Assembly: GCA_944325695.1 (NCBI GenBank)
Contig: CALVBA010000010.1
Span: 1-40,073 of the forward strand
From: an uncultured Anaeroplasmataceae bacterium
Lineage (GTDB): Bacteria > Bacillota_I > Bacilli_A > Acholeplasmatales > Anaeroplasmataceae
Reading direction: 5' to 3'
DNA: 40,073 nucleotides
The translations under genes and the position numbers were made by a program. The stretch's first letter is position 1; every line of letters begins with the position of its first letter. Under the pieces are notes generated by a model. The model was not told where the DNA came from, did no database searches, and worked only from the letters and a program-made list of their open reading frames with translations. Below, in pieces: positions 1 to 40,073 of this stretch.

Positions 1-85
1 TGGTGCCACTGGCCGGACTCGAACCGGCATGAATTTCTTCGCGTGATTTTGAGTCACGTGCGTATACCAATTTCGCCACAGTGGC
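1..85 (-). tRNA. tRNA-Leu (anticodon CAA)
   Basis: On the minus strand the sequence folds as a class II tRNA. The acceptor GCCACTG pairs with CAGTGGC, followed by discriminator A and an encoded CCA at 1-3. The anticodon stem CGTGA/TCACG closes the loop CTCAAAA, which gives anticodon CAA for UUG codons. The long variable arm is typical of leucine tRNAs, and the T arm GCCGG-TTCGAGT-CCGGC is intact. The CCA end coincides with the window edge, so further tRNAs may follow outside it. Confidence 0.96.
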
Positions 86-88
86 ATA

Positions 89-124
89 GACAAAACTATT
101 TTATAAGAAAAAAATAGATTTGTC
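89..124 (-). other. Imperfect hairpin between argS and tRNA-Leu
   Basis: GACAAA plus CTATTTT (89-102) pairs with AAAATAG plus TTTGTC (111-124), with one A/A mismatch. It lies between the argS stop and the 5' end of tRNA-Leu. No T-run follows the 3' arm on the minus strand, so it is not a textbook terminator. It could be a processing hairpin if argS and the tRNA share a transcript. Confidence 0.4.
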
Positions 125-136
125 AATAATTCTTTA

Positions 137-1837
137 TTACATTCTATCAAGATATTCGATACCCAATAAACGCATTCCTTCATTTAATATTGTTCTAACA
201 CAGCTAGCTAATGCAAAATTAGTATTTCTAATTTGTTCATCTTCAACATTAATACGTTCAATAGCATAGAATTTATTAAATAATTGGGCTAATGACAATA
301 AGTATTTAGCAATAATACTAGTTAAACGTTCAACACAAGCACGTTCAACAACCGCTCCAAATTGACTAATAGATTTAACTAATTCAAAATAATGATCTTT
401 TAACATAATTTCTTTGTTCATGTTATTTACATCAAAAGTTTGTCCATTGATAATTGAAGCAATTCTTACACTTGAATATTGTAAATAAGGTCCAGTTTGT
501 CCTTCAAATTTTACCATTTGATTTAAATCAAATTCAACATCTAAAGTTCGATGATTTTTTAAATCATTAAATACAACCGCACCAACTCCTACTTTTCGAG
601 CGATATCTTCTTTATTTTCAAGAGTTGGATTTTTTGATTCAATAGCTTCATATGCAATTTTAATTGCTTGTTCTAAAACATCATACAATTTTACAACATT
701 TCCAGTACGCGTTGACATTTTTTTACCATTTTGTAAAACTAAACCGAAATTAACATGTGAAATACGATTTCCATAATCATATCCCATTAATGTTAATACG
801 CTTTTTAATTGTTCAAAATGAAGGCGTTGTTCATTTCCTACAACATATAATGCTAAATCAAAATTATAATCTTTCATACGATCGAAAATTGCCGCTAAAT
901 CACGTGTAATATATAAAGACCCACCATCAGCACGCTTAATTAATGCCGGAACTTTATCCTCACCTAAATCAACGATCATTGCCCCATTATCTTCTTTTAA
1001 CAAGTGCTTAGCTTCAAGTTCAGCAACAACTGCATCCATCTTATCATTATAATATGCTTCTCCACGGTATGAATCAAAGCTAATATTTAATAAATCATAA
1101 ATTTGTTTTGATTCTTTTAATGATTCTTCGCGAATCCATTTCCATAAAGATAAGTATTTTTCATCACCTAATTCCACTTGACGGAAGGCATAACGAGCTT
1201 TATCATCTAATGATGGATCTAATTTTGATTCATTTGTAAAACGTACATATAGCTTTGTTAATTCATTAATTGGATCTTTATCGATTATATCTTTATCTCC
1301 CCATAACTCATAGGCTACAATCATTTTTCCAAATTGTGTACCCCAATCTCCAAGATAGTTAATTCCAACTGTTTTATAGCCACATTTTTCATGAATTAAC
1401 TTTAATGAATTTCCAATCATCGTACTTCTTAAGTGTCCAATAGAAAAGCTTTTAGCGATATTTGGTGAAGAATAATCTAAAACACATGTTTTCCCTTCGC
1501 CAAAATGACGGTTCCCATAATTACTTCCTTGGCTTACAACTTCTTTAATAATCTGTTCACTTAATAATTGTTTATTTAATAAAATATTAACAAACCCACC
1601 TGTAGGATTAATCATTTCAACTTCTTTAATATTATTTTTAATTATTTCAACTACTTCATTAACACATTCTGGTAATGGTTTTTTTAATGCTTTAACAGCG
1701 GCGAAAACCGGTACAGAAATATCACCTAATCCTTGTTTTTTTGGTTCTTCAACTGCAATACTTAATTCTAAATTATATTCCTTTAAGTAATATTCTTCTA
1801 ATAATACTTTAATTTTACCTTTAATTTGTTCAATCAT
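137..1837 (-). CDS. argS: Arginyl-tRNA synthetase
   Basis: Class I aminoacyl-tRNA synthetase that charges tRNA-Arg in the cytosol. At 566 aa it has the usual length. The N-terminal Add1-type region is followed by the HIGH signature in the form SIGH (FSIGHLRST, about residue 130) and the KMSK loop as KKMSTRTGN (about residue 370). The C-terminus LLGIEYLDRM is typical of the family (LLGI..P.RM). The ATG at 1837 is preceded by AAAGGTGAT at good spacing. A terminator separates it from the gene upstream, while the tRNA-Leu lies 52 bp downstream on the same strand. A housekeeping gene with nothing unusual apart from the SIGH variant, which is common in ArgS. Confidence 0.97.
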   Translation of the reverse strand: MIEQIKGKIKVLLEEYYLKEYNLELSIAVEEPKKQGLGDISVPVFAAVKALKKPLPECVNEVVEIIKNNIKEVEMINPTGGFVNILLNKQLLSEQIIKEVVSQGSNYGNRHFGEGKTCVLDYSSPNIAKSFSIGHLRSTMIGNSLKLIHEKCGYKTVGINYLGDWGTQFGKMIVAYELWGDKDIIDKDPINELTKLYVRFTNESKLDPSLDDKARYAFRQVELGDEKYLSLWKWIREESLKESKQIYDLLNISFDSYRGEAYYNDKMDAVVAELEAKHLLKEDNGAMIVDLGEDKVPALIKRADGGSLYITRDLAAIFDRMKDYNFDLALYVVGNEQRLHFEQLKSVLTLMGYDYGNRISHVNFGLVLQNGKKMSTRTGNVVKLYDVLEQAIKIAYEAIESKNPTLENKEDIARKVGVGAVVFNDLKNHRTLDVEFDLNQMVKFEGQTGPYLQYSSVRIASIINGQTFDVNNMNKEIMLKDHYFELVKSISQFGAVVERACVERLTSIIAKYLLSLAQLFNKFYAIERINVEDEQIRNTNFALASCVRTILNEGMRLLGIEYLDRM

Positions 1838-1860
1838 CTTATCACCTTTACTTTTTATAT

Positions 1861-1894
1861 TTTAAAAAAGGAAAAGGACTATTAATAAGTCCTT
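1861..1894 (-). terminator. Intrinsic terminator after the 210-aa membrane protein gene
   Basis: AAGGACT (1874-1880) pairs with AGTCCTT (1888-1894). On the minus strand the stem is followed by TTCCTTTTTT. It separates the membrane protein gene from argS. Confidence 0.75.
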
Positions 1895-1897
1895 GTT

Positions 1898-2530
1898 CTA
1901 AACAATTGGTTTTTCTTCAATATTGATACTAAAAGCCTGTAATGTTAAGCTTAAAACAGTATATCCATCTGTTAATTGATCTTCATCATTATAATAATCT
2001 GCAAAAGAGAAAACACATTCATTGTTTTTAAATACTAATATTCCTGGAGCTTGTAAAAAAGCTTTAGCTGTAACTCCTTTAATATTAATTTCATTAGCTA
2101 GTTTTCCAACTGTAGAATCTTCAATTTTAGTTACAGTATTCCCATCATCGTCAACCGATGCTGAATAATTTGTTGAATCTAAAAAGTATAGTGTTTCAAT
2201 TTCAAAATATTCTGTATATTGCATAATAGCCGATAAATTACTTACTGTTTCACTACTTGAAGCTGATCCATATAATAAAAATATATATTTTCCTTGTTCA
2301 GCACTTTCTACTTGTTTCTTTAATTGTTTGACATTAACTTCTTCTAAATTGTGATCTACTTCTAAAATATTTGATCCACTATCGTCAATAAATGCATTAT
2401 ATAAACGTTCTTTTTTAGTTGGTTGAACTGTTATAATTCCCACTACTAAAATAACTGCAAAAAAAGCAATTAGTAATCCTAATGGTTTAGTAAATTGGAA
2501 CTTTGTTTTTCGGTATGATTTTCTTGCCAT
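1898..2530 (-). CDS. Membrane-anchored thioredoxin-like protein lacking CxxC
   Basis: A 210-aa protein with a basic N-terminus (MARKSYRKTK) and one membrane segment at about residues 17-35, so the rest is probably outside the membrane. The soluble part has a thioredoxin-fold look. KYIFLLYGSASSSE sits where a beta strand and redox loop would be, IETLYFLDSTNY looks like the next strand, and APGILVFKNNECVF resembles the cis-proline strand. The expected CxxC position reads SASS, so it cannot act as a normal disulfide oxidoreductase. The start is supported by AGGAAGG ahead of the ATG and by a promoter at 2581-2609. The thioredoxin assignment comes from pattern alone. The gene itself is secure; its function is unknown. 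Confidence 0.8.
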   Translation of the reverse strand: MARKSYRKTKFQFTKPLGLLIAFFAVILVVGIITVQPTKKERLYNAFIDDSGSNILEVDHNLEEVNVKQLKKQVESAEQGKYIFLLYGSASSSETVSNLSAIMQYTEYFEIETLYFLDSTNYSASVDDDGNTVTKIEDSTVGKLANEINIKGVTAKAFLQAPGILVFKNNECVFSFADYYNDEDQLTDGYTVLSLTLQAFSINIEEKPIV

Positions 2531-2580
2531 TTGATAGTCCTTCCTAAAATAATATCTTGATATTTTTTGCTTACTCTTTT

Positions 2581-2609
2581 ATTATACCATTTCATAGGAA
2601 TATAATCAA
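2581..2609 (-). promoter_or_regulatory. Sigma-A promoter for the 210-aa membrane protein
   Basis: On the minus strand TTGATT (2604-2609) lies 17 nt from a perfect TATAAT (2581-2586), about 50 bp ahead of the ATG at 2530. Confidence 0.75.
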
Positions 2610-2642
2610 TGAAAAAATTTTAATTTTTAATTTTTATCTCAT

Positions 2643-2671
2643 TTGGTGTAACCGCTTTATTATGTTATAAT
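2643..2671 (+). promoter_or_regulatory. Sigma-A promoter for glgA-glgC
   Basis: TTGGTG (2643-2648), 17-nt spacer, perfect TATAAT (2666-2671). Transcription would start near 2678, giving a very short leader that begins almost at the ribosome site GAGAGG (2681-2686). Confidence 0.75.
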
Positions 2672-2694
2672 AAAAATATAGAGAGGTGATAAAA

Positions 2695-4098
2695 ATGAAT
2701 ATTTTAATGGTTGCAAGCGAGTGTTATCCGTTTGCCAAAACGGGAGGATTAGCTGATGTTATTTCGGCATTACCAAAAGCTTTAAAAACACAAAATGTTA
2801 ATGTTTCTGTAGTACTACCACTTTATAAGACAATTAAACAAAATTATAAAACAACATTTATGGCATATGATTATGTTGATTTAGGTTTTAAACATGTTTA
2901 TGTTGGATTACATCATTTAAAACAAAATGATATTGACTACTACTTTATTGACAACGAAGAATATTTTAATTTAGATAATTTATATGGTTATGTAAATGAT
3001 GGGGAAAGATTTACTTATTTCAATTTTGCCATTTTAAAAATCTTACCTAAAATAAGTAACGAAATTGATATTATTCATTTAAATGACTGGCAAACTGGTC
3101 TAATTCCTTATTTACTAAAAACTAAATATACTAATCTTAATATTAAAACTATTTTTAGTATTCACAATATTCAATATCAAGGGATTTTCCCAAAATCATT
3201 AAGTTTCATTATGGATTGTCCTTATAGTGATGTTTTAGAATTTGATAATAATATCAACTTCATGAAAACAGCAATTATGTCAAGTGACATTATTACTACG
3301 GTAAGTCCTACATATAAAGAAGAGGTTTTAACCGATTATTACGGATATCGTCTAAATAATGTTTTAAAATATCGTTATGATGATTTTTATGGTATTTTAA
3401 ATGGCATTGATGATATTATCTATAATCCTAAAACTGATTCATTAATCGCCAAAAATTATAGTGACAAAGCCTTTATTAAAGCACGACAATTTAATAAAAA
3501 TAATCTTCAAGAGTATTTTAATTTAGAAAAAAATAACAATATCTTATTTGGATTAGTTAGCCGATTAGTCGATCAAAAAGGAATTGACATCTTAAAAGAT
3601 GCCATTTTAGAAGTTATAGCATATAGCGATGCCCAATTTATTTTTGTGGGAAATGGTAATTCTAATTACGAAAATTTCTTTAGATATCTTCACGAACAAT
3701 ATCCAAGTCGTGTGGCATGCTATATCGGATATAATGAAGAAATTGCTCAAAAAGTTTATTCAAGTTGTGATGTCTTTTTAATGCCATCCAAATTTGAGCC
3801 TTGTGGATTGAGTCAATTAATCGCAATGCGTTATGGGACTTTACCATTAGTTAGGGAAACTGGAGGTCTAAAAGATACTGTTATCCCATATAATAAATAT
3901 ACAAACAAGGGGACTGGTTTTAGCTTTAGAAACTATGATGCTTATGACCTAAAAGAATGTATGTTTAAACCAATATTACTATATAAAGAAAAAAATATTT
4001 GGAAAAATCTTGTTCAACAAGCAATGAAACAAGACTTCTCTTGGAATGCATCTTCTAAAGAATACATAAAACTATATAAAAAATTGTTAAGTAAATAA
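2695..4098 (+). CDS. glgA: Glycogen synthase (ADP-glucose type)
   Basis: GT5-family starch/glycogen synthase that extends alpha-1,4-glucan using ADP-glucose. The N-terminal KTGGLADV motif binds the ADP-glucose phosphate. The C-terminal Rossmann half has [17 protein letters not shown] followed by [10 protein letters not shown], both family signatures. I place the start at the ATG at 2695 (467 aa, usual length) because GAGAGG at 2681-2686 is correctly spaced for it. A GTG three codons upstream lies inside that ribosome site. glgC follows 16 bp downstream in the same operon. No branching enzyme (glgB), glgD or phosphorylase (glgP) gene is in the window, so those must be elsewhere or absent. Confidence 0.96.
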
Positions 4099-4114
4099 TT
4101 TAGGAGGATTTAAA

Positions 4115-5350
4115 ATGGATACTTTAGCTTTAATTCTAGCCGGAGGTCGCGGAACACGCTTAGACATTTTATCAGAAAAAAGATCAAAACCAGCTGTTCC
4201 ATTTGCAGGTAAATTTCGCATTATCGACTTCACATTAAGTAATTGCTGTAATTCCCAGATTTATAAAATTGGAATTTTAACGCAATATCTACCACTTTCG
4301 CTTAATGAACATATTGGTGTTGGTAAACCATGGGATTTAGATCGTCGTGATTCATCGGTTACACTTCTTCAACCACATAACTTTTGGTATGAAGGAACAG
4401 CTGATGCTGTTAAGAAAAATATTGAATTCATTAAACGTAATAATCCCAAAAATGTCTTAATTCTTTCTGGAGATCACATTTATAAAATGGATTACCGAAA
4501 AGTTATTGAGCAACATGAAAAGACAAATGCCGATTTGACAATTTGTGCTAAAATTGTTCCAATTGAAGAAGCAAATCGATTTGGAATTTTAGAAACTGAC
4601 GAAAATTTAAAAATAAAAAAATTTGTTGAAAAACCAAAAAATCCAAAATCAAACAAAGCTTCGATGGGAATTTATGTTTTTAAAACTGATGTTTTAATTG
4701 AATCACTTTTAAAACATAATGAAAAAGAATTAGACTTTGGAATGCACATTATTCCTCAATTAATTAGTGAGAAAAATGTTTATGCTTATGAATTTTATGA
4801 TTACTGGAAAGATGTAGGAACATACGATTCATATATGGAAACAAATATTGAGCTTGCCAATTGTAAAAACGCTAATTCTTCTTTAAATTTATATGATCAA
4901 TCTTGGAAAATATATACTAAAAGTGAAGACTTACCACCAGTACAATTTGGTTGCTGTTGTGAAGTAGAAAACTCATTAATTTCTAATGGATCCATTATTA
5001 AAGGGGAAGTTATCGATTCTGTTTTAAGTCCTGGTGTTGTAGTGGAAGATGGCGCTGTAATTAAGCATTCTGTTATCTTAAACAACGTTTATATCGGTAA
5101 AAATTGTCGCATTGAAAATGCTATTATCGATAAAGATGTAAATATCGGTGAACATTCAATTATTGGTTGTGGTGATGATTATACTCCAAACCTTGACAAC
5201 CCTAAAGTGCTATCAAGCGGTATTAATGTCATCGGAAAAGGGGTTGTGATTAAACCAGGTACTGTTATTGAACGTAATGTTAGAATATTTTCTCACGCTT
5301 CTGATCAAAATATCCCATTACATGTTCCATCAAGTCAAACAATTAAATAA
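4115..5350 (+). CDS. glgC: Glucose-1-phosphate adenylyltransferase
   Basis: Makes ADP-glucose from glucose-1-phosphate and ATP, the committed step of glycogen synthesis. The 411-aa protein has the nucleotide-binding GGRGTRL and KPAVPF near the N-terminus, YEGTADAV, the catalytic [14 protein letters not shown], and [13 protein letters not shown]-terminal left-handed beta-helix with hexapeptide-like repeats covers about residues 290-400. The intact GGRGTRL and GDHIYKMDY motifs favour catalytic GlgC over its degenerate partner GlgD. It is cotranscribed with glgA, has AGGAGG before the ATG, and ends at a strong two-tier terminator. Confidence 0.95.
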
Positions 5351-5352
5351 AA

Positions 5353-5400
5353 AAAAGACTATTTAAAACTAACATATTTTGTTAGTTTTTTTAGTCTTTT
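5353..5400. terminator. Nested bidirectional terminator between glgC and degV
   Basis: The inner stem AAAACTAACA (5365-5374) pairs with TGTTAGTTTT (5380-5389) and is followed by a T-run. An outer pair AAAAGACT (5353-5360) with AGTCTTTT (5393-5400) encloses it. A/T tails on both sides let it serve the convergent glgC and degV transcripts. Confidence 0.85.
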
Positions 5401-5404
5401 ACAA

Positions 5405-6283
5405 TTATCTTTCTTTTCCAAAGAAGAATAATGCTAGTGTCCCTGGGCCAGAATGACTTCCGATTACTGGACCAACATAATTAATTATAGAAACTTCTAC
5501 ATTTAGTTTTTCTTTTAATAGTTTTTCCAAAAACAAAGCATCTTCCAAACAATCACCGTGTGAAATAAAAACAGTGTTTCCATAACTTGCATCAAATGTC
5601 TCTTTCATTTTTTCAACTAGACGAATGATTGATTTTTTACGTCCAATTACTTTATAACGAGCAATTAACTTTCCTTCATCATTGACATGTAATACTGGAT
5701 TAATACGTAAATTTTTAGCAATAAATGCTGATGTTGCTGAAATACGTCCACCACGTCTTAAATTTTCAATATCTGATACTGTAAACCATGAACAAACATG
5801 TGGTTTGATTTGTTCAACTTTTTCATATACTTCTTCTATTGATTTATCTTGTTTTTTTAAATTACAAGCATAATCAACCAATAAACCTTGACCTAATGAA
5901 GCCAAAAGAGAGTCTATAGCATAAATTTTACGATTTGGATATAGTCCGCGTAATTCTTCAAATGCTAAACGCATTGAATTAAAAGTACCACTTAATCCAG
6001 ATGAAAAACCTATTCCTAAAATATCATATTCTTGTTCTAAATACTTTTTACAAACATCCATATAATCTAAGATATTTGTTTGACTCGTTTTCCCAATATC
6101 ACCATTACGCAATAATTCATAAAAATCATGTGTCTTGATTTCTCTTTCATCAAGATAATTAAAATATTCTTTATCTTGATTAACCAATCTTACTTTAAGC
6201 GGAATGACAACTAAATTATTATCGTCGGCATACCATTGAGGTAAATCTGAACTTGAATCTGTTAAAATAATATATTTCTTCAT
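5405..6283 (-). CDS. DegV-family fatty-acid-binding protein
   Basis: DegV domain protein of 292 aa. These cytosolic two-domain proteins bind a fatty acid and in some Firmicutes act as FakB-type partners of the FakA fatty acid kinase. The N-terminal ILTDSSSDLP is the family signature, GKTSQTN follows near residue 75, and GFSSGLSGTF plus the C-terminal ISHGD and HSGPGTLALFFFG regions are typical. I chose the ATG at 6283 because GGAGG sits 7-8 nt ahead of it. A TTG two codons further upstream abuts the ribosome site and is unlikely to be used. It has its own promoter at 6421-6449 with a leader of about 130 nt. No fakA gene is in view. Confidence 0.92.
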   Translation of the reverse strand: MKKYIILTDSSSDLPQWYADDNNLVVIPLKVRLVNQDKEYFNYLDEREIKTHDFYELLRNGDIGKTSQTNILDYMDVCKKYLEQEYDILGIGFSSGLSGTFNSMRLAFEELRGLYPNRKIYAIDSLLASLGQGLLVDYACNLKKQDKSIEEVYEKVEQIKPHVCSWFTVSDIENLRRGGRISATSAFIAKNLRINPVLHVNDEGKLIARYKVIGRKKSIIRLVEKMKETFDASYGNTVFISHGDCLEDALFLEKLLKEKLNVEVSIINYVGPVIGSHSGPGTLALFFFGKER

Positions 6284-6420
6284 AAACAACCTCCGTTATA
6301 TCTTCTAATAAAATAAACGAAAATAAAACTAAGATAATTTTCTATCTTCAATGTATTAATTAACTGTCTATTTTATTATTTTAATAACCAATTTAGAACT
6401 TATTATGCATATCTACTTCA

Positions 6421-6449
6421 TTATAGCTTAAATATTATTTTTATGCAAG
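6421..6449 (-). promoter_or_regulatory. Sigma-A promoter for degV
   Basis: TTGCAT (6444-6449), 17-nt spacer, perfect TATAAT (6421-6426) on the minus strand. The start would be near 6414, leaving a leader of about 130 nt that contains a small hairpin (AAGATA/TATCTT near 6335-6350). I recognise no riboswitch in that leader. Confidence 0.7.
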
Positions 6450-6473
6450 ATAATTTACTTTTAACATCAAAAG

Positions 6474-6504
6474 AAAAAGGATTACACTTTAGTAATCCTT
6501 TTAT
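6474..6504 (-). terminator. Intrinsic terminator after nfo
   Basis: AAAAGGATTAC (6476-6486) pairs with GTAATCCTTTT (6493-6503) around a six-base loop, and the minus-strand 3' arm runs into TTTTCTTTT. Confidence 0.85.
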
Positions 6505-6523
6505 TTGGTATTTAATAAGATTA

Positions 6524-7384
6524 TTATTTCTTAAATATTTTACTTCTTATCATCGCTATTTCGTCTTTATATGGAGCTACACCATCAATATATGGAGTTT
6601 CTAAAATTTTAGGAATATTTTTAAATCTTTCATCATAACAAATTTTAATCAAAGTATCAAAGCCAATATTTCCCATACCTAAATTTTCATGACGATCTTT
6701 TTTAGCTCCACAAACATTTTTAGAATCATTTAAATGAATAACCTTGATTTGTTCTAAACCAATTAATTGATCAAATTTTGTTATTACTTCTTCATAATTA
6801 TTAACCAAATCATATCCCGAGTCGTTTACATGACACGTATCAAAACAAACCCCGATTCGATCTTTATTATCGATTAAATCAATAATTTGTTTTACTTCTT
6901 CGAAAGTTTTTCCAATTTCACTTCCTTTTCCAGCCATTGTTTCAATACAAATCCTAACATCAACATCTTTAGTATTTTCAATAATTTTATTAAGCACGAA
7001 AGCTGTATTTTTAATCGCTTCATTTAATGATAATTTCAACGCATTACCTGGATGAACTACCATATTATATGAACCCATTTTAGCAGTCCTTAAAACCTCA
7101 TTTGTTAAAAAAGAAATAGCAAATTGACGTTTTTCTTCATCTTCTGTACTCAAATTAACAATATAAGGAGCGTGGACAATAATATTAGAAGGTAAAATAT
7201 TATTTTCCTCAATAAGTTTAAGAGCTTCTGCTATTTTTAAATCCTCAATACTTTTACGAATTGTATTTTGCGGAGCACCTGTATAAACCATAAAACTATT
7301 TGCATTATAAGATAAAGCTTCTAAAACACTACCTAAATACATATCTTTTCCTTTTAAAGATACATGACTACCGATATATAACAT
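6524..7384 (-). CDS. nfo: Endonuclease IV (AP endonuclease)
   Basis: Zinc-dependent AP endonuclease of base-excision repair, a TIM-barrel enzyme that cuts 5' of abasic sites. At 286 aa it has family length. Metal-ligand motifs are visible in order: SHVS near the start, VHAPYIVNLS, MVVHPGN, CIETMAGKG, GVCFDTCHVNDSGYD, KVIHLNDSKN with DRHENLGMGNIG, and the final LETPY. Its ATG overlaps the stop of the helicase gene by one base (TAATG), so translation is probably coupled. The nfo-cshB-ispH neighbourhood matches Bacillus subtilis yqfS-yqfR-yqfP. Confidence 0.96.
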   Translation of the reverse strand: MLYIGSHVSLKGKDMYLGSVLEALSYNANSFMVYTGAPQNTIRKSIEDLKIAEALKLIEENNILPSNIIVHAPYIVNLSTEDEEKRQFAISFLTNEVLRTAKMGSYNMVVHPGNALKLSLNEAIKNTAFVLNKIIENTKDVDVRICIETMAGKGSEIGKTFEEVKQIIDLIDNKDRIGVCFDTCHVNDSGYDLVNNYEEVITKFDQLIGLEQIKVIHLNDSKNVCGAKKDRHENLGMGNIGFDTLIKICYDERFKNIPKILETPYIDGVAPYKDEIAMIRSKIFKK

Positions 7385-8700
7385 TATTTATACCATCTTT
7401 TCTTTGTTTTACGATTTTTTTCAATTAATGTTTTAGTAATTTCTTTTTGTTTTTCTTTCATTTTTTTCTTGTATCCAGGTGTAACTTTTTTAGGTTTTTT
7501 AACAAGTTTTATTGCTTTACGTTCTTCTTCTTTTAATGGTCGAACACGTTTTTCACGTAAATTACGACCTTTATAATCAACTAATTCCTGATTTTTGATA
7601 TCTTTATAAATAAAATTAATCTTTTTATCTTCTAATGAATTTAAATAACTATCATCTTTTAAATCATATAACGAAATACAAACTCCATCTAAATTCATTC
7701 TTCCTGTACGTCCGCTTCGATGAATATAAAATTCACTATCTTTTGGCAATTCAAAATTAATTACGTGTGAAACCCCTTGAATATCAATTCCACGAGCAGC
7801 AATATCAGAACATACCACATATTGATATTTAAGTGCTTCTATGTCGCGTAACACACGACGTCTTTCTCTTGCATCCAAATCACCAGATAATTCTGCTGCA
7901 AGATAATTTTCTTTCTTTAAAAAGTTAGCCACTTCTTTAACTGTTTGTTTGGTATTACAAAAAATTAACGCTAAATACGGATGAAATGATTTTAGAAGAT
8001 TATTTAATAAGACATATTTATCACGTTCTTTTACAGGGATTAAGATATGCTCAATTTTTAGCGTATCTAAATCTTCTTCAACTTTTATATAATCGTGTAA
8101 TTCAATATATTTACGTAAAAACGGTTCAATTTGTTGGTTTATAGTTGCACTAAAAAACATCATTTTAGCTTGTTGAAACTTAAAAGCAATGTAATCTAAT
8201 TCATCGATAAATCCAGCATCACATGTCATATCTACTTCATCAACAACAAAATATTTAGCATTATGAATTTTTAAAATGTTTTCATCAACAACTAAATCTT
8301 TAATTTTCCCTGGTGTACCGATGATAATTTGTGGCTGTGATTTTGTTAGGCGCTCAATCTCACGTTTGCGATCTGTTCCCCCTACATAACATCTTATATC
8401 AATTGCTTCACTTGAAAAACTTGCAACATAATTTGCTACTTTTTTGATTTGTAAAGCTAATTCTGTTGTAGGCGCACAAATTACCGCTTGGCATTCTTTT
8501 AAATTAACATCTAAATTATTAAAGATTGGAATTAAAAAAGCTAATGTTTTTCCACTTCCTGTTTTTGATTGAGCAATAATATTTTTATTGCTTGTGATCT
8601 TATCAAAAACTTTTTTTTGAATTAATGTAAAATCTTTAAATTTTAAATCTTTAATTGCTCTATATACATAATCGACAACTTCATATCCGAATAATTCCAT
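7384..8700 (-). CDS. cshB: DEAD-box RNA helicase, CshB-like
   Basis: ATP-dependent RNA helicase of 438 aa. The motifs run in order: Q motif FKDFTLIQ, Walker A AQSKTGSGKT, PTTELALQ, IGTPGKI, Walker B as VDEVD (not DEAD), SAT (FFSATI), then IFCNTKQT, DIAARGIDI and HRSGRTGR in the second RecA domain. A very lysine- and arginine-rich tail of about 60 residues (KLVKKPKKVTPGYKKK onwards) probably binds RNA. CshB works in cold-adapted RNA metabolism in Bacillus, and the nfo neighbour supports the CshB assignment. It is transcribed from the promoter at 8726-8754, and its ATG is preceded by AAAGGATG. Confidence 0.93.
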   Translation of the reverse strand: MELFGYEVVDYVYRAIKDLKFKDFTLIQKKVFDKITSNKNIIAQSKTGSGKTLAFLIPIFNNLDVNLKECQAVICAPTTELALQIKKVANYVASFSSEAIDIRCYVGGTDRKREIERLTKSQPQIIIGTPGKIKDLVVDENILKIHNAKYFVVDEVDMTCDAGFIDELDYIAFKFQQAKMMFFSATINQQIEPFLRKYIELHDYIKVEEDLDTLKIEHILIPVKERDKYVLLNNLLKSFHPYLALIFCNTKQTVKEVANFLKKENYLAAELSGDLDARERRRVLRDIEALKYQYVVCSDIAARGIDIQGVSHVINFELPKDSEFYIHRSGRTGRMNLDGVCISLYDLKDDSYLNSLEDKKINFIYKDIKNQELVDYKGRNLREKRVRPLKEEERKAIKLVKKPKKVTPGYKKKMKEKQKEITKTLIEKNRKTKKRWYK

Positions 8701-8725
8701 TTATATCATCCTTTCTATCCAATTA

Positions 8726-8754
8726 ATTATATCTAATAGTGCTATTTTTTTCAA
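8726..8754 (-). promoter_or_regulatory. Sigma-A promoter for cshB-nfo
   Basis: TTGAAA (8749-8754), 17-nt spacer, perfect TATAAT (8726-8731) on the minus strand, about 25 bp ahead of the helicase ATG. Confidence 0.8.
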
Positions 8755-8771
8755 ATGTTTTATTCATAAGA

Positions 8772-8800
8772 TTCGCTTTTTTTGTAAAATATGATACAAT
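8772..8800 (+). promoter_or_regulatory. Promoter for ispH (extended -10)
   Basis: TTCGCT (8772-8777), 17-nt spacer, TACAAT (8795-8800) with TG one base upstream (8792-8793), i.e. an extended -10. The ispH ribosome site AAAGGATG begins about 8 bp after the expected start. Confidence 0.6.
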
Positions 8801-8821
8801 TTAAGTAAAGGATGTGTTTAA

Positions 8822-9733
8822 ATGGAAATTAAGATGTTACGACCACAAGGATATTGCGCAGGTGTTATTACCGCTTTAAATAAAATAAAAGAAATTGCAA
8901 AAACTGAAAAAAAGGTCTATTTATTAGGAATGTTAATCCATAATAAAGATGTTTGTAACGCTTTAGAAACTCTTGGTATTACAATAATTGATGATCAAAA
9001 TAAGACCCGTTTAGAACTTTTAGACATGATTCCAAATGATGCAACTGTATGCTTTACTGCACATGGTGTATCTGATGCTGTTTATGAAAAAGCCTTACAA
9101 AAGAATCTTAAAATATATGATTTATCATGTATTCACGTTTTAGAAGTTAAAAATTTATGTAAGAAGTTTTTACAAGATGGTTATGAAATTTTATATATAG
9201 GAAAAAAAGGACATCCAGAAGCCGAAGGTATTTTAGGTCTATCAAATAAAATTCATCTTATCACAAATAAAAATGATCTACAAAAGATTAAAATAAATTG
9301 TCAAAAAATTATAATTACAAATCAAACAACCCTTTCTATATTTGATTGTGAAGAAATCTACGATGCTGCTAAACTTATTTTTCCTGAGATTAAACACTTA
9401 AATAAAATCTGTAATGCAACTACTATTAGACAAGAAGCTGTATTAAATCAAGATTTATGTGATTTATGCATCGTGGTTGGTGATAAATTATCGAGTAATA
9501 CTCAAAAATTAATGAAGGTTAGTACTCATAAAGGAATAAATACTATTTTAGTTGAAAACTTATTAGATTTAGATATTAACCTACTTTATAATGTTCATAA
9601 GGTTAATATTACAAGTGGTGCATCAACATGTAAAAATGCTGTTTTAGCTATCGTAAAATTTTTAGAAAATTTTGATTATGACAAAATAGAAACACACGAC
9701 AAAACACCATATTTAAGTTATGAAGTATTATAA
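8822..9733 (+). CDS. ispH: 4-hydroxy-3-methylbut-2-enyl diphosphate reductase
   Basis: [4Fe-4S] enzyme for the last step of the non-mevalonate isoprenoid pathway (HMBPP to IPP/DMAPP). The 303-aa protein keeps the three cluster cysteines at C12 (GYCAGV), C103 (DLSC) and C197 (KICNAT). Substrate histidines H40 (MLIHN), H81 (TAHGV) and H131, and the catalytic glutamate E133 (GHPEAEG), are also present, as is TNQTTLS. Dxs is encoded at 23-24.9 kb, so both ends of the pathway are in this window. The C103 context (DLSCIHVLEV) departs from the usual DATCPxV but all key residues remain. Confidence 0.94.
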   Translation: MEIKMLRPQGYCAGVITALNKIKEIAKTEKKVYLLGMLIHNKDVCNALETLGITIIDDQNKTRLELLDMIPNDATVCFTAHGVSDAVYEKALQKNLKIYDLSCIHVLEVKNLCKKFLQDGYEILYIGKKGHPEAEGILGLSNKIHLITNKNDLQKIKINCQKIIITNQTTLSIFDCEEIYDAAKLIFPEIKHLNKICNATTIRQEAVLNQDLCDLCIVVGDKLSSNTQKLMKVSTHKGINTILVENLLDLDINLLYNVHKVNITSGASTCKNAVLAIVKFLENFDYDKIETHDKTPYLSYEVL

Positions 9734-9756
9734 GCCTACGATAATCGTAGGCTTAT
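9730..9756. terminator. Perfect palindromic terminator containing both stop codons
   Basis: Arms ATAAGCCTACGAT (9730-9742) and ATCGTAGGCTTAT (9744-9756) are perfect 13-bp complements around one base. The ispH TAA (9731-9733) lies in the left arm and the dinB TAA (9753-9755) in the right arm. TTTTG follows on the plus strand; the T-run on the minus strand is weak. Confidence 0.85.
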
Positions 9757-10931
9757 TTTGTTCCTTTTTTAATAATTTTTTCCCCAAATTTATTTTTAAA
9801 ATTCGTAATAATTAAATCCAATTTTTCATCTTTTTCATCCCGATTAAGTAAAGTAAATAAATTATAATCTTCTATAATCTCTTCTTCTTTAATTAAATTA
9901 GATAGTCCTACTCCACATAATCTAATTTCTTCTAAATTGTAATTATCTTCAAAAAGTTCTAAAACCTTATCCGCAACAATATAGTAATCATTCGTGTACT
10001 CATTAAAACTAAAACTTCTAGTAATGGTTTTAAAAGACTTATCTCGTAATGTAATCGATACTGTTTTACAACAATACTTTTTAAATTTTAACTTTGCATG
10101 CATATTTTTGGTCATTTCAATTAAAACATCAGAAATTAATTGCTCACCAATTAAATAATTGTCAAAAGTTCTAGAAGTGCTAATCGATTCAAAATTACTA
10201 TATTTATTAGGGTCTACGATATCACTTGATTGGCCAAGTAAACAAAGTACCGCATGATCATATTGTTTTTTGCCAATAACTTGTAAAATAATATCTTTGT
10301 TTTCCGTATTCATGAAATCAGCAATCGTATGAATATTTTTTTGATGTAGTTTAGGGCTTGAACGCATTCCAATTCCATAAATGCTTGAAACATCTAGAGG
10401 ATATAAGATATTTTTTATATCACGTTTTCGTAACACTGTAATACCTAATGGTTTTTTTAAATCACTAGCCATCTTTGCCAAAAACATAGTAGGACCAATC
10501 CCAATAGATACAGGCAAATTGTAAGTATGTAATAATTCATTTTGAATATGTAAGGCTAATTTTTCAGGATGAATACGATCTAATAAGTGTGTTACATCCA
10601 TGTAACACTCATCAATACTAGCTTTTTCAATAACTTGTGAATACTGACTTAAATAATTAAAAAAGATATCCGAATAATACTTATATAATCGCATATCGTG
10701 ATTAACAATAATTAATTTAGGACATAAATTAAAGGCTTCACGTAGACTCATCCCTGATTTGACTCCATATTTTCGTGCTTCATATGAAGCAGTTGACAAT
10801 ACACCTTTAAATGAGTTTTCTCTTCCAATGGCAAAAGGTTTACCTTTTAAGCTTTTATTTTCAATTAATGCACAAGAACAATAAAATTGATTTAAATCAA
10901 TATGGAAAATAACTTTAACGCTTTTTTTCAT
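9753..10931 (-). CDS. dinB: DNA polymerase IV (Y family)
   Basis: Translesion polymerase of 392 aa. The palm starts with FHIDLNQFYCSCA, where the first catalytic Asp is present, the second conserved Asp is Asn, and a Tyr occupies the steric-gate position. STASYEARKYGVKSGMSL is the finger motif, and KASIDECYMD gives the catalytic Asp-Glu pair. Helix-hairpin-helix (SSIYGIGMRSSPKLH) and a little-finger domain with SRTFDNY follow. It is convergent with ispH through a shared palindrome. No C-terminal beta-clamp motif is obvious to me. No LexA-type operator was recognised upstream. Confidence 0.93.
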   Translation of the reverse strand: MKKSVKVIFHIDLNQFYCSCALIENKSLKGKPFAIGRENSFKGVLSTASYEARKYGVKSGMSLREAFNLCPKLIIVNHDMRLYKYYSDIFFNYLSQYSQVIEKASIDECYMDVTHLLDRIHPEKLALHIQNELLHTYNLPVSIGIGPTMFLAKMASDLKKPLGITVLRKRDIKNILYPLDVSSIYGIGMRSSPKLHQKNIHTIADFMNTENKDIILQVIGKKQYDHAVLCLLGQSSDIVDPNKYSNFESISTSRTFDNYLIGEQLISDVLIEMTKNMHAKLKFKKYCCKTVSITLRDKSFKTITRSFSFNEYTNDYYIVADKVLELFEDNYNLEEIRLCGVGLSNLIKEEEIIEDYNLFTLLNRDEKDEKLDLIITNFKNKFGEKIIKKGTK

Positions 10932-10979
10932 AAAATTCTTCCCTTTTTATTTGATTTGTTGTATAATTACCCTATAAGT

Positions 10980-10988
10980 ATTATAGCA
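10980..10988 (-). promoter_or_regulatory. Extended -10 for dinB
   Basis: On the minus strand TGC immediately precedes a perfect TATAAT (10980-10985), about 50 bp ahead of the dinB ATG. There is no good -35, as is usual for extended -10 promoters. Confidence 0.45.
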
Positions 10989-11006
10989 TATAAGTGTGGT
11001 GAAATA

Positions 11007-11201
11007 ATGGTTAAAAATAACAAAAATTTTAAAAAAGAAAATGCAAATAAACTTACCTTAGGTGATGGTAAAGAAGTTAAAATTAAAAACCCTACAAAAA
11101 CAACTTATGGAAAAATTATCATGCTTGTAATGATTATTGGGATGGCTGGATTATCACTTTTTGCCCTTATCTACCAATTAGTTACACTTTTTATTGACTA
11201 A
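11007..11201 (+). CDS. Small single-pass membrane protein
   Basis: A 64-aa protein starting MVKNNKNFKK, very basic for about 35 residues, then one hydrophobic helix (IIMLVMIIGMAGLSLFALIYQL) up to the C-terminus. The ATG at 11007 is preceded by GTGGTG. A longer reading frame back to 10902 would run through dinB and has no ribosome site, so I reject it. A good terminator follows. The shape (charged N-terminus, C-terminal membrane anchor) resembles small Firmicutes membrane proteins of unknown function; I cannot name a family. Confidence 0.75.
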   Translation: MVKNNKNFKKENANKLTLGDGKEVKIKNPTKTTYGKIIMLVMIIGMAGLSLFALIYQLVTLFID

Positions 11202-11214
11202 CATCATGGAAATG

Positions 11215-11240
11215 GAGGATTAAATAATCCTCTTTTTTTT
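11215..11240 (+). terminator. Intrinsic terminator after the small membrane protein
   Basis: GAGGATT (11215-11221) pairs with AATCCTC (11226-11232) around a four-base loop, followed by eight T. Confidence 0.9.
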
Positions 11241-11266
11241 ATAAACATTATAAATTTAATACACAA

Positions 11267-11296
11267 AAAAGCATGACAGTTTAATGTCATGCTTTT
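11267..11296 (-). terminator. Intrinsic terminator after the P-type ATPase
   Basis: AAAAGCATGACA (11267-11278) pairs with TGTCATGCTTTT (11285-11296). On the minus strand the stem is followed by TTTTTTGTG. Confidence 0.9.
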
Positions 11297-11300
11297 ATAT

Positions 11301-13853
11301 TTATTTAGCTTTACGTAACATTTTTTTAATGAATTTATAAACTTCAATAATAACAATAATACTAAATGATAATCCTAAAGCGATTAATAAGTAATTCCAT
11401 TCTAATGGATATAATTTAAATACATCATTAATTCCTGGAACGTATAATACAATCATTTGTAAAACGATACCTAAAATAAATGAATAAATTAACCATTTAT
11501 TTTTAAATAAATTTTTATTTAAAACAGAATCTTCACTCTTCATATTAAATGAATGGAATAATTGTAACATTGATAATGTAACAAAGGCCATTGTTTGACC
11601 ATGAGCTAAATCTTTAGCATTATAACCAATAAAGAAAGCTATAACAGTAATTGTACCAATAAAGATACCTTCAATTCCAATAGCCCATCCTAAACCATGC
11701 GCAAAGAATGATTCGTCTTTAGCACGTGGTTTTTCGTTCATTAATTCAGAACCACTTTCTTCTAATCCTAAAGCAAATGAAGGAAGAGAATCGGTAATTA
11801 AGTTAATCCATAATAAATGTGTCGCAAGTAATGGTGTACCGATATGATTTCCACTAATTAAAGCGATTAATGAAACAGTAAAGATAGTAAATACTTCTCC
11901 AATATTACTGCTTAATAAGTATTTTACACATTTTTTAATGTTAGCATAAATATTACGTCCTTCTGCAACAGCACTGATGATTGTTGAGAAGTTATCATCA
12001 ACTAAAATCATCGCTGCAGCTTGCTTAGAAACATCAGTACCAGTAATACCCATAGCACATCCAATATCAGCTGCTTTTAAAGCCGGTGAATCATTAACAC
12101 CGTCTCCAGTCATTGAAACAACTTTTCCTTTACGTTGCCAAGCTTTAACGATACGAACCTTATCGCTTGGAGCAACACGAGCATAAACAGAGATATGTTC
12201 TAATTTTTCATCTAATTCATCATCTGATAATTTATTTAACTCTTCACTTGTAATTGCAATATCTCCATCACCAAAAATACCAAGATTTCTAGCGATTGCT
12301 TCTGCTGTAACAACGTGGTCACCAGTGATCATAACTGTTTTAACCCCAGCTTTTTTAGCGATACGTACTGCTTCTTTAACTTCTTTACGTTCAGGGTCGA
12401 TCATACCAACTAATCCAATAAAGTTTAAATCACTTTCTAGATTTTCATATTGTCCTTCTTGAACTTCTTTAATCCCTACTCCTAATACGCGTAACGCATT
12501 TTTAGCCATTCGCATATTTTCTTCTACTGCAGCACTTGTTTCATCATTACAAATCTTAAAGATTTGGTCAGGAGCACCTTTCGTAATTGAAATGAATTTT
12601 CCATCTAATTTAACTACTACTGTCATTAATTTACGATCGGAATCAAATGGAATTTCAAACACACGTTCAATATTTGAAATATCTAATAACCCAACTTTAT
12701 TATTAGCTTCAATTAAAGCTGTTTCTGTTGGATCACCAATACGATTTTCTTTTCCATCAACAATTTCAATTTTAGCATCTGAACAAATGGCTGAATAACT
12801 AACTAATAAACTCTTATTTCCATCATCCATTTTATGAGTTTTATTTTCGTAATATTCAACAACTGTCATTTTATTTTGTGTTAATGTTCCTGTTTTATCA
12901 CTACATACAATTGAAGTACATCCTAGTGTTTCAACAGCAGGTAATTTTTTAACAATGGCATTTTGACGCGCCATTTTACTTACACCGATTGATAAAATAA
13001 TCGTAACAACTGTCGCAAGACCCTCTGGAATAGCTGCTACAGCTAGTGAAACAGCAATTTTAAATGATTCTAAAACACGATTTGGACTGTCATTAGTAAA
13101 TAATTGTAAAATAAATACAATAGCACAAATAGCGATTGATAAAATACCCATTACTTTACCAATTTGTTCTAATTTATGTTGTAATGGTGTCATCTTATCT
13201 TCTTCACTATTTAACATTGTAGCAATTTTACCAATTTCTGTATTCATCGCAGTTGACGTTACAATCGCAATACCACGACCATAAGTTGCGAAAGTTGATG
13301 AGAAGACCATATTTACACGATCACCAATTGGTGCATCATCTGCTACTTCACAAACTTCTTTATCAACCGGTACTGATTCTCCTGTTAACGCTGATTCGTC
13401 AATTTTTAAACTATATGATTCAATTAATTTAGCATCTGCAGGAATAAAATCTCCAGCTTCAATAACAATTGCATCTCCTAAAACTAACTCTCTTGATGGA
13501 ACAACAATTTGTTTACCATCACGAATTACTTTACTGTTAGGACTTGACATTTTCTTTAAAGCTTCTAATGATTTTTCTGCTTTACTTTCTTGAACTAATC
13601 CTAAAATAGCATTTAAAATAACTACTGCTACAATGATAAGACTTTCAATCCATTCATGTGGATCAACGATAAAACTGATTAATGCCGCAATTAATAAAAT
13701 GATTACAAGAATATCTTTAAATTGCATCAAAAATCGAATAATTAACGGTGTTTTTTGTTTTTCTTCTAACTCGTTATAACCGTTTTGGGCTAATAAAGCC
13801 TGAGCTTCCGCATTTGCCAAACCGACGTTAAACTCTTTTTTTTCTGTACTCAC
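11301..13853 (-). CDS. P2A-type cation-transporting ATPase, probable Mn2+ (or Ca2+) exporter
   Basis: P-type ATPase of 850 aa with a complete core: N-terminal cation ATPase domain, actuator TGES (157-160), M4 PEGL (276-279), phosphorylated Asp 319 in CSDKTGTLT, nucleotide domain with KGAPDQI, hinge MTGDGVNDSPALKAADIG, and M6 NLITDSLPSFALG. This is the SERCA/PMR1 (P2A) layout used for Ca2+ and Mn2+ export. It lies directly behind a yybP-ykoY riboswitch, which senses Mn2+, so manganese export is the most likely physiological role (as for YoaB-type pumps). The start is GTG at 13853 with AAGGAG 7-8 nt upstream. The substrate is inferred from the riboswitch, not from the protein. Confidence 0.93.
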   Translation of the reverse strand: MSTEKKEFNVGLANAEAQALLAQNGYNELEEKQKTPLIIRFLMQFKDILVIILLIAALISFIVDPHEWIESLIIVAVVILNAILGLVQESKAEKSLEALKKMSSPNSKVIRDGKQIVVPSRELVLGDAIVIEAGDFIPADAKLIESYSLKIDESALTGESVPVDKEVCEVADDAPIGDRVNMVFSSTFATYGRGIAIVTSTAMNTEIGKIATMLNSEEDKMTPLQHKLEQIGKVMGILSIAICAIVFILQLFTNDSPNRVLESFKIAVSLAVAAIPEGLATVVTIILSIGVSKMARQNAIVKKLPAVETLGCTSIVCSDKTGTLTQNKMTVVEYYENKTHKMDDGNKSLLVSYSAICSDAKIEIVDGKENRIGDPTETALIEANNKVGLLDISNIERVFEIPFDSDRKLMTVVVKLDGKFISITKGAPDQIFKICNDETSAAVEENMRMAKNALRVLGVGIKEVQEGQYENLESDLNFIGLVGMIDPERKEVKEAVRIAKKAGVKTVMITGDHVVTAEAIARNLGIFGDGDIAITSEELNKLSDDELDEKLEHISVYARVAPSDKVRIVKAWQRKGKVVSMTGDGVNDSPALKAADIGCAMGITGTDVSKQAAAMILVDDNFSTIISAVAEGRNIYANIKKCVKYLLSSNIGEVFTIFTVSLIALISGNHIGTPLLATHLLWINLITDSLPSFALGLEESGSELMNEKPRAKDESFFAHGLGWAIGIEGIFIGTITVIAFFIGYNAKDLAHGQTMAFVTLSMLQLFHSFNMKSEDSVLNKNLFKNKWLIYSFILGIVLQMIVLYVPGINDVFKLYPLEWNYLLIALGLSFSIIVIIEVYKFIKKMLRKAK

Positions 13854-13878
13854 TTCTAATTCTCCTTGTTTAAAATTT

Positions 13879-13923
13879 AAAAAAAGACCCCAAAATAAGA
13901 ATAAAACTTATTTCAAAGGTCTT
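13879..13923 (-). terminator. Expression-platform terminator of the Mn riboswitch
   Basis: On the minus strand AAGACC then AAATAAG pairs with CTTATTT then GGTCTT, followed by a T-run at 13879-13885. The 5' arm is the same AAGACCTTT that closes the riboswitch P1 stem, so the two folds exclude each other. Confidence 0.88.
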
Positions 13924-14010
13924 GCATATCATATTGAGCTATGACGTTATACCCGGAAATGAAATTTCGTGATGACGAATATAACTATTATTGCTACTCC
14001 CCTTTTAGGG
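13914..14010 (-). promoter_or_regulatory. yybP-ykoY manganese riboswitch
   Basis: Reading the minus strand from 14010, the conserved AAAAGGGGAGTAGC is followed by a P2 stem (GTTATA with TATAAC), TCGTCATCACGAAA, a hairpin (GAAAT/ATTTC), CCGGG, a hairpin (TCATA/TATGA), and finally GCAAGACCTTT. These are the hallmark elements of the yybP-ykoY family. P1 forms between AAAGG and CCTTT. Family knowledge says Mn2+ stabilises this fold. Here that would sequester the terminator's 5' arm and switch the ATPase on. Confidence 0.94.
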
Positions 14011-14027
14011 TATTTAATTACTTTAAT

Positions 14028-14056
14028 ATAATATCATCTTTTACTACTTATTTCAA
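14028..14056 (-). promoter_or_regulatory. Sigma-A promoter for riboswitch-ATPase transcript
   Basis: TTGAAA (14051-14056), 17-nt spacer, TATTAT (14028-14033) on the minus strand. The start would be near 14021, about 10 nt before the riboswitch. No terminator separates it from spo0A, so some readthrough from spo0A is possible. Confidence 0.75.
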
Positions 14057-14069
14057 GTGTTTTTTTATA

Positions 14070-14849
14070 TTATGATGTAACTTTATGCGCTAAGCGTAAA
14101 TTATCTGCTAGCATAGCAATAAATTCACTATTTGTTGGTTTGGATTTATTATATGAAATAGTATATGAAAAAATCTTTGATATCACATCGATATTTCCTC
14201 TATTCCATGCCACTTCAATTGAATGGCGTATTGCCCGTTCAACACGTGAGGAAGTTGTTTTATATTTTTTAGCAATAACAGGATATAAAACTTTAGTAAT
14301 TCCACCTAAAATTTCAATATTATTATAAACCATCGTAATAGCCTCTCGTAAATATAAATATCCTTTAATATGAGCAGGAACACCAATTTCATGCAAAATA
14401 GAAGTTATTTCTAAATCAAGTGAATTATCTTCTGATTTTAAATTGATGATGCTATTTTTATTTCCTTTTGTTTTACTGTCTAAAAGTTCTATTATAATTT
14501 GGTGGAGTTTGGTTAAATCAAGTGGTTTCATTACAAAATAATCAGCATTTAAATTAGATGCCTTGACCATTAAAGATTCATTATTAAAAGCCGTTAGCAT
14601 TATAATTTTATTGGGCTTTTTGTATTTACTCGAACTACTATTTAACTCCTCCAAAACCGCTACACCATCAATTTCTGGCATAAAGATGTCTAAAAGCAAT
14701 AAATCACAAGTTCCATTTTCTAAATAGTTTAAAAGTTGCTTCCCTGAATTAAAGGCCTTAACTACATTTAAATTATTTTTAGTTTTTAGAAATTCACTTA
14801 ACATTAAAACTAATTCTTTATTATCATCTGCTATTACAATATTATACAT
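14070..14849 (-). CDS. spo0A: Sporulation master regulator Spo0A
   Basis: Response regulator of 259 aa. The receiver domain has the acidic pocket ADDN (about D8-D9), phosphorylated Asp 54 (LLLD), and MKPLD with the conserved Lys. The C-terminal Spo0A-specific DNA-binding domain is unmistakable: [18 protein letters not shown], then [17 protein letters not shown] (recognition helix) and [17 protein letters not shown]. Phospho-Spo0A binds TGTCGAA boxes to start sporulation; two such boxes lie just upstream. The ATG is preceded by AAAGGAA. It lies downstream of spoIVB, the order conserved in spore-forming Bacillota. Confidence 0.98.
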
Positions 14850-14880
14850 TTTTTCATATTCCTTTCTTATCTTTAGGTAT

Positions 14881-14909
14881 ATGATAATATTAATATTTAC
14901 TATTTACAA
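14881..14909 (-). promoter_or_regulatory. Candidate sigma-A promoter for spo0A
   Basis: TTGTAA (14904-14909), 17-nt spacer, TATCAT (14881-14886) on the minus strand, about 30 bp ahead of the ATG. I did not find a convincing sigma-H promoter (AGGAwWT plus GAAT), which Bacillus uses for the induced spo0A transcript. Confidence 0.55.
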
Positions 14910-14955
14910 TTAAAAAACCAAAATAAACGCTTATATCGTCTATTTAAAACCTTTT

Positions 14956-14962
14956 TTCGACA
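14956..14962 (-). promoter_or_regulatory. Spo0A box 1
   Basis: TGTCGAA on the minus strand, continuing into a run of A (TGTCGAAAAAAG), which matches the extended 0A-box consensus closely. It sits about 50 bp upstream of the candidate spo0A -35, consistent with autoregulation. Confidence 0.75.
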
Positions 14963-15008
14963 TTTACTATACATTTTCTTGACAATTTAATTTGATATGA
15001 AAGTCGTT

Positions 15009-15015
15009 TGTCGAA
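15009..15015 (+). promoter_or_regulatory. Spo0A box 2
   Basis: TTTGTCGAA at 15007-15015 on the plus strand, an exact 0A core in the opposite orientation to box 1 and about 53 bp from it. It lies just after the spoIVB stop. Confidence 0.65.
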
Positions 15016-15025
15016 TTATTAGATA

Positions 15026-16006
15026 TTATGATAAGGAGTCTTCAATCATATATTCAATAAAAATTCCATATCCTAAAGTGGCATTATCTAAAGTAACATG
15101 AGTTACCGCACCTACTAATAAATCATCTTGAATAATCGGACTTCCGCTCATTCCTCGAACAATACCACCACTTTTAGCGATAAGTTTTTTATCTGTTACT
15201 TTTATTTTTAAGCCCTTAATATCTTTTTTATTTTGTTTTTTTACCTGAATTATTTCAATTTCAAATCGCTCAATTTTATCGTCTTCAATACATGTTAAAA
15301 TATAAGCTTTTCCTACTTTTACTTCACTTGCTTTTTTACATTTCATATGTAACATATCATCATAATTTTCAGTATAATCTCCATGTAATCCGGTTAAATT
15401 ATTTTTATCGATATCACCAAGTTCTTCATCTTTAAATTTAGCATTTTTATAACCTGATTCATATTTATTTGCCTTTGTTAAGCTTGTAACTTCCGCTTTA
15501 TAAATTCTTCCACTTACAAGTCCTAAATCATCATTTATACTATGTCCTAATGCACCATATTTTTTTTCATCACTAATTACATATGTTAAAGTTCCTATAC
15601 CCTGGATTTGATCTTTTACATATAATCCTAGAGAATATTCTTTGTTTTCTTTTAAAACAGCATCATAATTAAGTTTCTGCTCTATATTGTTACGGATAAT
15701 AATCACTTCTAAATTACAATCATCGATTTTTCCTAAAACATTTAATAATTCTTTTAAAGAATTAACCTCTAACCCATTAATTGATTTAATAATATCATTG
15801 GTATATATTTTATCTTCCCAAGGTTTAAATACTTTATTTTTGACTTTAATCGGATATGTTCCTTCTACTACTAATGATGTATCAACTTTAATCCCTATTG
15901 TCGCTCCTGATACATATAGATAATCACTATCGATATTAAAAGCATTAACCATTTTCGTACTTATCAAAATTAATATTATAAAAATGGATAAAATGATTTT
16001 TTTCAT
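15026..16006 (-). CDS. spoIVB: SpoIVB serine peptidase (sporulation)
   Basis: Family S55 peptidase secreted from the forespore that triggers pro-sigma-K processing. An N-terminal hydrophobic anchor (about residues 4-20) is followed by a PDZ-like region (DIIKSINGLEV, about 70-80). The peptidase domain has the catalytic His in KYGALGHSI (about 154), Asp in KVTDKKL (about 271) and Ser in GGIVRGMSGSPI (about 286), plus VGAVTHV. At 326 aa it is shorter than the Bacillus protein (about 425), mainly in the linker regions. GGAGGTG precedes the ATG. Bacillus uses sigma-G here; I could not find a convincing sigma-G promoter. Confidence 0.95.
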   Translation of the reverse strand: MKKIILSIFIILILISTKMVNAFNIDSDYLYVSGATIGIKVDTSLVVEGTYPIKVKNKVFKPWEDKIYTNDIIKSINGLEVNSLKELLNVLGKIDDCNLEVIIIRNNIEQKLNYDAVLKENKEYSLGLYVKDQIQGIGTLTYVISDEKKYGALGHSINDDLGLVSGRIYKAEVTSLTKANKYESGYKNAKFKDEELGDIDKNNLTGLHGDYTENYDDMLHMKCKKASEVKVGKAYILTCIEDDKIERFEIEIIQVKKQNKKDIKGLKIKVTDKKLIAKSGGIVRGMSGSPIIQDDLLVGAVTHVTLDNATLGYGIFIEYMIEDSLS

Positions 16007-16098
16007 TATTTCACCTCCAACAATATTATTAAATTTTTATTCGATTTTATGTTACTTAAAATTTTCCATAATAAAATATAGAAAAAAATTATTAAAAT

Positions 16099-16107
16099 TG
16101 TTATAAT
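16099..16107 (+). promoter_or_regulatory. Extended -10 promoter for the HAD phosphatase
   Basis: TGT directly before a perfect TATAAT (16102-16107), with no clear -35. The ATG is 20 bp further on behind AAAGGGTGG. Confidence 0.55.
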
Positions 16108-16126
16108 CAAAAAAGGGTGGTTTTTT

Positions 16127-16930
16127 ATGATAAAATTGATAGCTATCGACTTAGATGGAACGCTTCTAACAAGTGACAAAAAAATAAGTCAAAAGAATTT
16201 AGAAGCCATTAAATATGCACAAGAAAAAGGCGTTAAAGTTGTTATTGCAACTGGAAGACCGTTAAATGGAATTAAAGATATTATTAATAAATTAACTTTA
16301 TTACAACAAGATGATTATACTATTTGCTTTAATGGTGGAATTATTACAAATAATAAAACTGAAGCAAATATTTTTCAATCAAGTTTAAGCTATGAAGACT
16401 TATTAATTATTTATAATGAAGCAAAACGTTTAAATACCAATATTCACGCTTTTAAAACAGATCAAAGTTTAATTACTCCTAAAATGAGTTACGGAACTGA
16501 GATAGAAAAAAACATTAATAACTTAGATTGTGAAATTATTGATTTTACTTCAATAGATAAAACATCACGTTTTATTAAAGTGATGTTAGTTGGTTATGAA
16601 GATGAAATAAATCGCGTTGTTTCATTATTAAATCCTGATTTATATAACAAATATATGATTAATCGTAGTTCTAAGATTTTTTTAGAATTTATGGATTTAA
16701 CTACGAATAAAGGACTTGCTTTAGATAGGCTGGCTAAACATTTAAACATCAAAGATGATGAAATAATGGCTATCGGTGATGCCGAAAATGATCTAGCGAT
16801 GATTAAAAAAGCATCTATCGGTGTTGCAATGCAAAATGCTATTCCAAAAGTGATTGAGGCAGCTGATTTTATAACTTTAGATAATGATAATGATGGTGTA
16901 GCTCACGCTATATATCACTTTATTAAATAA
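16127..16930 (+). CDS. Cof-type HAD phosphatase
   Basis: HAD superfamily hydrolase, subfamily IIB (Cof/YbiV-like), 267 aa. These are soluble sugar-phosphate or nucleotide phosphatases with broad specificity. Motif I is AIDLDGTLL (nucleophile and acid/base Asp near residues 8 and 10), motif II is VIATGRP, and motif III/IV is the Lys in TNKGLALDRL followed by AIGDAENDLAMI. A C2-type cap fills the middle. It stands alone between spoIVB and the decayed genes, on the opposite strand to them. The substrate cannot be told from sequence. Confidence 0.93.
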   Translation: MIKLIAIDLDGTLLTSDKKISQKNLEAIKYAQEKGVKVVIATGRPLNGIKDIINKLTLLQQDDYTICFNGGIITNNKTEANIFQSSLSYEDLLIIYNEAKRLNTNIHAFKTDQSLITPKMSYGTEIEKNINNLDCEIIDFTSIDKTSRFIKVMLVGYEDEINRVVSLLNPDLYNKYMINRSSKIFLEFMDLTTNKGLALDRLAKHLNIKDDEIMAIGDAENDLAMIKKASIGVAMQNAIPKVIEAADFITLDNDNDGVAHAIYHFIK

Positions 16931-16935
16931 ACTAA

Positions 16936-16970
16936 AAAACTGATTGTCTATTGCGACTTTCAGTTTTTTT
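16936..16970 (+). terminator. Intrinsic terminator after the HAD gene
   Basis: AAAACTGA (16936-16943) pairs with TCAGTTTT (16960-16967), with an inner GTC/GAC pair, followed by T residues. Confidence 0.8.
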
Positions 16971-16996
16971 GCTTTTGTTATGCTAAATCATCTAAC

Positions 16997-17025
16997 AAAA
17001 AACACCGTATTGCTACGATGTTTTT
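16997..17025 (-). terminator. Terminator-like hairpin after the decayed DHFR-family gene
   Basis: AAAAAACA plus CGTA pairs with TACG plus TGTTTTT with one C/A mismatch (16997-17025). A runs of T/A flank both sides. It lies about 40 bp downstream of the pseudogene's stop. Confidence 0.55.
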
Positions 17026-17066
17026 CTGTCAATCATATTCTATTTTTGATACTTACAAACTGGAAC

Positions 17067-17589
17067 TTATCTTCTTGTGTAAACTAAATCTGTCATACCG
17101 TATATATCTATGTTTTTAGTAATCCTAACTTAATTTCATATTGAGCATTTTTTAAAAAACGTGTTCTTGAACCCCAAATTGTCAAAACAACGGTATGTAA
17201 TAACAATAAGATTTTTCCTTAAAAGGTGCTGAATAACATTTACTTCTCCCCATATTCAGAAATCTTTTCCATTTTCTTATCGTAACTTCTTTACTATTTT
17301 AACTAGAATTTAATCAATAAACTCAATTTTTTTAGAAGATATCTTTTTGTTGTGTGTTAAAACATAGGTTGTAAAATCATCTTAAACCCATTTATCGATA
17401 ACAAGCTATATAACAATTTGATGATAGGTATTACATCCGATCAAAACAGTATCAATACCTTTCACAAATTAGGCATATGCGTCAATATTTTTCGTCATCA
17501 CTTTTCCCGGTAAGCCAATCTACACCGCTCTTGATATCTACTATATGTCCATCAAGGCTCATCGTAATAAATAAACTTATCTTTCTCAT
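17067..17589 (-). pseudogene. Decayed DHFR-family (RibD C-terminal-like, YyaP/YwjB type) gene
   Basis: Reading the minus strand from the ATG at 17589 gives MRKISLFITMSLDG then VDWLTG, the typical start of YyaP-like dihydrofolate reductase-family proteins. After a stop and a frameshift the next frame gives VKGIDTVLIGCNTYHQIV, DKWV, DDFTTYVLTHNKK, then KKLR, ENGKDF and finally ITKNIDIYGMTDLVYTRR with a stop at 17067. That is about 174 codons, the normal family length, so the gene is complete in extent. At least one frameshift and several internal stops break it. I read this by hand; alignment would fix the lesions. It lies 37 bp downstream of the GrpB-CDA fusion on the same strand. Confidence 0.85.
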
Positions 17590-17626
17590 ATCTTAATATC
17601 TTCGAAATCATAGTCTGCAAACTTTT

Positions 17627-18526
17627 TTATATACTCCATTCCGGCGTCAAATCACTAATTTTTAAAATCTTATGGTTATCATATTCCACCATAATCTCAA
17701 TATTTCGGTATGTGTCTGGCATTAACTGTGTCATAAGCTCTAGACAAGCTTTGCATGGTGCAATAGCCTTACCGTTACTGTCTACAGCTATCACACGCTT
17801 TATTTCATCCTCCCCATTTTTAATCATACTAAAAATCGCATTTCGTTCAGCACACACCCCAAATGTACAAGCAGTATCTACGCATAAACCTACATAAATA
17901 TTGCCAGAAGTAGACTCAACTGCAGCAGCAACACTACTCGCTTCAAGCAACGAAGAAATATTGCTTTCATTCTTCACTGTCCGAGCAGCAATATACATTT
18001 TATCCCATGTTCCATCAAATTGATTAAAAGCAATTTTCTCTATTTCACGCACAAAATTTTCTTTACCATCACAATATCCTTCAATATTATATGGATACTT
18101 CTGTGCAAGGGCAATTTTAATTCTTGCATATTCATCCCTATCTTTTTCGTGTGTACGCATATAATCACGAAACGCAAGGTGTCGCCCAATATTATTCCAA
18201 TCTTCCGCTTGGAAGATATGAATATGATGAGTTGGTTCATTTCCGCCTTTACGAAGAAAGCGTCTTGCTGCAATTCCATACTCGCCAAGATAATCATAGC
18301 CTATTTTTATAAACTCATCTGCAAGATCATCTACCTTTTTATGGCTTCTTACTATCACCATAATATCAATAATTGGTTTTGTTGCTAATCCCGGTACAGA
18401 TGTACTTCCAATATGATAGATTGCAATGCAGTTATCTGAAAGAATTCCCTTAATCAAAAGAGATTCTTCTTCATATTTTTTTGCCCACAATGGATTATAA
18501 TCTGTCACGATAATATGTCGACTCAT
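17627..18526 (-). CDS. GrpB-like nucleotidyltransferase fused to a cytidine deaminase
   Basis: A 299-aa two-domain protein. Residues 1-170 are a GrpB/UPF0157 domain with the nucleotidyltransferase-like signature HIGSTSVPGLATKPIIDIMV (38-57). Residues 172-299 are a small cytidine deaminase domain: SSVAAAVEST, then the zinc site CAERNA (C225, E227) and APCKAC (C258, C261). All catalytic residues are present, so the deaminase half should work on cytidine-like or blasticidin-like nucleosides. GGAGGTG precedes the ATG. The gene is visibly richer in G+C (about 40% in two 60-base samples) than its AT-rich surroundings, suggesting transfer. What the GrpB domain does here is unknown; nucleoside salvage or nucleoside-antibiotic inactivation are both possible. 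Confidence 0.9.
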   Translation of the reverse strand: MSRHIIVTDYNPLWAKKYEEESLLIKGILSDNCIAIYHIGSTSVPGLATKPIIDIMVIVRSHKKVDDLADEFIKIGYDYLGEYGIAARRFLRKGGNEPTHHIHIFQAEDWNNIGRHLAFRDYMRTHEKDRDEYARIKIALAQKYPYNIEGYCDGKENFVREIEKIAFNQFDGTWDKMYIAARTVKNESNISSLLEASSVAAAVESTSGNIYVGLCVDTACTFGVCAERNAIFSMIKNGEDEIKRVIAVDSNGKAIAPCKACLELMTQLMPDTYRNIEIMVEYDNHKILKISDLTPEWSI

Positions 18527-18649
18527 TCCTATACACCTCCATAAATTTTAATTAGTACCTTTTAACATAATTTAATTATACTATTTCTTTATAAATTTTA
18601 TACCCCTTTGATTATACTCGAAAATTAATAACTTCTTAAATACTTGCAG

Positions 18650-18673
18650 AAAAAAACTGTCATTAATCGACAG
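18650..18673 (-). terminator. Intrinsic terminator after decayed gene
   Basis: CTGTC (18657-18661) pairs with GACAG (18669-18673), followed on the minus strand by an unbroken T-run (18650-18656). It lies directly after the end of the decayed reading frame, supporting a former gene there. Confidence 0.7.
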
Positions 18674-18675
18674 CA

Positions 18676-19080
18676 GTTATCTTTGGCTGGTATTTAATTA
18701 TGAGTACACAATATTAATATTTTCTATAATATGTCCACTCAAGTATTCATCTTTAATTACCTATGTATATTTAAAATAATTTGTTTTATCACTACACACA
18801 AATGACAATTATCCATCTTCTAAATTAAATTTTAATCGTTTGTTAAAGTTATTATTTTCTTCTTTGATATTCAAGAAGATTTCAACTATTAATTCTTCAA
18901 CCTAGCTATTTCAATCTTTTCAACTTAATCTTTCCATGTCGTCAAAATCTATAGAATTTTTTTCTAAATTAGAAAGCACAAAGGTTTCTAAAAAAAGTAT
19001 CAACATAATCTAACGTTTTATTTTGTTATCGTGTGTTTATAAAGATTTATTTCATATTCACTAAAAATTTCCTTTTGTTT
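18676..19080 (-). pseudogene. Decayed gene of unknown family
   Basis: From about 19075 down, the minus strand reads like protein interrupted by stops and frameshifts: EIFSEYEINLYKHTITK, KTLDYVDTFF, then in one frame FVLSNLEKNSIDFDDMERLS, stops, VEELIVEIFLNIKEENNN, KRLKFNLEDG, LSFVCSDKTNYFKYT, VIKDEYLSGHIIENINIVYS, LNTSQR. About six stops interrupt some 80 in-frame codons of sensible composition, and a terminator follows. I do not recognise the family. With no intact copy here, the exact start is uncertain. Confidence 0.5.
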
Positions 19081-19391
19081 ACAAATAACATACTTTATTT
19101 TTATAAAATATTAACCTTTATCATAGATATTATACGATAAAATCAAAATTTCACATAAAACATTTTATATGTTAATACTTCCTTATAACAAAAAATATTA
19201 AATCATAATGCTTTTCATAATACTTTCATATTAATAATAATTGAGTACATTTTGTTACACCTATCATTTATATTGTTTAAATAAATATTTTCTATTAATA
19301 GCTAATAGTTTTTATAATTTTCAATATATTGAATATTCATCAAAGTATAGATTTATAATTTCTAGTTTATCTTTTAATTTTAATTACATAA
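19081..19391. other. AT-rich non-coding stretch, nothing recognised
   Basis: More than 300 bp of very AT-rich sequence between the decayed gene and the GGDEF terminator. I see no reading frame, ribosome site or convincing promoter in it. It is probably further decayed sequence. Confidence 0.5.
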
Positions 19392-19440
19392 TAAAAACCC
19401 CATAAATTTTTCCAATTTTACTTGGTCCAACTTATGAGGT
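19392..19440 (-). terminator. Terminator of the nusB-to-GGDEF operon
   Basis: ACCCCATAA (19397-19405) pairs with TTATGAGGT (19432-19440) allowing one G-U pair, with an inner CCAA/TTGG stem. TTTTTATT follows on the minus strand. Confidence 0.8.
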
Positions 19441-19464
19441 CCTCTAATTAAAGGCTTTTATAAA

Positions 19465-20526
19465 TTAAAATCGATAGTTATTTAAATGTGATAAAACAAC
19501 TCCTAATGTCTTTGATATTGTCAGTGCTACATCTAAATCATGTGGTTGCCAAATTCTACCTTTAACCATTTCAAAACGCACTAATCCATAATAATGTTCA
19601 AATACATCAATCTTGCATATTAATGCTGAATTAATATTTTCATCTTTAAAGAAATTGATTAAATTAGAATTTAATTTAGAAGAATCAAGTGTATTAAAAT
19701 AGAAAACACCATAATCATCGACTAAATCGTTTATCTCTTTTACATCTAAATAATTAATTTTTGATGGTCCTGAAATATTAAATGTTTCCGATACAATTAT
19801 TTTTTCTAACCCTTGAATAGAAATTTGATCAATTGATAGAGCCATTTTAATGAATGTTATTAACTCTTTAATACGCGTTGTCAAATTTTTTTCGTAATTA
19901 GTAAGAAAACTAAAAATTTTAGCATGTGTATCTAATGAATTATATAGTGAAGCGTTTTTATGACCAAAAACTAAATTATCATGTTTTTCTTTTAAGTAAA
20001 TAATAAAACAATTGCGTCCTTTACTTTTACCACGATATAAAGCTTTATCGGCTTTTTCAAATAGATCATCATAATTATTCGCATCTATTGGAAATCTAAC
20101 AACACCAACTGACTGTGTTATTTTAACATTTTTTTGTTCATCGAAAAAGATATCTTCAATATTTTTAGTAGCAGAATGCATTATATGCCATAATGAATCA
20201 TATGAAATATCACCTTCGATAATCACAATAAATTCATCGCCACCATATCTAGCTACAGCTCCATGTTTACCTAAAGTATTCACTAAACGATTGGCAAAAT
20301 ATTCTAAAAGAATATCTCCTTTATTATGTCCATAATTATCATTGATTAATTTAAAATTATCAATATCTAATAAGCACATCGAAAAACAAATGTTATTTTT
20401 TATTAAAAAATCGATGTATTCTTTTATAATACGACGATTTAAAACATTTGTAGTTGAATCAATACCATGTTGCAAATCTCTATTCTCAAAAAAACTAATA
20501 TTTTTAATTGTGTCGTATATGTTCAT
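19465..20526 (-). CDS. Diguanylate cyclase (GGDEF) with C-terminal GAF-like domain
   Basis: A 353-aa soluble protein predicted to make cyclic di-GMP. The GGDEF domain is at the N-terminus (about 20-180): DIDNFKLINDNYGHNKGD, the active site RYGGDEF (93-99), SVGVVRFP and DKALYRGKSKGRN. The usual RxxD inhibitory site before GGDEF reads GKHG, so product inhibition through the I-site is probably missing. The C-terminal 170 residues look like a GAF sensor domain (DYGVFYF, ALICKIDVFEHYYGLVRFE, DVALTISKTLGVVLSH). Having the cyclase before the sensor is the reverse of the common order. It starts 23 bp after recN and ends the operon. No EAL, HD-GYP or PilZ gene is in the window. Confidence 0.9.
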   Translation of the reverse strand: MNIYDTIKNISFFENRDLQHGIDSTTNVLNRRIIKEYIDFLIKNNICFSMCLLDIDNFKLINDNYGHNKGDILLEYFANRLVNTLGKHGAVARYGGDEFIVIIEGDISYDSLWHIMHSATKNIEDIFFDEQKNVKITQSVGVVRFPIDANNYDDLFEKADKALYRGKSKGRNCFIIYLKEKHDNLVFGHKNASLYNSLDTHAKIFSFLTNYEKNLTTRIKELITFIKMALSIDQISIQGLEKIIVSETFNISGPSKINYLDVKEINDLVDDYGVFYFNTLDSSKLNSNLINFFKDENINSALICKIDVFEHYYGLVRFEMVKGRIWQPHDLDVALTISKTLGVVLSHLNNYRF

Positions 20527-20549
20527 TTTTATATCACCTAAATATAATT

Positions 20550-22232
20550 TTAAATATTTTCATCTATCATTTGTTTGGCAGTCTCAATAGCTAAAGATGA
20601 AACATTTTTCCCGCTCAACATTGAAGCAATATTATAAATACGTTGTTCATATGTTAAATATTCAATATAAGTATATGTCAAATCATTTTCTTCTTTCTTA
20701 CATATATTTATTTGATTAGTTGCTATAGCTGCCACTTGAGGTAAATGTGAAATAACTAATACTTGGTTGTACCTAGCAATTTGTTGCATTTTAGAGGCAA
20801 TTAAACTTGCCATAGCTCCACTTACACCAGTATCAATTTCATCAAATACCATTAAAGAATAATCATACTTTTGGGCCATTATTGCCTTAAATGCCAGCAT
20901 TATTCTTGACAACTCTCCACCACTAGCAACTCGATCTAACATTTTTAATGGCTCCCCTTTATTAAGCGTTACCATGAAATTGATTATATCAATTCCATCT
21001 TCTTTAAATACCTCTTTATTCAAACAATCAGTAATTACTACATCATTAAAACAAATTTTAAATTCAATATTTTCTAGACCTAAATCACAACACTGTTCCT
21101 TTAAATCCATTTCTAATATTAAAGCTTTTTCTTTTCTTTTATCACTTAACTTTAGTGCACTAACTTTTAACTCATCAAATGTTTTTAAAACATCCTCGAA
21201 TGCTTTTTTTTGTGTTGCATCATAGTTTGTTGACAAATTTATCTCTAAATCCAACTCTTTTAAATATAAAATAAGTTCATTAACGTTTTTATGATACTTC
21301 TTTTTTACTACATTAATACTTTCTAAACGTGCTTGAAGATAATCTAATTCATTAGGGTCGAAATCATTATTTTCAATATCAAATGCTATCGAACTTTTTA
21401 AATCTTCTAAATCATAATAAATATTATTTAGTCTTTCTAAGTAGTCGTTATAATTATTGTCAAACAAACTTATTTTTTTTATAGCTTCTTTTACATCAAA
21501 TACTAAATTTAAAATACCTTGTTCATCATTCATTATCGCATAACTATTGTGTAAATTTTGGTATATTTTGTCATGATTTTCTAATTTAGAAATTCTATAT
21601 TCTAAATCAATATCTTCATTTTCTTTTAACCCTAATTTGCTTATTTCGTCATAAGCATATTCTAAATAATCTAATTTTTCTAAAACATTATTTTTAGCTT
21701 TAATGATTTTATCATAATCTTTTAAAGCTTTTAAATACTTATATAAAGCAATTTGGTAGTCATTTTTCAAATTCTCAATTTCTAGATTATTTTTATCTAA
21801 TATTGTTAAGTAATTTTCATTATTTAACAATCGCAATGTATCATGTTGAACGTGAATATCTGCTAAAAATCGCGTTATTTTTTTTAAATCTATTAGTGTA
21901 ACTAGTTCATTATTAACACGAATAATATTTTTTTTATTAGCAGTTATTTCTCTTCTAATTGTTAATTTATTACATTGCTTTATTTTTAATTCATCTAATA
22001 CTTCATCAATTTTAGGATTATTATACGAAAAAACACCTTCAATTATCGCTTTTGTTTTTCCATAACGAATCATATCTTGATTACTTCTATCTCCAAGTAA
22101 TAAGGAAATAGTATCCAATATTAAACTTTTCCCCGCCCCTGTTTGTCCTGTCAAAACGGTCATACCTTCATTAAATAAAACTTCAATTTTTTCGATAATC
22201 GCAAAATTTTCGACATATAATCGTTCTAGCAT
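20550..22232 (-). CDS. recN: DNA repair protein RecN
   Basis: SMC-like ATPase of 560 aa that acts early at DNA double-strand breaks. Walker A GQTGAGKS lies at 29-36, long coiled-coil arms rich in Lys/Asp/Glu/Leu run from about 150 to 370, then the ABC signature as ASGGELSRIMLA and Walker B as LMVFDEIDTGVSG, followed by ISHLPQVAA. Length fits the family (about 560-575). AAGGATG precedes the ATG and only 12 bp separate it from tlyA. In Bacillus argR/ahrC lies between tlyA and recN; here it does not. Confidence 0.96.
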   Translation of the reverse strand: MLERLYVENFAIIEKIEVLFNEGMTVLTGQTGAGKSLILDTISLLLGDRSNQDMIRYGKTKAIIEGVFSYNNPKIDEVLDELKIKQCNKLTIRREITANKKNIIRVNNELVTLIDLKKITRFLADIHVQHDTLRLLNNENYLTILDKNNLEIENLKNDYQIALYKYLKALKDYDKIIKAKNNVLEKLDYLEYAYDEISKLGLKENEDIDLEYRISKLENHDKIYQNLHNSYAIMNDEQGILNLVFDVKEAIKKISLFDNNYNDYLERLNNIYYDLEDLKSSIAFDIENNDFDPNELDYLQARLESINVVKKKYHKNVNELILYLKELDLEINLSTNYDATQKKAFEDVLKTFDELKVSALKLSDKRKEKALILEMDLKEQCCDLGLENIEFKICFNDVVITDCLNKEVFKEDGIDIINFMVTLNKGEPLKMLDRVASGGELSRIMLAFKAIMAQKYDYSLMVFDEIDTGVSGAMASLIASKMQQIARYNQVLVISHLPQVAAIATNQINICKKEENDLTYTYIEYLTYEQRIYNIASMLSGKNVSSLAIETAKQMIDENI

Positions 22233-22244
22233 TCCAACACATCC

Positions 22245-23015
22245 TTATTTAAAAGCTTCTAAAACCACTTTTTTACAATTTATGTTGCTTATCTTATCAG
22301 ATAATTCCACTAAAGCTAAATATTCAATATTGCCAGCTTTACCTTTAATAGGTGATGGTATTAAATTTAAAACATTCATATTGTTTTTTCTAAAAAAAAC
22401 CAATTTATTTTCTAAAATTTGTTCATGAATTTTTTTATCCTTAACAATTCCACCCTTACCTATATTTTTTACCCCGGCTTCAAATTGTGGTTTTATTAAA
22501 CAAATGAATTTCGTATTATCACTCATAAAACGGACTAGGTGTGGAATAATTTGATCTATTGAAACAAATGAAACATCCATTACAATATAATCAATTTTAT
22601 TGTCTAATTTTAAAACATCTTTAATATTGGTTTGTTCCATTGAAATGACTTTTGGATGATTACGCAATTTATCATCTAACTGATCAGTCCCTACATCAAC
22701 TGCATAAACAAGTTTAGCCCCATTTTGTATGCTACAATCAGTAAAACCACCTGTTGATGCTCCTACATCTAAAACAATTTTATCGGTAAAATCTAAATTA
22801 AATTTATTTATTGCTCCTAACAATTTGTACCCACCACGGCTAACAAATAAATTATTTTTTTCATTTACTACAATTAAATTATTTTCTGAAACATCATATC
22901 CAGGTTTTAAAATAACTTTACCATCAACAATAATATCGCCATCTTTAATCGCTAGTAATGCTTTTGAACGTGTTGAAAAGTACCCTTTTTCAGTTAAAAA
23001 AATATCTAGTCGCAT
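22245..23015 (-). CDS. tlyA: TlyA-family rRNA 2'-O-methyltransferase
   Basis: A 256-aa protein with an N-terminal S4 RNA-binding domain (about 1-60: RLDIFLTEKGYFSTRSKA and DGDIIVDGKV). An FtsJ-like SAM methyltransferase domain follows, with YVSRGG-type VSRGGYKL, the SAM loop LDVGASTGGFTDC, and later IVMDVSFVS and CLIKPQFEAG. Members methylate 16S/23S rRNA riboses; in some bacteria they also act as haemolysins. Its start overlaps the dxs end by 10 bp. It matches yqxC in the Bacillus cluster. Confidence 0.94.
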   Translation of the reverse strand: MRLDIFLTEKGYFSTRSKALLAIKDGDIIVDGKVILKPGYDVSENNLIVVNEKNNLFVSRGGYKLLGAINKFNLDFTDKIVLDVGASTGGFTDCSIQNGAKLVYAVDVGTDQLDDKLRNHPKVISMEQTNIKDVLKLDNKIDYIVMDVSFVSIDQIIPHLVRFMSDNTKFICLIKPQFEAGVKNIGKGGIVKDKKIHEQILENKLVFFRKNNMNVLNLIPSPIKGKAGNIEYLALVELSDKISNINCKKVVLEAFK

Positions 23016-24853
23016 ATCATTTCCTCTATTTTTCTTAAAATATCATCATCACCTAAACCATTGCGTTCCAAAACATCTTTAATACTTCCATGTTCAAAAA
23101 TCATATTTTTTATATTCATTGAAACAAAGTTACGATATCTTAGGTTATTTTCCATCATAAAACATGCAATACTTTCAGCTAAACTACCACTTTTAACAAC
23201 CTGTTCGTATATTAAAATATTACATGATGGTGATGCAATTTCTTTTAAAAACTCCTCATCAATTGGTTTAATATAAATTGCTTCAATTAAACTAACATCT
23301 AAATTATGTTCTAAAATAAGTTTTTTAATACGATTTACATCCGGTCCATAACTAATAACATATCCTTTACTACCTTGAATCACAGTTCGATATTTTTTGG
23401 CAATATCATATTTATTTGTATTAAGAACATCATAAATAGCTGACCCACGGGGATATCGAATAATAAATGGTCCTTTATTTTTAAATCCCGCTCGTAAAAG
23501 ATTGTATGCATCATAAGCGTTAGAAGGCATACAAATTGTAGTGTTAGGCATCCCATTAAACATTGATAAATCAAAAATTCCTTGGTGAGTTTGTCCATCA
23601 TCGCCAACCACACCAGCACGATCAATTCCAATTACAACATTTAAGTTAGGTCGACAAATATCATTTAATATTTGATCATAAGCTCGTTGAGCAAATGTCG
23701 AATACATGGTTAAAAATACTTTGGTATTACTTAAAGCCATTCCTGAAGCCATCGTTGCTGCATGTTCTTCAGCAATTCCACAGTCATGCAATAGTGACGG
23801 AAACTGGACTTTAAATTGGTCTAATTTTGAACCAAAAACCATCGCTGGTGTAATAACATGGAAAGGATCTTCTTTGCATATTTCAATCAAACTTCGTGAT
23901 ATAACCTCACTCCAAGAAATAATTGAACTATTAAAAGAATTTCCTGTTTCAATATCAAAAGGACTTACGCCATGATATTCTCCTGTTTCATCATTTTCTG
24001 CAAAATAATATCCTTTACCTTTTTTTGTTTGAAAATGAACAATTAAAGGTTTATTTTGGACCTTAACACGCTCTAATGTCTTAATTACAATTTCAATATC
24101 ATTTCCATCATATGGTCCATAGTAATCAAATCCTAAATCCTCAAAAATATTATCTCTTTGAATTGCGGCTTTCACTCCGCGCTTCAATTTATGGAAACTT
24201 GGCATTAATACTTTAGGAGTTATTTTATAAATTGAACCTTTGAATTTATCAAATTTTCGACTTAAACGCAGCTTAGATAAAGCTTTTTCTAAAGAACCAA
24301 CCGATTTAGAAATAGCCATCTGATTATCATTTAAAATAATTATTGGGGCAATATTTTTAGTCCCACCCATATTCATTAAAGCTTCAAATGCCATCCCATT
24401 AGCAATAGAAGCATCACCAATAACACTGATAATCCGATTATCTTTTTCACTTTCTTTTTGACTTAAAAGCATTCCAGCCATTGCAGATAAAGTATTAGAA
24501 CTGTGACCGCTTTCAAAAATATCGTGAATTGACTCTTTTCTTGATGGATAACCAGATAAACCATCGATTTGCCGTAATGTTTTAAAATCTTTAGCTCTTC
24601 CGGTCAATATTTTGTGCGTATAAGCTTGATGTCCAACATCAAATAAGATTTTATCATTTGGAGAATCAAAAACTTTATGTAGGGCAATTGTAATCTCAAT
24701 AACACCTAAATTAGATGCTAAATGTCCCCCTGTTTTTGAAATATTTTCAATTAAGAAAAAACGAATTTTTTCAGCAAGTTCTTTTAAATCGGAAATTGAT
24801 AGTTCTTTTAAAAAAGATGGATTTTCAATTTCTTCTATCTTATCTATCATCAC
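23006..24853 (-). CDS. dxs: 1-deoxy-D-xylulose-5-phosphate synthase
   Basis: Thiamine-diphosphate enzyme that condenses pyruvate and glyceraldehyde-3-phosphate, the first step of the non-mevalonate isoprenoid pathway. The 615-aa protein has TGGHLASNLG (His 43/44 region), FDVGHQAY, the ThDP/Mg motif GDASIANGMAFEAL ending in NDNQMA (about 146-180), AEEHAATMASGMA, and GDDGQTHQGIFD. The frame opens with GTG at 24853, which overlaps the xseB stop by one base, and an ATG follows at once at 24850. Either could be used. The Bacillus neighbour ispA is absent between xseB and dxs. Confidence 0.95.
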   Translation of the reverse strand: MMIDKIEEIENPSFLKELSISDLKELAEKIRFFLIENISKTGGHLASNLGVIEITIALHKVFDSPNDKILFDVGHQAYTHKILTGRAKDFKTLRQIDGLSGYPSRKESIHDIFESGHSSNTLSAMAGMLLSQKESEKDNRIISVIGDASIANGMAFEALMNMGGTKNIAPIIILNDNQMAISKSVGSLEKALSKLRLSRKFDKFKGSIYKITPKVLMPSFHKLKRGVKAAIQRDNIFEDLGFDYYGPYDGNDIEIVIKTLERVKVQNKPLIVHFQTKKGKGYYFAENDETGEYHGVSPFDIETGNSFNSSIISWSEVISRSLIEICKEDPFHVITPAMVFGSKLDQFKVQFPSLLHDCGIAEEHAATMASGMALSNTKVFLTMYSTFAQRAYDQILNDICRPNLNVVIGIDRAGVVGDDGQTHQGIFDLSMFNGMPNTTICMPSNAYDAYNLLRAGFKNKGPFIIRYPRGSAIYDVLNTNKYDIAKKYRTVIQGSKGYVISYGPDVNRIKKLILEHNLDVSLIEAIYIKPIDEEFLKEIASPSCNILIYEQVVKSGSLAESIACFMMENNLRYRNFVSMNIKNMIFEHGSIKDVLERNGLGDDDILRKIEEMICD

Positions 24854-25068
24854 TAATCACTTACCTTTGTAAATGGTTTTAACTCTTCATTATCCATCTG
24901 TTTTACCACTAAATCCTCATTTTTCTTAAAAATATCAAAACATTTTTTTGATAACTCTAATCCTTTAGTATAATTTTCAACTGCTAAATCAAGCGAAATA
25001 TCTTTATTTTCTAATGCCATAACTACTTCTTGTAGTTCACGTAAATAATCCTCAAAGCTTTTTTCCAA
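24853..25068 (-). CDS. xseB: Exodeoxyribonuclease VII small subunit
   Basis: A 71-aa helical protein (FEDYLRELQEVVMALENKDISLDLAVENYTKGLELSKKC region, typical of XseB) that partners XseA to degrade single-stranded DNA. It starts with TTG at 25068, supported by a perfect AGGAGG eight bases upstream and by no in-frame ATG nearby. It follows xseA by 13 bp and its stop overlaps the dxs GTG. Confidence 0.93.
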   Translation of the reverse strand: MEKSFEDYLRELQEVVMALENKDISLDLAVENYTKGLELSKKCFDIFKKNEDLVVKQMDNEELKPFTKVSD

Positions 25069-25081
25069 TGATAAAACCTCC

Positions 25082-26335
25082 TTATAACACTTTACATTTT
25101 ATCGTTCCATCTGATACCTTTAAATCAACAATATCATCTGTTTTAACATCATTAACACTTTTTATGATTTTATTATTACATCTAGCGATACTATATCCTT
25201 TATCGATAATCGTAAGTGGATTTAGCACTTTTAATTTTTCTGTTAAAAGTTGTAAATCCCGAGCTTTTTCTGTAAAACGTTTATCAAAAAGTTGATTTAA
25301 GCGTGATATTTCTGTCTTAAGTATATTGCGGTTAACATCTAAAATTTTTATAAATGCATTATTTAAACGAATTTGATATTGCATTAATTCTTGTTTTTTA
25401 CTATTCAATAATTGATGTGGACTTAAATTGTCTAATTTATTATCAATATTTAAAAGTTGCATTCTAATTTGATTTAAATAATTATCAATCGCAATATTTA
25501 ATCGTTGTTTTAACATGTTCACCTGATTTAACAAATCATCTTTGTTTGGCGTAGCCATCTCGGCAGCAGCTGTTGGAGTTGCAGCTCTTTTATCTGCTAC
25601 AAAATCACTAATCGTGAAATCAATTTCATGACCAACAGCACTTATAACAGGAATTTGCGATGCAAAAATAGCCATGGCTACTTCTTTTTCATTAAAAGCC
25701 CATAAATCCTCAATTGATCCACCACCACGACCAACAATTAATACATCAACTAATTTATCTTTGTTGGCTTTATTAATTTGCGTTGCAATTGATTTTTTAG
25801 CAAATTCTCCTTGAACCAATGCTGGATATAAAATAACTTCACAAATGGGATATCTTCTTTTAATTGTGTTTAAAATATCTTTAATCGCTGCACCAGTAGG
25901 ACTAGTGATAACACCAATTTTTTTAGGAAAAAGTGGAATTGGTTTTTTATATTTTAAATCGAATAATCCTTGTGATTCTAAATCTTTTTTTAACTTTTCA
26001 TACGCTAAGAATAATTCCCCAATTCCATCTAAAGACATTTCCTTAACGGTTATTTGATATGTTCCGTATGGTTCATAAACACTAATCGAACCACAGACTA
26101 AAACTTTTTTTCCATCGCTTATGTCAAAGTTTACATTTTGGGCGTCGCTATTAAACATCATCGCCTGAATTGATGCATAATCATCTTTCAACGTAAAATA
26201 AAAATGACCACGACTGTGCTTTTTAAAATTAGAAATTTCTCCTTTTAAATAGACTTTAAACAAATGGCGGTCATTATCAAATTTATATTTTATATATTTT
26301 GTTAAAGCGGTAACAGTTAAATATTTATCTTCCAC
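25082..26335 (-). CDS. xseA: Exodeoxyribonuclease VII large subunit
   Basis: Catalytic subunit of 417 aa. An N-terminal OB fold (VYLKGEISNFKKHSRGHFYFTLKD) is followed by the nuclease domain with PLFPKKIGVITSPTGAAIKDIL, DVLIVGRGGGSIEDLWAFNEKEVAMAIF, PVISAVGHEIDFTISDFVADKRAATPTAAAE and a long coiled-coil C-terminus that carries XseB. The start is GTG at 26335, overlapping the nusB TAG by one base. folD, which separates nusB and xseA in Bacillus, is absent. Confidence 0.96.
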   Translation of the reverse strand: MEDKYLTVTALTKYIKYKFDNDRHLFKVYLKGEISNFKKHSRGHFYFTLKDDYASIQAMMFNSDAQNVNFDISDGKKVLVCGSISVYEPYGTYQITVKEMSLDGIGELFLAYEKLKKDLESQGLFDLKYKKPIPLFPKKIGVITSPTGAAIKDILNTIKRRYPICEVILYPALVQGEFAKKSIATQINKANKDKLVDVLIVGRGGGSIEDLWAFNEKEVAMAIFASQIPVISAVGHEIDFTISDFVADKRAATPTAAAEMATPNKDDLLNQVNMLKQRLNIAIDNYLNQIRMQLLNIDNKLDNLSPHQLLNSKKQELMQYQIRLNNAFIKILDVNRNILKTEISRLNQLFDKRFTEKARDLQLLTEKLKVLNPLTIIDKGYSIARCNNKIIKSVNDVKTDDIVDLKVSDGTIKCKVL

Positions 26336-26736
26336 TATTTATACCCTAGATATTTGCAGATATTATCTAATAAACGATTATTAAATGATGATGATTTATT
26401 ATCATCTAAGTCAGAATATTTTTTAGTAATCAAAACAGCTTCGTTAATAACAATTTCAAATGGTACTTCTTTTAATAAAAGCTCATATGTAGCTACACGA
26501 ATAATTTGTTTATCTACTAAATTCAAGCGATTTAGCGTGTAATTTACTAAACAATTACTGATTAATTCATCAATTTCTGTTTTTTTATCAACTACACCTA
26601 AAACAAGACTTTCACAAAAATCATCAATCTCTTCATCGAAAGCTTTCTTTGCATCTGCATAACCTTGATTTGTCAATTCCATAATATATAAAATTTGACC
26701 AGCTTTAATACGTGATATTGTTCTTTTACTTTCCAT
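26335..26736 (-). CDS. nusB: Transcription antitermination factor NusB
   Basis: A 133-aa all-helical RNA-binding protein that works with NusE (S10) on boxA of rRNA operons. The core is visible in RLNLVDKQIIRVATYELL and VPFEIVINEAVLITKKYSD, ending in NNRLLDNI, the family signatures. AAGGAGAG precedes the ATG at good spacing. It is the first gene of the operon nusB-xseA-xseB-dxs-tlyA-recN-GGDEF. Confidence 0.95.
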   Translation of the reverse strand: MESKRTISRIKAGQILYIMELTNQGYADAKKAFDEEIDDFCESLVLGVVDKKTEIDELISNCLVNYTLNRLNLVDKQIIRVATYELLLKEVPFEIVINEAVLITKKYSDLDDNKSSSFNNRLLDNICKYLGYK

Positions 26737-26763
26737 TATTAAAAATCTCTCCTTAACATATGT

Positions 26764-26792
26764 ATTTTACCATATTTAAGAAGAGTTGAAAA
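26764..26792 (-). promoter_or_regulatory. Promoter for the nusB operon
   Basis: On the minus strand TTTTCA (26787-26792), 17-nt spacer, TAAAAT (26764-26769) with a TG one base upstream (extended -10). It lies between the spoIIIAH stop and nusB, so the housekeeping operon need not depend on the sporulation gene. Confidence 0.6.
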
Positions 26793-26806
26793 GGTTTTAT
26801 TTTTTT

Positions 26807-27283
26807 TTATACTCCAGTTTTGCTAAGTTTTATTTTAACTTCAACATTATAATCAAAATTACTTTGCACAATATCGCATACTGTTATAAACTCATCAATA
26901 TTAAACACATTCGCTAAAATATCAATATCTAATGTATCATTTGTAATTACAACTAAACAATCATCATAACCTAAAGAAATTATTGTATCTTCTAAAATAA
27001 TTTCTTGAATTGTTAAATATTCGATAGCTTCTAACTTTTCTAAAGCCTCATTAATATCTAAGATATCATCAGCATTTGAAATTGATGCTTCTAATTCTAA
27101 AATTCTACTAGTGCGTTCTTCAGTTAAAGAAATTCTTTTTGTGGCATATTCCACATATCTACTATTAGTATCGATTGGATCACCACCATTAACCAAGTCA
27201 CTGCGTTCTTGATTAGCATAATACACCGTAAGCATAACTAAAACTGCCAATAAAAAAACTGATAATTTATTCTTTCTTAACAT
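26807..27283 (-). CDS. spoIIIAH: SpoIIIAH-like sporulation channel protein
   Basis: A 158-aa protein with an N-terminal membrane anchor (about residues 7-22, FLLAVLVMLTVYYANQ) and an extracytoplasmic domain. The ISLTEERTSRILELEASISN helix and YDDCLVVITNDTLDIDI strands fit the C-terminal YscJ/FliF-like domain of SpoIIIAH. SpoIIIAH is made in the mother cell and pairs with forespore SpoIIQ. It lies near nusB, as in Bacillus, where it ends the spoIIIA operon. Here spoIIIAA-AG are not in front of it, since potD is. Expression signals are unusual: see the terminator and sigma-E-like promoter just upstream. It is shorter than the Bacillus protein (about 218 aa). Confidence 0.82.
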   Translation of the reverse strand: MLRKNKLSVFLLAVLVMLTVYYANQERSDLVNGGDPIDTNSRYVEYATKRISLTEERTSRILELEASISNADDILDINEALEKLEAIEYLTIQEIILEDTIISLGYDDCLVVITNDTLDIDILANVFNIDEFITVCDIVQSNFDYNVEVKIKLSKTGV

Positions 27284-27325
27284 AAAAACCCTCCTACTTA
27301 TACTAAAATTGTATGCATAGGAGGG
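27284..27325 (-). terminator. pot operon terminator whose 3' arm is the spoIIIAH ribosome site
   Basis: On the minus strand CCCTCCTA (27318-27325) pairs perfectly with TAGGAGGG (27289-27296), with an inner ATAC/GTAT pair, then TTTTT and at once the spoIIIAH ATG. A transcript reading through from potD would both terminate here and have its AGGAGG ribosome site buried in the stem. Confidence 0.75.
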
Positions 27326-27336
27326 AAGATATATAC
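27308..27336 (-). promoter_or_regulatory. Sigma-E-like promoter for spoIIIAH inside the terminator hairpin
   Basis: On the minus strand CATACAAT (27308-27315) is a full match to the sigma-E -10 consensus, 14 nt from GTATATA (27330-27336), a 5/7 match to the -35 KMATATT. Transcription would begin past the hairpin's 5' arm, leaving the ribosome site free. Sigma-E control of spoIIIAH is known in Bacillus. Confidence 0.65.
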
Positions 27337-27341
27337 ATTTT

Positions 27342-28454
27342 TTATCTTGAAACCATGAAATTTAACCATTCTTCATCTGTTAATTCTTTATTTTCTGGAC
27401 TATAGCGAAACATTTCATCATTTAATCCAATGTTAATACGATAGATGTTGGCATATTCAGCATAACCATAATCATCTTGTTCATAAGATGTCTTTAAGCA
27501 ATATTCATAAACATCATTAACACTTGAAGTATAACCAACTTCTTGTGTATTTAACAAAGCATTTTCAAAACGGCACATAAAGTCAATAAACTTATAAGCC
27601 ATTTCTACATTCTTAGCGTTCTTTGGAATAGCCATCCCATCTGACCAAATATTAGTTCCATTTTTTGGTTTATAAAAATCTAAAACATCTGTTTCTTCTT
27701 CGCTAATAACATATAAAGCATCACCTGAATAAGTTACCGCCATATCATAACGCAAAGCAATCATATCATCTAATAATGCATCTGTTAAAATAGCTAATTT
27801 ATCTGATGCATAATTTGTTTTCATTTCTAAAAGCCAATTTTTAGCTTGTAATATTTCTTCACGATTAGTTGTATTCATGCTATAACCTAATTGTTTTAAA
27901 GGAATCATAAATCCATCGCGTGAAGAATCATAATAAGCTGTTTTGTATTGATTATTACGATTTAAAAGGATATCCCAATTTAAGTTTTCTAAATCAGTTA
28001 AACTAACTTTATTAGTGTTATATGTTATTCCGACTGTTCCACAGAAATAAGGTACTGCATACTTTAAAAAATCAAACCCTTGATACATTTCTGTATCATC
28101 TTTCATTTTATTTAGTATTTGTAATAAATCAGCATTAACATCTTCTTTTTGATATTCTAATTTTGACCAATCTAATTCTTGAATTAATCCAGCTTGGCTT
28201 AAATCTTCAATCGCATAATCTGATGGGAAAATAACATCATACGATTCACTTTTTAATTTTGTGATCATATCTTCATTTGAATTAAATGTGGAATAGACTA
28301 CATCAACATTATATTCTTGTTCAAAAGCCTTAATAACATCATGTGAAATGTATTCTCCCCAGTTATAAACATAAAGTTTTTCTTTTTGTGAGCATCCAAA
28401 AACTGATGTTAGAGTTAATACACAGACAAAAGATAAAATTATTTTACGAAACAT
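27342..28454 (-). CDS. potD: Spermidine/putrescine-binding lipoprotein
   Basis: Substrate-binding protein of a polyamine ABC importer, 370 aa, anchored outside the membrane. A lipoprotein signal ends in the lipobox SVFGC (Cys 21). The mature part begins LYVYNWGEYIS, the PotD/PotF signature, followed by VIFPSDYAIEDL, VPYFCGTVGITYNT, TYSGDALYV and NIWSDGMAIPKNAKN. Its start overlaps the potC stop by one base. It is the last gene of potABCD. Confidence 0.95.
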   Translation of the reverse strand: MFRKIILSFVCVLTLTSVFGCSQKEKLYVYNWGEYISHDVIKAFEQEYNVDVVYSTFNSNEDMITKLKSESYDVIFPSDYAIEDLSQAGLIQELDWSKLEYQKEDVNADLLQILNKMKDDTEMYQGFDFLKYAVPYFCGTVGITYNTNKVSLTDLENLNWDILLNRNNQYKTAYYDSSRDGFMIPLKQLGYSMNTTNREEILQAKNWLLEMKTNYASDKLAILTDALLDDMIALRYDMAVTYSGDALYVISEEETDVLDFYKPKNGTNIWSDGMAIPKNAKNVEMAYKFIDFMCRFENALLNTQEVGYTSSVNDVYEYCLKTSYEQDDYGYAEYANIYRINIGLNDEMFRYSPENKELTDEEWLNFMVSR

Positions 28455-29254
28455 TATTCTACCACCTTTCTTTTAGCTTTAATCGCATCATAAGCAATCT
28501 TAACTAAAATAACACCTAAGATGATTGTTGAAAGAGGATTAATTGTCATTGGGATTTTTTGTCTAGCATTATATAAATAAATCGAAATATTTGTCGCATT
28601 AGCTCCGGCTGTAAAATAAGATACAACAAAATCATCAAAACTCATCGTAAAAGCCATTGATGCTCCAGCTAAAACTGCCGTTTGAATTTGTGGAATAATT
28701 ACTTTAGTAATAGCTTGTAGTGGTGTTGCGCCTAAATCTAAAGCTGCTTCAGGTAGATTTGGATCTAAATTTCTTATTTTAGGATAAACAGAAATAATTA
28801 CATATGGTGTACAAAAAGCGATATGACTTAAAATTAACGTTAAATATCCACGTTCGATACCTAAGAAAATAAAGAACAAAAACAACCCAACAGCAGTAAT
28901 TACTTCAGGATTTACTACTGGAATATTATTCATATTTAAAAGCATATCACGAACCTTTTTATTAATATTACGGCTTATCGCTAAAGCAGCAAGGGTTCCA
29001 ATTATTGTAGATGAAATAGTGGCGATTACGGCTACTAAAAAAGTCATTAAAATGGTATTAATCAATTCTGCATCTAAAAACAACTGTTTATACCATTGTA
29101 GCGAAAATCCAGTGAAATTTGTCAAAGAATGTGAACTATTAAAGGAAAATAGCACAACTGAAAAAATAGGTAAATAATAAATTAAAAGTGTTATTGTGAT
29201 AAAAGAAATCGATATGATTTCAAATATTTTTTGATTTTTAGTCTTGTTGTTCAT
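28454..29254 (-). CDS. potC: Spermidine/putrescine ABC permease PotC
   Basis: Inner-membrane permease of 266 aa with six predicted membrane segments. The ATPase-coupling EAA loop reads EAALDLGATPLQAITKVIIPQ-like at about residues 165-185. The N-terminal region (YLPIFSVVLFSFNSS) and MSFDDFVVSYFTAG are typical of PotC. It overlaps potB by 17 bp and potD by one base, so the complex subunits are translated together. Confidence 0.94.
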   Translation of the reverse strand: MNNKTKNQKIFEIISISFITITLLIYYLPIFSVVLFSFNSSHSLTNFTGFSLQWYKQLFLDAELINTILMTFLVAVIATISSTIIGTLAALAISRNINKKVRDMLLNMNNIPVVNPEVITAVGLFLFFIFLGIERGYLTLILSHIAFCTPYVIISVYPKIRNLDPNLPEAALDLGATPLQAITKVIIPQIQTAVLAGASMAFTMSFDDFVVSYFTAGANATNISIYLYNARQKIPMTINPLSTIILGVILVKIAYDAIKAKRKVVE

Positions 29255-30131
29255 ATCGATTCACAACCTTTCTTAATACAAAGATAATAAACATTACTGA
29301 TAGCATTGTAATAACTGCAATCGCACTACCATATGAATAAGCACCATTTTCAATGTTACCTTTCATAAATAAGTGTTCAATGATATATCCGATAAAATTA
29401 TTATTAATTCCATTACCTAAAATATTTGGTATAACAATGGAAGTAGCTGATGGTAAGAATACTAGTGATATTCCCGAGAAAATTCCTGGTAATGTCAATG
29501 GGAAGACTACTCGTGTAAATATTTGATGTTCTTTAGCTCCTAAATCGCGAGCTGCTTCAATTAAACTATGATCCATTTTAGATAACAATGTATAAATAGG
29601 TAACACCATAAAAGGTAACATGTCGATGATTAAGCTAATAATAATCGCAATATTTGTTCCTAGCAGTGTCGTTTTAGAATATCCCAACATTTGGAAAAAT
29701 TTTAAAATAATTCCACCTTCTGCGATTAATGATTTTACCGCTAAAGTTCTTATTAGCATATTAATCCACATTGGTACAGTAACTAATAAAATTAGTATTC
29801 CTTGGTATTTAATATTTCTTTTAGAAATGAAATATGCTAATGGATATCCAATCAAAAAACATCCTAATGTTGCGATAAAAGCGACAAAAATAGATTTAAA
29901 TAAAGCATATACAAATGAAAAATTTGCTGCATTAAAAAATTTACGGTAATAATTTAATGTAAATAAATACATTCTTTCTGTTTGTTGATATGTAATCGAA
30001 TACCAAATAATTAAAAATAACGGAATAAACACTAATGCTACCATTAATATTAGGTAGGGAATATTAAAGTATTGAAAAGTATCAATTCGTTTTCTTTTTT
30101 TAGTTTCAAAATTAATTAGTTCGTGTTGCAT
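29238..30131 (-). CDS. potB: Spermidine/putrescine ABC permease PotB
   Basis: Second permease subunit, 297 aa, with six membrane segments and the coupling loop EAARDLGAKEHQIFTRVVF. PYLILMVALVFIPLFLIIWYS near the N-terminus is the first membrane helix. I place the start at the ATG at 30131, one base after the potA stop. A frame-open ATG at 30167 would overlap potA by 35 bp and lacks a ribosome site. Coupled translation from potA is likely since the local ribosome site is weak. Confidence 0.92.
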   Translation of the reverse strand: MQHELINFETKKRKRIDTFQYFNIPYLILMVALVFIPLFLIIWYSITYQQTERMYLFTLNYYRKFFNAANFSFVYALFKSIFVAFIATLGCFLIGYPLAYFISKRNIKYQGILILLVTVPMWINMLIRTLAVKSLIAEGGIILKFFQMLGYSKTTLLGTNIAIIISLIIDMLPFMVLPIYTLLSKMDHSLIEAARDLGAKEHQIFTRVVFPLTLPGIFSGISLVFLPSATSIVIPNILGNGINNNFIGYIIEHLFMKGNIENGAYSYGSAIAVITMLSVMFIIFVLRKVVNRYEQQD

Positions 30132-30132
30132 T

Positions 30133-31215
30133 TTACCATTCCATTTTTTCCATAATATGGATATCATCAGGATTTAATGTTAAACCTACCTTACTTCCTA
30201 ATGCACTATAATCTGTTGTATGAATTAAAAACTCACGATAAGCTGTTTTAACTTCAATTTCAAAATGAACACCTTTAAAAACAACACTTGTTACCTCTCC
30301 TTGCATTAATCCTTTTTCTATAGGAACAATATCGATATCTTCCGGTCTAATAACAACATCCACTGGTTCATTTAATTTAAATCCTTTATCCACGCAATCA
30401 AAAATTTGATTATCAAATTCAACTTTAAAATCTTCGCGCATAATTCCATTAATAATATTAGATTCACCAATAAAATCTGCTACAATTCGATTAACAGGCT
30501 CATTATAAATACCTTCTGGGGTTCCTACTTGTTGAATTATACCCTCATGCATAACTACAATTTTATCACTCATTGTTAAGGCTTCTTCTTGATCATGAGT
30601 TACAAAAATGAACGTAATTCCTAAATTGCGTTGAATTTCTTTTAACTCATATTGCATATCTTGACGAAGCTTTAAATCAAGTGCAGCTAAAGGTTCATCT
30701 AATAATAAAACTTTTGGTTCATTGACTAAAGCACGTGCAATCGCTACACGCTGTTGTTGCCCACCACTTAGACGATTTATACTACGATTTTCAAACCCTT
30801 CAAGCCCAACAATTTTTAACATTTTTAAAACTTTTTCGCGAATAATTGCTTCAGATTCTTTGTTTTTCTTAAAGCGTTTAAAAAAACTAGTTTTATTATT
30901 TTCTTTTATTCTTAATCCAAATGCGACATTTTCAAAAACATTTAAATGTGGGAATAGAGCATATCTTTGAAAAACAGTATTTGTTTGTCTTTTAAAAGCA
31001 GGTTCATTTTCAATGTTTTTTCCATCAAATAAAACAACACCACTACTTGCTTGTTCAAAACCACCAATAATACGTAAAGTTGTTGTTTTACCACACCCTG
31101 AAGGTCCTAAAAATGTTACAAACTCATTTTCATAGATATCTAAATCGATACCTTTTAAAACAACATTTCCACCAAATTCTTTAGTTAATCCCTTAATTTC
31201 AATAAGTTTTTTCAT
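30133..31215 (-). CDS. potA: Spermidine/putrescine ABC ATPase PotA
   Basis: ATP-binding subunit of the polyamine importer, 360 aa. Walker A is GPSGCGKTT, the Q loop is [12 protein letters not shown], the ABC signature is [16 protein letters not shown], Walker B is [11 protein letters not shown], and the switch His is in [12 protein letters not shown]-terminal TOBE domain contains [12 protein letters not shown] basic insertion ([12 protein letters not shown], about 106-117) sits in the helical domain. TAGGAGGAA precedes the ATG. First gene of potABCD. Confidence 0.96.
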
Positions 31216-31236
31216 ATTTCCTCCTAAAACAGATTT

Positions 31237-31263
31237 TATTAGTTTATTTCTATTAAACTAATA
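31237..31263. repeat. Perfect inverted repeat in the potABCD leader
   Basis: TATTAGTTTA (31237-31246) and TAAACTAATA (31254-31263) are perfect 10-bp complements around 7 bases, just upstream of the potA ribosome site. A weak promoter (TTTAAA, 16 nt, TATAGT at 31303-31308) would place it in the leader. It could be an operator or an mRNA hairpin. Confidence 0.6.
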
Positions 31264-31373
31264 GTTTACAAAATATTATTTTCAACAATAATGTTTACTT
31301 ATACTATACTTGCTGTTAAAAATCTTTAAACAAATACAATAATATTATAATCATTTATCATTTTAAGTCAATA

Positions 31374-31403
31374 GAAAAAACATCTTATAAAAAAGATGTT
31401 TTA
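31374..31403 (-). terminator. Intrinsic terminator after fmt
   Basis: AAAACATCTT (31377-31386) pairs with AAGATGTTTT (31393-31402). On the minus strand it ends in TTTTTTCTA. It lies about 65 bp after the fmt stop. Confidence 0.8.
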
Positions 31404-31468
31404 AACTAAAAATATGTATTTTCAGCAATTTAGATTTTTATTTAATCAAAATATCTGTTTATATTTAT

Positions 31469-32395
31469 TTATTGAAAAAGATCATGTTTTTTCATAATTT
31501 TTTGACCATTTAAAAAATCTTTAACTAAACAACGTTTCTTACCTTCAACTTGAATTTCGATTAAATCAATCGCTCCATCACAAGTTTTAACTTTAATTGT
31601 TTTATCAAGACTAATAATTTCTTTTGGTTGATATCCTTCATAATGACCATAATCTTTTTGTGCTTGATAAATTTTTATATTCGTTTGATTAATCGTGGAA
31701 TAACTAACCGGCCAAGGATTTAATCCACGAATTTGATCATATACTTCCTTTGTTGTTTTACTAAAATCAACATACTCTTCAGCACGAGAAACATTATAAG
31801 CATATGTTACTAAAGATTCATCTTGTTGAATTGGATTAATATTCCCAATTTCAATTAATGGTAACGTTTTAAGTAATAAATTAGTTCCTAAAATACTTAA
31901 TTTATCGTGTATGCTTTCTAAATTATCTGTTTCTAAAATAGGAGTTTCTTCTTGGGAAATAATATCTCCGGCATCCATTTTTGGTGCCATATACATTATA
32001 GTTACTCCTGTTTTATCATGCCCATAGATAATAGCTTTATGAATTGGAGCACCACCACGCAACTTAGGAAGTAAACTAGCATGCACGTTAATAGCTTTAT
32101 ACTTCGGGGTTTCTAATAAAATCTTAGGAACAATTTGCCCATATGCACAAGTTATAATAATATCTGGATTAACATCTAAAATACGTTGATAATCTTTTTT
32201 AATGTTAACCGGTTGAAATACTTCAATACCATGTTTTAATGCGCATTCTTTAACTGGTGTTGCTTTTAATTCTTTTTTTCTTCCCACTAATTTATCAGGT
32301 TGACTGACAACTAATCTAACATCATATTTTTCTTTAACTAAACCCTCTAATACATTTACTGCAAAATCGGGAGTACCCATAAATACTACTTTCAT
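31469..32395 (-). CDS. fmt: Methionyl-tRNA formyltransferase
   Basis: Formylates initiator Met-tRNA using 10-formyl-tetrahydrofolate. The 308-aa protein has VVFMGTPDFAV at the N-terminus, YGQIVPKILL, the catalytic region INVHASLLPKLRGGAPIHKAI (Asn/His), and MDAGDII. The C-terminal OB-like domain binds tRNA. It starts 10 bp after priA in the same operon, the priA-fmt order seen across Bacillota. Confidence 0.96.
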   Translation of the reverse strand: MKVVFMGTPDFAVNVLEGLVKEKYDVRLVVSQPDKLVGRKKELKATPVKECALKHGIEVFQPVNIKKDYQRILDVNPDIIITCAYGQIVPKILLETPKYKAINVHASLLPKLRGGAPIHKAIIYGHDKTGVTIMYMAPKMDAGDIISQEETPILETDNLESIHDKLSILGTNLLLKTLPLIEIGNINPIQQDESLVTYAYNVSRAEEYVDFSKTTKEVYDQIRGLNPWPVSYSTINQTNIKIYQAQKDYGHYEGYQPKEIISLDKTIKVKTCDGAIDLIEIQVEGKKRCLVKDFLNGQKIMKKHDLFQ

Positions 32396-32405
32396 TTTTT
32401 CACCT

Positions 32406-34739
32406 CTACATACTACTTATAATTACATCAAAATCTGCATTTGTTTGATACTCTTGGTAAAGGGTATCTAATACTTTTAATAGGCTTGCTGGATTTTGCA
32501 CTTTAAGTGTAATTAAATATAAGTATTTATTATTAATTTTTTTATAAAAACTAGCTATTGGACCTAACATAATTAAATCATTAAGCTCATAACTTTTAAT
32601 TTCATTAGTTATTTTATATGCCTCTAAAAAGGTTTTTTGGTCATCAAAACCTCGAATTTCAATTTCAAACATTCGATAATAAGGTGGATATTTACCAACA
32701 CGGCGATAGATAATTTCTCGATCATAAAAAGCTTTGTAGTCGTGTTTTTGCGCACTTGTAATGGCATAGTGATCATCATTAAAAGTTTGAATCACAACAA
32801 GCCCATTATCAATGTGCCTACCAGCTCTACCAGAAACTTGTTCTAACAAACTATATGTTAAAAACGACGCTTTATAAGTTGGATATTTTAAAATCATATC
32901 TGCTACTATAATTCCTACAAGCGTAACTTTAGGAAAATCAAGCCCTTTAGCAATCATTTGCGTACCAACTAAAATATCAGCTTGATGATTTTTAAAAGCT
33001 TTTAAAAGTTTTTCATGACTTCCTTTTTTACTCGTTGTATCTGTATCCATTCGCAAAACCTTAGCTTTAGGAAAAACTTTATTTAATTCCTCAGCTACTT
33101 TTTGTGTTCCAATTCCCACGTATTTAATGTGATTTGACCCACATTTTGGACATATTTGTGGATTTTTTTCTTCATGCCCACAATGATGACAACGTAAGAT
33201 ATCATCATTTTTATGAAATGTCAGAGAAATATCGCAATTAGGACACATTATTACTTCCCCACATGATCTACACATCACAAAATTAGAGTGACCACGGCGA
33301 TTAATCAACAACATTACTTGTTGGTTTTCATCTAATCTTTTTTGAATTTCTAATTGTAGTTTATATGAGAAAATACTACGATTACCTTTTTTTAATTCAT
33401 TAGTCATATTAACTGTTTCAACTTTTGGTAGTGGGAGATTTTTGACACGTCCATTCATTTCAATTAAAGCATACTGACCATTCAATGCTTGGTAATACTG
33501 CTCTATTTTAGGCGTAGCAGTCCCTAAAACTAAAACAGCTTGATGATTTTTAGCACGCATTCTAGCTATTGCAAGAGCATCGTATTTTGGACTAACATCT
33601 TGCTTGTAACTTTCTTCATGTGCCTCATCAATAATAATCGCACCAATATCCGAAAGTGGGGCAAAAATCGCACTTCTAGCTCCTACAAGAACTTGTGCTT
33701 CCTTTTTAATAATTCTCCGCCATTCATCATATCTTTCCCCATCACTCAATCCTGAATGAAGAACAGCAACTTTAGATGCAAAAATGCCTTTCATTCTAGA
33801 TGCAATTTGCGCAGTAAGGGATATTTCTGGTACTAATAATATAGCTGTTTTATTACGTTTTAACATATCTGTAATGATTTTTAAATATACTTCTGTCTTA
33901 CCACTTCCGGTAACACCTTTTAATAATATTGTTTTGTTTGTTCCATAAAAATTACGAATCGAATTTAAAGCTGTTTGTTGTTCATTATTTAAATTATATG
34001 CATTATAATCACGCTCTAAAATCTCTTCAACATTTCGATAAACTTCTTTTCTTTCTTCTTGTAATATTTTTTTATTAACTAATGTTTTAATACGAGATCT
34101 AGAAAAAGCAAACATTTCAACAATATCACTTTCCAGAACTTCTTTATTTTCTTTAATATAGTTGATAACGTCTTTTTGTACTTCATCTTTAGGTTCAAAA
34201 CGATCATCTATCAATGAAAGATAAAGAGCTTTTTTAATTTGTACTTTATCTTTTAATTCTTGTTTAATAACAATTTTATTTTGGTTAATAGCCTCTTTTA
34301 TTTCTTTTAAATATGGATTTAAAGTATCGGTTATTACCATTTTATCTTTAGGGAAAAGTTTTTGTAATGTATTGGACAAACCATTTCGATCTTGAATTTC
34401 TAAAATCTTTTGATAATTAACTTTTAAAGCATTTGGTATCATCACATCTAAGCAACGAATGAAATGTGATAAATAATTTTTATGCATTTTATATGCAATA
34501 TCGATTAATTCCTGATTTAATGTCGGAATAATATCTAAAACTCCAATGACATCTGCTAACTTAGTGAAAGAAGAATGGTCCTTAATTTTAATAACAACTC
34601 CCCATAACAAACGTCCATTAAAAAAAACCTTTACGCGACATCCAACTTCCAATACACCTTCTAGATAGGGTGGAATATGATAGTCAAAAGGTTTATTAAC
34701 ACTTCTTGCACCAATATCAACAATTACCTCACAAACCAC
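32406..34739 (-). CDS. priA: Primosomal helicase PriA
   Basis: Replication-restart 3'-5' DNA helicase, 777 aa. The N-terminal DNA-binding domain opens VCEVIVDIGARSVNKPFDY. Walker A is KGVTGSGKTEVYL and Walker B is IIIDEAHEESYKQD. The zinc-binding insert carries four CxxC pairs (CRSCG, CPNCD, CHHCG, CPKCG). Motifs V/VI include GTQMIAKGLDFPKVTLVG and EQVSGRAGR. I choose GTG at 34739, which has AGAGG seven bases upstream. The open frame extends 16 codons further back without a ribosome site, overlapping the promoter. Confidence 0.95.
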   Translation of the reverse strand: MVCEVIVDIGARSVNKPFDYHIPPYLEGVLEVGCRVKVFFNGRLLWGVVIKIKDHSSFTKLADVIGVLDIIPTLNQELIDIAYKMHKNYLSHFIRCLDVMIPNALKVNYQKILEIQDRNGLSNTLQKLFPKDKMVITDTLNPYLKEIKEAINQNKIVIKQELKDKVQIKKALYLSLIDDRFEPKDEVQKDVINYIKENKEVLESDIVEMFAFSRSRIKTLVNKKILQEERKEVYRNVEEILERDYNAYNLNNEQQTALNSIRNFYGTNKTILLKGVTGSGKTEVYLKIITDMLKRNKTAILLVPEISLTAQIASRMKGIFASKVAVLHSGLSDGERYDEWRRIIKKEAQVLVGARSAIFAPLSDIGAIIIDEAHEESYKQDVSPKYDALAIARMRAKNHQAVLVLGTATPKIEQYYQALNGQYALIEMNGRVKNLPLPKVETVNMTNELKKGNRSIFSYKLQLEIQKRLDENQQVMLLINRRGHSNFVMCRSCGEVIMCPNCDISLTFHKNDDILRCHHCGHEEKNPQICPKCGSNHIKYVGIGTQKVAEELNKVFPKAKVLRMDTDTTSKKGSHEKLLKAFKNHQADILVGTQMIAKGLDFPKVTLVGIIVADMILKYPTYKASFLTYSLLEQVSGRAGRHIDNGLVVIQTFNDDHYAITSAQKHDYKAFYDREIIYRRVGKYPPYYRMFEIEIRGFDDQKTFLEAYKITNEIKSYELNDLIMLGPIASFYKKINNKYLYLITLKVQNPASLLKVLDTLYQEYQTNADFDVIISSM

Positions 34740-34758
34740 ACTATCACCTCTTTTATTT

Positions 34759-34787
34759 ATTATAACGTCAATAAGAGCTTTTTTCAA
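34759..34787 (-). promoter_or_regulatory. Sigma-A promoter for priA-fmt
   Basis: TTGAAA (34782-34787), 17-nt spacer, perfect TATAAT (34759-34764) on the minus strand. It supports the downstream GTG start for priA, since an upstream start would precede the transcript. Confidence 0.8.
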
Positions 34788-34791
34788 GATA

Positions 34792-34817
34792 AAACAAAAA
34801 ACCTACAATTAAGTAGG
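34792..34817 (-). terminator. Intrinsic terminator after the hemerythrin gene
   Basis: CCTAC (34802-34806) pairs with GTAGG (34813-34817) around six bases, followed on the minus strand by TTTTTTG. Confidence 0.75.
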
Positions 34818-34818
34818 C

Positions 34819-35340
34819 TTAAATCAATTTTAAAATATCTGAAATGTTTGATTGTTCTTCAAAATCTTTTGTTTTTTCATTTATAATGCGAATATCTTCA
34901 TCTGATAAATGACGTTTAGCTAGTTGATAGACGACTTTATCTTCTTTTTCAATATGACGTTTTAAAAGTTCAACATAACTACAAATATTTGTCAACACAA
35001 GTAATTTATCTAAAGAGTTTCCCGTTTTTTCATACAGATTTAATGCCTTTTCACTGTCATTAATAAATAAACGTCCTAAATCATGTTCGACTAACATTCC
35101 ATTTTGAATTACTTTTGAAGCGATTTTTTCTAATTTTTCCTGCATAATTTTAAACAAAATTAATTCTTCTTTACCATGATGATGTTTATCAGCATATTTT
35201 CTAGCAAATAAAATATAATTACGATACTCCTCAATATCAAAGATACCGCCTTCTAAAACATTTTTAGCACTATTTAAAACTTTATTCCCAAATGCCAAAA
35301 TTTTTTGATGTTCTTCCATTAAAAGGGCAATTCCGTCCAT
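34819..35340 (-). CDS. Hemerythrin-like (HHE) protein
   Basis: A 173-aa four-helix bundle of the hemerythrin cation-binding family, expected to hold a di-iron centre. The likely ligands appear at helix positions: EEHQKI (His 11), YADKHHHGKEE (about 50-60), VEHDLGR and LKRHIEKEDKVVYQLA. YtfE/ScdA-type proteins with this domain repair iron-sulfur clusters or handle nitric oxide. AAGGAG lies at the end of the upstream gene, five bases from its stop. It is the third gene of the DUF1858 operon, divergent from a Crp/Fnr regulator, which supports a nitrosative or redox stress role. Confidence 0.88.
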   Translation of the reverse strand: MDGIALLMEEHQKILAFGNKVLNSAKNVLEGGIFDIEEYRNYILFARKYADKHHHGKEELILFKIMQEKLEKIASKVIQNGMLVEHDLGRLFINDSEKALNLYEKTGNSLDKLLVLTNICSYVELLKRHIEKEDKVVYQLAKRHLSDEDIRIINEKTKDFEEQSNISDILKLI

Positions 35341-35345
35341 TTTAA

Positions 35346-35939
35346 TTACTCCTTTCGTAACTCAATAAAATCATTATTAATTGTTAGCTTTAAATTTGAA
35401 GACGCAAAAACACCCTTAATAAGCGCATTACGTATTTGATAATAATAACTTACGTCAAACTCTTGTTCTTCGTAATAAGGCTTGTGAATATCAATTTCCA
35501 TTCCCCATCGAATCATATTTTCATCTTTACTAATAATTTTTAAAACATGATCACATGGCATACCATTTAATAAAATAGTATCTAAATATTTATATCCATC
35601 TAAAGCATTAATTTCCGTTTTAGGGCTTAAAGTTACCCCCAATTTGTATGATATATCTAAAACTTTAGGTAAACGATTTGGATCAATTAAAATTAATTTT
35701 AATAAATAAGCTAATTTATATTCTACTAAATCAACTCTTTCTTGTAGCCAACCGTGAATATTCATATCATCAATAATTTCACTTAATTCACCATCTTCTA
35801 ATATCCCACAACAATCTAAAGCATCTTTTTTAATCCAACCTTCATTTAAAGAAAGTTGATATATTTCATTTATTAATGTGTTTTGTAATTTAATTTTTTT
35901 AAATAACCATAAATGAATTGGCCCTAAAAAAGCACTCAT
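35346..35939 (-). CDS. Conserved hypothetical protein (MSAFLGPIH-type)
   Basis: A 197-aa soluble protein that I cannot assign. The very N-terminus MSAFLGPIHLWLFKKI recalls a group of clostridial proteins found beside hemerythrins, but that is memory, not a search result. A CCGI pair (about residues 43-44), GMPCDH and several His residues could bind metal or haem. No membrane segment is seen. Its ATG overlaps the DUF1858 stop by one base and the hemerythrin gene follows after five bases, so the three proteins probably act together. Confidence 0.75.
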   Translation of the reverse strand: MSAFLGPIHLWLFKKIKLQNTLINEIYQLSLNEGWIKKDALDCCGILEDGELSEIIDDMNIHGWLQERVDLVEYKLAYLLKLILIDPNRLPKVLDISYKLGVTLSPKTEINALDGYKYLDTILLNGMPCDHVLKIISKDENMIRWGMEIDIHKPYYEEQEFDVSYYYQIRNALIKGVFASSNLKLTINNDFIELRKE

Positions 35940-36130
35940 TATTTAATTCCTCCGTTTAATTTATTAACTACTTCCTCAACTTCTAATCCATGAATAAAAC
36001 AAGCATCTTCTAATGTCTCCATTTGTGAAGATGGACATCCTAAACAGTGCATTCCACATTCATAAAATATCTCTTCTATTCCTGGATTATTTCTTAAAAT
36101 TTCTCCTAAAATCATATCTTTTGTTATCAT
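35939..36130 (-). CDS. DUF1858 domain protein (ScdA_N-like)
   Basis: A 63-aa protein consisting of a single DUF1858 domain: TKDMILGEILRNNPGIEEIF, then ECGMHCLGCPSSQMETLEDAC with its conserved cysteines, then the C-terminal helix VEEVVNKLNGG. In ScdA/YtfE (RIC) proteins a related domain precedes the hemerythrin domain, so here the two are split into separate genes of one operon. AAGGAT precedes the ATG. A perfect palindrome lies 17-32 bp upstream of the start. Confidence 0.88.
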   Translation of the reverse strand: MITKDMILGEILRNNPGIEEIFYECGMHCLGCPSSQMETLEDACFIHGLEVEEVVNKLNGGIK

Positions 36131-36146
36131 ATTAATATCCTTTCTA

Positions 36147-36162
36147 CTTACAATATTGTAAG
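36147..36162. promoter_or_regulatory. Palindromic candidate operator upstream of the DUF1858 operon
   Basis: CTTACAATATTGTAAG is a perfect 16-bp palindrome. It lies between the DUF1858 ribosome site and its promoter region and contains a TACAAT that could be the -10. A regulator bound here would cover the promoter. Confidence 0.55.
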
Positions 36163-36228
36163 ATTATGTTTTTTTTGTAATATAATTAGTTATTACATAA
36201 TCTATTATACTGATAATAAAATGATTTT

Positions 36229-36246
36229 ATGTTGTTTTAACAACAT
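36229..36246. promoter_or_regulatory. Palindromic candidate Crp/Fnr site upstream of the regulator
   Basis: ATGTTGTT and AACAACAT are perfect 8-bp arms around TT. The centre (36237.5) would fall near -40.5 of the predicted start of the regulator gene, the class II activator position for Crp/Fnr proteins. Confidence 0.55.
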
Positions 36247-36262
36247 TTTTTTAATTATTTTA

Positions 36263-36271
36263 TGATACAAT
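36263..36271 (+). promoter_or_regulatory. Extended -10 for the Crp/Fnr gene
   Basis: TGA directly before TACAAT (36266-36271), without a good -35, which fits activator dependence. The ribosome site AGGAGG follows at about 36281. Confidence 0.55.
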
Positions 36272-36291
36272 AAAAGCACTAGGAGGTTATT

Positions 36292-36966
36292 ATGGAAAAA
36301 TATATTCCTATTATACAAAAAACAACGCTTTTTCGTGGAATAGTTGAAAAAGATTTAAAATGCATGTTAAGTTGTCTTAATGTTACAAAAAAAGTTTATC
36401 AAAAAAATGAGTTTATTATTCATCCAGGAAGTAAAATTCAAGAAATCGGATTAGTGGTTTCTGGATTAGCATTAATTGTTAATGAAGATGTCTGGGGTGG
36501 ACGTAATATTATCTCTGAATTAACAATCGGCACTATTTTTGCAGAAAGTTTTGCGTGTTTATTACAAATCCCAGAATGGATTAGTGTCGTTGCGAGTGAA
36601 GAGACAACTGTTTTATTTTTTAATATTAATAATATTCTTCAAGTTTGCTCTTCATTTTGTCAATTTCATAATCAATTAATTCAAAATTTAGTTCAAACAT
36701 TAGCTAAAAAAAATGTTTTGTTAACTAAAAAAATGGAATATCTCTCTAGAAAAACAATTCGAGATAAACTATTAACTTATTTATCAGAAGAAGCTCTAAA
36801 AAATGGTAAAAAAACTTTTATGATTCCTTTTAATCGAAAGGAATTGGCTGAGTATTTATCAGTTGATCGCAGTGCATTATCAAATGAAATAAGTAAATTA
36901 CAAAAAGAAGGGTTTATTACAAGTAATAAACGACAATTTACAATTAATGCAACACATAAACTATAA
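36292..36966 (+). CDS. Crp/Fnr-family transcription regulator
   Basis: A 224-aa regulator. An N-terminal cyclic-nucleotide-binding-type beta-barrel (about 15-120, with FIIHPGSKIQEIGLVVSG and GTIFAE) is followed by the dimer helix. A C-terminal winged helix carries FNRKELAEYLSVDRSALSNEISKLQKEGFI. Three or four N-terminal cysteines are scattered (CMLSCL, CLL, CSSFC), not in a clear Fnr cluster motif. It is divergent from the DUF1858-hemerythrin operon and most likely controls it. The signal could be NO, redox or haem, and cannot be decided from sequence. AGGAGG precedes the ATG. Confidence 0.92.
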   Translation: MEKYIPIIQKTTLFRGIVEKDLKCMLSCLNVTKKVYQKNEFIIHPGSKIQEIGLVVSGLALIVNEDVWGGRNIISELTIGTIFAESFACLLQIPEWISVVASEETTVLFFNINNILQVCSSFCQFHNQLIQNLVQTLAKKNVLLTKKMEYLSRKTIRDKLLTYLSEEALKNGKKTFMIPFNRKELAEYLSVDRSALSNEISKLQKEGFITSNKRQFTINATHKL

Positions 36967-36968
36967 AA

Positions 36969-36993
36969 AAAGGTATGATTTCTTCATACCTTT
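36969..36993. terminator. Bidirectional terminator between the Crp/Fnr and pectate lyase genes
   Basis: AAAGGTATGA (36969-36978) pairs with TCATACCTTT (36984-36993) around five bases. It is followed by TAATTTTT on the plus strand and TTTTTTATAG on the minus strand. Confidence 0.88.
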
Positions 36994-36998
36994 AATTT

Positions 36999-39395
36999 TT
37001 ATGCCAAAACAATTCGATAAATCAAAGTTTCCCCTTTACTATATTTAATCGTATGTGTTCCTTCACTTAAAGTTATTTTAATCATTTGTGCTTCTACCCC
37101 ACCAACAACATCATATTTCACATCATCAATTAAAATCACTGAAGTCGAATCACCTCTAGTTTTTAAGTAAATACTGATTTCTTTTACTCCATTTGTATTA
37201 AATGTAATCGATGCTTTAGAATTCATTTTTAAAGCTGTTGTAAATGTTATGTCACCATAAGTTGCTGTTTCATTACGTAATGTAGCTGAAATAAAAGTAA
37301 AATAGTTTGAATCCAATCCCGATTGAGAAAAATCATGTTCAATAAAATCGATTGAACCAAATAATTTTTCATATTCAATTATAGCTTCTAATAGTTTATT
37401 ACTATTTATTACTAATTTTTTTTCACTTTCTGATAAAGATAAATAATAATTATTAGCTTCATCTATAACTTTTTTTGAGTCTAAAGTAACAGTTCCAATA
37501 CTTTCAATCAAACGAATTGCTTCTTTAATTTTTAATTCTGATAACTTAATTAAAGCATCTTGCAGTGTTGTGTAATTTGTTACTTTGGCTTGTTCTGAAC
37601 TTGATAAAGCTAAGTATTTATCGTGGACATTTTTTAAATATTCTTCATCTGAAAGCGAGATTTTTTCATTAATATTATCAATCATCACGATAACTTTTTC
37701 ATATCCAGAAATATTTTCTGTTCCAACACTAATTATTGTCCCCTCGTAGTTTATTAACGCGTCTTTTAACGCTTGATTTACATCATAAGAAGCATCATCT
37801 ACACTATTATCAAACTGCCATTGCAAATTTCCACCATTTGCTCGACCAGCATATTTTTTTACACTATTTACGGCATTTTCTGGTGTTTCTACCTGATATT
37901 TATACATTAAATTACTATCCGTATCAAAGTTGTTATAAATTGTTGAACCAGCAACTGTTTTAATAGTACTTGGAATTTGTTCATCTCTTGCATTAACTAT
38001 ATAAGCATCAAAACTATTACTTTCTTTATTAGAAATAAATTTATAACTTCCCGTCATAAAGTCATTAAAAGATTTGATAATTCCTCCATTTTCTCCGGAA
38101 AATGTCCCTTCACCTAAAGCATCTGTTCCTTGTTTTGAGGAAAGTAAAGGATTTTTACAATTACGAAAATAATTTGCTTCTGAAAAAATCGAACTTCCCA
38201 TTGTTGCCCCAATTCCATACTTACTGTTACCATCAAAATAATTATTATAAACATGGACAGTACACGTTCTTACCCGAGGATGTCTTGAATCAGAATGATC
38301 ATACCAATTGTGGTGATATGTAATATAGTTTGTTTCCTTTTCGCTTTTCATTCCTTGTAAATTTGATTTTCCAGTATCATAAAAGTGATTATATGAATGC
38401 GTAACATATGATGATGTTTTCGTATCTAAAGCTCCATCACCTTTAATTTGATCGGCATCGGATAAAGAATGTCCATAATAAAAATCATTATTATGAACCC
38501 AAATGTGATCGTTAGATTGTTGTAAGCCAACGCTATCCCCTTCATTACTATCGCAATTCATAAACCCTAAGTTTCGAACTTCAATATTACTTGAATTTTT
38601 AATCCGTAAACCAAAACCATTTATCACCGCATCACTTCCAACACCCTCAATCGTGATATTACTAGCATCATCGATTAATAAATCTCCTTTTTCTAAAACA
38701 GCTAAATCAGTAATATTACCGATTAATCGAACGCATAATGGCTTTTTTTCGTGACGTCCTTTATAAGCTGTTAAAATATTTTGTAAACCTGTAAATTCAT
38801 TAACTCCACTAGATGTTTGAACACTTAATGTAACACTATCTTTATTTGTATCTGTTACATATAAAACATTGGCATTTTCTTTTAATGTACCATCATCATT
38901 ATATGCTCCTGATGAAGAACCTGAAACAAAGGCAAATCCCTCTCTTACATGATTAGAAACGTTGATTTGTGTTGTGAAAAAACCACTTTTTCCATCATTA
39001 TATAAAGCGATAACTTTAACATCATAAACCCCTTTTTTTAGTCCTAAAATATCAACACGATAATAATTTTCATACTCTTTAATTAACATATCATCTACTA
39101 AAATTTCTTTATTATCTAATTGATATGTAACTTGATATTTTCTAACATTGGAAACTTTTTTCCATTCGATTACACCACTTTCTAACCAACCATAACTTTG
39201 AATTAAAGCATCAGGCATGTTATTGACGATATTACTGCTTGTTGAAGTTAGACTACTTTGAGTAGTAGTATTTGTTATACTATTTAGATCACTTGTTAAA
39301 CTTGAACTACCATCAAATATACTTTTTTGACTATTTGTACAACCACATAATGTAATAATTAAAAGAAAACCAATTATAATTACACTTTTTTTCAA
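36999..39395 (-). CDS. Pectate lyase (PL1) lipoprotein with accessory domains
   Basis: A 798-aa surface lipoprotein (lipobox LCGC, Cys 19) expected to cleave polygalacturonate by beta-elimination. After a Ser/Thr-rich linker there is an FN3-like domain (about 65-150). A PL1 right-handed beta-helix (about 150-470) follows, with HVWVHNNDFYY-like repeats, the Ca2+ site GDGALDTK, and the hallmark ITYHHNWYDHSDSRHPRVR carrying the catalytic Arg. Next come two helical repeats with the pattern YLALSSSEQAKV and YYLSLSESEKKLV (about 575-680). A C-terminal beta domain of about 110 residues (FSQSGLDSNYF onwards) resembles those appended to other pectate lyases. The start is TTG behind AAGGAGGGG. Confidence 0.92.
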   Translation of the reverse strand: MKKSVIIIGFLLIITLCGCTNSQKSIFDGSSSLTSDLNSITNTTTQSSLTSTSSNIVNNMPDALIQSYGWLESGVIEWKKVSNVRKYQVTYQLDNKEILVDDMLIKEYENYYRVDILGLKKGVYDVKVIALYNDGKSGFFTTQINVSNHVREGFAFVSGSSSGAYNDDGTLKENANVLYVTDTNKDSVTLSVQTSSGVNEFTGLQNILTAYKGRHEKKPLCVRLIGNITDLAVLEKGDLLIDDASNITIEGVGSDAVINGFGLRIKNSSNIEVRNLGFMNCDSNEGDSVGLQQSNDHIWVHNNDFYYGHSLSDADQIKGDGALDTKTSSYVTHSYNHFYDTGKSNLQGMKSEKETNYITYHHNWYDHSDSRHPRVRTCTVHVYNNYFDGNSKYGIGATMGSSIFSEANYFRNCKNPLLSSKQGTDALGEGTFSGENGGIIKSFNDFMTGSYKFISNKESNSFDAYIVNARDEQIPSTIKTVAGSTIYNNFDTDSNLMYKYQVETPENAVNSVKKYAGRANGGNLQWQFDNSVDDASYDVNQALKDALINYEGTIISVGTENISGYEKVIVMIDNINEKISLSDEEYLKNVHDKYLALSSSEQAKVTNYTTLQDALIKLSELKIKEAIRLIESIGTVTLDSKKVIDEANNYYLSLSESEKKLVINSNKLLEAIIEYEKLFGSIDFIEHDFSQSGLDSNYFTFISATLRNETATYGDITFTTALKMNSKASITFNTNGVKEISIYLKTRGDSTSVILIDDVKYDVVGGVEAQMIKITLSEGTHTIKYSKGETLIYRIVLA

Positions 39396-39417
39396 ACTAA
39401 ACCCCTCCTTAATATAT

Positions 39418-39446
39418 ATTATAGTCTAAGTTGTATATTCTTGCAA
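39418..39446 (-). promoter_or_regulatory. Sigma-A promoter of the pectate lyase gene
   Basis: TTGCAA (39441-39446), 17-nt spacer, perfect TATAAT (39418-39423) on the minus strand, about 22 bp before the TTG start. Confidence 0.8.
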
Positions 39447-39455
39447 ACGTTTTCA
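39442..39455 (-). promoter_or_regulatory. cre-like catabolite repression site
   Basis: TGAAAACGTTTGCA on the minus strand matches the CcpA cre consensus TGWAANCGNTNWCA at all but one position. It overlaps the -35 of the pectate lyase promoter, where CcpA binding would repress. Confidence 0.72.
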
Positions 39456-39603
39456 GTAACTTTTAAATTTTTCTATAATACTTGTAAAAAAAACTTATAA
39501 GTTTATATAAATTTAATATAAAAAAATTATCCATATAAATAAAGTTAATATAATAAGGATATATAGTAATGTGTAATAAATATCTGATATGTATTTTTAT
39601 TAT

Positions 39604-40073
39604 TCATTTTTTACTGTCCATAATACCAGTTATTAAATGACGTAACAAAATTAAATTATAAACTAAAAAGAGACCTAAGAATAAATAAATCACTTTCCAA
39701 TCTGAAATTTCACAATAAAGAATATAATTGTAACACGTAAATCAGAAAAATTACTCCATCTTTTTTTGTATTACTTGTAACTAAATAATTATCCCCTAAG
39801 AAAAAAACTAACATTTAAAAGAAAACAATATCAAAGATAATATTTGTAATATAATACAAGATTTTCTTATCTTATTTCTTTTCCAAATAATCATCATTAA
39901 AATCACAATTTGACCATTTTTTTATATCGATGATATCATTTAAAAATACATAAAATGATGAATTTATACTACAGCAGTCTAAAAGTTTTAAAATTGCAAA
40001 TGAGATAAATTCTTTATTTTGGTAAATATCTTATGTTTCAATGATCTTTTTCGGTAAAAGATTTTCTATTATA
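39604..40073 (-). pseudogene. Decayed membrane-protein gene, running off the window
   Basis: From the window edge the minus strand reads IIENLLPKKIIET, stop, DIYQNKEFISFAILKLLDCC, SFYVFLNDIIDIKKWSNCDF, NDDYLEKK, stop, ITNIIFDIVFF, stop, MLVFFLGDNYLVTSNTKK, DGVIFLIYVLQLYS in a single frame. A frameshift leads to LYCEISDWKVIYLFLGLF, LVYNLILLRHLITGIMDSKK and a natural stop at 39604. The coherence of the reading with about three stops and one shift marks it as a recent pseudogene. The last part is clearly membrane-spanning. I do not recognise the family, and the 5' end is outside the window. Confidence 0.6.

Follow-up and report, generated by a model that had tools for sequence, protein, structure and literature searches.

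Upstream of spoIIIAH in an uncultured bacterium of the family Anaeroplasmataceae lies a hairpin whose 3' arm is the Shine-Dalgarno (SD) site of the gene and whose 5' arm is part of a sigma-E-like promoter. Here, we analysed the 40,073-nucleotide stretch that holds this hairpin (contig CALVBA010000010.1 of assembly GCA_944325695.1), hereafter referred to as the window, and compared its arrangement with those of related genomes. From sequence and predicted folding, we consider it probable, at roughly two chances in three, that a sporulation promoter here incorporates an insulator against read-through. RNA that reads through from the upstream vegetative gene, here potD, would hold both arms of the hairpin; with both arms present, the SD site of spoIIIAH would be base-paired and little SpoIIIAH would be made. 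In the sporulating mother cell, sigma-E RNA polymerase would start at the loop or the 3' side of the hairpin, and its RNA, being without the 5' arm, would have an open ribosome site and be translated. Since the 5' arm would lie in promoter DNA, usually in the weakly constrained spacer between the -35 and -10 elements, it could change along with the ribosome site. Our computations showed the hairpin and its conservation, and they showed that the predicted short RNA loses the mask.

The gap between potD and spoIIIAH on the minus strand, from the potD stop (27344-27342) to the spoIIIAH start (27283), is 58 nt long and reads, after the potD stop, AAAAT GTATATA TCTTCCCTCCTATG CATACAAT TTTAGTATAAG TAGGAGGG TTTTT ATG. 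The features of the locus are as follows.

27342..28454, minus strand: potD-like gene (substrate-binding protein), from its open reading frame; SBP_bac_8 match with E 1e-19, NCBIfam PotD match below the equivalog cut-off.
27330..27336, minus strand: sigma-E-like -35 element GTATATA, 5/7 to KMATATT, from sequence and score.
27317..27325, minus strand: 5' arm of the masking hairpin, CCCTCCTAT, entirely within the -35/-10 spacer, from repeat search and folding.
27308..27315, minus strand: sigma-E-like -10 element CATACAAT, located in the loop and along the inner 5' side of the hairpin, from sequence and the conserved position of CATANANT.
27301..27304, minus strand: predicted transcription start, placed from the position of the -10 element, giving a leader of about 18-21 nt.
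27289..27297, minus strand: 3' arm of the hairpin, GTAGGAGGG, which holds the SD sequence AGGAGG (27295-27290), from repeat search and folding.
27284..27288, minus strand: T5 run between stem and start codon, a candidate terminator tail, from sequence.
26807..27283, minus strand: spoIIIAH, 158 aa, stand-alone (no spoIIIAG upstream), from PF12685.

The hairpin occupies positions 27325-27289, and within it CCCTCCTA (27325-27318) and TAGGAGGG (27296-27289) are perfectly complementary. At full length the arms have 15 nt and are 80% paired; the stem can be described as 9 bp, a 2x2 internal loop and 4 further bp. Folding of the 42-nt hairpin gives -18.5 kcal/mol (z = -5.25), and none of 200 shuffles was as good. 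The sigma-E-like -35/-10 pair falls within the same 50 bp as the hairpin. A first-pass annotation had described the perfect pairing of the arms, the TTTTT and ATG that follow directly and a promoter spacing of 14 nt, and each of these was confirmed on the minus strand.

SpoIIIAH was identified by PF12685, with 36.8 bits against a gathering cut-off of 30.6 (E 5e-9). The operon upstream is potABCD-like, with PotA barely over its NCBIfam cut-off and the other members below theirs; the potD-like gene is the last of this operon and a possible source of read-through. The host genome, a draft of 1.34 Mb, has a completeness of 97%. Genomes of the Anaeroplasmataceae carry sporulation genes (PMC10868615), and this one has SpoIVA, SpoVS and a sigma factor of the SigE class, whose match (E 6e-77) stays below the NCBIfam equivalog cut-off, together with a second close relative that is probably SigK. 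A SigE-class factor is present in every genome of the order whose spoIIIAH leaders were read.

The putative promoter consists of GTATATA (27336-27330) and CATACAAT (27315-27308), separated by exactly 14 nt. Compared with the sigma-E consensus that we used (-35 KMATATT, spacer of 13-15 nt, -10 CATACANT), it matches at 5/7 positions of the -35 and 8/8 of the -10 element. The window contains 14 sites of comparable score, not above the 16.5 expected from shuffles. Because such sites are as frequent as in shuffles, the promoter cannot be argued from the window itself, and only conservation speaks for it: CATANANT is found at -38 to -24 in every one of the 17 spoIIIAH leaders read in the order, compared with 1.6% of 305 control genes. 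We infer sigma-E use at spoIIIAH, the start site and the repression in the cell from these sequence data.

To quantify masking, we calculated how much energy it takes to open the start region, from the SD site to the start codon, in an RNA begun 80 nt upstream and in one begun at the predicted sigma-E start. In the window, opening the SD site costs 14.3 kcal/mol in the read-through RNA versus 0.9 in the predicted short RNA, which from 27301 folds at -0.4 kcal/mol and is unstructured; no shuffle of the 5' part, out of 200, matched this masking. Across the 17 leaders of the order set, in which that of the window is included, opening costs 6.4-17.9 kcal/mol in read-through RNA and 0.4-6.7 in short RNA, and the difference amounts to 5.9-15.8 kcal/mol in every leader. 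A first control set of 179 other genes from the same stretches reached 5.9 kcal/mol in 7.8% of cases and 12 in none. All four genomes with potD upstream, from two families (the host, G000, with G038, G002 and G008), pair the SD site with the promoter spacer, as do several other genomes. The base beside the SD core covaries with its partner: the window has C-G, G002 A-U and G008 G-C. A different mode is seen in six genomes (four closely related ones of genus g7, with G026 and G146), where the -10 element itself pairs with the start-codon region; the partners are CATATACT and AGTATATG or CATATAATT and AATTATATG. When the 5' half of one species was joined to the 3' half of another, mean masking was 7.8 in the swapped leaders versus 11.4 in the native ones; many swaps still mask because the SD core is common to the species. 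Neither sequence nor loop is conserved among the leaders of the order; masking alone is. The loose pattern CTCC..CATA..GGAG, scanned across 41 genomes, was too unspecific to be informative.

Across the class, an alignment-based search of 395 genomes found SpoIIIAH in 80, and DNA was surveyed for 60 genomes outside the order. A gap was called short when spoIIIAH lies 35-85 nt behind a codirectional gene, which applies to 52 leaders, the order included. Among these, 43 differ by at least 5.9 kcal/mol, versus 7 of 45 short-gap controls, where the threshold is the lowest value of the order, picked after the data had been seen, the p-values ignore shared ancestry, and kinship among the genomes makes the counts overstate independence. 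By family, masking was found in 16/16 leaders of f1, 1/1 of f4, 10/11 of f9, 5/6 of f14, 7/9 of f19 and 2/2 of f22. It is rarer where the gap is long (2/9) or a separate terminator is present (4/11). Eight or nine short-gap members of the class fall below 5.9, and four of those, in family f17, have a terminator of their own, a short AGCTC-type hairpin and a T-run near the upstream stop, which the terminator search had missed. Three f15 genomes, in which spoIIIAH lies 1-12 nt behind the upstream gene, had no SD site by the rule used and were left out of the measurement.

The gene upstream of spoIIIAH, mostly named by reading its sequence, varies among potD, a GGDEF/EAL protein, efp, ribF, thymidine kinase (tdk), aspS and membrane proteins, and potD occupies this place in only 4 of the 17 leaders of the order. 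Since the upstream gene varies, polyamine uptake is incidental, and the regulation specific to it that the first-pass annotation had proposed was dropped. Genomes of genera g6 and g7 have, directly upstream of spoIIIAH and in the position of potD, a gene whose product is about 1030-1050 aa long and carries GGDEF and EAL-like domains. The conserved trait is predicted masking behind a close neighbour, neither the gene partner nor the sequence. The same annotation had held that the SD site would be masked in read-through RNA and that RNA from the inner promoter would escape the mask; the predicted opening costs support both claims in 17/17 leaders of the order and 43/52 short-gap leaders of the class. 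Its suggestion to look for the arrangement in related genomes proved decisive, as the layout recurs in many related bacteria and so looks selected.

The hairpin could serve mainly as an intrinsic terminator for the pot operon, with the SD site merely coinciding with its 3' arm and masking as a by-product. The window has a stem followed by T5, the spacers of G002 and G008 are T-rich, and no other hairpin this strong was found in the 300 bp searched. However, a T-run precedes the start in only 3 of 17 leaders, compared with 12% of controls, the last 7 nt of the leaders show no significant T enrichment over other genes (p = 0.11), many relatives mask without a U-run, and six genomes have the pairing over the start codon, where a terminator would not be expected. 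A simple terminator scan of the window left the hairpin unflagged. We regard this explanation as unlikely, though with some weight left to it. Termination, which the first-pass annotation had assumed for the window, was dropped as a conserved function; in the window the hairpin may have a dual role, and termination may add to masking in genomes of the potD type. Masking might also be unselected, arising from the pairing of CATA in a sigma-E -10 element to TATG and from chance complementarity of AT-rich spacers. This would suit the g7 genomes G006, G020, G023 and G029, whose start-codon pairing masks no more strongly than do shuffles that keep the -10 element, so that masking may there be a consequence of the motifs. 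Yet none of 150 such shuffles reached the window, G038, G002, G008, G019 or G033, and long-gap leaders with a sigma-E-like -10 element stay unmasked, which leaves passive overlap improbable as the general explanation.

Hairpins at ribosome-binding sites are a common form of regulated switch, and the hairpin could accordingly be a thermosensor, a ligand sensor or a small-RNA target that acts on spoIIIAH translation whatever the promoter. The native sigG leader of B. subtilis indeed has a small hairpin at its ribosome-binding site (PMC5942855). A search of Rfam with the hairpin matched no family, the predicted sigma-E RNA is unstructured and without the 5' arm, and it is masking that is conserved, not sequence or loop; these observations make a switch very improbable. 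A chance inverted repeat joined to a chance promoter match in AT-rich DNA is scarcely credible: promoter-like matches of such score are common in the window, but 0/200 and 0/150 shuffles equalled the masking, and the recurrence in 17/17 and 43/52 leaders also argues against coincidence.

The proposed insulator has relatives among known systems. In IS10 and IS50, fold-back masks the transposase start in transcripts that enter from outside; those are genes of mobile elements, with no developmental programme. Closer is gene e (lysozyme) of phage T4, where, as in soc, 49 and I-TevI, long early transcripts mask the ribosome site, and about 100-fold less lysozyme is made (PMC3014915). The DNA for the 5' strand contains the T4 late promoters; late RNA consequently lacks this strand and is translated (PMC3014915). 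The spoIIIAH case is like it in that the long RNA is predicted to be masked, and its putative inner promoter would give RNA without the 5' strand. They differ in that T4 uses phage late promoters at a lysis gene and was tested by experiment, whereas spoIIIAH is a bacterial sporulation gene for which the arrangement is predicted, class-wide and with changing pairing partners. In B. subtilis, a hairpin before sigG (spoIIIG) was proposed to block translation of read-through RNA from spoIIGA-sigE, and RNA begun at the sigG promoter cannot form it (PMC5942855). This too is a read-through hairpin at a sporulation gene; however, the sigG hairpin has 20+ bp and belongs to a forespore gene (sigma-F/sigma-G) behind a sporulation operon, whereas spoIIIAH is a mother-cell gene behind vegetative genes. 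By its predicted behaviour, the spoIIIAH case extends the T4 gene e and sigG kind to new genes; its 5' arm lies in promoter DNA, and it recurs widely. We found no report of this arrangement at spoIIIAH in the open-access literature. If true, it would show how compact genomes silence developmental genes without spending DNA on a terminator, supply dozens of natural variants that retain masking with altered paired bases, and offer a sequence signature for sporulation start sites in uncultured bacteria, whose transcripts are not yet mappable.

A pattern scan of the host genome found CATATAATTT...AAATTATATG before spoVS, a gene confirmed by PF04232. There (contig C17, about 22037-21998, minus strand), behind an apparent ymdB, a sigma-E-like -10 element lies inside a structure that masks the SD site or the start codon. 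Among 17 spoVS loci, 15 were readable; the difference is 4.2-11.8 kcal/mol in all 15 and at least 5.9 in 12 or 13 (two print as 5.9), and a CATA motif stands at the expected place in 13. Leaders of spoIVA gave mixed masking results, and some of their starts are uncertain. It is possible, if somewhat short of probable, that in spore-forming lineages of the class, which includes relatives of the Mollicutes, nested masking hairpins generally stand in for terminators where a sporulation gene (spoIIIAH, spoVS and perhaps spoIVA) follows a vegetative one, and evolve fast; one mode would use the sigma-E -10 element itself as the anti-start-codon strand.

The sigG leaders of these genomes also fold over the SD site (e.g. 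GTCTTCC...GGAAGAT), like the hairpin at the B. subtilis sigG ribosome-binding site (PMC5942855). In our judgement, this hairpin probably lies within the native transcript, as in B. subtilis. SpoIIIAA, SpoIID and SpoIIIAG were searched for in the host genome and none was detected, so spoIIIAH stands alone between potD and nusB. In the host and its relatives, SpoIIIAH co-occurs with the SigE-class factor, with SpoIIIAA and SpoIIIAG undetected, and SpoIID was missing from the 41 genomes searched except G038; SpoIIIAH has apparently been retained in the absence of the channel proteins searched for. The gap before nusB (window positions 26737-26806, minus strand) holds an extended sigma-A-like match, TTTTCA-17-TAAAAT with TG before it; with this promoter match of its own, nusB need not rely on transcription through spoIIIAH.
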